Below, piece after piece: positions 1 to 64,000 of a DNA stretch of 64,000 bases. The position numbers and the translations under genes are program-made. Position 1 is the stretch's first letter. Each line of letters opens with the position of its first letter. Source of the stretch: Aphanocapsa sp. GSE-SYN-MK-11-07L (GTDB lineage: Bacteria > Cyanobacteriota > Cyanobacteriia > Thermosynechococcales > Thermosynechococcaceae); contig JAHHGS010000044.1 of the NCBI GenBank assembly GCA_019359715.1, positions 1 through 64,000 of the forward strand, written 5' to 3'. Under the pieces are notes generated by a model, which was given only the letters and a program-made list of their open reading frames with translations, ran no database searches and had not been told where the DNA came from.

Positions 1-63
1 TCGCACCCCACACAGCCGCTTAAATGCTGCGGGGTTGAGGTCTTTAACATCGTTGTAGGTCAT
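1..63 (-). CDS. IS5-type transposase, N-terminal fragment (runs off the left edge)
   Basis: Read on the minus strand, an ATG at 63-61 opens a frame that stays open to the window edge, giving 21 residues that begin MTYNDVKDLNPAAFKRLCGV. A strong AGGAGG ribosome site sits about 7 nt upstream. The opening resembles the N-terminal helix-turn-helix of cyanobacterial IS5-family (DDE_Tnp_4-like) transposases, which commonly start with a phrase close to LKPAEFKRLCGV. The catalytic DDE part lies outside the window. The family call rests on this short segment and on the IS-like terminus beside it. Confidence 0.55.
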   Translation of the reverse strand, partial: MTYNDVKDLNPAAFKRLCGVR

Positions 64-120
64 GAACAAATCCTCCTTTGACCTACTTTCTCCTTAATAC
101 AAATACTTTCGCAAGAGGTC
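1..120 (-). mobile_element. 5' end of an IS5-like insertion sequence
   Basis: The segment upstream of the transposase start ends at about 106-120 in CTTTCGCAAGAGGTC. Read outward-in on the minus strand this is GACCTCTTGCGAAAG, resembling the terminal inverted repeats of cyanobacterial IS5-like elements. Beyond 120 the plus strand at once reads as protein of a different gene, so the junction is placed at about 120/121. The other terminus and any target duplication lie outside the window, so the boundary is inferred. Confidence 0.5.
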
Positions 121-151
121 TAATGTCGTCCAGAGTGCTGCCCTGCCCTGG

Positions 152-1237
152 GTGCAACTGATTACCCCCAAGGATAAAAAGCTGCCCTTCGGTCTGTTCC
201 TCAAGAAAGGCTGCGCGGAAGCAGTCAATTTTCAGCTTTCAGAGGACTGGCAGCCGTTTACAGCTCGCTTTGAGTCCGGCGATGCTGAGGTAGAAGACGA
301 GGGCTATTTAACTCAAACCCTTCGCCTCTGCGTGATTCGTCAAACCAGCTTGGAAGGCTATGGCAGAAACCAGTGGGGCAAGTTTGAGTGGCTAGGGCCA
401 ATGTATGACCAGGGGCAACTGACGGAGATTGGCTTGCGAGTCAAAAATGGCGGTCAGGATTTTTACCAGGCAACGCGCTACCTAGTTTTATTTCAGGACA
501 AGCAAAATCAACTTTTGCAGGATGCGCCGCTGCAACTCAAAGCCAAGGGCGCATTTGGAGCCTCCTTCGGCGTCGAATTGCGGGAATTTCAAAGTGAATT
601 GTCCAAAGCTTTTTTCAAAGCAGCCAAAGCGGCCGGGAAACGCTTTACGGGTGAGCTGAACCAGGAAGCCCTTTCTTTGGGCATCTTCCAAGCCAAGATG
701 GGTCTGCGACGTTCCGAGCAGGGAGCCTACGTTTGCTACTTGAGCGATCGCATCGTGCCAGTCTTCAATTCCGAGAATGTTGGTAAATCCAAGCTGGTTT
801 CTAGACGCGGAGGTGCAGACATCACCCTATATGGCGTGAATTGGGGTGATCTATTTATTGCCAAGGATTCAGAAATAGGACAGATCTTGATCCAAGCCCA
901 CGCTGACCATAGTAATTTTGGTCAACGGGTGCAGCCAGAACCCTTTGTTGGCGTGGGGACAATCCCCAATTCTGAACAAGTGCTAAACAGTCTGCGGTTT
1001 GGCAACAACGGCTCTGTCTTCATTAGTTTCCTTTTCAATTGTTGGGTTGGTGATCGAGTCATCCAGTACCACTGCGAAGCCTTTGGAAACGCTGCTAGCT
1101 GGTTAGCAGACAACCTCCAATCTCTCCAAAAAGTAGAAATTACAGGCACCCGCATCCATGGCACGGTGCGGGTCGAACACATCGAAGCAGTGACCGAGGC
1201 TGAACTTGCTCCACTTAGTGAATTTGACCATTTTTGA
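152..1237 (+). CDS. DUF5895-like protein, 5' end removed by the IS insertion
   Basis: A 361-aa frame can start at GTG 152, but the same frame is open back to about 98. From the IS junction it reads NVVQSAALPWVQLITPKD, which looks like continuing protein rather than leader. The native start and N-terminus are therefore probably lost. The sequence (PWVQLITPKD, then PFGLFLKKG) resembles DUF5895, a family of unknown function that in cyanobacterial mobile DNA often lies next to primase/DUF3987 genes. Here the next gene begins 2 nt after the stop, consistent with one transcriptional unit. No membrane segment or enzyme motif is visible. The family call is from memory of its N-terminal phrase. Whether a stable truncated product is made from the GTG is unknown. 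Confidence 0.6.
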   Translation: MQLITPKDKKLPFGLFLKKGCAEAVNFQLSEDWQPFTARFESGDAEVEDEGYLTQTLRLCVIRQTSLEGYGRNQWGKFEWLGPMYDQGQLTEIGLRVKNGGQDFYQATRYLVLFQDKQNQLLQDAPLQLKAKGAFGASFGVELREFQSELSKAFFKAAKAAGKRFTGELNQEALSLGIFQAKMGLRRSEQGAYVCYLSDRIVPVFNSENVGKSKLVSRRGGADITLYGVNWGDLFIAKDSEIGQILIQAHADHSNFGQRVQPEPFVGVGTIPNSEQVLNSLRFGNNGSVFISFLFNCWVGDRVIQYHCEAFGNAASWLADNLQSLQKVEITGTRIHGTVRVEHIEAVTEAELAPLSEFDHF

Positions 1238-1238
1238 G

Positions 1239-2669
1239 ATGGATGCCGGATCATTGCTGGAACAATTAGCGGCTTTGCCGGAGACTCTGGCACTGGTTGC
1301 GGTGGGTGCGAACAAAGCTCCTTACCATCCCAACTGGCAGCGATCGCCCCTGAACAAAGCACAAATTGAATCCGAGATTCGGGCGGGGCAGTGTAAAGCG
1401 GTGGGAGTGCTCTGTGGTACTGCTTCTGGAGGGCTGGTCTTTCTCGATCATGATGGTGACTCCTGCGATCAATTGATCGAGACCCTTTCAAAACTGTCGC
1501 TGGATGAAGCCCTGCCTAAAACTGTCGGAATTACCTCCGGTAGACCGGGACGGTACCAACTGATTTACCATCTGCCCCAACAGGATTGGAAACAGGTTGC
1601 TACTCGCAAGCTGAAGACGGGTACGACCGATCAAGACGGCAAAGCAGAGATGCTGGAGTTTCGCTGGGATGGGTGTCAGTCGGTTGTGCTGGGTCATCAT
1701 CCCACTACTGGTTTTTATCGCTATTTACCAGGGCAGAGTTTCGCTGACTGTGCCATTGCGATCGCCCCTCAGTGGATGATCCAGCAGATGCAGTCCCAGC
1801 CGCAGTCAAGCACTCCGAGTTGGACAGAGTTTGAACGACAGTTCCGCCTACCCATTGACCAGGTAGTTCCCCTAGAGAACTGCTTGAGCAAAACCAGCCG
1901 GGAATTATTGGCTGGGGTCACACAGGGTAATCGAGATAACGCAGGCGCAAAATTAGCCCGTGACTTGCTTGGCACAGCCCGCTACTTGGAGAGCATTGGT
2001 CAGCATTATGAGGGCAACCCTCGCCAGCGGTTGGATGCATTTTGTACTCGCTGCACACCTCCGCTGAATCAGAAAGATAGCGATCGCCTTTGGAAGTCAG
2101 CCCTGAGAGACGATCCTGGCTCCAGCTTGTCACCCGACCAGATTGAGAGCTGTATCAAAGCCTGGCTGTGGCGGCAGGTGCGAGCAGAACAAGATTCATT
2201 TTCCCGGTCTGTCCCATCAATTGCCCTCTCTGAATCAACAACATCAGCCTCTCCATCTCTAACCTTGGATCAACTCCAACTGCAAATTCGTCAATTTGTT
2301 TCCAGTACTCCCACTGAAACCCAGCTCACCGCCCAGGTCATGGGCTGGGCCTCCCGGATCGGTAAACCAGAGAGTACCCTCTGGTCACTGGTCAAGAGCA
2401 TTCAACAGGAACTGGAACATCAAGAATCTCGCAGCGAAGCCCGGACAGAAGTTGATCACCTAACCCGGTTGGCTGCCTATCAACCCAGCTTAATCCAGTA
2501 TCTCGATCCGTTTCTGGCCCACCCCTTAGACCAAATCGCGCACTGGATGAGAACCACCAGTATGGCAATGCTGACAACGCTTTTGCCCACAGCGGGCAGC
2601 CTTTTGCCCGTGGGCACCGAACTAGAACTCAACTGCGGTACCGAGCATCTGGTCTACCCGATTCTCTAG
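1239..2669 (+). CDS. Primase-polymerase (PrimPol-type) half of a replication protein, cut short by TAG
   Basis: The likely start is ATG 1239 (MDAGSLLEQLAALP), 2 nt after the preceding stop; a TTG at 1206 in the same frame overlaps the upstream gene and is less likely. Residues about 10-200 look like a bifunctional DNA primase/polymerase N-terminal domain: GANKAPYHPNW near the start, GVLCGTASGGLVFLDHDGD with the acidic metal-binding cluster, then ITSGRPGRYQLIYHLP. The C-terminal half is a helical linker. The frame ends at TAG 2667-2669, and the next codon continues in the same frame straight into the DUF3987 part. This is therefore probably the front half of one roughly 1,000-residue protein. 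It would start or perform DNA synthesis for the mobile element. Confidence 0.7.
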   Translation: MDAGSLLEQLAALPETLALVAVGANKAPYHPNWQRSPLNKAQIESEIRAGQCKAVGVLCGTASGGLVFLDHDGDSCDQLIETLSKLSLDEALPKTVGITSGRPGRYQLIYHLPQQDWKQVATRKLKTGTTDQDGKAEMLEFRWDGCQSVVLGHHPTTGFYRYLPGQSFADCAIAIAPQWMIQQMQSQPQSSTPSWTEFERQFRLPIDQVVPLENCLSKTSRELLAGVTQGNRDNAGAKLARDLLGTARYLESIGQHYEGNPRQRLDAFCTRCTPPLNQKDSDRLWKSALRDDPGSSLSPDQIESCIKAWLWRQVRAEQDSFSRSVPSIALSESTTSASPSLTLDQLQLQIRQFVSSTPTETQLTAQVMGWASRIGKPESTLWSLVKSIQQELEHQESRSEARTEVDHLTRLAAYQPSLIQYLDPFLAHPLDQIAHWMRTTSMAMLTTLLPTAGSLLPVGTELELNCGTEHLVYPIL

Positions 2670-2678
2670 ACGGGCATT

Positions 2679-4286
2679 GTGGCTGAGAGTGGCAGCGGTA
2701 AGTCGCCAGCTCAGAAAACGATTCTCAAACCCCTATTTCGTCTGCAAGCCGAAGCTGAAGAAGTCTACCGAGTTGCCCTAGAAATCTGGGAAGACGAATG
2801 TCAGCGTTTCAAGGAAGCGGGACACGGTACATCCAAAAAACCTAAGCCCAGAGACTACTTCACCACTGATGCCACCCGCGAAGCTGTCGTGCAAATTCAG
2901 GCTAATCAACCCAACTGTGGTTTCCTGGGCTGGTTCGATGAGTTATCTGCTCTAATCCGGGGCCAGAATCAATACCGCAACGGTCGCGGTACCGATAAAG
3001 AATCCCTCCTGTCCGGTCGGGATGGCAGCGCTCAGAAGGTTGATCGGGCGGGTGGCAAACGCCTGTTCATTGCCCGCTCTGCTTATTCCATCACGGGCAG
3101 TACCCAACCGGATACCCTGCGATCGCTGATGGGTGATTTTTCTGATCCGACGGGTCAGTGGGCCCGCTTTCTCTGGTGCTTTCTACCGATTCGTCCCGCT
3201 CCCTATCCTGAACAAGCTGTTCGTCTGGATGTTTCAAACCTGCTTGAAGGCATCTACCGGCGTTTGGCAGAGTTCCCAGCCATGACGTATCGCCTCAGCC
3301 CTGGTGCCAAGAACCACTACATTCACTGGTACAACGAGCTGGATCGGCTGCGGTTGCAGGAAGTCAAGCAGAGCCTGCGGGCAGTCTACGCCAAGTTCAA
3401 GAGTGATACTGGCGTGTTGGTGTTGCTGCTGCACTGTCTCAACGCCGCGATCTCTGGACAGCTCCCGGCTGAGCAGGTTGCTGAGGCAACTATGCAGTCC
3501 GCGATTCAGCTCAGCAAATTTTATCTGGGGCAGGTGAAGTTGATTCATAGCGAAGGGGATGCCCTTGATCATGACCTCACCCCCAGCTACTGCAAGATCT
3601 TGTCGCTCTCTCAGCGCAAAGGATGGGTGACTGCCAGGGATATTTATCGAGCCAGAGCGGTGGGCGATCGCAAAGCCACTCTCAATCAAATCCGAGGATT
3701 GATGCGCGAATTGGTGACAATGGGGCTTGCACAAGCCCGAAATCAGGGCAATCGTTTGGAAATTCGGGCTTTTAACCCTGGTGACACTCATCCAAATACT
3801 GATGATAATCCCCCAAAAAGTGGTGACAATCCTTCAGAGTTTGGTGACAGTCTCCTGAACGCTGGTGACAATTGGACTACCGAGAGAGATAAGCGCGAAC
3901 TTGCCTCGATACGACACTCCGTGAATAGAACTTTCACCAGCGACAATCCGAATGTCACCAAGAATGGTGCAGTTGTCACCACACTGTCACCAGGTTGGCA
4001 AAGCCGAAAAGCCCTTCCCAACCAAGGTTCTACTCCAAACAAGGTTGAGTTTGTCACCACTGAACAACACCAACCCTTCAAAGCTCGACCACCAAATTTT
4101 GTTAAATCTACGATTCAGGTCGGTGATGTCTGTCGCTATCGAGACCCTGATGGAGCTATGAAAGTCACCTGTTGGGGCAAAGACCTACAGGTAGTAGCAA
4201 TTGAGAAGGACATAGCCACCGTCAAGGCAAACCAATGGGTTCATTCCTATCAGGTAGAGATGCGCTACTTACGAAAATTGAGGTAA
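2679..4286 (+). CDS. DUF3987 P-loop half of the replication protein, separated by an in-frame TAG
   Basis: This is the same frame as the upstream gene, re-opening after one TAG; GTG 2679 is the first possible start. The start falls inside what should be a Walker A-like motif, AESGSGKSPAQKTILKPL, so a product made only from here would have almost no N-terminus. Further on are GFLGWFDELSALIRGQNQY (Walker B-like, WFDE) and SITGSTQPDTLRSLMGDFSD, typical of DUF3987 helicase/primase-associated proteins of phages and mobile elements. The C-terminal 150 residues are rich in D/N/S/P with GDN and GDS repeats and look disordered, followed by a short conserved tail (VGDVCRYRDPDGAMKVTCWG). The family pairing with a PrimPol domain supports a replication role. 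Whether the pair still works depends on suppression or readthrough. Confidence 0.7.
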   Translation: MAESGSGKSPAQKTILKPLFRLQAEAEEVYRVALEIWEDECQRFKEAGHGTSKKPKPRDYFTTDATREAVVQIQANQPNCGFLGWFDELSALIRGQNQYRNGRGTDKESLLSGRDGSAQKVDRAGGKRLFIARSAYSITGSTQPDTLRSLMGDFSDPTGQWARFLWCFLPIRPAPYPEQAVRLDVSNLLEGIYRRLAEFPAMTYRLSPGAKNHYIHWYNELDRLRLQEVKQSLRAVYAKFKSDTGVLVLLLHCLNAAISGQLPAEQVAEATMQSAIQLSKFYLGQVKLIHSEGDALDHDLTPSYCKILSLSQRKGWVTARDIYRARAVGDRKATLNQIRGLMRELVTMGLAQARNQGNRLEIRAFNPGDTHPNTDDNPPKSGDNPSEFGDSLLNAGDNWTTERDKRELASIRHSVNRTFTSDNPNVTKNGAVVTTLSPGWQSRKALPNQGSTPNKVEFVTTEQHQPFKARPPNFVKSTIQVGDVCRYRDPDGAMKVTCWGKDLQVVAIEKDIATVKANQWVHSYQVEMRYLRKLR

Positions 4287-4293
4287 GTCCAAG

Positions 4294-4440
4294 ATGACTG
4301 AAATTCTATCTCAGAAATTAGGGTGGGTTGAGTTGAAAGAAAAAAAATGGGCAATAGGTTGTCACTATTCCCATCAGGATTGGCAATTACTGAAATGGAT
4401 CAACTCCATAAATCCTCTAGGAGGTAAGGAGGATGTCTGA
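4294..4440 (+). CDS. Small 48-residue protein, translationally overlapped with the next gene
   Basis: ATG 4294 lies 7 nt after the DUF3987 stop and opens 48 codons ending at TGA 4438-4440. The product begins MTEILSQKLGWVELKEKKWA and is rich in Trp, Lys and Gln. Its last codons contain the GGAGGTAAGGAGG ribosome site of the following gene, whose ATG at 4433 overlaps this ORF by 8 nt, a typical coupling arrangement. No family was recognised. The evidence for a real gene is position, overlap and a plausible protein-like composition; chance occurrence is possible. Confidence 0.45.
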   Translation: MTEILSQKLGWVELKEKKWAIGCHYSHQDWQLLKWINSINPLGGKEDV

Positions 4441-4789
4441 CCTGAACCGCTATCACATGGAAACCATCAAAGCGATTGCTGATTTGACCACTGCTGACCA
4501 GCAAATTGCTGAACTACTCCAGGAGCGGAACCGAATGCTACAGGAGTGTGTCAGTTTGCTCAGGCAAGAAGTCAGCGATATATGGGTATCTGCCGATGAT
4601 TTTGCCAGCACTGCCCAGATTCCGATCACCCCATACCGAGTAATGGATGATCGTCGCGAAGGTCGGCTCAAAGAGGGATTTCACTGGATCAATCTCAGTG
4701 AGGGGGATCGTGGCACCTTTGTATTTTGTGTACGTACTTGCAAGGCTTATTACACCACTACCGCACGCAAGCGCAAACCTAGGGCTTAA
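4433..4789 (+). CDS. Possible excisionase-like small DNA-binding protein of the element
   Basis: A 118-residue basic protein with a very strong ribosome site (GGAGG twice) just before ATG 4433. Residues about 8-50 form a heptad-rich helix (ADQQIAELLQERNRMLQECV) likely to be a coiled coil. Residues about 52-85 (VSADDFASTAQIPITPYRVM, then REGRLKEGFHW) resemble the winged-helix core of excisionases, in which a phrase like GRLKPGVHW is common. The tail is basic (TTTARKRKPRA). It converges on the integrase gene with a 4-nt overlap of the two 3' ends. A recombination directionality factor or element regulator is inferred from fold-like similarity and position only. Confidence 0.5.
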   Translation: MSDLNRYHMETIKAIADLTTADQQIAELLQERNRMLQECVSLLRQEVSDIWVSADDFASTAQIPITPYRVMDDRREGRLKEGFHWINLSEGDRGTFVFCVRTCKAYYTTTARKRKPRA

Positions 4790-5907
4790 TCGGGCGGTTG
4801 GGGTCTATCTGGTCGGTTCATCAGAATTTCAAACGCCCGATTGTGGTGGCGTTCATCGATCCAGTGAAAATACAGATCAGTATGAACCTGTACACTATGG
4901 CCCATTTGAGCCGCAGACAGAGCAATATCCCATCCAAAATGAAGAGTTCGTACTGCCCAGGCATGGCGAAGGTGGAGAGGAGAAAATGGTACCCCTGCAT
5001 CCTTAAAATAGTCGTTGACACGATGGCTGTAGTCTGAATTATTTTTGCAATTTACTCCTGGCAGCAACGGTTCATCCAATTTCCAGCGTTCCCTCCATTC
5101 TGGATAGCATGGCCATACCCGACGAGGGCCCGTTTTTCCATCTAAAACCATTAAGATTCCAGGTTCAGCCTTTAAGCTCTCTAAATCCAACCAGAAACTT
5201 TCTGAGGGCCTCAAGCCATAGGTTGCCAAGATGCCAAACACCCACCGCCAACCTGGATTTTTAATTTGGTGCCAACATTGGCTGATGATTTCATCATCAG
5301 GGATTTGTTTTGGAGACACCCGTCGAGGCGAGTAATTTCCACCCAGACGCTTCAAATCCACCTCAACCCCAGCAAACTTAGCAAGTGTATTGAAAGCCAT
5401 ACAAACCCGTTTGCGGCTCTTACTATCTGGTTCGGTACCGGACACTGCTTGCAAAATCAACTCGGAGGTTAGTGCTTCATCTTCAGGGAGTTTTTTAAAT
5501 GCCTTCAAATAATCCCCGTTCCAGGTAGTCTCAGTTTTAGGAGTCCGTTGCCGCCTGATAAAGTAGTCCTGCTCCAACTGAGAAACCCATTCGGCAATGG
5601 TTGTTGGCGGGCTAGTAGCGTCATTGTTGGGCTTCGGACGCAAGTAAGGTTCCCAGTCAAACTGGTGCTTAGCTAGAAGTGCTCCGATCAGCCGGGCTTC
5701 GTTTTCAGCGTGTTTGATCCCCGCTGGATTAGCGTAACTTCCTAGAGAAATTGTCTGTTGATGCGGAAGTGTTCGCGAACTTCCCGGTTTGGGCGGTAAA
5801 GTTGCCCTCAGGAACAGAGAATTTTTAATGCGGCAAATCGTTACGCCTACCCTGGAATTTTTGAGGCGTTCATTTGCTTCTTTAAGCTGGAGGTCAATCT
5901 TATCCAA
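4786..5907 (-). CDS. Tyrosine recombinase (integrase)
   Basis: A 373-residue integrase of the phage/element type. The N-terminal half (residues 1-190) holds an SAM-like core-binding region (IAEWVSQLEQDYFIRRQRTP). The catalytic half shows YGLRPSESFWL (first catalytic Arg), LDGKTGPRRVWP (catalytic Lys), LHLRHAWAVR (His-x-x-Arg) and GHSVQVHTDLYFHW, with the GH pair and a nucleophilic Tyr in LYFHW. All catalytic residues therefore appear present. It would integrate and, with a directionality factor, excise the element lying to its left. It is transcribed toward the replication genes. The attachment site is expected in 5908-6150 but is not identified. Confidence 0.88.
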   Translation of the reverse strand: MDKIDLQLKEANERLKNSRVGVTICRIKNSLFLRATLPPKPGSSRTLPHQQTISLGSYANPAGIKHAENEARLIGALLAKHQFDWEPYLRPKPNNDATSPPTTIAEWVSQLEQDYFIRRQRTPKTETTWNGDYLKAFKKLPEDEALTSELILQAVSGTEPDSKSRKRVCMAFNTLAKFAGVEVDLKRLGGNYSPRRVSPKQIPDDEIISQCWHQIKNPGWRWVFGILATYGLRPSESFWLDLESLKAEPGILMVLDGKTGPRRVWPCYPEWRERWKLDEPLLPGVNCKNNSDYSHRVNDYFKDAGVPFSPLHLRHAWAVRTLHFGWDIALSAAQMGHSVQVHTDLYFHWIDERHHNRAFEILMNRPDRPQPPD

Positions 5908-6148
5908 TGCAAAGTTGTTTACTAAATATTTACTAATTTTAGGCTAGATTTGACTGGTTTTTACTAGCTTTTATTATTTAGAATGCCTATGAAAAGCTTG
6001 CCAAGAGGTCGCCATGGCAGCCACTACATCAAAAACTCATCTGAAAACATGAAGGATTCGAATTCCCCTGGGGGTATTGCTCAAACTCTTTCTAGCAGCG
6101 CATCTGCTGATTTAATTGAACTTTCTCCGAACCCACCGGACTAGATAC
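5908..6148. other. AT-rich spacer beyond the integrase; candidate attachment region
   Basis: No gene is seen here. The stretch starts with the AT-rich integrase leader. At 5996-6010 it contains GCTTGCCAAGAGGTC, which shares AAGAGGTC with the IS terminus at 106-120. At about 6057-6078 there is a GGATTCGAATTCC-like sequence reminiscent of a tRNA T-arm, but no complete tRNA could be folded around it. An element end is plausible here because the integrase faces away from it, but no direct repeat partner was found in the window. Confidence 0.35.
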
Positions 6149-6313
6149 CTATTCACATTGCGCCAAATTTGACGGAGTTCTGAGATGCATCAGGGCTTTC
6201 ATCAGCAGATCGTGATTGATGTTGTCAAAGAGTCCTCGGATGTCGAGCTCGACAACCCAGTCATCAATACTCTGGACAGTTCTTAGAATAAATGCTGAAA
6301 CCCGCATTCTAAG
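6149..6313 (-). pseudogene. Remnant of a group II intron reverse transcriptase
   Basis: On the minus strand about 55 codons are open and read ILRTVQSIDDWVVELDIRG followed by LFDNINHDLLMKALMHLRTP before a stop at 6151-6149. The phrase [DW]VVELDI-x-G-x-FDNI-x-HDLL is the signature around reverse-transcriptase motif 2 of group II intron maturases. The frame is lost immediately upstream, and the YADD catalytic motif, maturase domain and intron RNA structure are absent. This is a short fossil between the integrase and the P450 gene. Confidence 0.65.
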
Positions 6314-6380
6314 GAACAAAACCCGCTCAGTGGTTGTCGTCCTCTAGCCGCGCAATCGGAAACCTCGCCGATCGCAGAAC

Positions 6381-7631
6381 TTAAAATAGACAGGGCAATA
6401 TTTCTGGGCCGCGATTGCCAGCATTGCGATACCAGCCGATCGGCTGGCTAGGATCAAGCCTTAGGTTTGGCAGTCGTCGGAACAGCGTCGCTAGGGCAAT
6501 GTTAGCCTCTTGTTTGGCTAAAACCGCGCCTAGACAGGTGTGAGGGCCATGACCAAAGCTGAGGGGTTTCCCAGAACAGCGGTTGATCTCAAATTGATCG
6601 GGATCGGTAAAGTGGTCGGGATCGCGGTTGGCAGAGGCAATATTAAGTTGCACAATCTGTCCTTGGTGAATCAAATTGCCATGTAACTCAAAGTCTTGAA
6701 GGGCAATGCGGGGAATTAGTGTGACCGGCGGTTCGTAGCGGAGGACTTCTTGAATAACATTAGTTAAAAGGTCTGGTTTTGACTGAAGCTGCGACCATTG
6801 TGCCGGATGTGTCAACAGCAAATAAACAGCATTGCCGATCAAGTTTCTGACTGCCAGATGACCTGCCAGCAAAATCAGCATTGCATTGGCGATAATTTCA
6901 TCGTCGGTGAAATTTCCGGTCTCCGTTTCGGCTTTGATGAGGGTACTCAAAAAATCATCTTGGGGCGCGCGTCGCCGATCGGCAATTAATTCTTGGGTGT
7001 AACCGATCAATCCATTGGCGCTTGCTACCATGCGTCGGGTTGTCTCGGCTGTAATTGGCAGGATGTTGAAAAAGTCTACAAAATCGACTGACCATTGCAC
7101 CACCTGATCCCGATCCTGCGATCGCACCCCCAGAAAGTCACTCAGAACGTAGGCCGTCATCAGGAAACCATATTCACTGGAGACATCTATAAATCCTTGA
7201 GCTTCAACTCGATCAAGGAGTTGATCGGCAGAGTGCTGAATTTGATCTTTGAGACCGTGAGCGATCGCGGCATTGAAGCCCAAATGTAAGAAATCACGAA
7301 TGCGGGTATGTTCCTCTGCGTCCTTCATCAATACCCATTGCTCAAGATAGGGTGCGATCGTCCGCAACTCTTGCCGAACTTCCTCAGGAGCCGCATCCAC
7401 AAAGCCGATCATTCGATTGGCACTGAGCCTGGAATCACTGAACAGAGCAGCAACATCCGCGTATTTGAAAATGAACCATTGCTGAAGGGGCGGATAAAAA
7501 AAGACCGGATGATTTTCCCGAAAATATTGCAGATCAGGAAAGGGATTATCTAGTTTTTGAGGATCATTGAGGAAAAATTCAGCACCTGCTCTGGGATCAG
7601 GACTGAAAAGCTGTTCGGCCGTTGATTTCAT
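6381..7631 (-). CDS. Cytochrome P450 with a non-canonical I-helix
   Basis: A 416-residue soluble bacterial P450, the usual length, with RBS AAGGAG 5 nt before ATG. The haem-binding loop FGHGPHTCLGAVLA, the K-helix motif EVLRYEPP (ExxR) and the PERF-like region DPDHFTDPDQFEINR are intact. The I-helix reads LLAGHLAVRNLIGN where most relatives have AGHETT-x-N, so both the acid and the threonine used for oxygen activation are replaced. It probably oxidises a small hydrophobic molecule with ferredoxin as donor, but the substrate cannot be told. No redox partner or biosynthetic cluster lies beside it: the neighbours are an intron fossil and a SNF2 helicase. Confidence 0.93.
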   Translation of the reverse strand: MKSTAEQLFSPDPRAGAEFFLNDPQKLDNPFPDLQYFRENHPVFFYPPLQQWFIFKYADVAALFSDSRLSANRMIGFVDAAPEEVRQELRTIAPYLEQWVLMKDAEEHTRIRDFLHLGFNAAIAHGLKDQIQHSADQLLDRVEAQGFIDVSSEYGFLMTAYVLSDFLGVRSQDRDQVVQWSVDFVDFFNILPITAETTRRMVASANGLIGYTQELIADRRRAPQDDFLSTLIKAETETGNFTDDEIIANAMLILLAGHLAVRNLIGNAVYLLLTHPAQWSQLQSKPDLLTNVIQEVLRYEPPVTLIPRIALQDFELHGNLIHQGQIVQLNIASANRDPDHFTDPDQFEINRCSGKPLSFGHGPHTCLGAVLAKQEANIALATLFRRLPNLRLDPSQPIGWYRNAGNRGPEILPCLF

Positions 7632-7686
7632 TTCTGCTCCTTAAAAAAGCTTCAAAAATTACCCTAAGCGGTTCTGCATTAGTCAC

Positions 7687-7794
7687 TTACAGCACCTCAT
7701 AGGTAGCAACTTTGGACGATTTGGCATAATCATCACTGATTGTAAAACCACAGCGGCGGGCAAAATCGGAGTAAAGCAGTATCCAGCCTACCGC
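7687..7794 (-). pseudogene. Orphan 35-codon C-terminal coding fragment, family unknown
   Basis: The 303-nt gap between the P450 and SNF2 genes contains, on the minus strand, an open stretch between stops at 7797-7795 and 7689-7687. It reads GWILLYSDFARRCGFTISDD then YAKSSKVATYEVL. It has protein-like composition but no start codon or ribosome site, suggesting the decayed 3' end of a gene. The family is not recognised. The rest of the gap shows nothing definite except presumed promoter DNA of the two divergent genes. Confidence 0.25.
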
Positions 7795-7935
7795 TTAGGC
7801 ACTTATACTTATCAAGAGTCGTATCTGCCAAACTGGCTCAACCCGAAATCCTGACAAATTTAGGACGACCCGCTATAGCATGGAGGCAAGGGAAAACATC
7901 GGATCTGGTTCAGATTCGTTTGAGGCTGCTTTTTC

Positions 7936-10900
7936 ATGGCGATTCTGCACGGTAGTTGGCTGTTTAATTCCCAAAGCGCTCAGCGCCACGGCGCTGAGCT
8001 AGGGAGGCAGCCAGCCGAAGCCTTTTTGATCTGGGGGGAAGTTTGGCGAGGCATGTCTTCCAGCCAAAGCGAGCTTGGGCATGAAACAACGGCGCACATT
8101 CCTAACTATCCCCTCGCGATGACAGCGACGGAACTGGCTGACTATTTACAGACTTTGGAGAAAAAAAAGGGCTTAACGTTGCCGCCTGGCTTTCCAACTC
8201 AAGCTCAGTCCTGCATCTTGACTTTACCGACGGCATTGAATCAGCCGCCCAGCTACTCAGCCACCCCCCTGTCTGAGCCAGTGGAACTCTATCCCTGGCA
8301 GGTGGTAGGGCTGGGCTTGAGTCCAGCGATCGCAGCCGAGTTTCTCAACGCCCTGCCCCTGGGCATTCAGCAGCCAGAGGATAGCTATGTGGCTGGAGAT
8401 TTGCGCTTTTGGTCGCACGTTAGCCGCTGGAGTCTAGACCTATTGGTGCGCTCCAAGTTCTTGCCACAGTTGCAGCAAACGGCAGACGGCCAATGGCAGG
8501 CGGGCTGGCAACCCCTGCTCGACAGCGCCGTTGATCGGGCCCGGTTTAAGCAATTTACCCAGACGCTGCCAACGGTCTGCCGGATCGGTCAGCTCGGCTC
8601 AGACCCAGGACTAGCAGTCAGCCTACCGCCAGAGCCAGAAGCCGTTCTGCGCCAGTTTTTGCAGCAGGTGATCACAGCCAAGATTCAAGCCGCCGTTGAC
8701 CCAGAGGCGATCGCGGCGGCCCTGAGGGGCGGACTTGATCCGGCGATCGCCCACTGGTTAAAAAGCCTGGGGGGCGCGATTTCAACGCCTGACCCAGCCA
8801 CCGCAGAGGAACTGCCCCGCTTGGCAGCGGCTTTGCAAACATGGACAACGCCGCTCCAGCAAAGTCTACAACCGCTGAAAACCTGGCGAGCCTGTTTTCA
8901 GCTCTCTCCCCCCGCCGCGCCGGGGCAAAACTGGCTGCTGGAATACCTGCTGCAATCCGTTGATCAGCCGCAGCTTGTGGTCGAGGCGGGGCAAATCTGG
9001 AGTACGGCGACGGAAAACTTAATTTATCAGGGCAAAACGATTGAGCGCCCGCAAGAAGCCTTGCTGATGGGGTTAGGGTTGGCTTCACGGGTGTATCCAC
9101 CCATTGAAGCCAGCTTGCAGGCCGCCCGCCCCTGCGACTATCCGCTCAACCCCGCCCAGGTCTACGACTTTTTAAAGGCGGCGGCTTGGCGCTTAGAAGA
9201 CAGCGGCTTTGGGGTAATTTTGCCCGACAGCTTGGCCAATCGAGAAGGCTGGGCCAACCGATTGGGGCTAAAAATTAGTGCCCAAGCCCCCAAGTTAGAC
9301 AAACAGGCGATCGGGCTAGCCAGCTTGCTCAACTTCAAATGGGAGCTGTCGATCGGCGGGCAAACTCTTTCTAAAGCAGAGTTCGATCGCTTGGTGAAAC
9401 TGAATACCCCCTTGGTTGAAATCAATGGCGAATGGGTAGAGCTACGCCCCCAAGACGTAAAAGCCGCCCAAGCCTTTTTTGCCGCCCGTAAGAACCAAAC
9501 CGGGCTGTCCTTAGAAGACGCGCTGCGCTTGAGCACGGGGGATACGCTGTCGCTCGAAAAACTGCCCGTGGTTAGCTTTGAAGCCTCTGGCTCCTTGCAG
9601 GAATTGCTAACGACGCTGAATGGCAATCAGACCATTGCCGAGATTCCCAACCCGCCAGGGTTTAAAGGCGAACTGCGCCCCTACCAGGGGCGCGGGGTGG
9701 GCTGGCTGTCGTTTTTGGAGCGTTGGGGACTGGGAGCTTGCCTAGCTGACGACATGGGCTTGGGCAAAACTGTCCAGCTTTTGGCTTTTCTGCTGCACCT
9801 GAAAGCGCAAGACACGCTGAAGGGGCCAACCCTGCTAATTTGCCCGACTTCGGTGCTGGGCAACTGGGAGCGCGAAGTCAAGCGGTTTGCCCCCCAACTG
9901 ACGATGTTGATTCATCACGGCAGTCAGCGCAGTTCAGCCAAAACCTTTGCCAAGCAGGCTCAGCAAACCAACTTGGTGATTACCAGCTACCCGCTAATTT
10001 ATCGCGATGAAGCTGCCTTAAATAGCGTCACCTGGCAAAATTTAGTTCTGGATGAAGCCCAAAACATTAAAAACCCGGATGCCCGCCAATCGAAAGCCGT
10101 CCGCAAATTGCAGGCCCAGTTTCGGATTGCCCTCACCGGCACGCCCCTGGAAAATCGCCTGACTGAACTGTGGTCGATTTTGGATTTTCTCAACCCTGGC
10201 TATTTGGGCCCGCGCAATTTCTTTCAGCGCCGGTTTGCCACCCCGATCGAACGCTATGGCGACAGTGATTCTTTGAAAACCCTGCGATCGCTGGTGCAGC
10301 CCTTTTTGCTGCGGCGGCTAAAAACCGATCGCGAGATCATTCAAGACTTGCCGGAAAAGCAGGAAATGAATGTGTTTTGTGGCTTAACCCTAGAGCAGGC
10401 TAACCTCTACGAAGCAACTGTTCAGCAGTCTCTAGACGCGATCGAAGCCGCCGATGGGATTCAGCGGCGGGGAATTATTCTGGCCACGCTGACTAAACTC
10501 AAACAAATCTGCAACCATCCGGCCCAGTTTCTGCGGGAGCCGCGCTCAAATACTCAGCACCGCTCTGGTAAACTCAACCGGCTGGAAGAAATGCTAGAAG
10601 AAGCGCTGGCAGAAGGCGATCGCGCCCTTGTCTTCACCCAATTTGCTGAAATGGGCAAGCTGTTGCAGCAGCATTTGAGTCAAGCTTTAGGCTGGGAAAT
10701 TCTGTTTCTCTATGGCAGCACCAGCAAAGCCCAGCGGGAAGCGATGATTGATCGGTTCCAGCACGACCCGCAGGGGCCGCGGATTTTTATTTTGTCCCTG
10801 AAAGCAGGCGGAGTTGGCTTAAACCTGACCCGCGCCAACCATGTTTTTCACTTTGATCGCTGGTGGAACCCGGCGGTGGAGAACCAAGCCACCGATCGGG

Positions 10901-11115
10901 TGTTTCGGATTGGGCAAAAGCGGAACGTGCAAGTGCACAAATTTGTCTGCACTGGCACTCTAGAAGAAAAAATCCATGAGCAAATTGAGAGTAAAAAAGC
11001 CCTAGCTGAGCAAGTAGTGGGAGCGGGTGAAAACTGGTTGACCGAACTGGATACGGATCAGTTGCGCAACTTACTGCTGCTGGATCGCAACGCCATTATT
11101 GACGAGGAAGGATAG
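7936..11115 (+). CDS. SNF2-family ATPase/helicase (RapA/HepA-like)
   Basis: A 1,059-residue Swi2/Snf2 protein. The N-terminal half (to about residue 560) is the SNF2-associated region usual in bacterial members. The ATPase core starts near residue 580 with LRPYQGRGVGWLSFLERWGL. It has Walker A DDMGLGKTVQ (about 605), motif Ia CPTSVLGNW, DEAQNIKN (about 706), LTGTPLENRLTELWSI, the helicase C lobe with ALVFTQFAEMG, and TDRVFRIGQKRNVQVHKFVC. It translocates on double-stranded DNA and probably remodels protein-DNA complexes. A SWIM-domain gene follows after 5 nt, an association common in bacteria, so the two probably act together. Confidence 0.95.
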   Translation: MAILHGSWLFNSQSAQRHGAELGRQPAEAFLIWGEVWRGMSSSQSELGHETTAHIPNYPLAMTATELADYLQTLEKKKGLTLPPGFPTQAQSCILTLPTALNQPPSYSATPLSEPVELYPWQVVGLGLSPAIAAEFLNALPLGIQQPEDSYVAGDLRFWSHVSRWSLDLLVRSKFLPQLQQTADGQWQAGWQPLLDSAVDRARFKQFTQTLPTVCRIGQLGSDPGLAVSLPPEPEAVLRQFLQQVITAKIQAAVDPEAIAAALRGGLDPAIAHWLKSLGGAISTPDPATAEELPRLAAALQTWTTPLQQSLQPLKTWRACFQLSPPAAPGQNWLLEYLLQSVDQPQLVVEAGQIWSTATENLIYQGKTIERPQEALLMGLGLASRVYPPIEASLQAARPCDYPLNPAQVYDFLKAAAWRLEDSGFGVILPDSLANREGWANRLGLKISAQAPKLDKQAIGLASLLNFKWELSIGGQTLSKAEFDRLVKLNTPLVEINGEWVELRPQDVKAAQAFFAARKNQTGLSLEDALRLSTGDTLSLEKLPVVSFEASGSLQELLTTLNGNQTIAEIPNPPGFKGELRPYQGRGVGWLSFLERWGLGACLADDMGLGKTVQLLAFLLHLKAQDTLKGPTLLICPTSVLGNWEREVKRFAPQLTMLIHHGSQRSSAKTFAKQAQQTNLVITSYPLIYRDEAALNSVTWQNLVLDEAQNIKNPDARQSKAVRKLQAQFRIALTGTPLENRLTELWSILDFLNPGYLGPRNFFQRRFATPIERYGDSDSLKTLRSLVQPFLLRRLKTDREIIQDLPEKQEMNVFCGLTLEQANLYEATVQQSLDAIEAADGIQRRGIILATLTKLKQICNHPAQFLREPRSNTQHRSGKLNRLEEMLEEALAEGDRALVFTQFAEMGKLLQQHLSQALGWEILFLYGSTSKAQREAMIDRFQHDPQGPRIFILSLKAGGVGLNLTRANHVFHFDRWWNPAVENQATDRVFRIGQKRNVQVHKFVCTGTLEEKIHEQIESKKALAEQVVGAGENWLTELDTDQLRNLLLLDRNAIIDEEG

Positions 11116-11120
11116 AGATC

Positions 11121-12074
11121 ATGAGCCAACCCCAAATCATCAAAATTGCTTCCAAAGCGGGGCAAGTCAAACTTGATCCAAAAATAGAGTCGCGATCGCC
11201 TGACCCTGAATTGAGTCTGGCTCCACCGATGACAGCCAGCGATCCGGCTGACAACGGGCGAGAATGGTGGGCCCAGCGCTGGGTGGATGTACTGGAATCC
11301 TTTGGCTGGCGACGGCGGTTAGAGCGGGCCCGCAATTACGTCCGGGAAGGGCGAGTCTTGAGCCTCCAGTTTGAAGGCGCAAACGTAATCGCCCAAGTCC
11401 AAGGCACTGCCCCCGAACCCTACGATGTCAAGCTGTCCCTGGATGCGTTCACAGCAGAAGAGTGGGGCTACGCGATCGAAGAGATGTCAGGGCGGGCCAT
11501 TTTTGCCGCCAAGCTGCTGGTTGGAGAAATGCCGACCAATATTGAAGAAGCCTTTATTGCCAGCGGCTTGAGCCTTTTCCCTTTTAGCAAGTTTGATATT
11601 CACAGCCGCTGCTCTTGTCCTGATCCGGTCAACCCTTGCAAGCACATTGGCGCAGTCTACTATCTGCTTGGAGATTATTTCAGCCAAGACCCGTTTATTT
11701 TGTTTCAACTGCGGGGCAAGACCAAGCCAGAGATTATCAATGCCCTGCGTCAGCTCCGCACTACCGATGCGAGCGACCCAGACTCGACTGAGCGGGAACC
11801 CGCGATCGCCGCTGGGCAATTTACCTCGCTCCAGCTAGGGGAACAGTTCTGGCAGTATTCTCAGCAGCTTGATGCCTCATTGGTCGTAATTGCGCCTCCG
11901 CCCAGCCAGGAAACCGTCTTGGATGTATTGGGTAGTATTCCCCTCGCTGCTGAGGCTGCATCGCGTCAGCAGGATGCTGCCTTAACAATGGAATGCCTGC
12001 AAAAGATTTATCAACAGGTGGCTCAGCAAGCGTTAATTGCCGCCATGACCGGCGGAGGAACGGAATCAGCCTGA
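11121..12074 (+). CDS. SWIM zinc-finger protein, partner of the SNF2 ATPase
   Basis: A 317-residue protein whose central part carries a SWIM motif, CSCPDPVNPCKHIGAVYYLL, giving the CxC-x(n)-CxH zinc ligands at about residues 162-174. Before it lies a charged region with WWAQRWVDVLESFGW, then RARNYVREGRVLSLQF, as in other SNF2-associated SWIM proteins. The ATG is 5 nt from the end of the helicase gene, so the two are almost certainly co-transcribed. A DNA- or protein-binding accessory role for the ATPase is inferred from the family and the pairing. The last 60 residues are helical and unrecognised. Confidence 0.88.
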   Translation: MSQPQIIKIASKAGQVKLDPKIESRSPDPELSLAPPMTASDPADNGREWWAQRWVDVLESFGWRRRLERARNYVREGRVLSLQFEGANVIAQVQGTAPEPYDVKLSLDAFTAEEWGYAIEEMSGRAIFAAKLLVGEMPTNIEEAFIASGLSLFPFSKFDIHSRCSCPDPVNPCKHIGAVYYLLGDYFSQDPFILFQLRGKTKPEIINALRQLRTTDASDPDSTEREPAIAAGQFTSLQLGEQFWQYSQQLDASLVVIAPPPSQETVLDVLGSIPLAAEAASRQQDAALTMECLQKIYQQVAQQALIAAMTGGGTESA

Positions 12075-12135
12075 TTAGGTTTGGCGAGATTCCGGCGTGA
12101 TAGAATGAAGAACCGCTGACTTAATTTCAACTGTT

Positions 12136-12405
12136 ATGGCCTTACTGCAAGAACAAAAGCAAGCAATTATTAACGACTATCAATCCCATCTCACAGACAC
12201 TGGCTCAGCAGATGTGCAGGTGGCGATGCTGACAGAGCGGATTGTTAAACTTTCTGCCCACTTAAAAACAAATGCGAAAGACCACGCTTCTCGTCGCGGT
12301 CTGCTGCAAATGATTGGTCGCCGCAAGCGCTTGCTTAGCTACATTCAAAAACAAAGCCCTGAGCGCTATCGGGCCTTAATTACTCGCCTCGGAATTCGGG
12401 GTTAA
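12136..12405 (+). CDS. rpsO: 30S ribosomal protein S15
   Basis: An 89-residue protein of exactly the family length. It begins MALLQEQKQAIINDYQSHLT and contains the conserved DTGSADVQVAMLTERI, DHASRRGLLQMIGRRKRLL and ERYRALITRLGIRG segments. S15 binds the 16S rRNA platform early in small-subunit assembly. It is followed 11 nt later by the PAM68 gene on the same strand. Confidence 0.98.
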   Translation: MALLQEQKQAIINDYQSHLTDTGSADVQVAMLTERIVKLSAHLKTNAKDHASRRGLLQMIGRRKRLLSYIQKQSPERYRALITRLGIRG

Positions 12406-12416
12406 ACAGAACGGCA

Positions 12417-12899
12417 ATGGCGAAGAAACCGAAGCCAAAGAAAGCCAAAGAAAGCCTACCGGGTCAACGTCTGCCGTTTGAGCCAGTCACAAAAAAGCCT
12501 GCTCAGCCGCCTGTTAAGCCTGCGCCGATTCAGCAGGTCGATCCGGCACCGATTAGCAAATCTACTGCCAAACAGACCAGTTCACAAATCCCCGAAGTTG
12601 TTAGCAAGCGAATGCTAAAGCGGATGGCGGCTTTCTCTGGGTTGCCAACGGGGATGGGCATCGCCACGTTTCCTATTTGCTATCTGCTGATTACCCAAGC
12701 TGGCTTTGAGTTGCCAAATGTAGCGGTGGTTTTAGTCAGTATGGGGTTATTTGGGCTAGGGGTTGTAGGTCTAAGCTACGGAGTCCTATCTGCCTCTTGG
12801 GACGAAAAGCTACCCGGCAGTCGTTTGGGCTGGCAAGAGTTTAAGCTCAATTTTGGCCGCATGACCAGCAGTTGGCGAGGCCAACAAAAGTCTTCATGA
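12417..12899 (+). CDS. PAM68-like photosystem II assembly protein
   Basis: A 160-residue protein with a very basic, proline-rich N-terminus (MAKKPKPKKAKESLPGQRLP). A conserved block, VVSKRMLKRMAAFSGLPTGM, leads into two membrane helices (GIATFPICYLLITQAGF and VAVVLVSMGLFGLGVVGLSY). The short C-terminus, SASWDEKLPGSRLGWQEFK, is characteristic of PAM68 (formerly DUF3464). Members sit in the thylakoid membrane and help early photosystem II assembly. Position directly after rpsO on the same strand suggests co-transcription, ending at a hairpin terminator just downstream. Confidence 0.9.
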   Translation: MAKKPKPKKAKESLPGQRLPFEPVTKKPAQPPVKPAPIQQVDPAPISKSTAKQTSSQIPEVVSKRMLKRMAAFSGLPTGMGIATFPICYLLITQAGFELPNVAVVLVSMGLFGLGVVGLSYGVLSASWDEKLPGSRLGWQEFKLNFGRMTSSWRGQQKSS

Positions 12900-12911
12900 G
12901 TATTTTGTAAT

Positions 12912-12959
12912 AGCTCAACTTAGAGGGAATAAGGATTCCAACGGGGGTTGAGCTTTTTG
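12912..12959 (+). terminator. Rho-independent terminator after rpsO-PAM68
   Basis: AGCTCAAC (12912-12919) and GTTGAGCT (12947-12954) form a perfect 8-bp stem with a 27-nt loop, followed by a run of T. It lies 13 nt after the PAM68 stop and ahead of the convergent hydroxylase gene. Confidence 0.7.
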
Positions 12960-13015
12960 CAAATCGGTCTGCGTCAGGTCAAACGGCTTTGCTATCACTA
13001 AGGAGCTGTACAGTC

Positions 13016-13804
13016 CTAATCAATGATTTTTTTGACTGCCAAATGCTGATCAAACTTCTGCTCATAGTTGGGATCGTTAGTGCCGAGTATGCTGTCCCAA
13101 AACGTAAAATATAGACCGTAATGCAACGTGTATTTAAGATGATGAATCGAATGATGGGCGGGCCCGATAAACCACCTGCCTAGCCAATGGTGGGGAAACG
13201 ATAGCGGCAACCGATCGATGCCGATATGATTCAAAACCGCCCAGACTGTCATCGTCGTTAGCACCGCCAGCAAGGTGATGAAATGGAGCGGCATCAAAAA
13301 CACGATCGCAACTAGAAACAGCGACTGGACGATCGCCTCTAAGGGGTCAAAAGCAAAGGAAGTCCACGGGGTAGGATAGCGCGATCGATGATGTCCCTTG
13401 TGCAGCCAGGGAAAAAGCATCGGGTGATGAAATAAGCGATGGCTGAAGTAAAAGTAGGCATCTTGCAGAATTAACACCGCCCCATAACTAACCCCTAAAT
13501 ACCACAGTCCATACTGCTGGGAGTCGCTATATAAGCGGGTCAAACCCGCACTGTATCCTGACATCATCAAGGCTGCTGCCAGCGCAAACACCCCCGCCGA
13601 CAGCACAGAAAGCTGAATATCGCGTTGAATCGATCGCCAAGGGTGCGGGCGATCTTGCCCCAGTGGATCAGCCGCTTGATCAATCAAAGAGGGGCTACAG
13701 GGCAAGTAGAGGCACAGATAAGTTCCCCCCGCCACTAGAAAATACCGGAGCAGAATAATCCCAAAAAAAGCGATGCCGTAAAACTTAAATGAGTGGTTGA
13801 GCAA
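13016..13804 (-). CDS. Membrane fatty-acid hydroxylase / sterol-desaturase-family protein
   Basis: A 262-residue integral membrane di-iron enzyme. Three histidine boxes are visible: HRLFHH, HKGHHRS and HHSIHH, plus an additional LNHIGI. Hydrophobic helices flank them (FFGIILLRYFLVAGGTYLCL; LSVLSAGVFALAAALMM; LFLVAIVFLMPLHFITLLAV). Family members hydroxylate or desaturate lipids, sterols or carotenoids; the substrate here is unknown. The start is TTG 13804, supported by AAGGAGA about 7 nt upstream inside the end of the NACHT gene, whose TAA is 1 nt away. The two genes are therefore probably translated from one message, an unexpected partnership. Confidence 0.85.
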   Translation of the reverse strand: MLNHSFKFYGIAFFGIILLRYFLVAGGTYLCLYLPCSPSLIDQAADPLGQDRPHPWRSIQRDIQLSVLSAGVFALAAALMMSGYSAGLTRLYSDSQQYGLWYLGVSYGAVLILQDAYFYFSHRLFHHPMLFPWLHKGHHRSRYPTPWTSFAFDPLEAIVQSLFLVAIVFLMPLHFITLLAVLTTMTVWAVLNHIGIDRLPLSFPHHWLGRWFIGPAHHSIHHLKYTLHYGLYFTFWDSILGTNDPNYEQKFDQHLAVKKIID

Positions 13805-13805
13805 A

Positions 13806-16124
13806 TTAGTCTCCTTGCCATTCCCGATCTTCTAGTTCCTTCTGGGGCAGGAGCAACGTGGCTTCAATTTCTTGCCGGATGGCTGCTGTGACTTCGCAGT
13901 TACTATTCAAGCAATCGACCAAGAGCTGATTGGCATCGTAGTAGCGTTGGAGCACCTGCTGCTGCTCAGGGCTAAACTGCCAGGAATGATTAGTATTGCG
14001 GTAATGGGCGATCGTGCCCCTCAACTGTTCCACCCAGCCAGGATAGTTTTTCTGCCACCAGTCCTGAAGCCATTTCCCGTTTTGACCGGGAGCGGGCAAT
14101 TGGTCTTTCAATTGTTGGAGCGACTTATAAAATCCAGCATCCAGAATTGTGACCAGAATGTTGTTGAGGGCTGAGCTACAAGCATTGGTAAGGCGAAAGT
14201 CCTGGCAGTTGTCGGTCGTGCACTCTAGCAGCAAGTTCTCTAACGCCACATCGACAAACACCCCCTGGTCGAGGGTGCAGGCTAAGGCAAAGTCAGCCGC
14301 CGCATTTGGGTATTTGGCCAGAGCCAGATAAAAGGCTCGCGGGGTAGCCAGTTTGGTTTCGTCTGGAATCTGCCGGGATTTTTGGCTGGCCCAACTTAAG
14401 AACTCTTGCAGATAAGGGTCTTGCGCCACTAAGGCATCAATCTGCTGCTTCATCAACTGCACCAGCGAATCGGCACTGCCCAACATGGCAACCGTTAACA
14501 AGAACACCTCGCGCCAGTGCGGATCGGTGATGTGGCTCACCAACCCGCCCAGGGCTTGCTCTAATGCCCGCAGATTATGGCTGGCCACAATTTTGCGGGC
14601 CGTAAAGTATTCTTGAAATGCCAGATAGGGAAACGAAAAAATTCCGCGTGCTCGCTCGATCAGGAAGCCATGCTGAGCTTCGATCGCCTTCAGCATCGCT
14701 TCGCTTTCCAGTTGGAGTTCCTCTGGTTCCAGGCTGGCACCGGGCAAATTCCGCAAGTAGTCGCCAATGTATTGTTCAATTACCCGTTGCTCAAAAAAGT
14801 ACTGCCCCTGCTCAAAGGTAACTGCCGCCAGTTGACTGAGCAGCCTCAGCTTTTGGGGCAGTAAAAACCCGCGATACACCTGATCGCGTTCGACGCCTCT
14901 GGCTTCATCCCACTTACCCAGCAGCAGATCTAGCCCTTGCTTATAGAACTCAGACCGCTTGGCCGGAAATTTGCCCTGCCCCTGAAACACCCAGCAGGCC
15001 AGATGCAAAAACAGCGGCGTTACCACCAGTTGCCGAAACTGCCAGTTTTCCGACAAGTCCAGCTTCTGAATAAACTGAGCGGACTGGTTCTGCCCCGATT
15101 CAGCCGTCGTTTTGGTCAGGGCGACAAACCACTTCTGGGCGAAGGTGGTGATCTGGGCTTGGGTAAAGGGAGCAATTTCAACATCGGTGAAGCCGCGCAG
15201 TCGCAGCTTTTGGGCAGCGGTGCGACAGGACACGACAAATCGATTTTTGTAGTACTTATCCGAGAACTTGCGAATTTCTTTCAGAACCGCTGTACTATCC
15301 TGGTTTAGCACCTCATCCATGCCATCCAGCAACAGCAGGACTCGACCTGCTTGCAGTAAGGTTTTTAGCACCGATGAATTGGCAATTCCAGCGGTGACAA
15401 ACACCTGACGAATGGTGTTGAAAAGGCTAAACTCACCGCTGCGCCTAGACTCTTCCGCAAACTCCCTTAAGGAAATAAAAATTGGGACTTGATCGGCGGC
15501 GAACTCACCCCGATTGCACTGAATCGCCAAATGCTGCAAAAAGGTGGTTTTGCCAACCCCCGGTTTGCCCAGAACTCTTAGCTTCGAGTAGGTTTCAACC
15601 ACGTGCATGCCGGGGATTTGCTTCTGCTCAATTGCTCCCAAACCCACCCGATCGAATTCGGTCGGTGGCAAGTTTTGCAGGTCAGCAATTTCAAACCACT
15701 GTTGACTGGCAATTTCCGCCAGGATATTCACATCCACATAGATGTCATCAATGCTGACCGGATGGCTGATATCCAATAGCTGCAAAATGCCGCATTGGTT
15801 TTGAATTGTGTCTCGATGCTGCGATCGCACTTGTCGCACCAGCTCATCCAGATCCGCAGGGATAGCCTCAGCCGCTGTTCCAGGTTCTGGAAAATCCGTC
15901 GGCGGCTGATCCGTAATCTCTCGCCAACCTAAATCGAGGATTGAACAAATATCCATGAAAATCTGGCGATCAACGGGCTGCCCGGTGAAAAACCGCCAAA
16001 TTGGCTGACGGGTCTTCAGGTTCACTTCCCCGGCCAAATTTTCCTGAGTCCAGCCCTTGAGGGCAAATGCGCGTTTAGCCCGTTGAATCCCCGCCGGAGA
16101 GGCCTGGAGCGATCGCTTGACCAT
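13806..16124 (-). CDS. NACHT-domain NTPase with N-terminal HTH (bacterial NLR-like)
   Basis: A 772-residue STAND ATPase. Residues about 1-70 match the N-terminal module of many cyanobacterial NACHT and NB-ARC proteins (ASPAGIQRAKRAFALKGWTQ, then IWRFFTGQPVDRQIFMDICS), an HTH-like fold. The NACHT core has Walker A LGKPGVGKTTFLQHLA near residue 190, Walker B VLLLLDGMDEV near 265, RFVVSCRTAA as sensor region, and the winged-helix segment GIFSFPYLAFQEYFTARKIV. The last 250 residues are helical and end in a NACHT C-terminal helical-type domain instead of WD40 or LRR repeats. Relatives act as ligand-activated switches and some bacterial NACHT proteins protect against phage. Here the only co-encoded candidate effector is a membrane hydroxylase. 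Confidence 0.9.
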   Translation of the reverse strand: MVKRSLQASPAGIQRAKRAFALKGWTQENLAGEVNLKTRQPIWRFFTGQPVDRQIFMDICSILDLGWREITDQPPTDFPEPGTAAEAIPADLDELVRQVRSQHRDTIQNQCGILQLLDISHPVSIDDIYVDVNILAEIASQQWFEIADLQNLPPTEFDRVGLGAIEQKQIPGMHVVETYSKLRVLGKPGVGKTTFLQHLAIQCNRGEFAADQVPIFISLREFAEESRRSGEFSLFNTIRQVFVTAGIANSSVLKTLLQAGRVLLLLDGMDEVLNQDSTAVLKEIRKFSDKYYKNRFVVSCRTAAQKLRLRGFTDVEIAPFTQAQITTFAQKWFVALTKTTAESGQNQSAQFIQKLDLSENWQFRQLVVTPLFLHLACWVFQGQGKFPAKRSEFYKQGLDLLLGKWDEARGVERDQVYRGFLLPQKLRLLSQLAAVTFEQGQYFFEQRVIEQYIGDYLRNLPGASLEPEELQLESEAMLKAIEAQHGFLIERARGIFSFPYLAFQEYFTARKIVASHNLRALEQALGGLVSHITDPHWREVFLLTVAMLGSADSLVQLMKQQIDALVAQDPYLQEFLSWASQKSRQIPDETKLATPRAFYLALAKYPNAAADFALACTLDQGVFVDVALENLLLECTTDNCQDFRLTNACSSALNNILVTILDAGFYKSLQQLKDQLPAPGQNGKWLQDWWQKNYPGWVEQLRGTIAHYRNTNHSWQFSPEQQQVLQRYYDANQLLVDCLNSNCEVTAAIRQEIEATLLLPQKELEDREWQGD

Positions 16125-16490
16125 AAAATGTCGTGCTCATGTTAATTCAGACCCGGAATTCAAACGTTTAAAAACATCGAACACTTTACGAACACCTTAC
16201 ATACTAGTTGCTTTCCAACTTAGGGAAATCATACAAAATTTAAGCCAGTTTCTCCATGTACCATCAGGCTGAACTTAAATCAAACATTTTGACAGCAAAA
16301 AATGGATCTTAAATAACTGCAAAAACTTTGTTCAAAGACACTTCTACATTAGGTTTTAGGGTTTTCAAACCTTCAAACACCCGCTTGGCAGCGATCGGCT
16401 TGCCTCCAATGCTGCTCGTGATCAGATTTAAATCCGGCAATATAAGAATGTTTCAGTCAAGATGAAGAGGAACTTGATTAGAAATCTATT
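16125..16490. other. Intergenic region upstream of the NACHT gene
   Basis: This AT-rich 366-nt leader shows no recognisable gene on either strand. It must carry the promoter of the NACHT-hydroxylase pair on the minus strand and possibly that of the small lysine-rich ORF on the plus strand. No clear operator palindrome was found. Confidence 0.4.
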
Positions 16491-16589
16491 ATGTCAAAAG
16501 AAAAAAAAGGCAATAAAGAGTCCAAAAAGCCAAAAGCGCCATCGGATGGCACTAAAAAACCGAAGAAAGACCCGAAGCGATATGACTAA
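16491..16589 (+). CDS. 32-residue lysine-rich small protein
   Basis: ATG 16491 to TAA 16587-16589 encodes 32 residues that start MSKEKKGNKESKKPKAPSDG and continue with KK and KKDPKRYD. Nearly half the residues are Lys or Arg. Small proteins opening with a phrase such as MSKE-x-KGNKEAKKPKK are found scattered in bacteria without known function, and the match to that pattern is the main support. The ribosome site is poor (GAAGAGG lies about 25 nt upstream). A long inverted repeat begins directly at the stop codon. Confidence 0.5.
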   Translation: MSKEKKGNKESKKPKAPSDGTKKPKKDPKRYD

Positions 16590-16719
16590 GGATCGTGGAT
16601 TAAATAAAGCCGGAGAAAAGAAGCAAAATCGGTAAAATCGACAAACTTGAATCGGAGGCAAATCGCCCAGTTACCAAGCCACAAGTATGATGATTCCCAG
16701 TCTTATTTAATCCATGACC
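16590..16719. repeat. Long-spaced inverted repeat after the lysine-rich ORF
   Basis: GGATCGTGGATTAAATAA at 16590-16607 pairs with TTATTTAATCCATGACC at 16703-16719, matching in all but about two positions, with a 95-nt interior. In RNA it would form a long hairpin starting right after the TAA of the small ORF. It could be a terminator-like structure, a small mobile repeat or a structured RNA. No U-tract follows. Confidence 0.4.
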
Positions 16720-16853
16720 CTCAGCGGATTGCATCGCTTCTGCTCTCGTCAGGCTGGCAAAAGCTTGCTTGAGAGACACCTGCTGAACGAACAGAGGTAA
16801 TGAACTACATCAGTCCTGTAATACTAGAGAAAATGCGATTTAGATTCTAAAAG

Positions 16854-18365
16854 ATGAATATTCAGGCAACCTCGACCCTGGCAACGGACTGGTTAGGCGA
16901 TTTACTGGCGATCGGCTTTTTTGAAGACGCTCTAGAGCTAACGGGCACTTTAGCAGACTTGAACCAAAATTTGGACGGTGTGCTGCAAGAGTTAATCAGC
17001 GAAACTGAGTTCAAAGGTAAAGCGGGCAAAAGCGCTGTTGTGCGGGTGGGCGGCAAAAATCCAGTTCGGAAGCTGATGATTGTTGGGCTAGGCAAAGCTG
17101 AGTCTTTGCAGCTAGACGGGCTGCGCCGGGCGGCGGCAACGATCGCCCGCACGGCCAAAAAAGAAAAGGCCAAAACCCTGGCGGTTAGTTTACCGCTGTG
17201 GCAGGAGAAGCCCGCTGCCACCGCTCAAGCGATCGCCGAAGGAATCGAATTATCCTTGCATCAAGACAACCGCTTCCGGTCTGAGCCGAAAGACAATGAA
17301 GACAATAACGATGCCCTCAAGTTAGAGCAAGTTGACCTTTTGGGACTGTCTGGCCAAAATTCAGCGATCACCAAGGCGCACCAAATTTGTCAGGGGGTAA
17401 TTTTAGCCAGAGAACTTGTTGCCGCTCCAGCAAATGTGATCACGCCGGTCACGCTGGCCGAAGCTGCCCAGGCGATCGCCAATGAGTGCGGGTTAACGGC
17501 GGAAATTTTAGACAAAGACGAATGCGAAAAGCTCGGTATGGGAGCCTTTTTGGGCGTTGCCCAGGCCTCTGAGTTGCCACCTAAATTCATTCACCTCACC
17601 TACCAGCCAGAGGGAACCGCCCACCGCAAATTGGCAATTATTGGCAAAGGGCTGACCTTTGACTCTGGCGGCTTGAACTTAAAAGTTGGTGCGAGCGGAA
17701 TTGAAACCATGAAAATGGATATGGCTGGTTCCGCAGCGGCGCTGGGAGCGGCCAAAGTGATTGGCCATCTCAAACCCAACGTCGAAGTCCATTTTATTGT
17801 CGCGGCAACGGAAAACATGATCAGCGGGCGGGCGATTCATCCGGGCGATATTTTGACCGCCTCGAATGGCAAAACAATTGAAATTAACAATACCGACGCA
17901 GAAGGGCGACTCACCCTGGCCGATGCGCTCGTGTTTACCGAAAAGCTGGGCGTAGACGCGATCGTGGACTTAGCTACCCTAACTGGAGCCTGCATTGTTG
18001 CCTTGGGAGACGACATTGCCGGTCTGTGGACACCAGACGAAGCGCTAGCTGAGCAACTGGCAGCGGCGGCCGAACAATCGGGCGAAAAATTCTGGCGGAT
18101 GCCGTTAGAAGAAAAATACTTCGATGGCATGAAATCCTCAATTGCTGACATGAAAAATACCGGCCCACGGGCAGGCGGCTCAATTACCGCCGCCCTATTT
18201 CTGAAGCAGTTTGTCAAAGAAACCCCTTGGGCCCACTTAGATGTGGCTGGCCCAGTCTGGACAGAAAAAGAAAGCGGCTATAACAATACGGGGGCAACTG
18301 GGTTTGCAGTGCGGACGTTGGTCAATTGGGTATTGGGTGCTTCAAGCTCTGAGTCAGCCGATTAG
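16854..18365 (+). CDS. pepA: Leucyl aminopeptidase (M17)
   Basis: A 503-residue M17 metallopeptidase. The N-terminal macro-like domain (residues 1-170) is followed by the catalytic domain. This has [15 protein letters not shown] (metal-binding Lys and Asp), [19 protein letters not shown], the signature [16 protein letters not shown] with the Asp/Glu metal ligands and catalytic Arg, and [14 protein letters not shown]. It removes N-terminal residues from peptides in the cytosol, usually as a hexamer with two metal ions. Full length, with the start at ATG 16854. It converges on the downstream GH13 gene. Confidence 0.96.
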
Positions 18366-18483
18366 CCGCAGCAAGGTTGAATCCCGTAGCACTGCGGGCT
18401 GAGATCAGCCAAGATTGTTTCTGCAAGGCTTGCTTTGCAGTCCTTGCAGAAATACAGCAATTGTTAGTTGCGGTGGGTGCGAT

Positions 18484-19950
18484 TTATTGGCCTAAAATGC
18501 AGCCGCTCCGAGCCGCCAGCTTAATCACTAAATCAGCAGGAGGATTCGCTGGCTCCAACTCAAGCTGGGCAGTGCCAAATAGCTGCTTGGTCGGAAGCGA
18601 GTTTAACCCCAAATCGGCGATTTTTAAGTTTACCTGTTCGGGTTCTGTCCCGATATTCACAGCTATCAGTAACTCTTCCTCGCCCAAGGTGCGAGCAAAC
18701 ACATAAATCGTGCCTTGGGCGTGCAGAATTCGATAGGTGCCGATGCGAAGAGCTGGGTAGGTATGGCGCAGCCCAATCAACTGTCGATGATAGTTTAAAA
18801 GTTCTTGATCCCAATTCGCTTCGGGCGGAAATCCGCGCCGAGAGTCTGGGTCATTCGCCCCTGGTAAACCAACCTCATCGCCGTAATAAATGCTGGCAGC
18901 CCCAGGAAAGGTCAGCAGCAATAGCGTTGCTAGCTCAACGCTGGTGCGATCGCCGTTGGCAATGCTAATTAACCGAGCCGTGTCATGACTGGCTAACAGG
19001 TTCAACTGAGTCAACTGAATTTCCCAGGGATACAAATCAAGCAGCGCCTGGATTTTGGCGGCATAGTCGGGGGCAAACAGGGGCGGATAGGGTTCATAGC
19101 TAGGTGTGCGGACATAATCCAGCACCACCCGATCGCCAGCCGTAAAAGCGATCGTTGGCCCAGCAAACAGATAGTTCATGACGCCATCAAACTGAGTCCC
19201 ATCCAGCCACTGTCGGGAATCAGCCCAGACTTCTCCAACGATATAGGCTTCTGGGTTAACTGCTTTGACGCGATCGCGGAACTCTTGCCAGAATCCGGCG
19301 GCTGTAATTTCAAACGGGACATCTAGCCGCCAGCCATCAATCCCCACCTTTACCCAGTGCTCGGCCACCTCCATAATGTATTCTCTGACATCTGGATTCT
19401 CGTGATTGAAGACGGGTAACGCTCGGTTGCCATCCCAACCCTCGTAGTTGGCCGGAAACTCACCGTTGTAGGCTGAAAGCGGCCAGCCCTGGATTTTAAA
19501 CCAGTCCACCCAGGGAGAATGGGGGCCGTTTTCTAGAATATCGCTAAAGAAGAAGAAGCCTCGACTGGCATGGTTAAAGACGCCATCTAAGACAACTTTA
19601 ATCTCATGCTGATGGGCCGCGTCCAGCAGTTCCTGAAAGGCTTTGTTACCGCCCAGCAGCGGGTCAATCTGGTAGTAGTCGTGGGTATGATAGCGATGAT
19701 TACTGGTGGACTGAAAGATTGGGGTAAAGTAAATCGCATTAATCCCTAAATTTCGCAAGTAGTCCAGTTTTTCAATCACACCCCACAAATCTCCCCCTTT
19801 GTAGCCTTGCAGCGTCGGGGGTGCGCTCCAATCTTCCCAAGTGGAATTTTTGAGCAAGCGCTGGCGCGGCTGTTGGCTAATCACAAACCGATCGGGAAAA
19901 ATTTGGTAGAAAACAGCATGTTTGACCCATTCTGGTGTTTGAATCTGCAT
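18484..19950 (-). CDS. GH13 alpha-glucan hydrolase (neopullulanase/cyclomaltodextrinase-like)
   Basis: A 488-residue GH13 enzyme without signal peptide or N-terminal starch-binding domain. The four conserved regions are DGVFNHASRGF, GWRLDVPFEI (nucleophile Asp), YIVGEVWAD (acid/base Glu) and LLASHDTARLISI (transition-state Asp). The opening VFYQIFPDRF and IYFTPIFQSTSNHRYHTHDY are typical of the neopullulanase, cyclomaltodextrinase and maltogenic-amylase subgroup. It probably trims maltodextrins from cytosolic glycogen turnover. Another GH13 gene lies 209 nt upstream on the same strand, separated by a palindromic repeat. Confidence 0.9.
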   Translation of the reverse strand: MQIQTPEWVKHAVFYQIFPDRFVISQQPRQRLLKNSTWEDWSAPPTLQGYKGGDLWGVIEKLDYLRNLGINAIYFTPIFQSTSNHRYHTHDYYQIDPLLGGNKAFQELLDAAHQHEIKVVLDGVFNHASRGFFFFSDILENGPHSPWVDWFKIQGWPLSAYNGEFPANYEGWDGNRALPVFNHENPDVREYIMEVAEHWVKVGIDGWRLDVPFEITAAGFWQEFRDRVKAVNPEAYIVGEVWADSRQWLDGTQFDGVMNYLFAGPTIAFTAGDRVVLDYVRTPSYEPYPPLFAPDYAAKIQALLDLYPWEIQLTQLNLLASHDTARLISIANGDRTSVELATLLLLTFPGAASIYYGDEVGLPGANDPDSRRGFPPEANWDQELLNYHRQLIGLRHTYPALRIGTYRILHAQGTIYVFARTLGEEELLIAVNIGTEPEQVNLKIADLGLNSLPTKQLFGTAQLELEPANPPADLVIKLAARSGCILGQ

Positions 19951-20004
19951 GATTTAGCCTTTCTAATTTCTAAGAACCTGCTGGAAAAGTTAAACCCTTG
20001 TGCG

Positions 20005-20090
20005 ATCCCCCCAACCCCCCTTAAAAAGGGGGGCTTTGATCTTTTCTGAAGTCCCCCTTTTTAAGGGGGATTTAGGGGGAACTCCTATCC
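20005..20090. repeat. Paired C5/G5 palindromic repeat between two GH13 genes
   Basis: Two adjacent hairpins, CCCCCCTTAAAAAGGGGGG-type at about 20015-20033 and CCCCCTTTTTAAGGGGG-type at about 20053-20069, are followed by ATTTAGGGGGA. The same cores recur at 35.9, 57.4 and 57.9 kb. They resemble the small palindromic repeats dispersed in cyanobacterial genomes. The hairpins could also limit readthrough between the two amylase genes. Confidence 0.7.
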
Positions 20091-20159
20091 AACAACGTAG
20101 CTACGTAGCCATAAACACCTTTAAAGTATCTAAAACATCCAGGAAGTCCAATCATCGCT

Positions 20160-21839
20160 TTACTGCCAAACGAATATTTTGGCTGACCACCCTTCTAGGT
20201 TAGTCAGCAAGCAACCATTTGTAACTTCAACTTGGGCATTACTGTCCCATGCTTGCCAACCCCCGTCTTCTGGCAGATTGGTCAGTTGATAATCAGCATA
20301 GGATTGGTCAGAGAAGTTAACCAAGACAAGAACCCGATTTCCCCGATCCTGCCAGCGAATATAGGCCAATATCCTCGCCTCAGCATTCTCATGGCAGAAT
20401 TCAATGTTGTCACTTTGAAGGGCAACGGATTGCTGACGTAGCTTAATTAAGCCTTTGTAATACTCAAATAAATCTCGATTTTGCGCTTGCTCTAATAGGG
20501 GCCAGGCAATTTTCTTGGGCTGGGTGACGGTTTCACTTTTGCGCTTGTGTTCACCAAATTCTTCTCCCATCCAAATCATTGGGATGCCCATTGCAGTTAA
20601 TAACAGGACTGCTCCTAACTTGGCCCGCCGGAAAGCGGCCTCGTCAAAAATACCCCGATCGCCAAGTTCTCTCAGCAATCGCTGGCGATCGTGAGTTGCC
20701 AAATAGTTAATCACATTGGTTGCCGTGGCATACCCCTGCTGCTTGGGGTCTAGCACCTGCTTGAGTTGATCTAAGTCAAAGGTTTCGCCGCAGACATGGG
20801 GCACAACAAAGTAGCGAAAGCTTTCGTGCCAGCAGGCATCCAGGGGACCATTTGGCTCTACAACCGTGTGGGTATCAGGAATATGTTCGGCAATGTTGTA
20901 AAACGGCTTGAATGAAATCACTTGCTGTTTGGCTTCGTTGGCCACCCAGGACAGAAACTCGAAGTTGGCCAGTTGGCGGACGGCATCAAAGCGAATGCCA
21001 TCAATGTGATATTCCTGCACCCAGAACCGCACTACATCTCCAACGTAGTTCCAGGCTGGTTTTAAGTCTAAGCTCTGGTCATAGGTATCATAGTTAAACT
21101 CTGGCCCCCAATGGTTTGCTGGGTCTTCCGGGTAGTGCATGTGCTCGTAATACCAATAGTTACGGTCAATTAGCATCAGCGGGCACTGCTCGTCGGTATG
21201 GTTAAAAATCCCATCCATAATCACGCGGATTCCCTTGGCGTGGCAGGTATCAATAAACTGCTTTAATTCTGCCGTTGAACCATAGCTTGTTTCTGTCGCA
21301 AAAAAATGGCGGACTTTATAGCCCCAACTGTAATCCCCCGGATACTCATTCACTGGCATCAGCTCGATCGCATTAATGCCCAGCTCAGTCAAGTAATCCA
21401 ACTTGCCGATCGCATCAACATACTTCCCCCGCTTGTGGGGATCAATTTCGCCGCCGGAAAAGTCAGCCACATGCATTTCGTAGATCACTAACTCATGGTT
21501 AGCTGGCAGCGGCTGGTCGTCGTGCTGCCAAACGTAAGCATCAACAATTCGTTCGCCGTCCTTAACATTGGCGATCGCATTTTCATGCTTGCTTTCCCCC
21601 TCAACATCTGTGGCGTAGGGGTCTGTGATTTCAACCCACGGATTAGCTGCTAAATCCGGGGATCTGGACTGAACTCGAAACTTATACTGATAGACGCCAT
21701 CTGCCAGGTCTACCGCCGTCCGAAAGTAGCCGTCTGCGGATTTTTGCATTGGAATTTCCTGCCAATCAGAAAAAGAGCCGATTAAAGCTGCCCTTTCGTT
21801 GTCTGGAGCGAATAACTTAAATTCGATCGGACTTGTCAT
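20160..21839 (-). CDS. GH13 alpha-amylase-family enzyme with N-terminal CBM48-like domain
   Basis: A 559-residue enzyme. Residues 1-90 look like a CBM48/early-set domain (FKLFAPDNERAALIGSFSDW, GVYQYKFRV). The catalytic barrel starts at about 115 with VIYEMHVADFSG and shows MDGIFNHTD, DGIRFDAVRQL (nucleophile), FYNIAEHIPD (acid/base region) and INYLATHDRQRLL. The architecture is shared by branching-type and trehalohydrolase/isoamylase-like enzymes, so the exact reaction is not fixed. The WHESFRYFVVPHV and MGEEFGEHKRK segments recall branching-enzyme relatives. It presumably acts on cytosolic glucan. Confidence 0.85.
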   Translation of the reverse strand: MTSPIEFKLFAPDNERAALIGSFSDWQEIPMQKSADGYFRTAVDLADGVYQYKFRVQSRSPDLAANPWVEITDPYATDVEGESKHENAIANVKDGERIVDAYVWQHDDQPLPANHELVIYEMHVADFSGGEIDPHKRGKYVDAIGKLDYLTELGINAIELMPVNEYPGDYSWGYKVRHFFATETSYGSTAELKQFIDTCHAKGIRVIMDGIFNHTDEQCPLMLIDRNYWYYEHMHYPEDPANHWGPEFNYDTYDQSLDLKPAWNYVGDVVRFWVQEYHIDGIRFDAVRQLANFEFLSWVANEAKQQVISFKPFYNIAEHIPDTHTVVEPNGPLDACWHESFRYFVVPHVCGETFDLDQLKQVLDPKQQGYATATNVINYLATHDRQRLLRELGDRGIFDEAAFRRAKLGAVLLLTAMGIPMIWMGEEFGEHKRKSETVTQPKKIAWPLLEQAQNRDLFEYYKGLIKLRQQSVALQSDNIEFCHENAEARILAYIRWQDRGNRVLVLVNFSDQSYADYQLTNLPEDGGWQAWDSNAQVEVTNGCLLTNLEGWSAKIFVWQ

Positions 21840-21911
21840 TAGAACCCTCTAAAACTGAACGCGAGCAGCCAGTATTAATCAAACCAGGAATAATCACAAA
21901 CCAAGATATAT

Positions 21912-23606
21912 CTATACCTGACCACCAAAAACTTGACTTACTCTTTGATTGAAAAAGTCCTGAGCATCCCTCAGCGACTGAGCAACCGGACGTTGGGTCT
22001 GTAGAAACGCCCGCGCGCAGTTACGGCCGGGCATCCCAGAAATTGAGCCGCCGGGGTGAGTTCCCGCTCCAGTTAAAAACAGGCCAGCGATCGGGGTTCG
22101 ATAGTTTGCCAGTTCTGGTAGGGGACGGAAAAAGACCATTTGTTCAAGACTCATATCGATATGGTAGTAGTTGCCCTTCAAGACACTTAACCGCTCTCCT
22201 AACTCAGCCGGACTTTCAACCCGACGAGCCATAATTGAACGTTTTAGATTCGGTGCGTAGTCTGCCAGCTTATCAATCACGCGATCGGCAACCTTATTTT
22301 TCAACTCTTCCGTCCAGCCTGTCCCTTTTAAGCCCGTACCTTCAGCATTCTCAATTTGATAGGGAGCAAAAAACTCGATCCAAAGCGTATGTTTACCGTC
22401 GGGAGCCATCGTCGGGTCGAGCATTGTCGGCACAACAGCGTAACAAGAAGGATCAGAGTCGGGAATTTTGCCAACACTAGGATCGGTATGGGCAATTTCA
22501 ACCTGCTTGATTGAATCTGCAATCAGGACTGAACCAATCAAATACTGGTCTTGGTGCTGATAATGCTCAAATCTCGGCGGTTCAGATAAAGCGCAATCAA
22601 TTTTCAAAATCGATTCGTTGTTATTAATGATTCGACTGTCTAATCTCTCGCGTAAATCCGGGTCAGCAGTATCGATATCACCAGGATCAACAAGCGAAAA
22701 GAGTCGCTGGGCGTCAATATTTGAGATCACCCCATGTTTGGCCCGATATTCAGTCCCATTGCCAACCCGCACGCCGACCGCCCGACCATTGTCAATCAAA
22801 ATCTTCTCAACCGTTTGCTCCGTTAGTACCTGCCCTCCCAACTTGTGAATTAAGTTGAGCAGGGCTTGCACTAGAGCGCCTGTGCCGCCACGGGGTCTTG
22901 CCATACCTGGATTGTGGCGCATCGCCATCATAATGGCCCCGATCGCGAGCATTTTTTGACTTGGAGGCGCGCCTAGCTCAGAAGCAAGTCTCGCCAAAGG
23001 AGCCTTCAGAAATTCCGATTCAAACCATTCATTTAGAACATCTTCAGAGCTGCTCAGTAAAGTACGCACAAAATCCAGCGCTTTACTAGTGGAGCTTAGC
23101 AAGGAAAATAAACTTTTCAGTTTATGAATATCGTAATTGCCAGCAATATCAATGATTGATTTAGGGGATGCATTGAAGATCGGAATCATGCTTTGCAAAA
23201 CGTGCTGCCAAAAGTTCATGAATTCTCTGTAGCGCTCAGCATCAGCAGAATGATGACAAGCAATTTCTGCGCAAGTTTTTTCAATGGAGCGATGACCAAG
23301 AAAATACTTTCCGCTTGGATGAGGACAGAAAACAACTGGGTCACAGAAAAGATATTCTAAGCCGTATTTAGACAGCTCTAATTCACTAACCACTGGCCCT
23401 AAATGAATAAATTCGTGATCAATTGCACAAAGGTTGAACTTAAAACCAGGAGCCTCTTTTGGCATTGCTTCTATCGTCGTGGCACCGCCACCTGGCACTG
23501 AATGTTTTTCTAAAACTAGGACGCTATAACCTGCTTTCAGCAGATAGGTAGCACAAACAAGCCCATTATGCCCTGCTCCAATGATCACAACATCATACAC
23601 TTGCAT
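21912..23606 (-). CDS. crtO: Beta-carotene ketolase, CrtO type
   Basis: A 564-residue FAD oxidoreductase of the phytoene-dehydrogenase-like group. The N-terminal dinucleotide fold reads VVIIGAGHNGLVCATYLLKA followed by GYSVLVLEKHSVPGGGATT, closely matching CrtO. RPRGGTGALVQALLNLI and the C-terminal LFLTGAGTHPGGSISGMPGR complete the FAD site. CrtO introduces 4-keto groups into beta-carotene, making echinenone and related ketocarotenoids in the membrane. Assignment to CrtO rather than a desaturase rests on the N-terminal and C-terminal motifs. It is a single gene, with its own upstream spacer of 440 nt. Confidence 0.8.
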   Translation of the reverse strand: MQVYDVVIIGAGHNGLVCATYLLKAGYSVLVLEKHSVPGGGATTIEAMPKEAPGFKFNLCAIDHEFIHLGPVVSELELSKYGLEYLFCDPVVFCPHPSGKYFLGHRSIEKTCAEIACHHSADAERYREFMNFWQHVLQSMIPIFNASPKSIIDIAGNYDIHKLKSLFSLLSSTSKALDFVRTLLSSSEDVLNEWFESEFLKAPLARLASELGAPPSQKMLAIGAIMMAMRHNPGMARPRGGTGALVQALLNLIHKLGGQVLTEQTVEKILIDNGRAVGVRVGNGTEYRAKHGVISNIDAQRLFSLVDPGDIDTADPDLRERLDSRIINNNESILKIDCALSEPPRFEHYQHQDQYLIGSVLIADSIKQVEIAHTDPSVGKIPDSDPSCYAVVPTMLDPTMAPDGKHTLWIEFFAPYQIENAEGTGLKGTGWTEELKNKVADRVIDKLADYAPNLKRSIMARRVESPAELGERLSVLKGNYYHIDMSLEQMVFFRPLPELANYRTPIAGLFLTGAGTHPGGSISGMPGRNCARAFLQTQRPVAQSLRDAQDFFNQRVSQVFGGQV

Positions 23607-24046
23607 TTGTGATTAGTCCCGATTAAACATCTACAAAAAATACAATCAGATTATTTTTTTCCCACACCAACTAACAAGGCTAAATAAACTGAATTCTTCC
23701 GCGTGGAGGAACTTTTTGACTCTATCAGGTTTGCTAAAGCTCAAAATCTACCATTAGTTCTATTTGTTAAGTCTGTAGCTATGATTTTAAGTAGTTTTGT
23801 CCAGATTATATCGCCGATCGCAAGTGCATTTTGAAATCCATTGAGCAGAAAATTTGGTCGGAATAATCTGATCGAATTAGCCTGAATTAAGACGAGTTTA
23901 AGACTAAACAACCAATATAATTAGCGATCTTCACAATGACGGATATTCCATCTCTGTCCCTAGAATGATGAGCGATTTTGTCCTGAATATTAACCTAAGA
24001 GTACTGCCTTCCTACAAACACTATCGACAGCAGTGGAGAACAAGAA
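23607..24046. other. 440-nt intergenic region between divergent crtO and hemerythrin genes
   Basis: This AT-rich spacer contains no convincing ORF or RNA gene. It must hold the divergent promoters. A GGAGAACAAGAA ribosome site precedes ATG 24047. No operator palindrome stood out. Confidence 0.4.
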
Positions 24047-25090
24047 ATGGTAATGGCACTTGATGACGCAAAGAGAACCGCGATCGCTAGCAAGCTGGCG
24101 GATATGAAAGAGGTTCAAAACTTGTTGATTGCGAATGAACAAAAATTGATTTCCGCCTGCAACGACGATGACACCCGCGATCACCTGCGGCACATGCTTG
24201 ACGATGACCAAAAAAACATGGGCATTTTGGACACGGTAATCGTGCAGTACGGCGTGAGCGGAGAGCCGGAAGAAACCGTTAAAAAGATGGTTGGAAAAAT
24301 TCAGGAAATGATGGAAGGTTCTGAACTGAGCCTATACGAAAAAGTGTTCCAGCACGAACTGCTCAAGCATCAGCAAACCATGACTGGCCTCTTGATTCAC
24401 AAGGCAGCTCAAGTGGTTGGTGCCGATGTTGAAGCTGCAATCACGCCGCTGAACACGATCAACTTTGAAAATCGGGCCCATCAAGAGCAACTGAAAGGTG
24501 TCCTAGAACTGCTCGGAGTTTATGAACTGACGGGTCAAGAAGCAAAGCAGGGTCTGTGGGCGCGGGTTCAAGACGCTGTGGCAGCTATCTCAGGAGTGGC
24601 TGGCAGTGCCGTCACCCAAAGCAGCGACAAGTCTGACATGAACATTCAAGACATTATTCGCCTAGACCATAACAAGGTGAATATGTTGTTTGGACAAATT
24701 GAAGGCACAAACGATCCTGAAAAGATCCAAGAATACTTTGGTCAAATCTATAAGGATCTGATTGTGCACTCAAAAGCTGAGGAGCAAGTGGTTTATCCTG
24801 CGGTGCGCTCTTTCTATGGTGAGGACAATACTCAAGAACTGTATGATGAACAGGCTGGTATGACAGTGCTCTTAGATGAGCTGAAATCTTCCACTCCAAC
24901 TTCTGAGTCCTTCAAGTCCAAGCTTCAACAGTTGAAAGACATGGTGACAGATCATGTCCGTCAAGAAGAAAGTACAATGTTCACTGCGATCCGCAACAAT
25001 TGCAGCGAAGATCAACAGGAGCAATTAGCAACTCAGTTCAAGTCAGCGAAAAGACAACTCCAAGAAGACATGGCAGCTTCTATGAGCTAG
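24047..25090 (+). CDS. Hemerythrin-domain protein, two-part
   Basis: A 347-residue, mainly helical protein. The C-terminal part (about 190-345) is an HHE/hemerythrin-like domain, with IIRLDHNKVNMLFGQI, HSKAEEQVVYPAVR and DHVRQEESTMFTAIR supplying the His and Glu ligands of a di-iron centre. The N-terminal part (about 1-170) is a second helical bundle with DHLRHMLDDDQKNMGILDTV, possibly a divergent or ferritin-like repeat. Such proteins bind oxygen, NO or iron and are linked to stress sensing. Neighbours on the other strand (DUF3891, DJ-1/PfpI) fit a stress context. A strong hairpin terminator follows. Confidence 0.85.
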   Translation: MVMALDDAKRTAIASKLADMKEVQNLLIANEQKLISACNDDDTRDHLRHMLDDDQKNMGILDTVIVQYGVSGEPEETVKKMVGKIQEMMEGSELSLYEKVFQHELLKHQQTMTGLLIHKAAQVVGADVEAAITPLNTINFENRAHQEQLKGVLELLGVYELTGQEAKQGLWARVQDAVAAISGVAGSAVTQSSDKSDMNIQDIIRLDHNKVNMLFGQIEGTNDPEKIQEYFGQIYKDLIVHSKAEEQVVYPAVRSFYGEDNTQELYDEQAGMTVLLDELKSSTPTSESFKSKLQQLKDMVTDHVRQEESTMFTAIRNNCSEDQQEQLATQFKSAKRQLQEDMAASMS

Positions 25091-25134
25091 TTTTACCCTT
25101 TCGCGATATTCACTGGTCATTAAATTAAACCCTC

Positions 25135-25168
25135 AATCCCCCCTTGAAAATTCAAGGGGGGATTTTTT
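25135..25168 (+). terminator. Strong hairpin terminator after the hemerythrin gene
   Basis: AATCCCCCCTTGAA and TTCAAGGGGGGATT form a perfect 14-bp stem with a 2-nt loop (25135-25164), followed by T residues. It lies 44 nt after the stop. It contains the same C6/G6 core as the dispersed palindromes, so it may be a repeat co-opted as terminator. Confidence 0.75.
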
Positions 25169-25254
25169 CTGGATAGCCACAAAGATAGGCTGCGAAAGCA
25201 GGTTCCCGGCGGGGAGCGCCATTCACAGCCAATTTAGAATCAGTACATGAGCAG

Positions 25255-25989
25255 CTATGATACTGATTTTACAAATGTCCACTCCAAAAGTTTACGAGGT
25301 GCCTGCTTGAGAGCAGAAACCAAACTTTTGTTGTCATTAAATTTGATTTGGTTAAGCGTAGAAACCTCCGCGTTTACGGTAAAAGATTTCTGCTCAAAAC
25401 ACCAAGGCAAAACCGTCAGTTGCCTATCTTTGAGTTCCTGAATATAGTAGTCTTTGCCATCTGGCCCCTTGCTAATTTCCAGCTTGCGTTCGTCTTCGGG
25501 GATTTGCTGCTGACAAAGAATTAAAGAACAGCGATCGCACCATTGCATAAAAGCATAGGCTTGCTCAACATCCTTTTGAGAAATCTCTAGCTCCTGCCGC
25601 CATTGCTTTTGGCAATCAAGCTGCTGATCTAGGAATGTATCACCTTCCTTAGATTCTCCTCGCTTACCCTCCTGTAAAAAACTGATGTGCATGGAGGTTA
25701 AAAGTGCTACCCAACGCCCTCGATGTAACGCACTCTCAAGGTGCTTGCGTAATTGCAGATAGGAGGTTTCTGAATCTAGGGTAAAGTCTTTGGGCGCGCC
25801 TGCATCGGTCAAGTTATCTTCTTCCCATTCCTTTTCTAAGTCATCATGGTGAGAAATTGCCGCGATGGTTTCGTAAAGCCGAACCGGAGAATCTGCCTTA
25901 CGCCATTGCCCTGCAAGCTGGGCAGCAAGCAGGGCATGGTTGCGATGGTAAATAACTTCCCAACCCGTTTGAGTCGGTCTAACAATCAT
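25255..25989 (-). CDS. DUF3891 family protein
   Basis: A 244-residue cytosolic protein that begins MIVRPTQTGWEVIYHRNHAL and contains LLAAQLAGQW, ISHHDD, RGRWVALLTSMHISFL and FMQWCDRCSLILCQ, the conserved phrases of DUF3891. The conserved His-Asp (HHDD) and the helical pattern loosely recall HD-type hydrolases, but no activity is known. It is the middle gene of a minus-strand group (26039 and 26507 genes upstream), each separated by 50-140 nt. Confidence 0.8.
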   Translation of the reverse strand: MIVRPTQTGWEVIYHRNHALLAAQLAGQWRKADSPVRLYETIAAISHHDDLEKEWEEDNLTDAGAPKDFTLDSETSYLQLRKHLESALHRGRWVALLTSMHISFLQEGKRGESKEGDTFLDQQLDCQKQWRQELEISQKDVEQAYAFMQWCDRCSLILCQQQIPEDERKLEISKGPDGKDYYIQELKDRQLTVLPWCFEQKSFTVNAEVSTLNQIKFNDNKSLVSALKQAPRKLLEWTFVKSVS

Positions 25990-26038
25990 GAATTATCCTC
26001 AATAGCATTCACTGAACCGATTTCGCAAGAAGCTACTC

Positions 26039-26365
26039 TTACCAAATCCGGTCACCATTTTCGTCTAAACGGGCTTGACGAATTACATCAGAAATTTCCT
26101 CTGCGTCTTTAACATGATGCAGCGCCTTCTTTTCGCCATCAGGATTATCTACGATGAAATAGGTGGGAACCTGAATATGGTCTCCAGTAATATCAGTCGA
26201 GTCAACAGCAAGCTGCTCAGCTTTCTCTTCCAAGGTTTGGGGATGCTCAGCAATCCGATCGCCAGGATTTGCTGTCAACCTTTGCTTATTCACATCTGGT
26301 TTTCCCTCTTCGGTCAGGTCATTGGCATAATCGGCTTGGTTAGGAGACTGCTTGTTTTTCTTCAT
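26039..26365 (-). CDS. Hypothetical acidic, probably disordered protein
   Basis: A 108-residue charged protein (MKKNKQSPNQADYANDLTEE at the start). It has no membrane segment and few hydrophobic residues until the end, where VPTYFIVDNPDGEKKALHHV and SDVIRQARLDENGDRIW could form a small folded part. Family not recognised. It lies 49 nt upstream of DUF3891 in the same direction. Composition and length suggest a stress-related or adaptor protein, but nothing in the sequence proves it. Confidence 0.6.
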   Translation of the reverse strand: MKKNKQSPNQADYANDLTEEGKPDVNKQRLTANPGDRIAEHPQTLEEKAEQLAVDSTDITGDHIQVPTYFIVDNPDGEKKALHHVKDAEEISDVIRQARLDENGDRIW

Positions 26366-26506
26366 AAAAAACTCCAGGAATCAGAATATTGCAGGTCTAA
26401 GGTTAAATCTAAAAAACTGGAGGCATAATTGCTCTCCTTCTAAAGAAGTAATTGCATCTTTAGCAGGTAGAGCCGAGGCGCTTTTCAGATCGAAAGCTTG
26501 AAAAGA

Positions 26507-27067
26507 CTACGCATAACTACCGGCTAAAGAAAGCTGCGAGAAGAGATTTAACATTTCACGGTTAAATTCAGAAAGATCACTAGACAGACGACTAGTAATC
26601 CAGTTGTCATCCACAACAACTCCTTGCTCAGACCAGTTACCCCCTGCTCTTTGGATGTCATCCCGAATTTTAGGGTGCCCGGTCAGGGTTCGTCCACAAA
26701 CTAATCCAGCCGAAATTAGTTCCCAAGCAGCATGGCAGGTTGCTGCAATTGGAATTCTTTTAGCCTGCATTTGACGCAAAACTGATTGCACCTCAGGCAG
26801 CGCTCTCAGGATTTCAGCATTTAAGGCTCCACCGGGTAACAAAACAGCGTTATAATCTTTGCATTGCGCTGTTTTGATGTCTCCATGAACGCCGAGAGTA
26901 GTACTCTTTTCATACTGGCGAAAGACGTGAATCGGTCTGAGCTTGTTTGATAAAATCTCAACTTCTGCGTCAGCCTCGCTTAGAGCGCGCATGGGTTCAG
27001 TTAGCTCTAGCTCTTCAACTCCATCGGTCGCCAAGATTGCTACCCGTAATCCTTTCAAAGTGGGCAT
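26507..27067 (-). CDS. DJ-1/PfpI family protein (class I glutamine-amidotransferase fold)
   Basis: A 186-residue protein with the PfpI fold: LKGLRVAILATDGVEELELT supplies the conserved Glu (about residue 19), NAVLLPGG forms the oxyanion loop, and AATCHAAWELISAG carries the Cys111-His112 nucleophile elbow. Relatives are called protease I, glyoxalase III/deglycase or chaperones and respond to carbonyl or general stress. The exact role is not settled for this branch. It is the first gene of the minus-strand group with 26039 and DUF3891. Confidence 0.9.
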   Translation of the reverse strand: MPTLKGLRVAILATDGVEELELTEPMRALSEADAEVEILSNKLRPIHVFRQYEKSTTLGVHGDIKTAQCKDYNAVLLPGGALNAEILRALPEVQSVLRQMQAKRIPIAATCHAAWELISAGLVCGRTLTGHPKIRDDIQRAGGNWSEQGVVVDDNWITSRLSSDLSEFNREMLNLFSQLSLAGSYA

Positions 27068-27278
27068 GTAGCACCCCTAAAATTAATCAACTTACTTTTG
27101 TCTGAATTCAACAGGCATTAAGTAGCTCAGAGCAGACAACGCATAATGCATTATTCCCAGTTAGCGATCGCGCAAGTTGAATACTTTCAGTAGGATACTG
27201 GTATAACCCCTAAACTTCCATCTATCTAAGGATTGAATATTAATTTGGCTAGAGATAAGCATAATTGCTTATTGACTC

Positions 27279-27527
27279 TTAAGCTGCTGAGGAGTTGTCG
27301 ATTACTAATTTTCTCGCTTGAGCAGTAGGGATTAGAGTCCAACCTACTTGTAAAAGTTTTTGGCTAGTTGCCCAACCTGTTGTACCACGGGAAATTGGGT
27401 AATCAGGAACACAAAGCTCAGGGAAATGAGTATGGAGCTTCCAGGGCTGATGGGGCGCTGTTCTTAGGTGTAAGCACAGTTGCCCATTACCACCAAATTT
27501 AGGAATCCAGCACAGTTGTCCTGTCAT
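27279..27527 (-). CDS. Small hypothetical protein, Trp/Cys/His rich
   Basis: An 82-residue product (MTGQLCWIPKFGGNGQLCLH at its start). ATG 27527 is preferred because GGAGG lies 8 nt before it; a TTG five codons upstream falls inside that ribosome site. No family is recognised. The repeated GQLC (residues 3-6 and 15-18) and ISRGTTGWATSQKLLQVGWT suggest a compact domain. It stands alone between spacers of 211 and 275 nt. Confidence 0.5.
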   Translation of the reverse strand: MTGQLCWIPKFGGNGQLCLHLRTAPHQPWKLHTHFPELCVPDYPISRGTTGWATSQKLLQVGWTLIPTAQARKLVIDNSSAA

Positions 27528-27802
27528 TGCAAAACCCTCCAAATTGAATAAGTTTGACTAAATGTGAGCAACGTTATTTCTATTCAGATTACAAACCAAA
27601 TGTATTCCTTAGTTTTACTTAGAAAAACCAAGAACCAACTCTATCAAAGGACGAAGTTATTCAACTTGAAGTCAGGCTCTAAAGTTAGAGCTTCTCTCGA
27701 AAGTTGAGTCAGATTGTAAGCTCTGACAACCCTTGGATTTAACCCATAAACGAAGCCAAAACCCATGCCGCAGCCAAGACAAACGATTGTAACTAAGCAG
27801 GG

Positions 27803-28360
27803 ATGATGAAGACAGAACGAGAAAAGATGTTGGCTAATGAGCTATATCTTGCGGCTGATCCTGAGCTAGTCAGCATGACTAGAACAGCTCAAAACCTGAC
27901 ACACGCTTTTAATTTGTCGCTTCCCGCCGAGATTGAAAAACGGCGCGAGATTGTGCAACAGCTTTTTGGCGCAGTTGGACAACGGTTTGAGATTAGACCG
28001 CCTTTTTACTGTGACTATGGATGCCACATCTACGCTCAAGAAAATTTGTATATCAACTTCGATTGCGTCATTTTAGATTGCAACAAGGTCTACCTGGGCA
28101 GAAATGTCTTGCTGGCGCCGAAGGTGCAAATTTATACGGCATATCATCCCCTTGACCCGGAAATCAGAAAATCAGGCTTAGAGCTAGCCGCCCCGATCGC
28201 CATTGGCGACGACGTTTGGATTGGTGGTGGAGCGATTATTTGCCCTAGTGTTACCATTGGCAGTAACACCACAATTGGCGCTGGCAGTGTTGTCACCAAA
28301 GATATTCCCGCCAACGTTGTGGCAGCCGGTAATCCCTGCCGGGTAATTAGAAACGTATAG
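27803..28360 (+). CDS. maa: Maltose/galactoside O-acetyltransferase family (left-handed beta-helix)
   Basis: A 185-residue acetyltransferase. The N-terminal Mac-like region (EREKMLANELYLAADPEL) is typical of maltose O-acetyltransferase. Hexapeptide repeats then form the beta-helix: PPFYCDYGCHIYAQENLYIN, PKVQIYTAYHPLDPEIR (catalytic His region), IGDDVWIGGGAIICPSVTIG and TIGAGSVVTKDIPANVVAAG. It transfers acetyl from acetyl-CoA to sugar hydroxyls. The nearby amylases make a maltodextrin link possible, but substrate choice cannot be read from sequence. Confidence 0.85.
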   Translation: MMKTEREKMLANELYLAADPELVSMTRTAQNLTHAFNLSLPAEIEKRREIVQQLFGAVGQRFEIRPPFYCDYGCHIYAQENLYINFDCVILDCNKVYLGRNVLLAPKVQIYTAYHPLDPEIRKSGLELAAPIAIGDDVWIGGGAIICPSVTIGSNTTIGAGSVVTKDIPANVVAAGNPCRVIRNV

Positions 28361-28434
28361 AACGTTTCACGTATCTGGGATCAGTCAATATGCGAGAATG
28401 CTAGGCTAGCAGTAGCCAAATTTTGAGGCCGCCC

Positions 28435-29010
28435 ATGACCGCCCTCACGCTTAACTTAGAGCCAATTACCGATCTGACCGATGAGCAGTTTAAAGACCTC
28501 TGCCAAGCGAACCCTGACCTCCAGCTTGAACTCACCGCAGCAGGGGAATTAATTGTCATGCCACCTACCGGATGGGAATCAGGGCGGCGGAATGCAAATT
28601 TGACGACCGACCTTAATCTGTGGAATCGTCAAGCCAAGCTTGGCATCGTCTTTGATTCCTCTACAGGATTTAAGCTTCCCAACGGTGCGATTCGCTCTCC
28701 TGATGCAGCTTGGGTCAAACAAGATCGGTTGGATGCCCTCAACTCAGATCCCGATGGGTTTTTGCCCCTGGCACCAGATTTTGTGATTGAACTGCGTTCA
28801 GCCAGCGATCGCCTCAAACCCCTACAAGCCAAAATGCAGGAGTATATCGAGAACGGGGTGCGCTTGGGCTGGCTGCTCAACCCCAAAGATCAAACTGTGG
28901 CTATCTATCGCCCAGATCAGACAGTAGAGGTACTGCAATTTCCTGCTCGTCTGTCTGGAGAAGAGATATTAGTTGGGTTTGAGCTGGATTTGAAGGGAAT
29001 TTTTAATTAA
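28435..29010 (+). CDS. Uma2 family (DUF820) PD-(D/E)XK nuclease-like protein
   Basis: About 191 residues from ATG 28435 (MTALTLNLEPITDLTDEQFK); a TTG 12 nt upstream is less likely. Typical DUF820 features are ELTAAGELIVMPPTGWESGR, the catalytic-type Asp in GAIRSPDAAWV, and Glu in LAPDFVIELRSASDRL, ending with GWLLNPKDQTVAIYRP. The fold is that of restriction-like endonucleases. The family is greatly expanded in cyanobacteria and its role is unknown. Single gene. Confidence 0.9.
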   Translation: MTALTLNLEPITDLTDEQFKDLCQANPDLQLELTAAGELIVMPPTGWESGRRNANLTTDLNLWNRQAKLGIVFDSSTGFKLPNGAIRSPDAAWVKQDRLDALNSDPDGFLPLAPDFVIELRSASDRLKPLQAKMQEYIENGVRLGWLLNPKDQTVAIYRPDQTVEVLQFPARLSGEEILVGFELDLKGIFN

Positions 29011-29184
29011 TTAGCCTCGATCTAGATTTGCTCGATAGCACTAAATACCTATCGAAAGCCTGACAAACCATAAGACATCGTAAAGATAATGGGGCAATCT
29101 TGGGGATCAACTCTAGCTTAGGGAGGGGAACTGTAGTCTTGATTACACCCCATCTCCTAAATTCAACGAGGCTTCAAACAACGC

Positions 29185-30345
29185 ATGAAGATAGCAGTGG
29201 CCAAAGAGGTCGAGGTGGGTGAGCGTCGGGTTGCTCTGGTGCCAGAAACCGTCGCTCGTCTCGTCAAACAAGGACACCAAATTCAAGTTGAGGCAGGCGC
29301 AGGCGATCGCGCTTACTTCACAGACGATCAGTACATTGCCGCTGGGGCGACGGTTGTGACCGATGCAGCTACCCTGTGGGGAGAGGCTGAGGTGGTTTTG
29401 AAAGTCAGTCCACTCCAAGAACGAGAAGATGGTCAGTCAGAACTCAATCTGCTCAAGCCAGGAGCAGTTCTGATTAGTTTCTTAAATCCGCTAGCGGAGC
29501 CAGAGCAAATTCAGCAGTTAGCCGATCGCCAAATCACCGCCTTCAGCATGGAAATGATCCCGCGCACCAGCCGGGCCCAGAGCATGGACGCGCTCTCCTC
29601 TCAGGCGGCGTTAGCAGGCTATAAAGCCACTCTGCTGGCAGCAGCGGCGTTGCCCAAGTTCTTCCCGATGTTAACCACAGCAGCCGGCACGATCCGTCCC
29701 GCCAAAGTATTTGTGATTGGTGCGGGTGTAGCTGGTCTTCAGGCAATCGCCACTGCCCGTCGGTTAGGGGCAATGGTCGAAGCCTTTGATATTCGTCCCG
29801 CCGTCAAGGAAGAGGTGCAAAGCTTAGGGGCAAAATTTGTCGAAGTTGCCCTAGCAGAAGAAACCGTGGCTGCGGGCGGCTATGCCAAGGAAGTCTCGGA
29901 AGCGTCTAAATTACAGACTCAAATGGCGATCGCCGAGCACGTCAAAACGGCTGATGCGGTGATCACCACTGCTCAGGTGCCCGGTAAAGTTGCTCCTCTG
30001 CTGGTGACTGCCGAGATGATTACCCAGATGCAGCCCGGCTCTGTAATTGTCGATTTGGCCGCCGATCAGGGTGGCAACTGCGCGGGTACGGCGGCCGGTA
30101 AAGATGTGGTTTTCCAAGGCGTGACGATTATGGGCCCGATCAATCTGCCGGCTTCTCTGCCGATTCATGCCAGCCAAATGTACGCCAAAAATATCTCCAC
30201 ACTGTTGCAGCACTTGAGCCTAGATGGCAATCTCAACCTCGATTTTGCTGACGACATTACCGATAGCGCTTGCGTCACCCATGCTGGGGTAATTCGCAAT
30301 GAGCGAATCAAGTCTGCCCTCGGCGCGGTGCCGGCTGTCAGCTAG
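29185..30345 (+). CDS. pntA: NAD(P) transhydrogenase, alpha-1 subunit (NAD-binding)
   Basis: A 386-residue domain I of proton-translocating transhydrogenase. It starts MKIAVAKEVEVGERRVALVP, has the RDQN-loop region SMEMIPRTSRAQSMDALSSQ, the dinucleotide fold KVFVIGAGVAGLQAIATARR and VIVDLAADQGGNC. It binds NADH/NAD and passes hydride to the NADP-binding subunit. In cyanobacteria the alpha chain is split, so the membrane part follows as a separate gene 44 nt downstream. The whole system balances NADH and NADPH at the cytoplasmic membrane. Confidence 0.97.
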   Translation: MKIAVAKEVEVGERRVALVPETVARLVKQGHQIQVEAGAGDRAYFTDDQYIAAGATVVTDAATLWGEAEVVLKVSPLQEREDGQSELNLLKPGAVLISFLNPLAEPEQIQQLADRQITAFSMEMIPRTSRAQSMDALSSQAALAGYKATLLAAAALPKFFPMLTTAAGTIRPAKVFVIGAGVAGLQAIATARRLGAMVEAFDIRPAVKEEVQSLGAKFVEVALAEETVAAGGYAKEVSEASKLQTQMAIAEHVKTADAVITTAQVPGKVAPLLVTAEMITQMQPGSVIVDLAADQGGNCAGTAAGKDVVFQGVTIMGPINLPASLPIHASQMYAKNISTLLQHLSLDGNLNLDFADDITDSACVTHAGVIRNERIKSALGAVPAVS

Positions 30346-30389
30346 TCCCAAAAGCTGTTTAATCTAACTCGACAATATTTTCTATCCCT

Positions 30390-30683
30390 ATGACTGAAGC
30401 AATCTTGACCGGACTGGTCGTGTTCGTCTTAGCCTCATTTGTTGGCTTTGAAGTGATTAATAAAGTACCGCCGACGCTGCATACTCCGCTCATGTCTGGC
30501 TCAAATGCCATTTCTGGGATTGCCGTAGTTGGGGCGATGATCATTGCCGGCCCCAAAGACACTAGCCTAACGGTGGTATTGGGTTTAATCGCGGTTGTTC
30601 TGGCAACGGTAAACGTGGTTGGCGGCTTTTTAGTCACCGATCGCATGCTGCAAATGTTTAAAAAGAAAGAGGTAAAGGCATGA
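30390..30683 (+). CDS. pntA2: NAD(P) transhydrogenase, alpha-2 membrane subunit
   Basis: A 97-residue membrane protein with three helices (ILTGLVVFVLASFVGFEVIN; NAISGIAVVGAMIIAG; LTVVLGLIAVVLATVNVVGG) and the conserved HTPLMSGSNAISGI. It forms part of the proton channel with PntB. Its TGA overlaps the pntB start by 4 nt (ATGA), indicating translational coupling. Confidence 0.96.
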   Translation: MTEAILTGLVVFVLASFVGFEVINKVPPTLHTPLMSGSNAISGIAVVGAMIIAGPKDTSLTVVLGLIAVVLATVNVVGGFLVTDRMLQMFKKKEVKA

Positions 30684-32092
30684 ATCTCTGGTTGCCCTCA
30701 GCTATTCAAATCACTTATTTGGTGGCGGCCTCGCTGTTTATTATTGGTCTGAAGAAACTCGGTTCCCCCGCCACAGCCCGCAATGGTAATTTAGTTGCCG
30801 CCGTCGGGATGCTGCTGGCGGTGGTCGGCACACTGCTCGATCAGCAGGTGTTGAACTACACGATGATCTTGATCGGAATTGTGATTGGTTCCCTGATTGG
30901 GGCTGTGATCGCCTATAAGGTGGCGATGACCGATATGCCCCAGATGGTGGGCTTACTGAACGGTTTAGGCGGAGCCGCCTCAGCCCTAGTCGCAGTCGGC
31001 GAATTCTGGCGACTGCTCACCGCCGGGGAAACCATTGGCATCAGCGCGATCGTGACTGTGATCTTAGGGGTGCTAATTGGTGGGATTACCCTCACTGGCA
31101 GCCTGGTCGCCTTTGCCAAACTGCAAGGGCTGCTGCCGGGAGCGCCGATTACATTTCCGTTCCAGCAGCCGTTTAACTTAGCTCTGCTGGCTGCGTTTGT
31201 GGTCAGCAGTGGCTATTTGTTCGTCCAACCAGAAAACCTGGCTGTGTTTCTCGGTATGGTTGCTTTGTCAGCCATCCTAGGGGTACTGGTGGTGATCCCG
31301 ATTGGCGGGGCTGATATGCCCGTGGTGATCTCGCTGCTCAACTCGTTATCCGGGGTGGCAGCCAGCGCAGCCGGGTTTGTGGTCATGAACAATATGCTGA
31401 TCATTGCCGGGGCGTTGGTCGGCGCATCAGGGCTGATTTTGACCCAAATTATGTGTAAAGCAATGAACCGATCGCTGGTTAGCGTTCTGTTCGGAGCCTT
31501 TGGCGGCGAAACGGCTGGCGGGGGTTCCACTGCGACAGGATCAGCCAGCAGTGGGGAAAAAGCAGTCCATACCCTTGATGCCGAAGAAGGAGCGATGATG
31601 CTCGGCTATGCCCGATCGGTGGTAATTATCCCCGGTTATGGGATGGCGGTGGCCCAAGCCCAGCACTCGGTCAGAGAACTGGCAGATCAGCTAGAGCGCT
31701 TAGGCGTCGATGTTAAGTACGCGATTCATCCCGTTGCGGGTCGGATGCCGGGGCACATGAATGTGCTGCTGGCGGAAGCAAATGTACCTTACCCCCAACT
31801 TTACGATATGGATGATATTAATCCTGAGTTTGAGCGGGTAGATGTGGCGCTGGTAATTGGGGCGAACGATGTCGTGAATCCAGCCGCCCGCCATGACTCC
31901 AGCAGCCCCGTTTACGGCATGCCGATTCTGGATGTCGATAAGGCCCACCACACGATCGTGATCAAGCGCAGCCTTAACACTGGCTTTGCTGGGATTGATA
32001 ACGAACTGTTCTACAAAGACAAAACAATGATGATGTTTGGTGGGGCTAGGGATGTGATCACAAAACTCGTTTCGGAAGTGAAGCAGCTTTAG
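30680..32092 (+). CDS. pntB: NAD(P) transhydrogenase, beta subunit
   Basis: A 470-residue protein. The N-terminal two thirds are membrane helices with MPQMVGLLNGLGGAASALVA and DMPVVISLLNSLSGVAASAA. The C-terminal domain III (from about 290) binds NADP with VVIIPGYGMAVAQAQHSVRE, IHPVAGRMPGHMNVLLAEA and LVIGANDVVNPAA. It completes the proton pump that reduces NADP with NADH. It is last in the pnt operon and followed by a hairpin terminator. Confidence 0.97.
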   Translation: MNLWLPSAIQITYLVAASLFIIGLKKLGSPATARNGNLVAAVGMLLAVVGTLLDQQVLNYTMILIGIVIGSLIGAVIAYKVAMTDMPQMVGLLNGLGGAASALVAVGEFWRLLTAGETIGISAIVTVILGVLIGGITLTGSLVAFAKLQGLLPGAPITFPFQQPFNLALLAAFVVSSGYLFVQPENLAVFLGMVALSAILGVLVVIPIGGADMPVVISLLNSLSGVAASAAGFVVMNNMLIIAGALVGASGLILTQIMCKAMNRSLVSVLFGAFGGETAGGGSTATGSASSGEKAVHTLDAEEGAMMLGYARSVVIIPGYGMAVAQAQHSVRELADQLERLGVDVKYAIHPVAGRMPGHMNVLLAEANVPYPQLYDMDDINPEFERVDVALVIGANDVVNPAARHDSSSPVYGMPILDVDKAHHTIVIKRSLNTGFAGIDNELFYKDKTMMMFGGARDVITKLVSEVKQL

Positions 32093-32116
32093 TCTGATTC
32101 GGCTTTAGTTTTTGAT

Positions 32117-32149
32117 CAGGCTTGGAGGAAACTCTGAGCCTGTTTTTTT
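32117..32149 (+). terminator. Rho-independent terminator of the pnt operon
   Basis: CAGGCT (32117-32122) pairs with AGCCTG (32137-32142), followed directly by seven T. It lies 24 nt after the pntB stop. Confidence 0.75.
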
Positions 32150-32280
32150 CGCTTTAGGCTTTTTACCGCACTTTAGCACTTCGTTCTCCCAAGCTTGGGA
32201 TGGGTTAATCTGGGCTTGCATCTGCTTTTCAAGATAATGATCCGCCTTAACTTTTGATCGCTATCTCTGGTTGACCAATT

Positions 32281-33210
32281 ATGGAAAAACTGCCGATTAT
32301 ATACTCTGATCAGTTTTTGTTGCACAGGACAGGCAGCTTTCACCCTGAGCGCCCAGAGCGGTTAAGAGCGACGGTCAAAATCTTACAGGCCGCCAGCTTA
32401 GCTAACCAGCTTGACTGGCGATCGCCCACCAGTGTCGATCAACGTGATCCGCTGCCAATGATTCAGCAGGTGCATGATCCGGGCTACATCCAATCGATTC
32501 AGCAGTTAGCCCTGCAAGGGGGCGGGCATTCTGACCCTGATACGATCGTCTCGCCCGACAGCTACGATGTGGCGCTGCTGGCAGTCAACGCTTGGCTAGA
32601 TGGGGTTGACCAAGTTTTAGCCAGCGATCGCCCAGCTTTTGTGTTGGCGCGTCCGCCCGGCCACCATGCTTTACGCGATCGCAGCATGGGCTTTTGTATT
32701 TTTGGCAATGCGGCGATCGCGGCTTACTATGCCTTGACTCAGCCCGCCATTAACCGCGTCGCCATTCTGGACTGGGATGTCCATCATGGCAACGGCACCC
32801 AGGCGTTGGTTGAGTCTCATCCTCAAATTGCCTATTGCTCGCTGCATCAAGCTCCCTATTATCCGTTTACAGGGGAAGCGAGCGAAACAGGAGCGTTTGG
32901 CAACGTGTTGAATATTCCAATGCCGACCGGCAGCACCCAAGCAGATTACGAACCTCGGTTTAGAGCGCAGGTAATGCCATTCTTAAGCCGATTTGCTCCT
33001 GATTTGCTGATTGTGAGCGCTGGCTACGATGCCAACCGAGACGATCCGCTGTCTGGAATTGCCCTCCAGCCTGAAGACTACGGCGTTTTTACCGATCGCT
33101 GCTTAGAGTTAACCCAGCGAATTTTGTTTGGTTTAGAAGGAGGCTATGACTTGGCAAGCTTAGCTAAATCAGTCCAAATCACCCTAGAGCGCTGCCTAGT
33201 CGAGAGTTAA
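32281..33210 (+). CDS. Histone-deacetylase-family hydrolase (acetylpolyamine/acetoin-utilisation type)
   Basis: A 309-residue zinc hydrolase. Key elements are YSDQFLLHRTGSFHPERPER, ARPPGHHAL (active-site His pair), ILDWDVHHGNGTQAL (zinc ligands Asp and His), LLIVSAGYDANRDDPLSG (zinc Asp) and GLEGGYDL (Tyr). Bacterial members remove acetyl groups from polyamines or proteins; the substrate here is unknown. Complete, with all catalytic residues present. A gene for a secreted protein follows after 25 nt. Confidence 0.92.
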   Translation: MEKLPIIYSDQFLLHRTGSFHPERPERLRATVKILQAASLANQLDWRSPTSVDQRDPLPMIQQVHDPGYIQSIQQLALQGGGHSDPDTIVSPDSYDVALLAVNAWLDGVDQVLASDRPAFVLARPPGHHALRDRSMGFCIFGNAAIAAYYALTQPAINRVAILDWDVHHGNGTQALVESHPQIAYCSLHQAPYYPFTGEASETGAFGNVLNIPMPTGSTQADYEPRFRAQVMPFLSRFAPDLLIVSAGYDANRDDPLSGIALQPEDYGVFTDRCLELTQRILFGLEGGYDLASLAKSVQITLERCLVES

Positions 33211-33235
33211 CATAGAAACAGCGTGCGTAGGAACC

Positions 33236-33931
33236 ATGAAATTTCTCCATCAAACATTTTTGATTGCCTTGGGCAGTGCTAGTTTAACCTGGGCTGTCCC
33301 CGCTGCTGCTTTTACAATCACGACGGGCGGGACGCCAGTTCTTAACGAAGGGCAATACACAAGTGTAGCTGGAGCAACAACCGTTAATTTCAATAACCCG
33401 CCTCCAAGTGGCGGTTTGCCTACTAGTCCTGTTTACACCTCTGTGGTTAATCCACCTGCTGTTGTGGTAGGCAACTCACCTGGTGAATATGCATCACCAA
33501 CGGGAGATACTTCCCCGTTCCTAACGATTTCACCCGCTGGAGGCAGTATTCCTGTTAATCGAGGAGGAACTGGCCCGGTCACGATTAACTTTAGCGGTGT
33601 TGGCGGCGGCTTGATGAACTATTTCGGTTTGTATTGGGGAACAGTAGACAGCTATAACTCGATCGCTTTTTTTAACGGGGCAACCCAAATTGGCTCTACA
33701 GTCTCCGGTAGCGCGATCGGAGTTCCACCCAATACCACAGTCTATGTTAACTTCACTTTTACCAATGCAGAGGCTTTTAATAGAGTTGTCTTAACCTCAA
33801 GCCAAGCGGCATTTGAGAGCGATAATCACGCCTATCGAGAAGTGCCTGTCCCGCCCGCCTGGTTAGGCATCCTTTTGACGGGAGGCATCAGTGCAATTCA
33901 GGGCTTAAAGCGGCAGCAACAGCAATCCTGA
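33236..33931 (+). CDS. Secreted protein with VPVPPA-type C-terminal sorting tag
   Basis: A 231-residue exported protein with signal peptide FLHQTFLIALGSASLTWAVP ending at about AAAF. The mature region is Gly/Thr/Pro rich and beta-like, with VTINFSGVGGGLMNYFGLYW recalling carbohydrate-binding-like extracellular domains. The C-terminus is VPVPPAWLG, then a hydrophobic stretch (ILLTGGISAIQG) and a basic tail LKRQQQQ. That tripartite end is the PEP-CTERM layout recognised by exosortases, in the VPxPPA variant. The same end occurs in the gene at 60.4 kb. A surface or extracellular-matrix role is inferred. Confidence 0.75.
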   Translation: MKFLHQTFLIALGSASLTWAVPAAAFTITTGGTPVLNEGQYTSVAGATTVNFNNPPPSGGLPTSPVYTSVVNPPAVVVGNSPGEYASPTGDTSPFLTISPAGGSIPVNRGGTGPVTINFSGVGGGLMNYFGLYWGTVDSYNSIAFFNGATQIGSTVSGSAIGVPPNTTVYVNFTFTNAEAFNRVVLTSSQAAFESDNHAYREVPVPPAWLGILLTGGISAIQGLKRQQQQS

Positions 33932-33945
33932 ACCCCTTACCAGCC

Positions 33946-33982
33946 AGCGATCGCACACAGCAGTTCACCTTCGGAATCATCC
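33946..33982. repeat. 37-bp exact copy of an argB segment, left copy
   Basis: This stretch, starting AGCGATCGCACACAGCAG and ending CGGAATCATCC, is identical to 35008-35044 inside argB and in the same orientation. The two copies lie 1,062 nt apart and enclose the toxin-antitoxin pair and the 3' end of argB. It lies in non-coding DNA here. Confidence 0.9.
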
Positions 33983-34032
33983 AGATAGGCTGATGCGATA
34001 ATTAGAGTTAACAGGTCAGGCAGATCACTTTT

Positions 34033-34380
34033 ATGACTTCTCAAGGTACAACGTCATCTGGACATAAACTAGCGGTGAACGTCCTGGTCAAACACGAACA
34101 GGAAGGAGAGGTCAGTGCCAGTGTTCTGGGATTGCCAGACTTTCGCGTAGTCAGTCATGATCGCGCTTCAGCCCTCGCGCAATTGCACACGCTGTTGGCT
34201 GACAGCCTCTTACAGGGCGAACTGGTGACGATGGAAGTAGACTTACCAGCACAAGCCCATCCCTGGGCACCATTTGCTGGAATTTACAGCCAGAGTCAGC
34301 TATTTGAGGGGGTTTTAGCGCAGATGGAGACAAATCGCTCTCGGCTGAATGCTCAAATCGCTCTCGGTGAAGATGTCTAG
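34033..34380 (+). CDS. Antitoxin-like partner of the PIN toxin
   Basis: A 115-residue acidic protein (LAVNVLVKHEQEGEVSASVL near the start). The N-terminal half looks like a HicB-like or small alpha/beta fold (VSASVLGLPDFRVVSHDRAS), and the C-terminal half (PWAPFAGIYSQSQLFEGVLA) would wrap the toxin. It ends 2 nt before the PIN gene, the usual antitoxin-toxin order. Assignment as antitoxin rests on this position. The family is common beside PIN genes in cyanobacteria, as far as can be recalled. Confidence 0.75.
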   Translation: MTSQGTTSSGHKLAVNVLVKHEQEGEVSASVLGLPDFRVVSHDRASALAQLHTLLADSLLQGELVTMEVDLPAQAHPWAPFAGIYSQSQLFEGVLAQMETNRSRLNAQIALGEDV

Positions 34381-34382
34381 GC

Positions 34383-34820
34383 ATGAGCCGTTACATTCTC
34401 GATACTGACCATGTTTCTTTATTTCTGAGGGGTCAGCCGGAAGTGGTCGAGCGGGTGCTTCAGACTCCTGGTCTTGACCTAGCGATTACCGTGGTGACGG
34501 CAGAGGAGATCTGCCAGGGATGGTTAGCAGAGATTAACCGCCATCCAGCTCCATCCGAGGCATCGCGTTTACTGCTGGCCTATGCCGAGTTTCAGAAAGC
34601 CCTATTGTTTTTTAGGGTGGTCGAGGTAGTGAACTTTGATCGAGCCGCCTACGAACAGTTTGAACAGTTGCGATCGCAGTTTCGCCGACTCGATACCAGG
34701 GATTTGCGAATTGCTGCGATCGCGCTGTCCACAAATGCCATCCTTGTCACTCGCAATCAGAAAGACTTTGCCCAGTTACCTGACTTGAGTATCACAGATT
34801 GGTCGCATCCCCACAGTTAA
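34383..34820 (+). CDS. PIN-domain ribonuclease toxin (VapC-like)
   Basis: A 145-residue PIN domain. Acidic metal-binding residues are visible in RYILDTDHVSLF (Asp7), TAEEICQGW (Glu41/42), RLDTRDLRIAAIAL (Asp) and VTRNQKDFAQLP (Asp). Members cleave RNA, often tRNA or rRNA, and are held inactive by the upstream antitoxin. Complete, with all catalytic positions kept. The pair sits beside argB and is enclosed by a 37-bp direct repeat. Confidence 0.9.
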   Translation: MSRYILDTDHVSLFLRGQPEVVERVLQTPGLDLAITVVTAEEICQGWLAEINRHPAPSEASRLLLAYAEFQKALLFFRVVEVVNFDRAAYEQFEQLRSQFRRLDTRDLRIAAIALSTNAILVTRNQKDFAQLPDLSITDWSHPHS

Positions 34821-34886
34821 TGAGTTCTCCTGCTGCATAGATGGCGGCGGCTCTAGCGGCAGAGATCACTTAGCAAGCTGAATAAT

Positions 34887-35753
34887 CTACCAGCCGGCAT
34901 CAGAAGCAACGATCATCGAGCCAATGCCGCTGTCGGAGAAGATTTCTAATAGTAAAGAGTGGGGAATCCGGCCGTCAATAATGTGGGCGGCCCGCACTCC
35001 TTGAGCTAGCGATCGCACACAGCAGTTCACCTTCGGAATCATCCCGCCAGAAACGACTCCTTCAGCGATTAAATCGCGCGCTTCTTGAATATCGAGTCGA
35101 TAAATCAAGGTCGAGGGGTCATGGTAGTCGCGCAAAATGCCCGCCGTGTCCGTCAACAAGATCAGCTTTTCGGCTCCCAAGGCAGCGGCGATTTCTCCGG
35201 CCACGGTATCGGCATTGATGTTGTGAGCCTGCCCTGACTCATCGGCGGCAACGCTGGAAATGACGGGGATGTAGCCTTTTTCAACCAGGGTTAAAATTAG
35301 CCCAATGTCGATGCTTTGTACTTCCCCGACAAAGCCGACATCCTTACCCTGGGGGCGAGCTTGGATTAGGGTGCCATCTTGACCGCACAGACCAACGGCC
35401 TTGCCGCCAGCACTGTTGATCAGCGACACCAGTTCCTTATTGACTCGCCCGACCAGCACCATTTCCACCACATCCATTGTCTGAGCATCGGTGACGCGCA
35501 AGCCGTTTTTAAACTGGGGTTCAATCCCTAGCTTTTCAAGCCAAATGTTGATTTCTGGGCCACCGCCATGCACGACTACTGGACGCATTCCGACATAGGA
35601 CAGCAAGACAATATCCCGGATCACTTTTTCCTTCAGATTGTCATCCTTCATGGCGGCACCGCCATACTTAACGACGAGGGTACGCCCCGCAAAGGCTTGC
35701 AAATAGGGCAGGGCTTCGCTCAGCACCTGGACGCGATCGCTATCATTGAGCAT
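34887..35753 (-). CDS. argB: Acetylglutamate kinase
   Basis: From ATG 35753 ([20 protein letters not shown]) the product has about 288 residues, full length for ArgB; TTG or GTG four codons upstream is less likely. Motifs are VVKYGGAAM (phosphate-binding Lys), [45 protein letters not shown] and [12 protein letters not shown]. It phosphorylates N-acetylglutamate in arginine synthesis. In cyanobacteria the enzyme is activated by PII, and the N-terminal helix needed for that is present. A 37-bp internal segment is duplicated at 33.95 kb. Confidence 0.97.
35008..35044. repeat. 37-bp segment of argB duplicated at 33946-33982, right copy
   Basis: This is the in-gene copy of the direct repeat. It corresponds to the codons around VNCCVRSLA of ArgB, read on the minus strand. 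argB is intact, so this is taken as the source sequence. Confidence 0.9.
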
Positions 35754-35860
35754 GGACAACACCAAAACCTACAGAGCAGGCAGACTAATTTGAATCTAAG
35801 ACTTTTCGCAGAAAGATCTTAGATTTAATTTCGCCCACCAACATGTATCAATTTTCACCA

Positions 35861-35893
35861 ATCCCCCCAAATCCCCCTTAAAAAGGGGGATCT
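35861..35893. repeat. C5/G5 palindromic repeat upstream of argB
   Basis: ATCCCCCTTAAAAAGGGGGAT with a preceding CCCCCCAA. It is one hairpin of the dispersed family seen at 20.0, 52.1, 57.4 and 57.9 kb. It lies between the divergently placed ends of the argB leader and the thioredoxin gene. Confidence 0.7.
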
Positions 35894-36005
35894 TAAAGCT
35901 GGCAACGTAGCCCAAAAACTTTTCAAACACTCTTTGAGGATGACGTAGTTCTCAAAAATAACAGTAATTCATACTGGTAGAAAACTAAAGACTTGCAGCG
36001 CCAGC

Positions 36006-36323
36006 TTAGACTAAAGACTTGAAGCGTTCAATCAATTCTTCCGGCGGTGATACGCCTTCAATTCGATCAATCGGTTCTCCATCTTTAAACAGCACTAACG
36101 TTGGCAAAGCGTGAATCTGATATCGCTCAGCCAAATCTGAGTACCTTTCTGAGTCAATTTTGACGACTTGCAGCTTGTCTTTCATCGCTGCCTGCACCTG
36201 CTCCAAAATTGGCCCCATCATCCGGCAAGGCCCACACCATTCAGTGTAAAAATCGACCAGGACTGGTGTCTCAGAACCAGCCAGTAGTTCCTCAAAGCTG
36301 TTGAACCGTTTTTTATTGGCCAT
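36006..36323 (-). CDS. trxA: Thioredoxin
   Basis: A 105-residue thioredoxin with the active site FYTEWCGPCRMMGPIL and the cis-proline loop HALPTLVLFKDGEPIDR. ATG 36323 (MANKKRFNSFEELL) is chosen because TTTAGGAGCG lies just upstream; the frame is open 41 codons further, but that stretch is not thioredoxin-like. It reduces disulphides of Calvin-cycle and other enzymes with electrons from thioredoxin reductase. The m/x/y subtype was not resolved. Confidence 0.95.
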   Translation of the reverse strand: MANKKRFNSFEELLAGSETPVLVDFYTEWCGPCRMMGPILEQVQAAMKDKLQVVKIDSERYSDLAERYQIHALPTLVLFKDGEPIDRIEGVSPPEELIERFKSLV

Positions 36324-36541
36324 TGATTTAGCGCTCCTAAATGAGTGGTGAAATAGCAAGGAATTGTAGGTGCGGCAGCAAACTTGACTCGCAATCCAAA
36401 TCGGATCGCTACCATCAGCTCCCAGGCCCCAATCTAAGATGTGCATTTATCCTAATCCAAGCAGAATAGGCAGTCGAGAAGTCAACTCTATTTGTTTAGG
36501 AATGGTCTAAGGGCTTGCTGCTGCGCTAGTGCTACGCTGGT

Positions 36542-37438
36542 CTAGTTTTTGCCATTCGAGCCTCGATAGATGCGATCGGCTTGAGTCGGTGATAACCAAG
36601 GGGCAGCTAAAGGGTTGGCATCTTTGGACTCAGATGGCTCAGACCGGACTTGACGCGAACCATTGCCGCTAGTTACAGGTTGCTTAATTCGAGGCGGCGG
36701 AGCAGGTTGAACCGGCAAATCGTCTAGATGCTGGGGTAAACCACAGGCGACAGGCGGAGCATTGGTACTAATGAGTTGACCCGGTTTGAGGGTTCCGCCA
36801 AATCCCTCATCCAGGATTTGGCTTTGGGGCGCGACATAGGCATGGTTTTCTGCGTCATAGGCTAGCACCTCGCCCGTTTCTAAGTGATAAATCCAGCCGT
36901 AAATTTTTAGCTTGCCCTGATACAAACGAGAATGAACGATTGGGTAGGTCTTGAGGTTCTCAATTTGAGTCAAGACATTTTCGGCGATCGCAACTTCTAG
37001 CAGTTCTTCACCCTCGTAGTCACTATAGCTGTCTTGGACTAGCCGCCGAGTCGCTTCGGCATGTTTGAGCCAGTCATAGACGAGGGGCATTTTTTCTTGC
37101 AGTTTGTTAAGGGCAAGCAGTCCCTTCATCGCTCCACAGTGAGAGTGCCCACAAACCACAACCTGCTGAATGTTGAGGGCTTGAATCGCATATTCAACCG
37201 CAGCGCCTTCGCCGCCATTGGCTGCGCCGTAGGGAGGAATAATATTGCCAGCGTTCCGAATCACAAACAGATCGCCTATATCTGCCTGCGTAATTAAGTT
37301 GGGGTCAATCCGAGAATCGGAGCAGGTAATAAACAAAACTCGTGGTTCCTGCCCGTGGGCCAGATTCTCAAATAGGTCTAGATGAGTCGAAAAATAACTG
37401 CTCTTAAACTCGCGTAGACCTTTGATTAGTTTTTTCAT
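36542..37438 (-). CDS. ccaA: Beta-type carbonic anhydrase (CcaA/IcfA-like)
   Basis: A 298-residue beta-carbonic anhydrase. Zinc ligands are in FITCSDSRIDPN (Cys39, with Asp41-Arg43 dyad) and VVCGHSHCGAMKGLL (His98, Cys101). The catalytic domain ends near residue 210 (IYGWIYHLETGEVLAYD), and about 85 further residues form a Pro/Ser-rich tail, as in carboxysomal CcaA, where the tail recruits the enzyme to CcmM. It would dehydrate bicarbonate for Rubisco. No ccm genes are in the window. Confidence 0.92.
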   Translation of the reverse strand: MKKLIKGLREFKSSYFSTHLDLFENLAHGQEPRVLFITCSDSRIDPNLITQADIGDLFVIRNAGNIIPPYGAANGGEGAAVEYAIQALNIQQVVVCGHSHCGAMKGLLALNKLQEKMPLVYDWLKHAEATRRLVQDSYSDYEGEELLEVAIAENVLTQIENLKTYPIVHSRLYQGKLKIYGWIYHLETGEVLAYDAENHAYVAPQSQILDEGFGGTLKPGQLISTNAPPVACGLPQHLDDLPVQPAPPPRIKQPVTSGNGSRQVRSEPSESKDANPLAAPWLSPTQADRIYRGSNGKN

Positions 37439-37539
37439 GACCCCTTGACCGAGCGAAAATTGCCAGACTTTGATTGTCTCCTAAGATCGCTGCCAGTCAG
37501 CAGATTAATTCCTAACTTTTAAGGATTTCTGTATCCAAG

Positions 37540-38346
37540 ATGAACGCTAATCCGCAGGCTGTAAATAAACGCTGGCTCGCCTTGAGCATTGGCAATTCTC
37601 GCTATCACTGGGCAATGTTTGAGTCGGAGCAGCTCCAGCAGACTTGGGAAACTCCTCACTTAGTGAACCAAGATTGGCGATCGCTGCTAGAGTCAGCGAT
37701 CGCCAAAACGCCTTTGGCAGATTTACCAGAACTGCCAGAACTGTGGTTAGCTTCGGTGGTGCCAGGGCAAACGCAGCAGTGGCAAGCCTATCCCAACCTC
37801 CACCCGATTCAACTGGCTGATGTTCCCTTGCGACAAACCTACGCCACCCTAGGGCTTGATCGAGCCTTGGCGATTTGGGGAGCAGGCATGACTTGGGGCT
37901 GGCCGGTCTTAGTGATCGATTGCGGCACAGCTTTAAGCTTGACGGGTGCTAGTGCCAAAGCTGAGTTAGTGGGTGGCGCAATTCTGCCTGGCTTAGGGCT
38001 ACAGGGGCGATCGCTGGCCCAGTCCACTGCTGCGTTGCCCTCAATTTCCTTTTGGCAGTCTCAACCGCTGCCAACCCGCTGGGCGAAAGAAACCGGAGCG
38101 GCGATCGCCAGTGGCATTCTGTATGTTTTGCTGGCAGGACTAGCGGATTTTATCGAAGATTGGTGGCAGCATTACCCGCACAGTCAAGTTATTTTTACCG
38201 GTGGAGATAGCCAAGTGCTAACAGAGTATTTGCGGACTTGGTTAGATCAAAACCCCGTAAAAGTAGACTGGCAGGAAGCCTTAAAAGTTGATCCTTACCT
38301 AATTTTTCGAGGCATCTCACATTTGCGGCAGCATCATCTTTGTTGA
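37540..38346 (+). CDS. coaX: Type III pantothenate kinase
   Basis: A 268-residue ASKHA-fold kinase. Features are LALSIGNSRYHWAMF (phosphate loop, with N and S where many have DxGNT), LASVVPGQ, LGLDRALAIWGA, VLVIDCGTALSLTGA (catalytic Asp) and GGAILPGLGLQGRSL. It catalyses the first step of coenzyme A synthesis and is the usual cyanobacterial version. The first loop reads IGNS rather than the common DIGNT, so the start of the phosphate site is slightly atypical. Confidence 0.88.
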   Translation: MNANPQAVNKRWLALSIGNSRYHWAMFESEQLQQTWETPHLVNQDWRSLLESAIAKTPLADLPELPELWLASVVPGQTQQWQAYPNLHPIQLADVPLRQTYATLGLDRALAIWGAGMTWGWPVLVIDCGTALSLTGASAKAELVGGAILPGLGLQGRSLAQSTAALPSISFWQSQPLPTRWAKETGAAIASGILYVLLAGLADFIEDWWQHYPHSQVIFTGGDSQVLTEYLRTWLDQNPVKVDWQEALKVDPYLIFRGISHLRQHHLC

Positions 38347-38504
38347 GGGTCAGAATAAATTGAGCCAGGAAAAACTGCGAGTCTGATTCAGTCTGAGTAG
38401 AGGTAGGCAATCATTAAAAAAATCTTGAAATAGATCTTTTTAACCCCTTTAAATCAGTAGGCATAAACCCTTAGGATAAGGGTACTGAGTTTGCGGCTGA
38501 CTTC

Positions 38505-38726
38505 ATGGCTTTTTTTAGGCAGTATATTGCGCCCTTGATTGTAGTAATGATTTTTTTGGTGGCGTTGGTAGCGGTCAGTGCCCGGATTTTTCTGCCTGGT
38601 GATATGGCTCAACCGGCTCCGGTAGAAGAAATTGCTGCTTTGAGCAATCGCTCCCAAATTTCGCCTAAGCTGTCTATCTTAGTGAATGGCTTACCGGAAG
38701 ACCCGGCGCTAGCTGTCCAGTTGTAA
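38505..38726 (+). CDS. Small single-pass membrane protein
   Basis: A 73-residue protein with one N-terminal hydrophobic helix (YIAPLIVVMIFLVALVAVSA) and a soluble tail (PAPVEEIAALSNRSQISPKL). Family not recognised. Its TAA overlaps the next ATG by one base (TAATG), so it is translationally coupled to the GNAT gene. Confidence 0.65.
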   Translation: MAFFRQYIAPLIVVMIFLVALVAVSARIFLPGDMAQPAPVEEIAALSNRSQISPKLSILVNGLPEDPALAVQL

Positions 38727-39223
38727 TGGTTGCAGCCAAGAGGTTGCCTCTGTTTGGCGGATATTTTCTACGCCTGAGTTCAGACTGGCGCGCTCTGGTC
38801 AGGTTTATGCAGCAAACCTACCAGGAGCGATCGCCGGCTCAGGAGTTTAGCCACCTTAGCCAAACGGTTAAGCAGTATTTGACCGCAGAAACGCCGTTTT
38901 GGCTAGTTGAGAGAGCTTCCCCAAATCAGCCAGAAACGTGGGAAGCTCTGGGTTGCCTGTGGTTGGGGAATGCGATCGACCAAAGGACAGGCGATCGCTA
39001 TGCCCACATCTTACTGCTGTACGTTGAACCGCCTCATCGTCGGCAAGGGATTGGTTCAGCCTTGCTTGCCCACGCCGAACGATGGGCGCAGCAAAGGGGC
39101 GATCGCCAGATTGGTTTACAGGTATTCTGCGATAACCAGGACGGTCTGGATCTCTACGATCGTTTAGGCTATCAGCCCCAATCTTTATCGATGCTCAAAT
39201 CCATTTGCTCTCCTGAGTTTTAG
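38726..39223 (+). CDS. GNAT-family N-acetyltransferase
   Basis: A 165-residue acetyltransferase. The acetyl-CoA site is YVEPPHRRQGIGSALLAHAE (R-R-Q-G-I-G-S), followed by GLQVFCDNQDGLDLYDRLGY, the conserved end of the GNAT fold. Substrate unknown. It is co-translated with the upstream membrane peptide. Confidence 0.9.
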   Translation: MVAAKRLPLFGGYFLRLSSDWRALVRFMQQTYQERSPAQEFSHLSQTVKQYLTAETPFWLVERASPNQPETWEALGCLWLGNAIDQRTGDRYAHILLLYVEPPHRRQGIGSALLAHAERWAQQRGDRQIGLQVFCDNQDGLDLYDRLGYQPQSLSMLKSICSPEF

Positions 39224-39260
39224 CGAGTCTGATTGAGCCTTAAGTTCGACCTGCTGAAAC

Positions 39261-39827
39261 TTATTTGGCACTGCTAGATTGAGTTCTAACTTGGATCATT
39301 TTCTCTAGCACATCGGCTGGAAATATGGCTTCAATATCCTTAAAGGGAGCCACATCTCCTTTGGGACTAATCACGTATTGAACCCCATTTTCTTGCTTAC
39401 TGCCGACCACGACTCCGGCTGCGTAGGCTAGCTTAAACCACTTCCTGAAACTGTCATCCGGCGGCTGTTTGTAGTGCAGGATGCCTGCGCCATCAACATA
39501 ATATGCCTTCCCCACATAGCCAATGTTGTTATAAAACAATTGATGAATATATCGATCTAGCTCCGCTTCGTCTTGAATTTTTGGCCGATAAAATGCTTTG
39601 ACCTCCTCTTCTACCCCCAATTGATTTAAGCGGTTATGGAGGGCATTTTTGTTCTTGCGCTGCAGCGCCTGACGCGCCTCGTCATCGCCTAAGGTCTTTA
39701 GGACAATCGAGACTGGCACTCCTTTAATGGTGGAAGCTGGATGACTCAGCCATAACCAGCCTCCAAATGTGACCGAAACTACTGATAGAGCGATCGCGAT
39801 GGGAATAATTTTGCGTTTCTTGTTCAC
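39261..39827 (-). CDS. Hypothetical membrane-anchored protein
   Basis: A 188-residue protein with a basic N-terminus and one membrane helix (IIPIAIALSVVSVTFGGWLW), then a soluble domain facing the periplasm or lumen. Its visible segments are LKTLGDDEARQALQRKNKNA, IHQLFYNNIGYVGKAYYVDG and VVVGSKQENGVQYVISPKGD. The DDEARQALQRKNKNALHNRL helix is very charged. No family is recognised. It lies 72 nt downstream of trpS on the same strand. Confidence 0.6.
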   Translation of the reverse strand: MNKKRKIIPIAIALSVVSVTFGGWLWLSHPASTIKGVPVSIVLKTLGDDEARQALQRKNKNALHNRLNQLGVEEEVKAFYRPKIQDEAELDRYIHQLFYNNIGYVGKAYYVDGAGILHYKQPPDDSFRKWFKLAYAAGVVVGSKQENGVQYVISPKGDVAPFKDIEAIFPADVLEKMIQVRTQSSSAK

Positions 39828-39899
39828 AGCGGGAAAACACGTTGATTTAGACTACGTTTGCGATCGCAACTATAGCAACTTTCAATCTCGGAAGGACAG

Positions 39900-40910
39900 T
39901 TACAGCGGTGACGCAAACCCCATTGCCGATCGCACATCCGCCAGGGTTTGGTTGGCAATTGCGGCGGCTTGTTCTCGTCCCTGGCGCAGAATTGACTCCA
40001 GATAGCCTGGCTCTGCCATCACCTGCTGATAGCGGGCTTGAATCGGTTCGAGGGCCGCGATCGCCGCCTCGGTTAGTAAGGGTTTGAACTGTCCCCAGCC
40101 GATTGACTCACACTCTGCTGCTACAGCAGCTTTCGATTGTCCCGATAGCACCATGTAAAGGGTAAGCAAATTGTTGCACTCTGGGCGATCGGGGTCGTCA
40201 AAGGTCAGCCCGCGGATTGGGTCGGTTTTGCAGCGCTTAATTTTTTTCTGAATTTCCTCTGGGGAGTCAAGCAGATGAATCCGGCTTAACTCAGACGGGT
40301 CAGACTTAGACATTTTGCGCGTCCCGTCGGTTAAGCTCATCACCCTCGCTCCTTCCGCCCGAATCAAGGGCTGGGGCAGTTTGAGAATGGGTTTTTCCTC
40401 ACTGCCAAACTGAAAATTAAGCCGGATCGCAATGTCGCGAGTTAATTCTAAATGCTGCTTTTGGTCTTCGCCGACGGGGACTAAATCAGCTTGGTAGAGT
40501 AAAATATCTGCCGCCATTAGGACTGGATAGTCAAGCAGCCCCACGCCAACATTTTCACCCTGCTTGAGTGCCTTTTCTTTGAACTGGATCATTCCCTCCA
40601 GCCAATTTAAGGGGGTAATGCAGTTAAATAGCCAAGTCAACTCTGTGTGGGCCGGGACATGGGACTGGATGAAAATTTTGGAATCGGCAGGGTCAATCCC
40701 GCAGGCTAGGTAGAGGGCGGCAATCTTGTAGGTGTTGTCTGCCAGAATTTTGGGGTCGTGGGGAACCGTAATCGCGTGCAGGTCAACCACGCAAAAGTAA
40801 TTTTCATACTGGCTTTGGCTCTCGACCCAATTCCGAATTGCGCCCAAATAGTTACCGAGGTGGAGGTTGCCGGTCGGTTGCACTCCCGAAAGAACACGTT
40901 GCTTTGGCAT
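39900..40910 (-). CDS. trpS: Tryptophanyl-tRNA synthetase
   Basis: A 336-residue class I synthetase. The HIGH-type motif is PTGNLHLGNYLGAI and the KMSKS loop is GTRKMSKSDPSELSRI. LVPVGEDQKQHLELTRDIA, and PILKLPQPLIRAEGARVMSL are further family segments. It charges tRNA-Trp and is complete. Confidence 0.98.
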   Translation of the reverse strand: MPKQRVLSGVQPTGNLHLGNYLGAIRNWVESQSQYENYFCVVDLHAITVPHDPKILADNTYKIAALYLACGIDPADSKIFIQSHVPAHTELTWLFNCITPLNWLEGMIQFKEKALKQGENVGVGLLDYPVLMAADILLYQADLVPVGEDQKQHLELTRDIAIRLNFQFGSEEKPILKLPQPLIRAEGARVMSLTDGTRKMSKSDPSELSRIHLLDSPEEIQKKIKRCKTDPIRGLTFDDPDRPECNNLLTLYMVLSGQSKAAVAAECESIGWGQFKPLLTEAAIAALEPIQARYQQVMAEPGYLESILRQGREQAAAIANQTLADVRSAMGFASPL

Positions 40911-40976
40911 GGTTAACAGTCAACAAGTGTGTACAAATGTGTAGTATCTTGAGAGTAGCAAGTACTCGACTCCAGC

Positions 40977-41225
40977 ATGATTCAGGATACTCAAACCATT
41001 CGCTATTATCAAAAGCTAACCGATAGTTTGACCGAGATGTGGCACCGGGGCTATCGCCTGGATGATTTGCGGCTCTACGCCGAAGGCTATATTACCGCTT
41101 TTCGCCACACGGGCGCGATTGAAATCCCCCAAGTTAATCATCTCGAAGAAGAAGTTAACTTATTTTTGTTTGAGATTATAAATATTCCAAATTTAGCCCC
41201 CCAAACTCAAACCCAAACCTATTAG
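40977..41225 (+). CDS. Conserved small cyanobacterial protein (DUF6761-like)
   Basis: An 82-residue protein, MIQDTQTIRYYQKLTDSLTE at its start, with MWHRGYRLDDLRLYAEGYIT. This matches, from memory, a small cyanobacterial family of unknown function. The C-terminal part is mostly helical and acidic (VNHLEEEVNLFLFEIINIP). It ends 5 nt before ureD and probably shares its transcript. Confidence 0.65.
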   Translation: MIQDTQTIRYYQKLTDSLTEMWHRGYRLDDLRLYAEGYITAFRHTGAIEIPQVNHLEEEVNLFLFEIINIPNLAPQTQTQTY

Positions 41226-41230
41226 CAGCC

Positions 41231-42112
41231 GTGACAGGCTTAGGCTGGCAAGGATTTGCAAAGTTGGTGTTTGCCCAGGGTGACGCTCTCCGAGACGGCA
41301 AAGCCGAACGGGCAACTAAACCTTTAATTATCCAAGCCCAAGCGCCCCTGAAGGTGCAGCGATCGTTCTATCCCGAAGGCCCAGAGGTTTGCCACACGAC
41401 GATTTTGCACACAGCCGGGGGAATGGTGGGGGGCGATCGCCTCTCGATTGACATTCAAGCCCAAGCCAACACGAAAGTTTTGTTGACGACTGCCGCGGCC
41501 AGCAAAATCTATGGCAGCTATGGGCAGTCTCAGGTTTACCCTCAAGGGCAACTGGCTCAGCAGCAGATTCAAATCAAGCTTGAGGCGGGTGCTTATTTGG
41601 AATGGCTGCCCCAAGAGATGATTGTGTTTGACGGGGCAATTTATCGCCAAGACCTGCGGGTAGACCTTGCCCCAACCGCCTGCTGGCTGGGCTGGGAGAT
41701 CACCCGGTTTGGGCGCACGGCTAGAGGAGAAAGATTTTTAAGCGGCGAATGGCGATCGCAGACCGAAGTCTGGCAGCAAGGGCACCCAGTTTGGATTGAT
41801 CGGCAATCTCTGAACGGAGGAACTGCCATGCTTGATAGCCCCCACGGCTTGGCGGGCCAGCCGGTGGTTGCCAGCCTAATTTGGCTTGGGCAAGCGGTTG
41901 ATCAAGCGCAAATTGACCAAGCCCGTCAGCTCTGGTTAGCTAGCTCACCCCAGGGTGAGGCAGGCGTGACGGAGCTAGAGTTAGGGTTGCTCTGTCGCTA
42001 TCGCGGCCCCTCTAGCCAGGAAGCTCAGCAGTGGTTTGTCCAAGTTTGGCGAATTCTACGCCAAGTGTATTGGCAGCGATCGGTCGTATTGCCACGAGTT
42101 TGGCCGCTGTAG
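41231..42112 (+). CDS. ureD: Urease accessory protein UreD
   Basis: A 293-residue UreD. Conserved parts are VQRSFYPEGPEVCHTTILHT (residue range about 36-55), AGGMVGGDRLSIDI, TTAAASKIYGS, LEAGAYLEWLPQEMIVFDGA and ITRFGRTARGERFLSGEWRS. With UreF and UreG it delivers nickel to the urease active site. GTG 41231 is the start. ureABC are not beside it, so the other urease genes must be elsewhere. Confidence 0.95.
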   Translation: MTGLGWQGFAKLVFAQGDALRDGKAERATKPLIIQAQAPLKVQRSFYPEGPEVCHTTILHTAGGMVGGDRLSIDIQAQANTKVLLTTAAASKIYGSYGQSQVYPQGQLAQQQIQIKLEAGAYLEWLPQEMIVFDGAIYRQDLRVDLAPTACWLGWEITRFGRTARGERFLSGEWRSQTEVWQQGHPVWIDRQSLNGGTAMLDSPHGLAGQPVVASLIWLGQAVDQAQIDQARQLWLASSPQGEAGVTELELGLLCRYRGPSSQEAQQWFVQVWRILRQVYWQRSVVLPRVWPL

Positions 42113-42147
42113 CGTAGACCTTTTGTATGAAGACCAAAGCACTGCCC

Positions 42148-42666
42148 TCATTCCCCAGCCCCTGCTCCCAAGTTTGAGAGAAGGGGAGCCGAGAGGATCT
42201 GATTCAGGTCTAAAACCAAGACGATAGACGTTTCCTCTGCTTCGGTAATCCGGGCAACGTGGCTGGTGATGCTGAGCAAGTCAGACGACTTTTGAGCCGG
42301 GGAGAGGGGCTGTAGGTGAGCCACGGGCAAATCTAACAAATTGGGCGGATCTGCAACCGGGATGGCATGAAATTCGCCGGGGCGGATTTGTAAAATAATC
42401 AGAATGGGTTCCAGGGTTTCGGAACTGCTCGATCGCAAATTCAGCAGTCTGATCGCTGCCTGACCAATGTAGAGTAAGTCGAGGGGATTAGCTTGCCGAT
42501 CGGGGGGTCGATTCATCACTTTAATTACAAAGGATGTTGGCACGGCCACCAGGTCATTGCCCAGTTTGAAGGTGAGAATTTGCAGGGTTTGATTCAGTTT
42601 GTCCGAACTGCCTGTGGCGTTAGCTGTCGGAGCAGCAATTTGGGGCTGTGGATTTGGCAATGGCAT
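42148..42666 (-). CDS. CheW-like adaptor at the end of the chemosensory operon
   Basis: A 172-residue protein with a CheW-type beta-barrel: LQILTFKLGNDLVAVPTSFV, VIKVMNRPPDR, PLDLLYIGQAAIRLLNLRSS and VLVLDLNQI. The N-terminal 25 residues are Ala/Thr rich. The final residues (SNLGAGAGE) are encoded within a dispersed palindromic repeat, so the natural C-terminus may have been altered. It lies 64 nt downstream of the CheA gene and would couple receptor and kinase. Confidence 0.75.
   Translation of the reverse strand: MPLPNPQPQIAAPTANATGSSDKLNQTLQILTFKLGNDLVAVPTSFVIKVMNRPPDRQANPLDLLYIGQAAIRLLNLRSSSSETLEPILIILQIRPGEFHAIPVADPPNLLDLPVAHLQPLSPAQKSSDLLSITSHVARITEAEETSIVLVLDLNQILSAPLLSNLGAGAGE
42155..42192. 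repeat. Dispersed palindromic repeat overlapping the CheW-like 3' end
   Basis: CCCCAGCCCCTGCTCCCAAG followed by TTTGAGAGAAGGGGAGCC forms an imperfect hairpin (CTCCCAA/TTTGAGAG and GCTCC/GGAGC pairs). This sequence type is widespread in cyanobacterial intergenic DNA. Here it supplies the last codons of a gene. Confidence 0.55.
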
Positions 42667-42730
42667 AATTCGGAACGAAAAGCGGTAGGGAAATTGGCAA
42701 CTAAAGCTGCTGGCAGGAGCAGAGAGGGCA

Positions 42731-45652
42731 TTAGCTATCGAGTAGGTCGGTTACAACGGTCAGCAGTTCTTGGTCGAGGTAGGGCTTGGTCAAGTAGCGA
42801 TCGGCCCCCAGCTCTAGGGCAATTTGCTGATGTTTGTCGCTACCGCGAGAGCTGAGCATCATGACAGGAATCTTGCTCCATTCAGCCGATTGGGCGCGCT
42901 GGCTTAAAAACTCAAACCCGTTCATGGTCGGCATTTCAATATCGCAAATCACCAGCCGAATCTCAGGATACTGCCGCAGGTGGGCGATCGCCTCTGAGCC
43001 ATTTTTAGCTTGAATTGGCTGATAACCTTTGTTTTGGAGGACAAGCGCCAAATTTTGGCGCAGGGTAATTGAGTCATCGACGACTAAGATCTGGGGAGCA
43101 GCTACCCCTTCTCTCAATGTCGGCACTGGATTGACAGGCGGGGCTAGGGCAGCAGCCGTTGAGACTGGATCTAACAGCGCGCTGCCATCAATCAACAGCG
43201 TCAACCGACCGTCCGCCAGAATGCAGCACCCCTGCACAAATGGGGGTGGGATAATCACAGATCCAACCGGGCGAATTACCAATTCCTGTTCCCCTAGCAC
43301 TTGGTCAACCTGCAACGCCCAGTGCTCTTCACCTCGTCGCAGCATTAGCAAGCGGCTGGCATTTGCGAGTTGAACTGAGGCCCGTAAAGGCAGGGAGTAG
43401 GGCATCAAGTCAGATAGTTTGCGAATTGGCACTTGCAGTTCGCTGCCATCCCGGCACCAGTTATAGACCTGCTGCCCCCGCCAATCTTGAATCTGGTCAG
43501 GCTGAGGCGAGACAATTTGCTCAACCGCATCCAGCAAGAAAGCATAGGTTTGACTGCCAGACTGACAAATCAAGACGCGGGCAATATTCAAGCGCCGGGG
43601 AATCTCCAGCAGAAAGGTGGTTCCCTGCTGAGGGCGAGATTGGACAGTGATTGAACCGTCTAGGGATTGGAGTTGAGTTTTCACCACATCCAAGCCAATG
43701 CCCCGCCCTGACAATTCAGTTAATTCAGATGCTGTCGAAAACCCAGGTTCAAATAAATAGTCTAAAAGGCTAGCTTCGGGCAGGCGATCGCCCAGTTCCG
43801 GGCTGACTAAACCCAGTTCAACTACCCGCTGCCGAATTAGCTGTAAATCTAGTCCCCTGCCGTCATCGCTGACCGCAATCACGGTGGCCCGCTCTTGCTG
43901 ATCGGCCTGGAGGCAAATCTGCCCCACCTCCGGCTTGCCCTGCTGGCTGCGGAGTTGGGGTGATTCTAGACCGTGGGCAAAGCCATTTCGCACCAGATGC
44001 ATAATTGGGTCGTAGAGCTTTTCGGCGATCGCCTTCTCGACCATAATTTCTGCCCCCAGGATTTGGATTTGGGCCGGCTTGCCGTGATTGGTTGCTAACT
44101 GCTCTAACAAGCGCGGAAAGCGATTAAACAATTCTCCCAGGGGCATCATACCCACCTGGATCAAATCATCGCGGGTTTGGGTCAGCAAACGCTGCTGCTT
44201 CTCCAGGGCCTGGCTCGATTGCTGAGTAAACAGGGCAATTTCAGCCCGCCTTTCTTCCAGCTTGACGGTTTCTTCTTGGGCAGATTGCAGCAAGGCATGA
44301 AATTCGCTGTAGGGATTCATTTCGAGGCTGTCAAACCGGCTCCAGGCAGAGCGGGCCGGTTGCCGCTCTGCACGAATGAGCATCCGATCGGTCAAGTCTT
44401 GGATTTGACTCAAGACGTGCTGATGCTGCTGCAACTGCTGCTGTAATTTCTGTACCACTGCTTGAAGCTGCTGATTGGTGTCGGTTTGGCGATTTTGATA
44501 GGTCAGTAATTCCCCAGACAAGTAATTGAGGTGCTGTAACGTCTCTAAATCGATCCGAACAGCGGGGGTAGGGGCTTTTGGGGTTTGGCGACGAGGCGGA
44601 ACTAACCGAGCGGAAACCGTCGGTACAGGGCGAGCCGGAGCTGAAGGCGGGGCGGGCGGGCTGACGACTGGAGAGTCAACTTCTAAGCTAAAACCAGCCA
44701 GGAGTTGATCCATGCTCAGGTCGGGCAAGTCTAAGCCGAGGGAAGCATCCGCTGGCAAGTCTGCCAGGAGCTGATCGAAGTCCAGTTCCAGCTCGGCGAT
44801 TCCCTCCGGGACATTAAAGCCGAATGGTTCGGCAAGTTCTAGCCCCGCCGCCTTTGTCCCGATCGCGTCATCAGCCAAGCCGAGCAGCGCTGCCGAGGGT
44901 TCACCCCCTTGATCGCGATCGCCCCCTAGCACCAGCGTTTGCCCCTGCTGGAAGTCAGCCAATGCCAGTTCAGCAATTGTTTTGGCTTGGTCTGGATGGG
45001 CCGCCAGAGCGGAGAGGGTGGCTTGGGCGATCGCTCCAAACCCAGGCAGTCCCAAAGACTCCGCCAGCCCAAATAAGACCGTTGCTTCGGCTTGCAGGCG
45101 GCTGGCAATGGTTGAGGCTTCAGGGGCTTGGTTAACGAGAGCGCTTAACTCCAGCAACCGCTTCTGCACCCCAGTTTCAAAAATCGACTGGACAATATCA
45201 AAGCCCAACTCGGCGGAAGAGGGAATCAGCGCCTGCTGATCAAAAAAGTCACCTAGCTTGGCCTGCAATTGCGCAAACACCGCCGCTGCTCGATTCAGAA
45301 CTTCTGGCTCATTGATGGTTGTGTTCGTCAATTCTGCACTCAGCGGCAAGCGCAGACACTCGTAGCCCTGAAATAGCAAGCTCTCTAATTCTGAGTCAAT
45401 CTCGACGGCTGGATTGTACAAGGACTTAAAGACATCTTCTAGAGAATGAGCAACGGTTTGAATCGTCTCTAGCCCAACGCTGGCAGCGGCACCTTTGAGG
45501 GTATGGGTCAACCGCATTAGGTTATGCACCTTGCCTGGACTGCGATCTTCTCGCAAGCTCAGCAAATCGTGCTCAATCTTTTGCAGCAGCTCTGGCGCTT
45601 CCATCAAGAAGAAGCCATAGGTTTGGTCGCGAATTGAGGGATCAGTGCTCAT
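42731..45652 (-). CDS. CheA-type hybrid histidine kinase (PixL/HmpE-like)
   Basis: A 973-residue kinase. Order: N-terminal Hpt domain with LMRLTHTLKGAAASVGLETI (phospho-His at about 50), a second Hpt-like helical block (about 165-260), a long acidic linker with DLPDLSMDQLLAGF, a coiled-coil dimerisation segment, and HATPase (about 540-690). The ATPase part has MHLVRNGFAHGLES (N box), VSDDGRGLD (G1) and SGRGIGLDVVK (G2). Then come a CheW domain (about 700-830) and a C-terminal REC domain (LVVDDSITLRQNL, VICDIEMPTMNGFEF). The N box reads FAHG where FDHG or IDHG is usual. It phosphorylates itself and the CheY proteins of this operon, controlling type IV pili-driven movement. Confidence 0.92.
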   Translation of the reverse strand: MSTDPSIRDQTYGFFLMEAPELLQKIEHDLLSLREDRSPGKVHNLMRLTHTLKGAAASVGLETIQTVAHSLEDVFKSLYNPAVEIDSELESLLFQGYECLRLPLSAELTNTTINEPEVLNRAAAVFAQLQAKLGDFFDQQALIPSSAELGFDIVQSIFETGVQKRLLELSALVNQAPEASTIASRLQAEATVLFGLAESLGLPGFGAIAQATLSALAAHPDQAKTIAELALADFQQGQTLVLGGDRDQGGEPSAALLGLADDAIGTKAAGLELAEPFGFNVPEGIAELELDFDQLLADLPADASLGLDLPDLSMDQLLAGFSLEVDSPVVSPPAPPSAPARPVPTVSARLVPPRRQTPKAPTPAVRIDLETLQHLNYLSGELLTYQNRQTDTNQQLQAVVQKLQQQLQQHQHVLSQIQDLTDRMLIRAERQPARSAWSRFDSLEMNPYSEFHALLQSAQEETVKLEERRAEIALFTQQSSQALEKQQRLLTQTRDDLIQVGMMPLGELFNRFPRLLEQLATNHGKPAQIQILGAEIMVEKAIAEKLYDPIMHLVRNGFAHGLESPQLRSQQGKPEVGQICLQADQQERATVIAVSDDGRGLDLQLIRQRVVELGLVSPELGDRLPEASLLDYLFEPGFSTASELTELSGRGIGLDVVKTQLQSLDGSITVQSRPQQGTTFLLEIPRRLNIARVLICQSGSQTYAFLLDAVEQIVSPQPDQIQDWRGQQVYNWCRDGSELQVPIRKLSDLMPYSLPLRASVQLANASRLLMLRRGEEHWALQVDQVLGEQELVIRPVGSVIIPPPFVQGCCILADGRLTLLIDGSALLDPVSTAAALAPPVNPVPTLREGVAAPQILVVDDSITLRQNLALVLQNKGYQPIQAKNGSEAIAHLRQYPEIRLVICDIEMPTMNGFEFLSQRAQSAEWSKIPVMMLSSRGSDKHQQIALELGADRYLTKPYLDQELLTVVTDLLDS

Positions 45653-45694
45653 GGCTTGCAGAAGTGGGTTTTAAGCAATTCAATTTAGCTAAAT

Positions 45695-48600
45695 TTAGTT
45701 AACCTTAAACTGCCCGACGCTGGCTTGCAGTTCCTCTGCCATTTTGAGCAACTCTTGGAAAGATGATGTAATTTGAGCCGCATCCTCAGAAGTTTTGGTC
45801 ACAATCACCGCCAAATCCAGCATGGTTTGACCGACTGCCTGGGACTGCTGGGTTTGAGCCTGATTCGACTGCATGATTCCGTCTACTAGCTGGCTAATTT
45901 CGGTCGTGGCAGCGACGATCGCCGTCAGGCTTTGGCGAGTTTCATCAACCAGGGTTGTGCCGGTTACAACTTGCTGAATGCCGACCTCCATTGCCTTCGC
46001 CACTTCCATCGTCTCAGTTTGGATTTCTTGCACCAGTTGCTCAATGTCGGTGGTGGCTACCGCCGACTGGCGGGCCAGCGATCGCACTTCATCTGCCACG
46101 ACCGCAAACCCGCGCCCGTATTCACCGGCTCGCGTGGCTTCGATCGCCGCATTTAGGGCCAGCAGTTGAGTTTGAGTCGTAAAATTGCTGATCAGATTAA
46201 CGACGCGGGAAATTTTCTGGGAAGATTCGCTCAGCCGTTTGATTTTTTTACTCGTTTCGGCCACAGTTTCGCGAATCCCCAACATGCCATCGACGGTGCG
46301 GTTCATCGTTGCATCGCCCGCCTGGACAATTTGATTGGCTTGCCGGACGGCGCTATCTACCTGCTGGGCGCTGAGGGTGACGGCTTTGATCGCATCCGTC
46401 ATTTCTTGAATTTGGTCAACGGTTTGAGTCAACTCCTGAAACTGGTACTTGGTCTGGGTGGCCAAATGAACAATGTCACTTTCGCTCAGTCGTGAAGTCT
46501 GAGCAACTTTCGTGGCCGAAGTTTTAACCTGGATCACCAGCTTGCGGAGACTTTGCAGGGTGTTGTTGTAGGCATCGGCGATCGTGCCAATTTCATCCTC
46601 AGTAATCGGGGCGCGGATGGTTAAGTCGCCCTTAAAGGTGGGGCGGACAGCGGACAAGAGCTGAATGGCTCGCTGCTGCAATCGTTCTTTGGCTGTTTTT
46701 TCTCGGTTAGCGGCTTCGGCAAGCTGCTCTGATTGCCGTTGTACCTGCTCTAAGGCGGCGGCTTGCTGAAGAGCAATCCCAAACTGCAACCCAATTTGAC
46801 TGATCAACTTCTCATCGCTGGCTGCCCATGCTCGTGGACCAGCACACTGATAGACCGCCAGCATTCCCCAAAGCTGATTGCCGACAAAAATCGCCGTCAT
46901 TAAGTAAGCTTTGGCTTGGATTTGCTCCATCGCCTCTAGATAATCGGGCGGGAAGTCTAACTTAGAAATATCGGCGATCGAGAAGCCACCCCGATTGCTG
47001 CGGGGCTGCTCAGCGTCAGTCAGCTTGGGGTCTCGGTTTTGCCCAATCGGCCCACCTGGATTCAGGCTCATCAAACTGCGGCAGTCGCCCATGTCTTTAG
47101 CAAACCCTTTGCCTAAGCAAGGTGCCCAATTGCTAGCAACCGATTCAGCCACAAATTCGCCCGTCCAATCGGGGTTAAATCGATAGACGACGACCCGGTC
47201 GGCTTGCAGCAAATTGCGGACTTCTTGGGTGGTGGTTTTGAAGATCGTTGCAACTTCCAAAGATTTCCGGATTTTATCGACGATTTTAGCGATCGCCCGT
47301 TCTTGCTCAGCGATCTTTTCTAGCGCTTGAGCCTGCACTTTCACCTGCTCTAAGGTAGCGGCTTGCTGAAGGGCAATCCCAAACTGCACCCCAATTTGGC
47401 TGATTAATTTCTCGTGGCCAATTGTCCACTGGCGCGGCCCACTGCACTGATAAACGGCTAGTAGCCCCCACAGCCGGTCATCGACAAAAATCGCCGTCAT
47501 TAAATAGGCCTTGGCTTGGACTTGCTCCATCGCTTCTAAATAATCGGCCGGGAAGTCTAGCTTGGAAATGTCAGCGATCGAGAAACCGCCCTGATTACTG
47601 CGGGCCGCTTCGGCATCGGTCAGCTTCAGATCTCGACCTTCGCCCGTAAACCCACCGGGGCAGAGGCTGCTCAAACTGCGGCAGTCGCCCATGTCTTTAG
47701 CAAACCCTTTGCCGAGGCAGGGCGTCCAATTGCTAGCAACCGATTCAGCCACAAATTCCCCCGTCCAATCAGGGTTAAATCGATAAACCACAACCCGGTC
47801 AGCTTGTAGGACAGTCCGAACTTCCTGGGTGGTGGTTTTGAAAATCGTCTCAACTTCTAAAGATTTCCGGATCTTATCGACAATTTTGCCCAAGGCCCGC
47901 TCTTGCTCAGCCAATAGCCTCAGTTCTTTGGTTTTGACGGCAACTTGCTGGTGGTATTCTGCCTGCTTGAGGGCAACGCCAAACTGCGCTCCGACTTGGG
48001 CCAGGCAGTTAATGTCAACTTCTTCCCAGTGGCGGGGGGCAGAGTTTTGATAGGCAGCCAGCAGCCCCCAAAGGTCACCCCCGGCAAAAATCGGGGCGAT
48101 CGCATAGGCCTTAATTTGAAACTGCTCCAAAATGTCAATGTAGCAAGGGGAGTGTCCCGCTTTATAGATGTCGTCCACGGCCAAGGTTTCCCGGTTACGG
48201 TAGCGCCCACCCTGGGTTTCTTGCAGGTGAGAATCTTCCCAAACCGTTTTGATGCCGGCATCAACTAAGGGCATCCAGCCTGGGGCGACTGCCTCTGAGA
48301 TGAACTCTCCGCCCCAGGCGGCGTTGAATTGATAAATGGCGACGCGATCGGCCTTCAAAAGCTCTAGCAGTTCAAAGCTGGTGCTGCGAAACACGGCCTC
48401 CATATCGGTTGAACGGCGAATTTTATCCATTACCCTCGCTGCCACCTGAGTTGAGGTGCGAGCAGACTCCGCCTGCCGCTCCAGTCGCCGCCGAAATTCC
48501 AGCGACTGAACCGTTAATGTTAGCTCAGTCGTAACTTGGTAAAGCAGTTGAATCTCTGCCTGTTCCCAATGGCGGGGGCGAGCGCACTGCTGCACCACTA

Positions 48601-49144
48601 ATAGACCCCAAACCGATCGCTCAACCATAATCGGCAGGGCCAAACTGGCGCTTACCTGGTAATGCTCTAGCACCTGTAGCTGATGGGGAGTCAAATTGCC
48701 GGTTCCGTGCGGATCGGTCTGAGCGAATTTCTGGGTTAAGAAATGATCTGAGTGCTCGAAGCCAAAGCAGGTTGCCAGCAATTTTTCGCCCAAGGCAGGC
48801 GTCCATTCTCGCCCTCTAGCTTCTGCTAGCACCAAAGCCTGTTGAGCTGATTCAAGCCGACAAATCATCGCCCGATCGGACTGTAAGACCTGACGTACCT
48901 CAACCACAGTCGTATCAAACAGCGACTCCAACTGCGGCGACTGGCGCATCCGATCAACAACTGCAAACAGCTTTTCCTGCTCTGAGGTAAAGCCGTATTG
49001 CCCACCATTGCCGTTGACGGTTTCGATCGTATTTGGGTTGGGTTTAGGTTGCTCCCGATCGCGGGACGCTAAGGAAGATGATTCTAAAACAACGGAGGAC
49101 TGAGTTTGGTCATCATCAGGACGGGAGCCAAATAGTTTTCTCAC
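45695..49144 (-). CDS. Soluble methyl-accepting receptor with four GAF domains (PixJ-like)
   Basis: A 1,149-residue receptor starting at GTG 49144. There is no transmembrane segment. Order: a low-complexity N-terminus, GAF1 (about 65-215), GAF2 (about 245-395), GAF3 (about 425-600), GAF4 (about 630-810), HAMP (about 835-890, with [20 protein letters not shown]) and the MCP signalling helix ([20 protein letters not shown]). GAF3 and GAF4 are near-identical copies exactly 600 nt apart. GAF2 has [20 protein letters not shown], with Cys-Tyr at the place where bilin-binding cyanobacteriochromes carry Cys-His or Cys-Tyr; no DxCF cysteine was seen. It could sense light or small molecules and steer motility through CheA. 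Confidence 0.9.
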
Positions 49145-49188
49145 AGGTCAGACCTCAAATTTAGAGTAGGAATGCAAAGCGGGTCGGG

Positions 49189-49728
49189 TTAGGGATGAAT
49201 GCCGGCCGGAAGCTGAATCAGGGGAGACTGAGCGATCGCCACCGGATCAAGCACGGTACTGCTGGCGCGATCGAAGTAGCCCTGCACAAACGGTAGAAGC
49301 TGAGCGGAAAAGAGTTGAGCCGAGGGAGGTTTCAGTTGCAGCGGGTCGTAGGCTTCGATCTCATAAACTTGGGGCACTACTAAGCCCAATCGCTGACGGT
49401 CAATTTCCAGCCCAATCACCATCCCAGTCGATAACAGGCTGCCCGGCAGAAAACTCAAAGGATATCCGAGTACGTGGGCTAAATCTATTAACCACAGCAT
49501 CGCGCCGCGTCGATTGTAAATCCCCAAGACACAGCTCGGTAGCCAGGGCACTGGCAAGATTTCGATCATCGGCACTCGGAGGACTTCGACCACATCAGCC
49601 ATCGGCAGCAAGGCGGAATCATTGGTGGTCAGACCAAAGTGCAAATACTTTTCTTTGGCAACTTGAGAACTTGGATCAATCTCTAAAAGATCGAGGCTGC
49701 TCAGCGTTACCTTTGCAGAAGCGTCCAT
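49189..49728 (-). CDS. CheW-like adaptor (PixI-like)
   Basis: A 179-residue CheW domain: KYLHFGLTTNDSALLPMADV, VLRVPMIEILPVPWLPSCVL, GIYNRRGAMLWLIDLAHVLG and MVIGLEIDRQRLGLVVPQVY. It connects the receptor to CheA. It lies 8 nt after the CheY gene and 44 nt before the receptor, in the same order as PixI. Confidence 0.9.
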   Translation of the reverse strand: MDASAKVTLSSLDLLEIDPSSQVAKEKYLHFGLTTNDSALLPMADVVEVLRVPMIEILPVPWLPSCVLGIYNRRGAMLWLIDLAHVLGYPLSFLPGSLLSTGMVIGLEIDRQRLGLVVPQVYEIEAYDPLQLKPPSAQLFSAQLLPFVQGYFDRASSTVLDPVAIAQSPLIQLPAGIHP

Positions 49729-49736
49729 AGCTGGGC

Positions 49737-50102
49737 TTATCGGGCGATCAGTTGTTGAATTGTTTGAACCAGCGCTTGTTGATCAACAGGCTTTGCTAAG
49801 TAGGCGTCTGCTCCTAACATATTGCCCCACATCTTATCGACCTCTGTATTTTTTGTCGAGCATAGGACAACTGGAATTTGGCTTGTGCCTGGATCGGTCT
49901 TCAACTCCCGGCACAGCTCAAATCCACTCTGTCCGGGTAAAATTACGTCCAACAGAATCAGGTCAGGTCGCTGTTGCAGAACGCGAGTCTGAGCCTCCTC
50001 GCCGCTAGAGACACTGATCACGGAGAGGCCTGCCTGCTGGAGATAACGGGTGATCAATTCCGCCTCGGTCAGACTGTCTTCAACAACTAAAATGGTTCTC
50101 AT
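49737..50102 (-). CDS. CheY-type response regulator (PixH-like)
   Basis: From ATG 50102 the product has 121 residues (MRTILVVEDSLTEAELITRY). AAGGG lies about 7 nt upstream of this ATG, which decides the start; the in-frame TTG five codons earlier overlaps that site. It is a single REC domain with acidic pair ED at 9-10, phospho-Asp at about 52 (LILLDVILPG), VLCSTKNTEVDK and Lys in YLAKPVD. There is no output domain, so it probably binds a pilus motor. Confidence 0.92.
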   Translation of the reverse strand: MRTILVVEDSLTEAELITRYLQQAGLSVISVSSGEEAQTRVLQQRPDLILLDVILPGQSGFELCRELKTDPGTSQIPVVLCSTKNTEVDKMWGNMLGADAYLAKPVDQQALVQTIQQLIAR

Positions 50103-50268
50103 AGATGCCCTTAGCAAATTAATATTGACTCAATTGAATTGACCCCAGCCAAAAACAGCACAGCAACAGCGGTTGGAAGCGTTCTTGAGCTGCTAGTAGG
50201 CTATTTACCAGTTCTGTAATTTTCATCCTGATTGTTACCCCCTTTTTTATACTCCTGTTCCCCCAAAA

Positions 50269-51474
50269 TTACTTATCATTCAGCACTGGTAAGTATTTCT
50301 TGAGGGCAGCTAGAACTTTCTCCGCTGCAATCGGTTTACTGATAAAGTCAGTCGAACCAACCATTTTGGCTCGCACCCGATCAATGATGCCATCGTTGCC
50401 GGTCAAGATCACAACTGGAACCTCTTGGAATTGAGAGATGCGGCGAATTTGAGCACAGAGTTCATAGCCATTGGCGATCGGCATCACCAAGTCTAAAAAA
50501 ATGAATTCAGGACGTTTCTCCAGCAGCATCGGCAGGGCTTGCACCGGGTCTTGAATCGCAATACACCGATAGCCAGCCTGGAGCAGCACCTGTGCCATCA
50601 TCCGCTGCTCGATCGGGCTATCGTCAATGCAAGCGACCAGCGGCGCGGCCGTTGGCTTCGCCGATCGCTCAAACCGGCCCAGATCTTTTTCCAGCCTGGG
50701 CGGCGAAAGGTCAGGCACCTGCACGAATTCCACCATCCCTTTGCGGACATAGGCAATCAATGTGCGGGTGAACAGCAATAAATCTTGCTTCAGCATTAAA
50801 GCCACGTCCCGCAGCGAGCGATCGCCGTCAATTACCCTCGTTAAGGCTTGGTAGACCTGGGGCGAGGTTTGCTGACTCAACAGATCAGCATTCCGCAGGA
50901 TCGGCGCAATATTAGGCGATAGATTACTCAATCCGGCATTGCTCCAAGCGGCCCAATCTTGCTGGGCTTGCGTCAATGCCTGTCGCGAATTCATCAGGGT
51001 CAAAGAGGCATCTAAAGCATCCTGAGCATGACTGGCGCAGCTTAGCTGACCCGTTCTTTCTTGCTGTAAAACATCAAATAGAACTTCGACCACCGTAGCC
51101 CGAATCATACTGGCAGCTCGCTCTCCGGCCATCTGCTGCTGCTTTGTCCATTGCAGCAGTAAATCGTAGCCTTGGCTCTGGCTAGCCTTGACTTCAGCCA
51201 GATCAGTCGATTGTTTTTGCATCTGGGGACATTGTTCAAGCAATAAGCGCCGCCACCGCCGCAGTCCATTCGACCCACCCTTGGCCCAAACCAAACGCCC
51301 GACGCAAAAATAGAGGCTCCATGCCTGGTTGTTGTCGTCGCAGACATCCAATCTGCCCGTAAATTGCGTTTGAATGCAAATTTCTAATTGATTACTTAGG
51401 CTATCTGTGACCGGATTGTCATGTGCAGTCATCATGGATTTAAGTTTCTTGTTGCGAGTACGTTTGCCAAGCAA
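50269..51474 (-). CDS. PatA-type response regulator (PixG-like)
   Basis: A 401-residue protein with an N-terminal PatA-type DUF4388-like domain (TQFTGRLDVCDDNNQAWSLY, FCVGRLVWAKGGSNGLRRWR), a helical middle (TRVIDGDRSLRDVALMLKQD) and a C-terminal REC domain. The REC part has LVACIDDSPIEQRMMAQVLL, EFIFLDLVMPIANGYELC with the phospho-Asp, VILTGNDG and FISKPI. TTG 51474 has GAGG 5 nt upstream; ATG 51435 and ATG 51432 are alternatives. It is the first gene of the operon, as pixG is. It is thought to act on pilus assembly motors. Confidence 0.9.
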   Translation of the reverse strand: MLGKRTRNKKLKSMMTAHDNPVTDSLSNQLEICIQTQFTGRLDVCDDNNQAWSLYFCVGRLVWAKGGSNGLRRWRRLLLEQCPQMQKQSTDLAEVKASQSQGYDLLLQWTKQQQMAGERAASMIRATVVEVLFDVLQQERTGQLSCASHAQDALDASLTLMNSRQALTQAQQDWAAWSNAGLSNLSPNIAPILRNADLLSQQTSPQVYQALTRVIDGDRSLRDVALMLKQDLLLFTRTLIAYVRKGMVEFVQVPDLSPPRLEKDLGRFERSAKPTAAPLVACIDDSPIEQRMMAQVLLQAGYRCIAIQDPVQALPMLLEKRPEFIFLDLVMPIANGYELCAQIRRISQFQEVPVVILTGNDGIIDRVRAKMVGSTDFISKPIAAEKVLAALKKYLPVLNDK

Positions 51475-51818
51475 GCCTCAGGAGATGTTTAATCTTGCCC
51501 TGCATGGTATGAACTATAGCTAAATGAACCATAGCTAATTGGCAGTCCAACGTAAATTGATCATTACTATCAGTCCAGGCAATTGTTTCACGTGCAAGTT
51601 TTGCTCTATCTGGCACGATTCAACATTATCTGGTGAAAGCTGATAGCGATCGTACTTAGTTTACAATTTTGAACCTCTTCAAAAGTTTACCCAGCCCTCT
51701 CTGAAAGCACATCCGTAGGATAACGGATTCTTGACATTTTACGGCTGTAGTTAATGATAGCGATCCAGGATGTGAGCAATAATTGAGGGGAAAATTTCTG
51801 TAGCGAGGTCATGGACTG
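51475..51818. other. Upstream region of the chemosensory operon, no gene seen
   Basis: The first 344 nt upstream of the PatA-type gene are AT rich, with no convincing ORF. They must include the operon promoter. A CACGTG hexamer lies within TTTCACGTGCAAG near 51587-51599. Beyond 51818 the spacer turns into mobile-element debris and repeats. Confidence 0.4.
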
Positions 51819-51890
51819 ATGACTCTTGAACAAGAGCAAGCCCTACAAGCCCACATCAAAGCTATTGCTCAGATCTTATGGCAATCCTAA
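51819..51890 (+). pseudogene. Short transposase N-terminal remnant (ISKra4-like)
   Basis: ATG 51819 opens 23 codons, MTLEQEQALQAHIKAIAQIL then WQS and a stop. The phrase resembles the N-terminus of ISKra4-family transposases in cyanobacteria, which read like MTPE-x-EQ-x-L-x-HI-x-xIA-x-ILYEE. Nothing further of the transposase follows. The identification is from a short similarity. Confidence 0.35.
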
Positions 51891-52042
51891 ATGAGTTATG
51901 AGAAACAGCCATAGGTAAAAAGCTTTAGAAAATCGAAAGTTTGGCGGTGAGTAACAAACTCGAACAGGAATTTAACAAGATTAAACGATGTACACTGTTT
52001 TAGGATTGCTATATAGCGATCCTAAATCAGATATGAACATTT

Positions 52043-52122
52043 TCGCCCCCTAAATCCCCCAATTCTGGGGGACTTCAGAAACACTCAAAGCCCCCCAGAA
52101 TTGGGGGGTTGGGGGGCGAAAA
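52043..52122. repeat. Compound inverted repeat of C5/G5 hairpins
   Basis: TTCGCCCCCTAAATCCCCCA with AATTCTGGGGG at the left half is mirrored by CCCCCCAGAATTGGGGGG and TTGGGGGGCGAA at the right half. Each half holds a CCCCCNNATTNNGGGGG-type hairpin, and the two halves are inverted copies. It resembles a small non-autonomous repeat (MITE-like). Confidence 0.65.
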
Positions 52123-52168
52123 AACTTGCAATTCACTAATGACTCGTTTCACGACCAATTTAGGACAA

Positions 52169-52282
52169 CTATAGATGGAAAAAATTCAGCACAGAGTAGA
52201 CGATTGTTAACCCAAAGTGAATGGTGCAGTAGCGGCGCGAATCGGTAAAAGCGGTGGCAATAATCGCCGCGATCGGCAGCAT
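52169..52282 (-). CDS. 37-residue membrane-type small ORF
   Basis: On the minus strand ATG 52282 opens 37 codons (MLPIAAIIATAFTDSRRYCT, then IHFGLTIVYSVLNFFHL). It has two short hydrophobic segments joined by TDSRRYCT. The frame is also open upstream, past 52300, with LKKLGFF. It starts 17 nt after the 50-residue ORF and could be its coupled partner, or the second half of a frameshifted small membrane protein. No family recognised. Confidence 0.35.
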   Translation of the reverse strand: MLPIAAIIATAFTDSRRYCTIHFGLTIVYSVLNFFHL

Positions 52283-52299
52283 AAAAAAGCCCAGCTTCT

Positions 52300-52452
52300 T
52301 TAAAAACTGCCGATCAAGATGACAACAGTAAACAGACAAAATAGTCCCAAGGTCAGCATAAATATTGTTCCGTAGGGAGCATGATTTATCCGATCTAGAT
52401 ATTGATTGACCTTTTTGTCTTTTTCGTCAGGATGCCAAATCATTGGTTTCAT
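52300..52452 (-). CDS. 50-residue small membrane protein
   Basis: ATG 52452 (MKPMIWHPDEKDKKVNQYLD) to TAA 52302-52300 encodes 50 residues. A good GAGGTG ribosome site lies about 8 nt upstream. A charged N-terminal half is followed by one strong membrane helix (TIFMLTLGLFCLFTVVILIG). Family not recognised. It lies downstream of the universal stress genes on the same strand, separated by a 266-nt spacer. Confidence 0.5.
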   Translation of the reverse strand: MKPMIWHPDEKDKKVNQYLDRINHAPYGTIFMLTLGLFCLFTVVILIGSF

Positions 52453-52718
52453 AATTTTCACCTCACATGATGCATGTAAGAATCAAAAAACTCAAACCTC
52501 AACATTCTTTAGATTTACCAAAAGCTAGCTAACTCTATCCGGACAGAAGATACTGAATTGATTAGACCTGTTGCTTAATAAGCCACAAAAAGCCATGAAA
52601 ACCAAGCAGAGCAATCATTCCAGGCGATTTTCATGATCAATGGCTGCAAGCTAGTGACGATAAGGGTTTCGGCGATTTTTTGCGTTATAAAGCAACAGGT
52701 CTATTATTCAAAGGTGCA

Positions 52719-53267
52719 TTAAGGCTGAGTCACAAAGAGTCTCTCCTGCTTGTCTGCCCGGACTCTCACAGAACCTCTAGTTTGCCGGAGTAAGCTGTCG
52801 TTTTGGACAATATGCATTGAGCAGGGGGCATGATGTAAAACGTAGTTGCTGGCGCTCACCATTATTTTTTCATCTTGCTCAGTTAGGCCACGATGCCCCA
52901 TTAAAATTAGGTCAGCACCCCATTTACGGGCAACATCGCAAATTTGCCGTCCTGGATCTCCCTCTAGTAAGCCAACATCAGCATTGATACCAGCAGAAGT
53001 TAGATCTCTATGGTGGCCTCGCAGTCTTTCTAAACACTGGTGTTTAGCTTTTTCTAACAGTTCTTTTGCTTGAGTATCAGGCTCAGCTTTGGGCAAATTT
53101 AAGCCAGAGTGCTCAGACAAATTTGTGTGCTCAGCAGCGGGTAATAAAAAGACATGCATCAGCATCAGCCGAGCTTGGTTGGCTTTTGCTAAAGACACTG
53201 CTTCTTCAAAGACGCGATCGCCGGTTTCAGACCCATCCATAGCAACTAGAATTCGATTAAACATCAA
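52719..53267 (-). CDS. Universal stress protein with altered nucleotide motif
   Basis: A 182-residue Usp protein, starting MMFNRILVAMDGSETGDRVF. The family site appears as ADLILMGHRGLTEQDEKIMV followed by SASNYVLHHAPCSMHIVQ. The usual ending of the ATP motif is LLGSVSNYV; here the glycine position is Val, which may weaken ATP binding. The C-terminus has an extra 20 basic residues. It lies 70 nt from a second Usp gene, both downstream of ppsA. Confidence 0.92.
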   Translation of the reverse strand: MMFNRILVAMDGSETGDRVFEEAVSLAKANQARLMLMHVFLLPAAEHTNLSEHSGLNLPKAEPDTQAKELLEKAKHQCLERLRGHHRDLTSAGINADVGLLEGDPGRQICDVARKWGADLILMGHRGLTEQDEKIMVSASNYVLHHAPCSMHIVQNDSLLRQTRGSVRVRADKQERLFVTQP

Positions 53268-53337
53268 GACCCCCTAAGATTAAAAAAATGAACTCGAACA
53301 AATCAATCGTTGAAGCCGATTATTCATACAGAAGTAT

Positions 53338-53892
53338 CTACCGTTTTGCTGACCCAACTACGGCAGCTTGATCCACTTGCTCTACTTGATCGATCTGACG
53401 ACTGACCTTCAATTGTCCTTGCACAACTAAAACTGAGCAAGCCGCATGGTGGAGGACAAAATTGCTGACGCTGCCTAGAACCATCTCCTTGACGCCAATG
53501 TGTCCGCGGCGGCCCATCATAATTAAATCGGCTCCCCAGGTTTGGGCTAGCTCACAAATGGTTCGACTCGGATTGCTTAGCCCCTGCGTAAATTCAGTCT
53601 GCACACCGGCCGCAGTTGCTTGGTCTGCCAGCGATCGCAGAAACTCTAAGCCTTTTTGCTGAGACTTTTCCCACTCCTTCATATACTCTTTGACAATTTC
53701 GGCATTTAGGGTGGGGTAGATGCTGTAAGCGCCAGGATAAACCGGGCTGGGATACCCCTGATCAATCGGTGAAAGCACATGTACCAGCATCAGGCTGGCA
53801 TTCGTTGCTTTGGCCAAAACCAAGGCTTGCTCAAACACCTGCTGACTCATATCTGACTGATCGAGGGCAACAAGAATCTTTTGAAACAACAT
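53338..53892 (-). CDS. Universal stress protein, canonical ATP-binding type
   Basis: A 184-residue Usp (MLFQKILVALDQSDMSQQVF). The nucleotide site is complete: ADLIMMGRRGHIGVKEMVLG then SVSNFVLHHAACSVLVVQ. An insertion near residue 45-70 (YPSPVYPGAYSIYP) separates the first strands. It lies 63 nt after ppsA and before the other Usp gene, suggesting a common stress-linked unit. Confidence 0.94.
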   Translation of the reverse strand: MLFQKILVALDQSDMSQQVFEQALVLAKATNASLMLVHVLSPIDQGYPSPVYPGAYSIYPTLNAEIVKEYMKEWEKSQQKGLEFLRSLADQATAAGVQTEFTQGLSNPSRTICELAQTWGADLIMMGRRGHIGVKEMVLGSVSNFVLHHAACSVLVVQGQLKVSRQIDQVEQVDQAAVVGSAKR

Positions 53893-53955
53893 ATCGGGAT
53901 CTCTCCTTGGAACAAAAGCTGAAGGCCAACTGCTTCAAACAGGGAATGATCACGG

Positions 53956-56457
53956 TTAATCGGTTGGGGAAAAACTGCTGAGACCCTCAGCAGCGGCAAC
54001 GGCTAATCGGGCGCTCAACACAGCGTCAGGATTAAGGCTAATCGAATCAATGCCTTGCTCAACCAGGAATTGGACAAATTCGGGGTAGTCGCTGGGGGCC
54101 TGACCGCAAATGCCAATTTTTCGCCCCTGCTGTTTGGCGGCGGCGATCGCCAGCTTCACCATCCGTTTGACGGCTGGATCACGCTCGTTAAATAAGTGAG
54201 CAACCAGGGCCGAGTCGCGGTCTAGCCCCAACGTGAGTTGGGTCAAGTCGTTAGAACCAATCGAGAAGCCGTCGAAAATTTGAGCAAATTCGTCTGCCAA
54301 CAGCACATTGCTGGGCACCTCACACATCACATAGACTTGCAGCCCGTTTTGACCCTGCACCAGTCCGTGCTTGCCCATTTCGGCGATTACCTGCCGCCCT
54401 TCGGCGGGAGTGCGACAGAACGGCACCATTAAGATCACATTCGTCAACCCCATCTCGTCCCGGACTCGCTTCATAGCCGCGCACTCCAGGCCAAACCCAG
54501 CTCGATAGCGATCGCTGTAGTAGCGTGCGGCCCCTCGCCAACCAATCATCGGATTTTCTTCGCTGGGTTCAAATTGCCTGCCCCCCAGCAAATGAGCGTA
54601 TTCATTGCTCTTAAAGTCGGACAGGCGCACAATCACGGGCTTGGGGTAAAAGGCGGCGGCGATCGTGCCCACCCCTTGGGCCAACTTGTCGATGAAATAC
54701 TCAGACTTGTGGCGGTAAGAGGCTGTCAGCTCAGCAATCCGGGCTTTTGCAACCGCATCTTCTAGCTGATCAAAATGCAAGAGCGCTAAGGGGTGAACCT
54801 GAATCTGGTTGGCGATCGTAAACTCTAACCGCACTAGCCCCACCCCATCATTGGGGATTGCCGCCAAGCTAAAAGCTTCTTCTGGGTTGCCAATATTGAT
54901 CAAGATCTGGGTGCGGGTTTGGGGCAGGTTGTCGAGCTTAATTTCTTCGACCCTAAACGGTAGCAGACCGTCATAAACTCGCCCTTCTTCCCCACCGGCA
55001 CAGGCCACCGTGACTGCCTGACCTGTTTTTAAGACCGCGCTGGCATTGCCGCAACCAACGATCGCTGGAATGCCCAACTCCCTAGCAATGATCGCCGCAT
55101 GACAGGTTCGCCCGCCCTGATCGGTGACGATCGCGCTGGCTCTTTTCATAATCGGTTCCCAGTCTGGATCGGTGCGGCTGGTGACTAAAACTTCTCCCGA
55201 CTGAAACTGCTGAATTTGATCTAACCCTAAAATTACCCTGGCTGGCCCCTGCCCAATCATCGTCCCGACGGCTCGCCCCACGACTAGCGGCATGGCGCGA
55301 TCAGGGAGGGAATTTTCCCCCTCTGTTGCCTCGCCTGGCTTCAGCCAGCGATAGCTCCGCAAGACGTTCTGGGCTTTTTGCGACTGGACCGTTTCTGGAC
55401 GCGCCTGGACAATATACAACTCCTGAGTGATCCCATCCTTGGCCCACTCAATATCCATCGGCGTGTCGACCCCCCGCCGGTTGGAATAATGCTCCTCAAT
55501 CAGGCAAGCCCACTTGGCCAAAGTGAGAATTTCCGGGTCGCTCAGGGCATACCGTTGCCGCAGCCTGCTTGGCACGCGCAGGTTTTTGGTCAACTTGTTG
55601 CCCCCTTGGTCGTAGACCATTTTAATTTCTTTGCTGCCCAGACGCTTGGCCAGGATCGGCTGGAAGCCTTGCTTTAAGGTGGGCTTAAAGACCAGATACT
55701 CATCGGGATTCACCGCTCCCTGGACAATGGTTTCGCCCAGCCCGTAGGCGGCGGTAATCAAGGCGGCATCTCGGAACCCCGTCTCAGTGTCGATCGAAAA
55801 CATGACGCCAGAGGTGGCCAGGTCAGACCGCACCATCTTTTGGACTCCGACTGAAAGGGCTAAATCGAAGTGATCAAAGCCCTGGTGCTGCCGATACGAA
55901 ATCGCCCGATCGGTAAATAGGGAAGCAAAGCACCTGTGGCAAGCTTGCAGCAGGGCCGGCAAACCTTGAATGTTGAGGTAGGTTTCCTGCTGCCCCGCAA
56001 AACTGGCATCGGGTAAGTCCTCAGCGGTGGCGCTAGAGCGCACCGCCACATCGGTAGCCTCGCCATAGCGCAAGCAGAGAGCTTGATAGGCTTCGGCGAT
56101 CGCCCCGGCCAACTCCTCTGGAAAGGGGGTTTGCAAAATTAGCGATCGGGCGGCTTGACCCCGCTGCTGCAAGTCGCCGACATTATCTACATCTAAGTCA
56201 GCTAAAAGCTGGCGCAGCCTCGACTCTAGGTTTGCGATTTGAATAAAGTCACGATAAGCCGCCGCAGTCGTCGCAAAGCCTGTTGGTACATTTACGCCTT
56301 GGGCCGACAACTGCTGAATCATTTCTCCCAGCGAAGCGTTTTTGCCCCCGACTAAGCTCAGATCGTCCATGCCAACCTGAGCTAGTTCCAACACTAAAGC
56401 TTCTTCTCTGGTGCAGCGTGAAGTGACTGCATAATCGACAGATGTTTGCGTGGTCAT
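53956..56457 (-). CDS. ppsA: Phosphoenolpyruvate synthase
   Basis: An 833-residue enzyme. The N-terminal ATP-grasp part begins VGMDDLSLVGGKNASLGEMI and includes AVRSSATAEDLPDASFAGQQ. The swivelling domain has the phospho-His in QGGRTCHAAIIARELGIPAI. The C-terminal TIM barrel has LVRLEFTIANQIQVHPLALL, PVIVRLSDFKSNEYAHLLGG and GICGQAPSDYPEFV. It converts pyruvate, ATP and water to PEP, AMP and phosphate. The length and end motifs fit PpsA rather than pyruvate phosphate dikinase. It is first of the ppsA-usp-usp group. Confidence 0.94.
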   Translation of the reverse strand: MTTQTSVDYAVTSRCTREEALVLELAQVGMDDLSLVGGKNASLGEMIQQLSAQGVNVPTGFATTAAAYRDFIQIANLESRLRQLLADLDVDNVGDLQQRGQAARSLILQTPFPEELAGAIAEAYQALCLRYGEATDVAVRSSATAEDLPDASFAGQQETYLNIQGLPALLQACHRCFASLFTDRAISYRQHQGFDHFDLALSVGVQKMVRSDLATSGVMFSIDTETGFRDAALITAAYGLGETIVQGAVNPDEYLVFKPTLKQGFQPILAKRLGSKEIKMVYDQGGNKLTKNLRVPSRLRQRYALSDPEILTLAKWACLIEEHYSNRRGVDTPMDIEWAKDGITQELYIVQARPETVQSQKAQNVLRSYRWLKPGEATEGENSLPDRAMPLVVGRAVGTMIGQGPARVILGLDQIQQFQSGEVLVTSRTDPDWEPIMKRASAIVTDQGGRTCHAAIIARELGIPAIVGCGNASAVLKTGQAVTVACAGGEEGRVYDGLLPFRVEEIKLDNLPQTRTQILINIGNPEEAFSLAAIPNDGVGLVRLEFTIANQIQVHPLALLHFDQLEDAVAKARIAELTASYRHKSEYFIDKLAQGVGTIAAAFYPKPVIVRLSDFKSNEYAHLLGGRQFEPSEENPMIGWRGAARYYSDRYRAGFGLECAAMKRVRDEMGLTNVILMVPFCRTPAEGRQVIAEMGKHGLVQGQNGLQVYVMCEVPSNVLLADEFAQIFDGFSIGSNDLTQLTLGLDRDSALVAHLFNERDPAVKRMVKLAIAAAKQQGRKIGICGQAPSDYPEFVQFLVEQGIDSISLNPDAVLSARLAVAAAEGLSSFSPTD

Positions 56458-56687
56458 GCTTAACCCTCAACGCAGTAACCAAAGCCTGCTCACTCCACAC
56501 TTTCAGTTAACAAAAACATTATGAGGAACTTGTGAGGGCAGCCGGCGATCCCGACTGACCCTAGCCCTCAGCAATCAGCTACAACAGTGGTTTTGGGCTG
56601 TACCCCCTTATTTTTCGGATGCTCTCTAGCTATACTGGTAGCTTCCCAAATAAATTGAAATCATGCCCACCTGTTGAGCAAGTACTT

Positions 56688-57347
56688 ATGCAAACAAAAC
56701 TGATTGAATTTAGCGCTGGAATCGCGCACGTTTTGGGTAGAAATTTCGGCTGGATGAGTTGGAATTTATTTTTAGCGTTTATCCCTTTGGGATTGAGCGT
56801 CTGGCTATTTCGCATCAACCGCAGACGCAATTGGACTTGGTGGCTTGGTTTTGCTGTTTTCTTGGCCTTTTTACCCAATGCGCCCTACTTACTGACAGAT
56901 GTTATTCACTTAATCCATGACATTCGGCGAGTTGAATCGATCTGGATGATTACCTTGGTGCTTCTGCCTGTCTACCTAGTTGTCATTTTGGCTGGCTTTG
57001 AAGCCTACGTTATCTCTTTGATCAACTGGGGATATTACTTGCACCGAATTGGCAAAAGCCATTGGATCTTAAGAGTTGAATTAATTACCCATATTTTGTG
57101 CGCCGTTGGCATCTATTGGGGGCGATTCTTACGCTTCAATAGCTGGGACTTTATTACCCAACCGGATGCTGTCTTGACCACTGGCATTGAGGAAATTGTG
57201 GGTAGGCAGCCCTTAGTGATCATTGGCATCACGTTTCTAATCTTGACGGGTCTGCACTGGTTGATGAAACGAGTCACCCTAGGTTTTATTAAGCAGCCCC
57301 GCGACAATTCATCAGTTAATTCACGCCAGTACAGCGCTCCAAAATAA
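56688..57347 (+). CDS. DUF1361 family membrane protein
   Basis: From ATG 56688 about 219 residues; an ATG 23 codons upstream has no ribosome site. Several membrane helices are visible (WNLFLAFIPLGLSVWLF; WLGFAVFLAFLPNAPYLLTD; WMITLVLLPVYLVVILAGF; ILRVELITHILCAVGIYWGR; LVIIGITFLILTGLHWL). The conserved FLPNAPYLLTDVIHL and IYWGRFLRFNSWDFI are the hallmarks of DUF1361, of unknown function. Confidence 0.88.
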   Translation: MQTKLIEFSAGIAHVLGRNFGWMSWNLFLAFIPLGLSVWLFRINRRRNWTWWLGFAVFLAFLPNAPYLLTDVIHLIHDIRRVESIWMITLVLLPVYLVVILAGFEAYVISLINWGYYLHRIGKSHWILRVELITHILCAVGIYWGRFLRFNSWDFITQPDAVLTTGIEEIVGRQPLVIIGITFLILTGLHWLMKRVTLGFIKQPRDNSSVNSRQYSAPK

Positions 57348-57497
57348 CTGGTTAATCTTCAATCAACTTTAGGAGGCGCGCAGTTAGATTAGATCCCCCA
57401 ACCCTCCTTAAAAAGCTACTGTGTATACACAAGTCCACTAGACTTCGTTTTGAGATTTAAATCCCCCTAAATCCCCCTTTCCAAGGGGGACTTTGAA
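57348..57497. repeat. Left arm of a long inverted repeat flanking a DUF559 remnant
   Basis: 57421-57494 is the reverse complement of 57914-57987 over 74 nt with few differences. The core includes AAGTCCACTAGACTTCGTTT and the hairpin CCCCCTTTCCAAGGGGG. Similarity probably continues outward to about 57394. The two arms enclose about 420 nt. Within each arm the palindrome loop TTTCCAA keeps the same orientation, showing it was not simply inverted. Confidence 0.75.
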
Positions 57498-57780
57498 TTA
57501 GAGCAGATCGGCAATTTGTTTGCATATGCGATTGAAATCATTTATCACGTCCTGATTCCTAAATCTGACAACTTTAATCCCATAGCCTGCCAAAACTGCG
57601 CTTCTCTCTGTGTCATAAGTCATTCCTTCCTTCGTATAATGTTGTTGCCCATCAAGCTCAATTGCTAATTTTACAGACACGCATTTGTCGAGCGAGTTCG
57701 ACAAGATTATAGTCATAAGGCAGTGAAAAGTCGGCATCTTTTACCTCTTCTTTGAGAAGGGAAGTTACTGCAATTCCCCT
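57498..57780 (-). pseudogene. Broken DUF559 (Vsr-like) endonuclease gene
   Basis: The C-terminal half is intact: KLAIELDGQQHYTKEGMTYD and AGYGIKVVRFRNQDV are the catalytic PD-(D/E)XK part of DUF559. Upstream, in another frame, VKDADFSLPYDYNLVELARQ and MR reproduce the typical start (LPYN-x-xL-x-x-A-x-x-LR). The roughly 35 residues that should join them are missing and the frame shifts at about 57675. The gene is therefore inactivated by an internal deletion. It is enclosed by long inverted repeats. Confidence 0.75.
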
Positions 57781-57882
57781 GTCTTTACCCAAACGCACGC
57801 CCAAGGAACCTCGGCGCGATTTAGATCGCTAGGAGAATGTCTAAAAAGTCGAAAAATTAGCTCATCTCTACATTCGATCCCC

Positions 57883-58030
57883 CCAGCCCACTTTTTAAGG
57901 AAGGAATTAACTCAAAGTCCCCCTTTCCAAGGGGGATTTAGGGGGATTTAAATCTCAAAACGAAGTCTAGTGGACTTGTGTGCATACGGTAGCCTTAAAA
58001 AGGGGGCTTCAGAGTTAAAGTCCCCTTTTT
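57883..58030. repeat. Right arm of the inverted repeat, with extra palindromes
   Basis: 57914-57987 mirrors 57421-57494. On its outer side TAGCCTTAAAAAGGGGG continues the similarity to the left arm's outer side. Further hairpins CCCCCTTTCCAAGGGGG and AAAGTCCCC/GGGGGCTT extend to 58030. The miaA gene starts 56 nt later. Confidence 0.75.
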
Positions 58031-58085
58031 TAATGGGTACGCAAATTACTAACCCGTTTTATTGCTTAACATTGCTGAGTGATTC

Positions 58086-59024
58086 ATGGATCGACCAGGA
58101 CTGATTGTGATCTGTGGCCCAACGGCAACGGGTAAATCGGGCTTAGCGATGGCTTTGGCTGAGCGTTTAGAGACAGTGATTTTGAGCGCTGATTCGCGGC
58201 AAGTCTATCGCGGGTTTGATATTGGCACCGCCAAACCGACAGCCCTCGAACGCCTGCAAGTCCCCCACTATTTGATTGATCTTTGTGAGCCGACGGCAAG
58301 TTTTACCCTGGCTCAGTACCAGCAGCAGGCGAAGGAGCTGATTGCCAATTTTCACCAGCGGGGACAAACGGCGCTGCTGGTCGGCGGCACCGGGTTGTAT
58401 ATTCAGGCGATCGCTCAGGGGTTAATCATTCCAGCCGTCGCGCCTCAGCCCCATCTGCGATCGCAGCTTGCCAATCATGGCCAGCACCAAATTTATCAAT
58501 GGCTCCAACAGGTTGACCCCATTTCAGCCCGGCGCATTCATGCCAATGATCACGTCCGCACGCTGCGAGCGCTAGAAGTGTATTATGTGACCGGATTGAC
58601 GCTGGCTCAGCAACAGGGGCAGCAGCCGCCCACTTACCCGATTTTGTCGATTGGGCTAGACTGCCCGCAACCGGAGCGACTGACAGCCAGAATTCAGCAG
58701 CGCACCGCCCAAATGCTGGCTGCTGGATGGCGGCAAGAAGTAGAGGATTTAATCACAAACTATGGCCCGGACTTACCGCTGTTCAATACGCTTGGTTATC
58801 AAGAACTGCGGCAGCACTTGGCGGGGCAAATCTCTCTAGCGGAAGCAACGGAGTTAATTGTGCTGCACACTCGCCAATTTGCCAAACGCCAGCGCACCTG
58901 GTTTCGGGCCACTTCAGAGGTGCTCTGGTTTGATGCCGATCAATCCAGCCTGCTGGAGCAAGTCTGGTTACAGGTGCAGATGTTTTTAGACGCTCCACGC
59001 CAGAAAAGTTCTAAAAACTTTTGA
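58086..59024 (+). CDS. miaA: tRNA dimethylallyltransferase
   Basis: A 312-residue enzyme. Landmarks: VICGPTATGKSGLAMALAER (P-loop), ILSADSRQVYRGFDIGTAKP, PHYLIDLCEP, LLVGGTGLYIQAI and NDHVRTLRALEVYYVTG. The C-terminal LPLFNTLGYQELRQHLAG and HTRQFAKRQRTWFR complete it. It adds the isopentenyl group to A37 of tRNAs that read U-starting codons. Start ATG 58086. Confidence 0.97.
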   Translation: MDRPGLIVICGPTATGKSGLAMALAERLETVILSADSRQVYRGFDIGTAKPTALERLQVPHYLIDLCEPTASFTLAQYQQQAKELIANFHQRGQTALLVGGTGLYIQAIAQGLIIPAVAPQPHLRSQLANHGQHQIYQWLQQVDPISARRIHANDHVRTLRALEVYYVTGLTLAQQQGQQPPTYPILSIGLDCPQPERLTARIQQRTAQMLAAGWRQEVEDLITNYGPDLPLFNTLGYQELRQHLAGQISLAEATELIVLHTRQFAKRQRTWFRATSEVLWFDADQSSLLEQVWLQVQMFLDAPRQKSSKNF

Positions 59025-59084
59025 TCAGAACAGCCAGCCCAAGCCCAGACGGATTAACGTGGAAGTGTATTGACTGGTTGAGCT

Positions 59085-59927
59085 ATGCAAACTTTACATC
59101 CTCCCGTTTCAACTCCAGCCGACCCCTTAGACCCGCCGCTGGCGATCGCTGGACGCACATTTAATTCTCGTCTGATGACGGGTAGCGGTAAGTATCGCTC
59201 CTTTGCCGAGATGCGGGCTAGTATTGCTGCCTGCGGCAGTGAAATTGTCACCGTAGCCGTGCGGCGCGTGCAAACTCAAGCGCCTGGTCACGAAGGGTTG
59301 GCAGAAGCGTTGGATTGGTCAAAAATTTGGATGCTGCCAAACACGGCTGGCTGTCAAACGGCGGAAGATGCAATCCGAGTCGCTCGTCTGGGCAGAGAAA
59401 TGGCCAAGCTGCTGGGGCAAGAGGACAATAATTTTGTCAAGCTGGAGGTGATTCCCGACAGCAAATACCTGTTGCCTGACCCGATTGGCACCTTACAGGC
59501 CGCCGAGCAACTGGTCAAAGCAGGATTTGCCGTTTTACCCTACATCAACGCCGATCCATTACTGGCCAAGCGCCTAGAAGAAGCTGGCTGTGTGACGGTG
59601 ATGCCTTTAGGTTCTCCAATTGGCTCTGGTCAGGGGATCAAAAATGCCGCCAATATCCAGATTATTATCGAAAATGCCCGTGTGCCAGTCGTGGTCGATG
59701 CTGGGATTGGAGCGCCGAGCGAAGCGGCTCAAGCAATGGAAATGGGGGCAGATGCGCTGCTAATCAATACGGCGATCGCCCAGGCCCAAAACTCAGTTGC
59801 CATGGCCCAGGCGATGGGCCTAGCCACGACGGCAGGTCGGCTTGCCTACTTAGCAGGGCGAATTCCGATCAAAGCTTACGCCAGCGCGAGTTCCCCCTTG
59901 ACAGGCACGATCGCCAGCGAGTCCTAG
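59085..59927 (+). CDS. thiG: Thiazole synthase
   Basis: A 280-residue ThiG, about 25 residues longer than typical at the N-terminus ([20 protein letters not shown]). The barrel shows [80 protein letters not shown] and [20 protein letters not shown]. It forms the thiazole ring of thiamine with ThiS and the 2-iminoacetate supplier. It is 60 nt after miaA. No TPP-riboswitch-like sequence fits that short gap. Confidence 0.97.
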
Positions 59928-60418
59928 AAACTGGATCCTCCTAAATCTTTGTCATCAATGCGCGAGGTTCTGTAAAAATCAACCTTAGCCACCCAAAATC
60001 CTGACTTAAATACCATTCCCAACTGGTGTTTAAGCAACAGCAATTTTTGATAGTAATTCGATGATTATCTAAGCTAATTTAGGCTGGCTAAAAATTAACA
60101 TAAAGTTGCAATAGATTGTGTAAGTTTGTTATCTCAATGATCAACTTAGCTTTTATAGGTTTAAATCAATAATTTAGATTCGGCTTTTTCGATGCAACCG
60201 CAATCTAAAGTCTGTAGATTTTATTTCGATAATTTGTAAATTGTCAGGAACAATTTAGCACTACAGAGAGTCCATCAATAGGAACTGAATCTGGCTCTAG
60301 GTCATTGGGTATCGAGTGACCAGACCATAGTTTAGTGCTCCTATTGTCAAATTAGGGCAATAACTTGCGTTGCGTGTTCTCAATCTCATGATCGAAAATA
60401 AGGTTGAATCCAAATTCT
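59928..60418. other. 490-nt AT-rich intergenic region, no gene seen
   Basis: Both strands lack a convincing ORF, tRNA or repeat. AT richness rises markedly compared with the flanking genes. It presumably contains the promoter and leader of the secreted-protein gene at 60.4 kb. Confidence 0.4.
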
Positions 60419-61144
60419 ATGAAGCAAGTTTTTTTAATCAGTTTAGGTGCCCTTCTAAGTGCAGGCTTGTCGATTTTAGAACCCGCTCAAGCAATGGTGA
60501 TTACCGTTGACGATTACTCAACAGATCAGGATGTAAACCGGTTAAGGATAGGCACATCCACAGGCAGCGTTGACCCGAATGATGGCAGTATTTTGGATAA
60601 TGCTAGCCGCGATGTGACGCTCAATGTAACAAATGCTGGCACTGGCAATACTTCGGCCGGGTTTACAACACCGTCAATCATTTCTAACGCGGCTGGTTTT
60701 AGTTTGCCGACGGGTTACACGGGCAATTTCCGCCTGTCCTACGATTTCACTACCTCACCTCAGGATCTGACTTCCGGAGGAACGAATAATCGATTTAGCT
60801 TCTCTGTGATTGATTCTGATGCCACGCCAAACCGAACGATTACCTTTGGAATTTCCCTCAACGGGGCCCCTACTGTGAATAGAGTTTTGACTAGCGATGT
60901 GGACTTTGGCATAGACCCTGCAATTCCAATTACGTTTGACTTTAGTAGTTTCGCTTCTGCCGACTTGGTTGCAGCCACCTCGTTACAACTGGTTATCCTT
61001 AGCAGTCAAGCTAGAGATGTCACGATAACGCCTCTGCAAGCTGTACCTGTGCCCCCAGCTTTATTGGGGACGCTGTTTGCTGGTGTGCTGGCAGCAATCA
61101 AAGCTAAGCGGAAGTCTGAATTGGCCGCAGGCTCAAAAGCCTAA
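60419..61144 (+). CDS. Second secreted protein with VPVPPA C-terminal tag
   Basis: From ATG 60419 (MKQVFLISLGALLSAGLSIL) about 241 residues; the upstream TTG at 60404 is less likely. The signal peptide ends at about PAQA. The mature part is Asp/Ser/Thr rich and beta-like (DVTLNVTNAGTGNTSAGFTT). The end reads VPVPPALLG, hydrophobic TLFAGVLAAIKA and basic KRKSELAAGSKA, the PEP-CTERM-type layout in the same variant as the gene at 33.2 kb. Destination surface or matrix is inferred. Confidence 0.75.
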   Translation: MKQVFLISLGALLSAGLSILEPAQAMVITVDDYSTDQDVNRLRIGTSTGSVDPNDGSILDNASRDVTLNVTNAGTGNTSAGFTTPSIISNAAGFSLPTGYTGNFRLSYDFTTSPQDLTSGGTNNRFSFSVIDSDATPNRTITFGISLNGAPTVNRVLTSDVDFGIDPAIPITFDFSSFASADLVAATSLQLVILSSQARDVTITPLQAVPVPPALLGTLFAGVLAAIKAKRKSELAAGSKA

Positions 61145-61195
61145 GCACTTGTGAGCTAGCTCAGCTAATGGATGATGAATTGTTCAAACCGGTCG

Positions 61196-61384
61196 CTACC
61201 TTCGCCCTGGCTTGATGGAGCGACTCTTCCAGGTGCCGCCATAGCGGTAGCCTGGGAGGTGGCAGCAGTGGGCTTGACACGTTGGGCAGGCTAAAATCCA
61301 GCCGCCTTGATTGACTTGAATTCGATAGCGGACTTGCACCGGCTGTTGGCACAGGTCACAGGGCTTAGCATCGGCAGGAGTCAT
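61196..61384 (-). CDS. Small four-cysteine zinc-ribbon-like protein
   Basis: A 62-residue protein (MTPADAKPCDLCQQPVQVRY) with CDLC and CPTCQAHCC, spaced like a zinc ribbon, and an aromatic PGYRYGGTWKSR tail. Similar small proteins with a terminal YGGTWK phrase occur across cyanobacteria with no known role. It lies 36 nt downstream of the photolyase gene on the same strand. Confidence 0.7.
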   Translation of the reverse strand: MTPADAKPCDLCQQPVQVRYRIQVNQGGWILACPTCQAHCCHLPGYRYGGTWKSRSIKPGRR

Positions 61385-61420
61385 TGACGATTTACCTTTA
61401 AGAAGATCCTGCTAACGCCC

Positions 61421-62965
61421 TCAACCGAGTCCCTCAATGCTGATTTGGCGATACTCCTGATACTGCTGGTGTTTAATTTCCCAGTATTTGTCAACCGTTG
61501 CCTTCGCTTTGGCAGCTTGCTCATACTCTTCGCCCTTGGTGCTCAGCAGTCGCTGTCTGACTTTTTTACGCAAGTCTGAAATGATCTTACCGTTGACCTT
61601 GCGAGTCTGGCTCCAGTTTAGGATGGCGGTAAGATAAGGGCTGTGATTTCGGTAGGCTTCCGCTTGAATTTCCGCTAAGCTGTAGCCGCGCAGTTCTGGC
61701 ACCCAGTAGGACAGAAACTTCAAGTCAGGATCGCGATCGCCAATATTTTTGTTCGGGTTGTAAATCCGAAACGTCTCCGACAGCGGATTGACAATCCCAG
61801 CCTGCATCTGCCACTGCCAGTTGTCGATCGCCAAGTCACCATCGACCAAACAGTTCATGTAGTGTTTAGCACCGTGATGCCAAGAAATGCCGCAGTTAAC
61901 GGTCAAAAAGGTGGCACACATGGCCCGCATTCTAAAGTTCATCCAGCCCATCGCTTGCAGCTGGCGCATGGATGCATCCACCAGCGGGAATCCGGTTTGA
62001 CCCGCTTGCCAAGCCGCAAACTTTGACTGCTGCTCTGGATTAAGTGGAGCCGGAGAATACCACTGATCAAATTCACGGTAGAGGTTGGTGTGGGCAATTT
62101 CAGGCTGGTTATAGAGTCGCTGGGTAAAACTATCGCGCCAGCGCAGGCGATCGCGAAACGCCTTGAGAGCAAATTGGGCTTTGGGCTGGTCGGCTAGGGT
62201 CGCCACTCTGGCTTTGGTGGCTTGGTAGACGGCTCTGACGGAAATCGTGCCAAACACAAAGTGCGGCGATAGGTGAGAGGTTGCGCCCTGCTGGGCCAAG
62301 CAAGGACGAGACAGCCGCCAGTGATAGCCATAAAACCGCTGCTTTAGAAAAGAAGCCAGGGTGGCCATCGCTGAGTTTTCTCCTCCGACAAAAAACTTGC
62401 TCGATGGCGGCCAAAACTGAGCGTATTTTTGCTTGAGCTGAGCAAACGTAATCTGCGGTAAATCTAGGGCTGGCGTGTTGATTTGGGTTGGACTGGGGTG
62501 CTGAGGCTGACGCTGATAGCTGTAGTATTGATCTCGCCAGGCATCGTTGCGATCGCCAATTTGCAAAAAGTTGTTTAACCCCAAGTGATAGTCCAAACTG
62601 AGTTGATGGTAGAGGTCAAGAATTGCTCGATCGCGGTCAATCCCATAGGCTACCTGCACATCGCGATTGAAAAATAATTTGGGGGGCTGGCCTTGCTGAA
62701 GCAAATATTTTGTCAATTTCGTTAAGACATCAATGCTGCTGCCTTCTAGCAAGTAAAGCTGACTGCCCAACTGTCTCAGATTTTGATCCAGATTCTCTAA
62801 ACTCTCAAACAAAAACCTCACTCTGGCTTTTCCCACTTCGGGATGGTTATAAAACCAGGGGTCAATAATGAAACAGGGTAAAACGGGCTGGCGGTTCGCT
62901 GTCGCCAAGCTGACGATTTCGTTATCGCTGAGGCGCAAGTCCCTTCTGAACCAGAGGATATGCAT
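61421..62965 (-). CDS. Cryptochrome/photolyase family protein
   Basis: A 514-residue flavoprotein. The N-terminal Rossmann-type domain starts HILWFRRDLRLSDNEIVSLA. The FAD-binding domain (about 230-470) has SHLSPHFVFGTISVRAVYQA, FPLVDASMRQLQAMGWMNFR and MRAM, CLVDGDLAIDNWQWQMQAG and FRIYNPNKNIGDRDPDLKFL. Members repair UV-induced pyrimidine dimers or sense blue light. The WQWQ and the NP-x-x-N/D-P series are kept, though the class (CPD, DASH, or cryptochrome) was not settled. Confidence 0.88.
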   Translation of the reverse strand: MHILWFRRDLRLSDNEIVSLATANRQPVLPCFIIDPWFYNHPEVGKARVRFLFESLENLDQNLRQLGSQLYLLEGSSIDVLTKLTKYLLQQGQPPKLFFNRDVQVAYGIDRDRAILDLYHQLSLDYHLGLNNFLQIGDRNDAWRDQYYSYQRQPQHPSPTQINTPALDLPQITFAQLKQKYAQFWPPSSKFFVGGENSAMATLASFLKQRFYGYHWRLSRPCLAQQGATSHLSPHFVFGTISVRAVYQATKARVATLADQPKAQFALKAFRDRLRWRDSFTQRLYNQPEIAHTNLYREFDQWYSPAPLNPEQQSKFAAWQAGQTGFPLVDASMRQLQAMGWMNFRMRAMCATFLTVNCGISWHHGAKHYMNCLVDGDLAIDNWQWQMQAGIVNPLSETFRIYNPNKNIGDRDPDLKFLSYWVPELRGYSLAEIQAEAYRNHSPYLTAILNWSQTRKVNGKIISDLRKKVRQRLLSTKGEEYEQAAKAKATVDKYWEIKHQQYQEYRQISIEGLG

Positions 62966-63217
62966 CTTAGTTAGTTCATTCCTTGACGTTAGGTTCTGTC
63001 GCGATCCTAAATGAGTTGCCCTCTCCTAGAGTTCAGCCATTAGATCAGGCTTTGCTTGACGAGGCACCAAAGGCTGGGTTGATCTGCCAGAGCCAAATCT
63101 GCTAGCGGGGTTGCCCAGTCTTGAGATCATAGTGACGGTTGATTGCCCACTACTGTGATAAGTGTGATCGACCAAAGATAGCCCTAACAATGCACAACTG
63201 GCAACGTAGTTAATCTT
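62966..63217. other. Intergenic region between the photolyase gene and rpoC2
   Basis: No gene is seen in these 252 nt. It contains GCGATCCTAAATGAGTT at 63001-63017, which also appears in part at 51884 (ATCCTAAATGAGTT) and 52018 (GATCCTAAAT). This may be a small dispersed mobile-element remnant. Confidence 0.35.

Positions 63218-64000
<783 letters not shown>

Follow-up and report, generated by a model that had tools for sequence, protein, structure and literature searches.

A broken gene for a DUF559 nuclease lies between two inverted repeats in the window, i.e., the 64,000-nucleotide stretch of DNA from Aphanocapsa sp. GSE-SYN-MK-11-07L that was analysed, and the question is whether this arrangement is a small mobile or homing element, as a sequence-only reading had proposed. 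Such an element is of interest because what spreads many bacterial palindromic repeats is not known. The authors of an earlier paper (PMC3733652) sort most REPs into the GTAG and CGTC super-families, name RAYTs as the supposed mobilizers of the GTAG super-family, and describe the CGTC super-family as apparently lacking a dedicated transposase. No paper tying DUF559 to such palindromic repeats was among the matches listed in a search of titles and abstract beginnings in the open-access literature, which leaves subscription papers mostly outside.

The features of the locus are collected in Table 1, together with loci used for comparison. Sequence comparison of the two arms revealed that they comprise 99 nt each and are inverted and 87% complementary, and the 74-bp core noticed in the sequence-only reading (57421-57494 and 57914-57987) lies in register inside them. 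With 500-nt flanks, the window unit reached an inverted-flank score of 66.5. The inner repeat has the same make-up in both arms, ATCCCCCTAAAT-CCCCCTT..AAGGGGG-ACTTTGA, with the head outward and the hairpin on the gene side. Its 17-nt hairpin core reads identically on the plus strand in both arms despite the inversion of the arms, in agreement with the same-orientation loops described before; it looks as if one loop had flipped. The palindromes do not appear to form a separate layer of repeats: what most of the 96 listed arms have in common is a hairpin, and the long arms of the window extend it.

Table 1. Positions of the window unit and identifiers of loci used for comparison.
Feature	Position or locus	Strand	Remarks
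Left inverted arm	57402..57500	+	3' side of nuclease gene; 87% complementary to 57908-58006
Right inverted arm	57908..58006	-	5' side of nuclease gene
Inner REP-like repeat, left arm	57461..57496	+	Head ATCCCCCTAAAT, hairpin 57473-57489, tail ACTTTGA
Inner REP-like repeat, right arm	57912..57947	-	Hairpin 57919-57935
REPIN-like hairpin pair, right side	57880..57947	-	Resembles solo copies L004, L006, L007 of the same genome
DUF559 pseudogene, C-terminal half (EVDG-H part)	57513..57683	-	Whole reading frame 57498-57737
Probable N-terminal remnant, other frame	57685..57732	-	By eye resembles N-terminus of C111 copy
TVIAW loop, repeat-DUF559-repeat alleles	L046, L192, L193, L198, L205
TVIAW loop, solo repeat	L194		About 42 nt
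TVIAW loop, short	L202, L204		Taken as empty
TVIAW loop, other inserts	L195, L196, L197, L199, L201
Control ORF with inverted flanks	L151:13509-14162		RAYT-like, by eye
Control ORF with inverted flanks	L173:4776-5114		GIY-YIG-like small protein, by eye

The gene between the arms is broken, as had been claimed. Its whole reading frame matched PF04480 with an E-value of 7.4e-14 and 52 bits (curated cut-off 20.6), and the match lies in the C-terminal half, which in the alignment corresponds to residues 46-102 of DUF559 domains that are intact. A Pfam profile search gave no match in the frame of the probable N-terminal remnant. If this remnant is genuine, about 36 residues including the conserved VDFY would probably be missing before the C-terminal half. 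The exact size of the deletion is uncertain, because with two of the five reference domains the alignment of the pseudogene continues to residue 24, across two stops. Judged by its reading frames, the window copy does not seem to be housed in an intron or intein.

The genome that harbors the window is a draft of 5.1 Mb. A whole-genome search with the window unit yielded 55 match rows, with many places appearing on both strands, and at least 29 other stretches match the unit (40 of 64 candidates were scored, the unit itself being excluded). Stretches similar to the inner REP-like repeat of the left arm were found elsewhere in the genome, and solo copies resemble the paired-hairpin part of the right arm. 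Within the window, two further matches to the hairpin repeat are present (20049-20080 and 35860-35890). PF04480 matches occur at three places, and all three lie between palindromic repeats, which belong to two families. The C111 copy is flanked by two hairpin pairs that by eye are of the same family as in the window (inverted score 17.5). By eye, the stop codon of this copy (L010:1825-1827) falls within the downstream repeat. The C118 copy is bracketed by a palindromic repeat of unrelated sequence, GACCCACCCCGCCC..ACCCCTCCCAGGAGGGGAT, which is present on its two sides in inverted orientation.

The recurrence of this arrangement was analyzed with a flank test, in which the 300 nt preceding each full-length DUF559 domain were compared with the 300 nt following it for their best inverted match, and scores of at least 16 were counted as strong. 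There were 162 distinct DUF559 loci, and the 156 whose flanks both measured 150 nt or more were counted. Strong inverted flanks were present at 96 of them, and the median score was 19. At random positions in loci of at least 9 kb the threshold was reached in 5 of 898 cases, and at other ORFs in such loci in 3 of 553, with a median of 9 in both controls. For the excess at the DUF559 loci, Fisher p was about 2e-72, with copies that are not independent and a sample that is not random. The three control ORFs were by eye a RAYT-like gene (L151), a GIY-YIG-like gene (L173) and a biosynthetic gene (L189), and all were kept in the counts. An enlarged set comprised 184 DUF559 loci, of which 6 were dropped for short flanks; of the remaining 178, 114 had strong inverted flanks and 64 did not. 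The repeat-nuclease-repeat unit that had been suggested therefore recurs, and the association of DUF559 with palindromic repeats is firm.

The loci in both sets are best-scoring or place-chosen hits and, thus, non-random, and the window copy, being partial, is in neither set. The genome scan used a seven-sequence DUF559 alignment, and of 546 confirmed places it retained the 80 best, which biases the sample towards close relatives. When flanks of 32 DUF559 loci were paired with those of other loci as a control (n=992), the scores had a 95% point of 27.5, a 99% point of 39.5 and a maximum of 116, a fat tail that is probably due to repeat families common to the loci. In the set with named organisms, 39 of 75 loci had strong inverted flanks, i.e., 10/18 in Cyanobacteriota, 9/21 in Bacteroidota, 10/19 in Chloroflexota, 3/7 in Planctomycetota, 4/5 in Pseudomonadota, and 3/5 in five further groups with one locus each. 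DUF559 with inverted flanks was found in eight of the ten named phylum-level groups sampled.

In a common arm type, a CCCTCAYCCC head precedes a CCCCTCTCCC..GGGAGAGGGG hairpin. A looser CCTCAYCC tag was found on at least one side of 95 of the 178 loci, and on both sides of 58. The nearest head-tag pairs of these 58 were ordered >< in 24 cases, <> in 19, >> in 10 and << in 5. This order is non-uniform and mixed, and, therefore, single as well as paired hairpins seem to occur beside DUF559. Among 194 genomes of the class, the pattern of this common arm type (type C) was present in 115, the copy number per genome being 0-374, and the reversed control matched once. Ten or more copies were taken as abundant and a DUF559 match with E under 1e-20 as strong. 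A strong DUF559 match was present in 99 genomes, and 48 of these had abundant repeats, compared with 15 of the 95 others. When strong matches were permuted against all others within families, the repeat number was again higher with DUF559 (p=4e-4). A related pattern was counted in 17 genomes of other phyla with known DUF559 loci. Four of them had 14-162 copies, four had 6-9, three had 1-2 and six had none, and the control matched once. In two of the six genomes without the pattern the DUF559 locus lacks strong arms, and in the other four the arms are of a different make-up.

Repeat and nuclease also covary. Over the 114 loci with strong flanks, arm similarity correlated with nuclease identity (Spearman 0.24, Mantel p=0.002). 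An arm score of at least 20 was reached by 9-12% of the pairs under 50% nuclease identity, by 23% at 50-60%, by 69% at 60-75%, and by all 38 pairs at 75-90%. Shared descent accounts for part of this covariation, and a co-travelling unit predicts it too.

In 43 of the 178 loci the nuclease frame extends by at least 60 aa, and inverted flanks were found at 33 of these 43 versus 81 of the 135 others. The host frames of such in-frame copies include Eco57I-type methylases (L024, L057) and the large gene of L046, which has a D12-methylase match below its cut-off; we take large methylase-like proteins of this type to be DUF1156. The loop before TVIAW was readable in 13 of 18 homologues of the L046 gene. 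Five alleles carry repeat-DUF559-repeat, one carries a solo repeat, two are short, and five have other inserts, which in L195, L199 and L201 are other repeats without DUF559. By eye, the L198 insert has terminal inverted repeats, with CCCTCACC at its start and GGTGAGGG at its end; this feature of IS and MITE elements is also present in the window in the form of the arms. No target-site duplication was evident by eye in L193, L198 and L205, and a close empty allele for comparison was not found. The closest pair, L205 and L197, is 91-95% identical outside the loop, where the other allele has different inserts. Because additional inserts differ between the two, no exact target duplication was readable. 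By eye, the methylase-like gene of L197 has a four-helix-bundle-like insert at another loop. A DNA search for empty sites of one element in 26 genomes of its genus gave none among the matches listed. These matches were repeats, DUF559 relatives that had diverged (74-77%) and distant pieces of the flanks (67-72%). Solo repeats, some of them within open protein frames, are shared with miniature inverted-repeat elements and with in-frame palindromic elements of the Rickettsia type; in contrast to these, the DUF559 repeats also have a nuclease-bearing form.

A profile of 18 DUF559 domains matched two PDB entries, 3hrl (1.5e-29) and 3r3p, the catalytic domain of I-Bth0305I (3.3e-5). A Foldseek search with an AlphaFold2 model of a DUF559 relative (pLDDT 86.7) retrieved 3hrl, I-Bth0305I (3r3p, 5.7e-5) and, more weakly, Vsr (8e-3). 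Mitochondrial ribosome proteins of Toxoplasma and Tetrahymena were also matched in fold, but weakly (E 0.01 and above). The intact relatives are predicted to encode a small nuclease of the EDxHD/Vsr fold. Both profile and fold indicate a catalytic domain similar to that of the EDxHD homing endonuclease I-Bth0305I, and one publication (PMC9403480) places a DUF559 gene within the EDxHD family. Yet the long DNA-binding region is, according to PMC3943268, a feature of I-Bth0305I itself, whereas the repeat-flanked DUF559 proteins are small, with a median of 9 aa after the domain in frames that stop soon past it. In addition, repeat-flanked DUF559 genes lie between repeats rather than in introns. 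In L060, L064 and L040, DUF559 was by eye located in an intein-like frame; the host gene of L060 is a DNA methylase with Pfam Hint_2 and intein-splicing matches below cut-offs. The inverted-flank scores of these three are just 8.0-9.0, which fits a homing past that needed no arms. Vsr-like repair nucleases are weakly similar in fold. They include VsrA of Caulobacter, a DUF559-domain protein that, according to PMC12907096, a methylase mutant needs in order to respond to DNA damage. The difference is that this paper does not mention palindromes, and that the frames beside the window unit are by eye not methylase-like.

We think that the window unit is best explained, with a probability of roughly 0.6, as the decayed copy of a homing-like element that consists of a small DUF559 nuclease gene between inverted REP-like repeats and has solo repeats as its targets or derivatives. 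In this model the REP-like repeat is composed of a C-rich head and a subsequent hairpin. The nuclease would most likely recognise and cleave DNA at its own repeat or close to it, and break repair would place a copy of the repeat-nuclease-repeat unit at the cleaved position, in the manner of homing. The cutting would, thus, drive the copying, and the unit would move as a whole. Solo repeats could be targets, products of internal deletion, or both. The unit recurs, and a mobile or homing element, as first proposed, is the best reading, although two signs named at the outset as speaking against it were both seen. DUF559 without strong inverted flanks is found at 64 of the 178 loci, and many repeats are distant from any DUF559, some genomes without DUF559 even having them in abundance. 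These findings weaken the explanation, but do not refute it, because REP-like elements are expected to have solo repeats.

A REPtron, in which GTAG-tagged REPs flank a RAYT transposase gene, has a similar architecture: palindromic repeats in inverted orientation frame the gene of a small nuclease, and both solo repeats and paired hairpins are found elsewhere. The inverted hairpin repeats around DUF559 genes are likewise multicopy in the genome. The repeats could be ordinary REPs driven by RAYT, with DUF559 being incidental. RAYT, defined by a match over the curated cut-off, is present in 61 of the 194 class genomes, and type-C counts are somewhat higher with it (ten or more copies in 29 of 61 genomes versus 34 of 133 without; p=0.054); the genomes ranking third and fourth, with 156 copies each, contain RAYT as well as DUF559. 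However, RAYT is a poorer predictor of copy number than DUF559. The top two genomes (374 and 357 copies) have a strong DUF559 match and no RAYT over the cut-off, and in the top 20 a strong DUF559 match is present in 15 genomes and a RAYT in 7. The repeats are also different. The ten top-scoring RAYT loci fetched from the 194 genomes, seven of which had an inverted-flank score of at least 16, all carry by eye a GTAGGYTGGG-type repeat and none of them type C or A tags, and GTAGGYTGGGT, the GTAG repeat that is RAYT-type in this phylum and to which the search was limited, was found in 0 of the 178 DUF559 flanks. The enzymes differ as well, as the DUF559 gene matches PF04480 and has the PD-(D/E)XK, Vsr-like fold of 3hrl and I-Bth0305I, and not that of a Y1 HUH tyrosine transposase, RAYT being an HUH tyrosine enzyme according to PMC3733652. 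RAYT as the driver is, therefore, very unlikely and was set aside. The same holds for the view that the gene is stable and that the hairpins on its flanks serve it as transcription terminators or as other regulatory structures. GC-rich hairpins can indeed end transcription. Yet paired inverted flanks were seldom seen at the control ORFs, many of the repeats have a head outside the hairpin and are dispersed in many copies, and some adjoin DUF559 within longer open frames.

More serious is the view of DUF559 as a passenger or parasite. In this case a homing endonuclease gene would insert into REP repeats that another activity spreads, and the nuclease would target these repeats without propagating them. 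Such a parasite would look much the same. Ten or more repeats were found in 8 of the 66 genomes without a DUF559 match and in 7 of the 29 with weak or partial matches only, the TVIAW loop takes up other repeats without DUF559, and DUF559 also lives in intein-like frames with low flank scores. Nevertheless, within families the repeat number follows the strong DUF559 match, nuclease identity and repeat similarity covary, and a search that covered RAYT only found no other mobilizer at the DUF559 repeats. We regard the passenger role as rather unlikely. Finally, the window unit by itself could be a chance or assembly-made inverted repeat, given a draft genome in 159 contigs, but the same architecture recurs across many genomes, and the probability of such an artefact is negligible.

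Other small genes are framed by inverted repeats as well. PF05635 loci (L326-L355; four-helix-bundle, 23S rRNA IVP) had inverted flanks with scores of at least 16 in 16 of 28 cases, two more being too short. These flanks are short tandem repeats, many of about seven bases (by eye of the TAGTCAT, GGAGTCG and AATTACG types), and the CCTCAYCC tag was found at 4 of the 28 loci. Of 17 PF13366 loci (GxxExxY, PDDEXK_3), six partial or weak matches were excluded, and 8 of the remaining 11 (L356-L365, L369) reached this score with other repeats, of the ACCACGGAGGCACGGAGG and AACGCAGATGGACGCGGATGA types. DUF559 may be one example of a more general rule, by which each of several small genes without mutual relationship (GxxExxY nucleases, four-helix-bundle proteins, perhaps GIY-YIG) has its own framing repeat family.

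For the homing-like DUF559 element, a wider role can be proposed tentatively. A second large class of REPs in bacteria, those with the CCCTCAYCCC head and their relatives, could have DUF559 as its dedicated mobilizer, and these repeats would spread by nuclease-led break repair and with no transposase. In many phyla, abundant palindromic repeats frame a nuclease family of unknown function, which makes it possible to test how further repeats spread. DUF559 thereby gains a likely biology, and the element accounts for some of the repeat-coded inserts in genes of the restriction-modification type.
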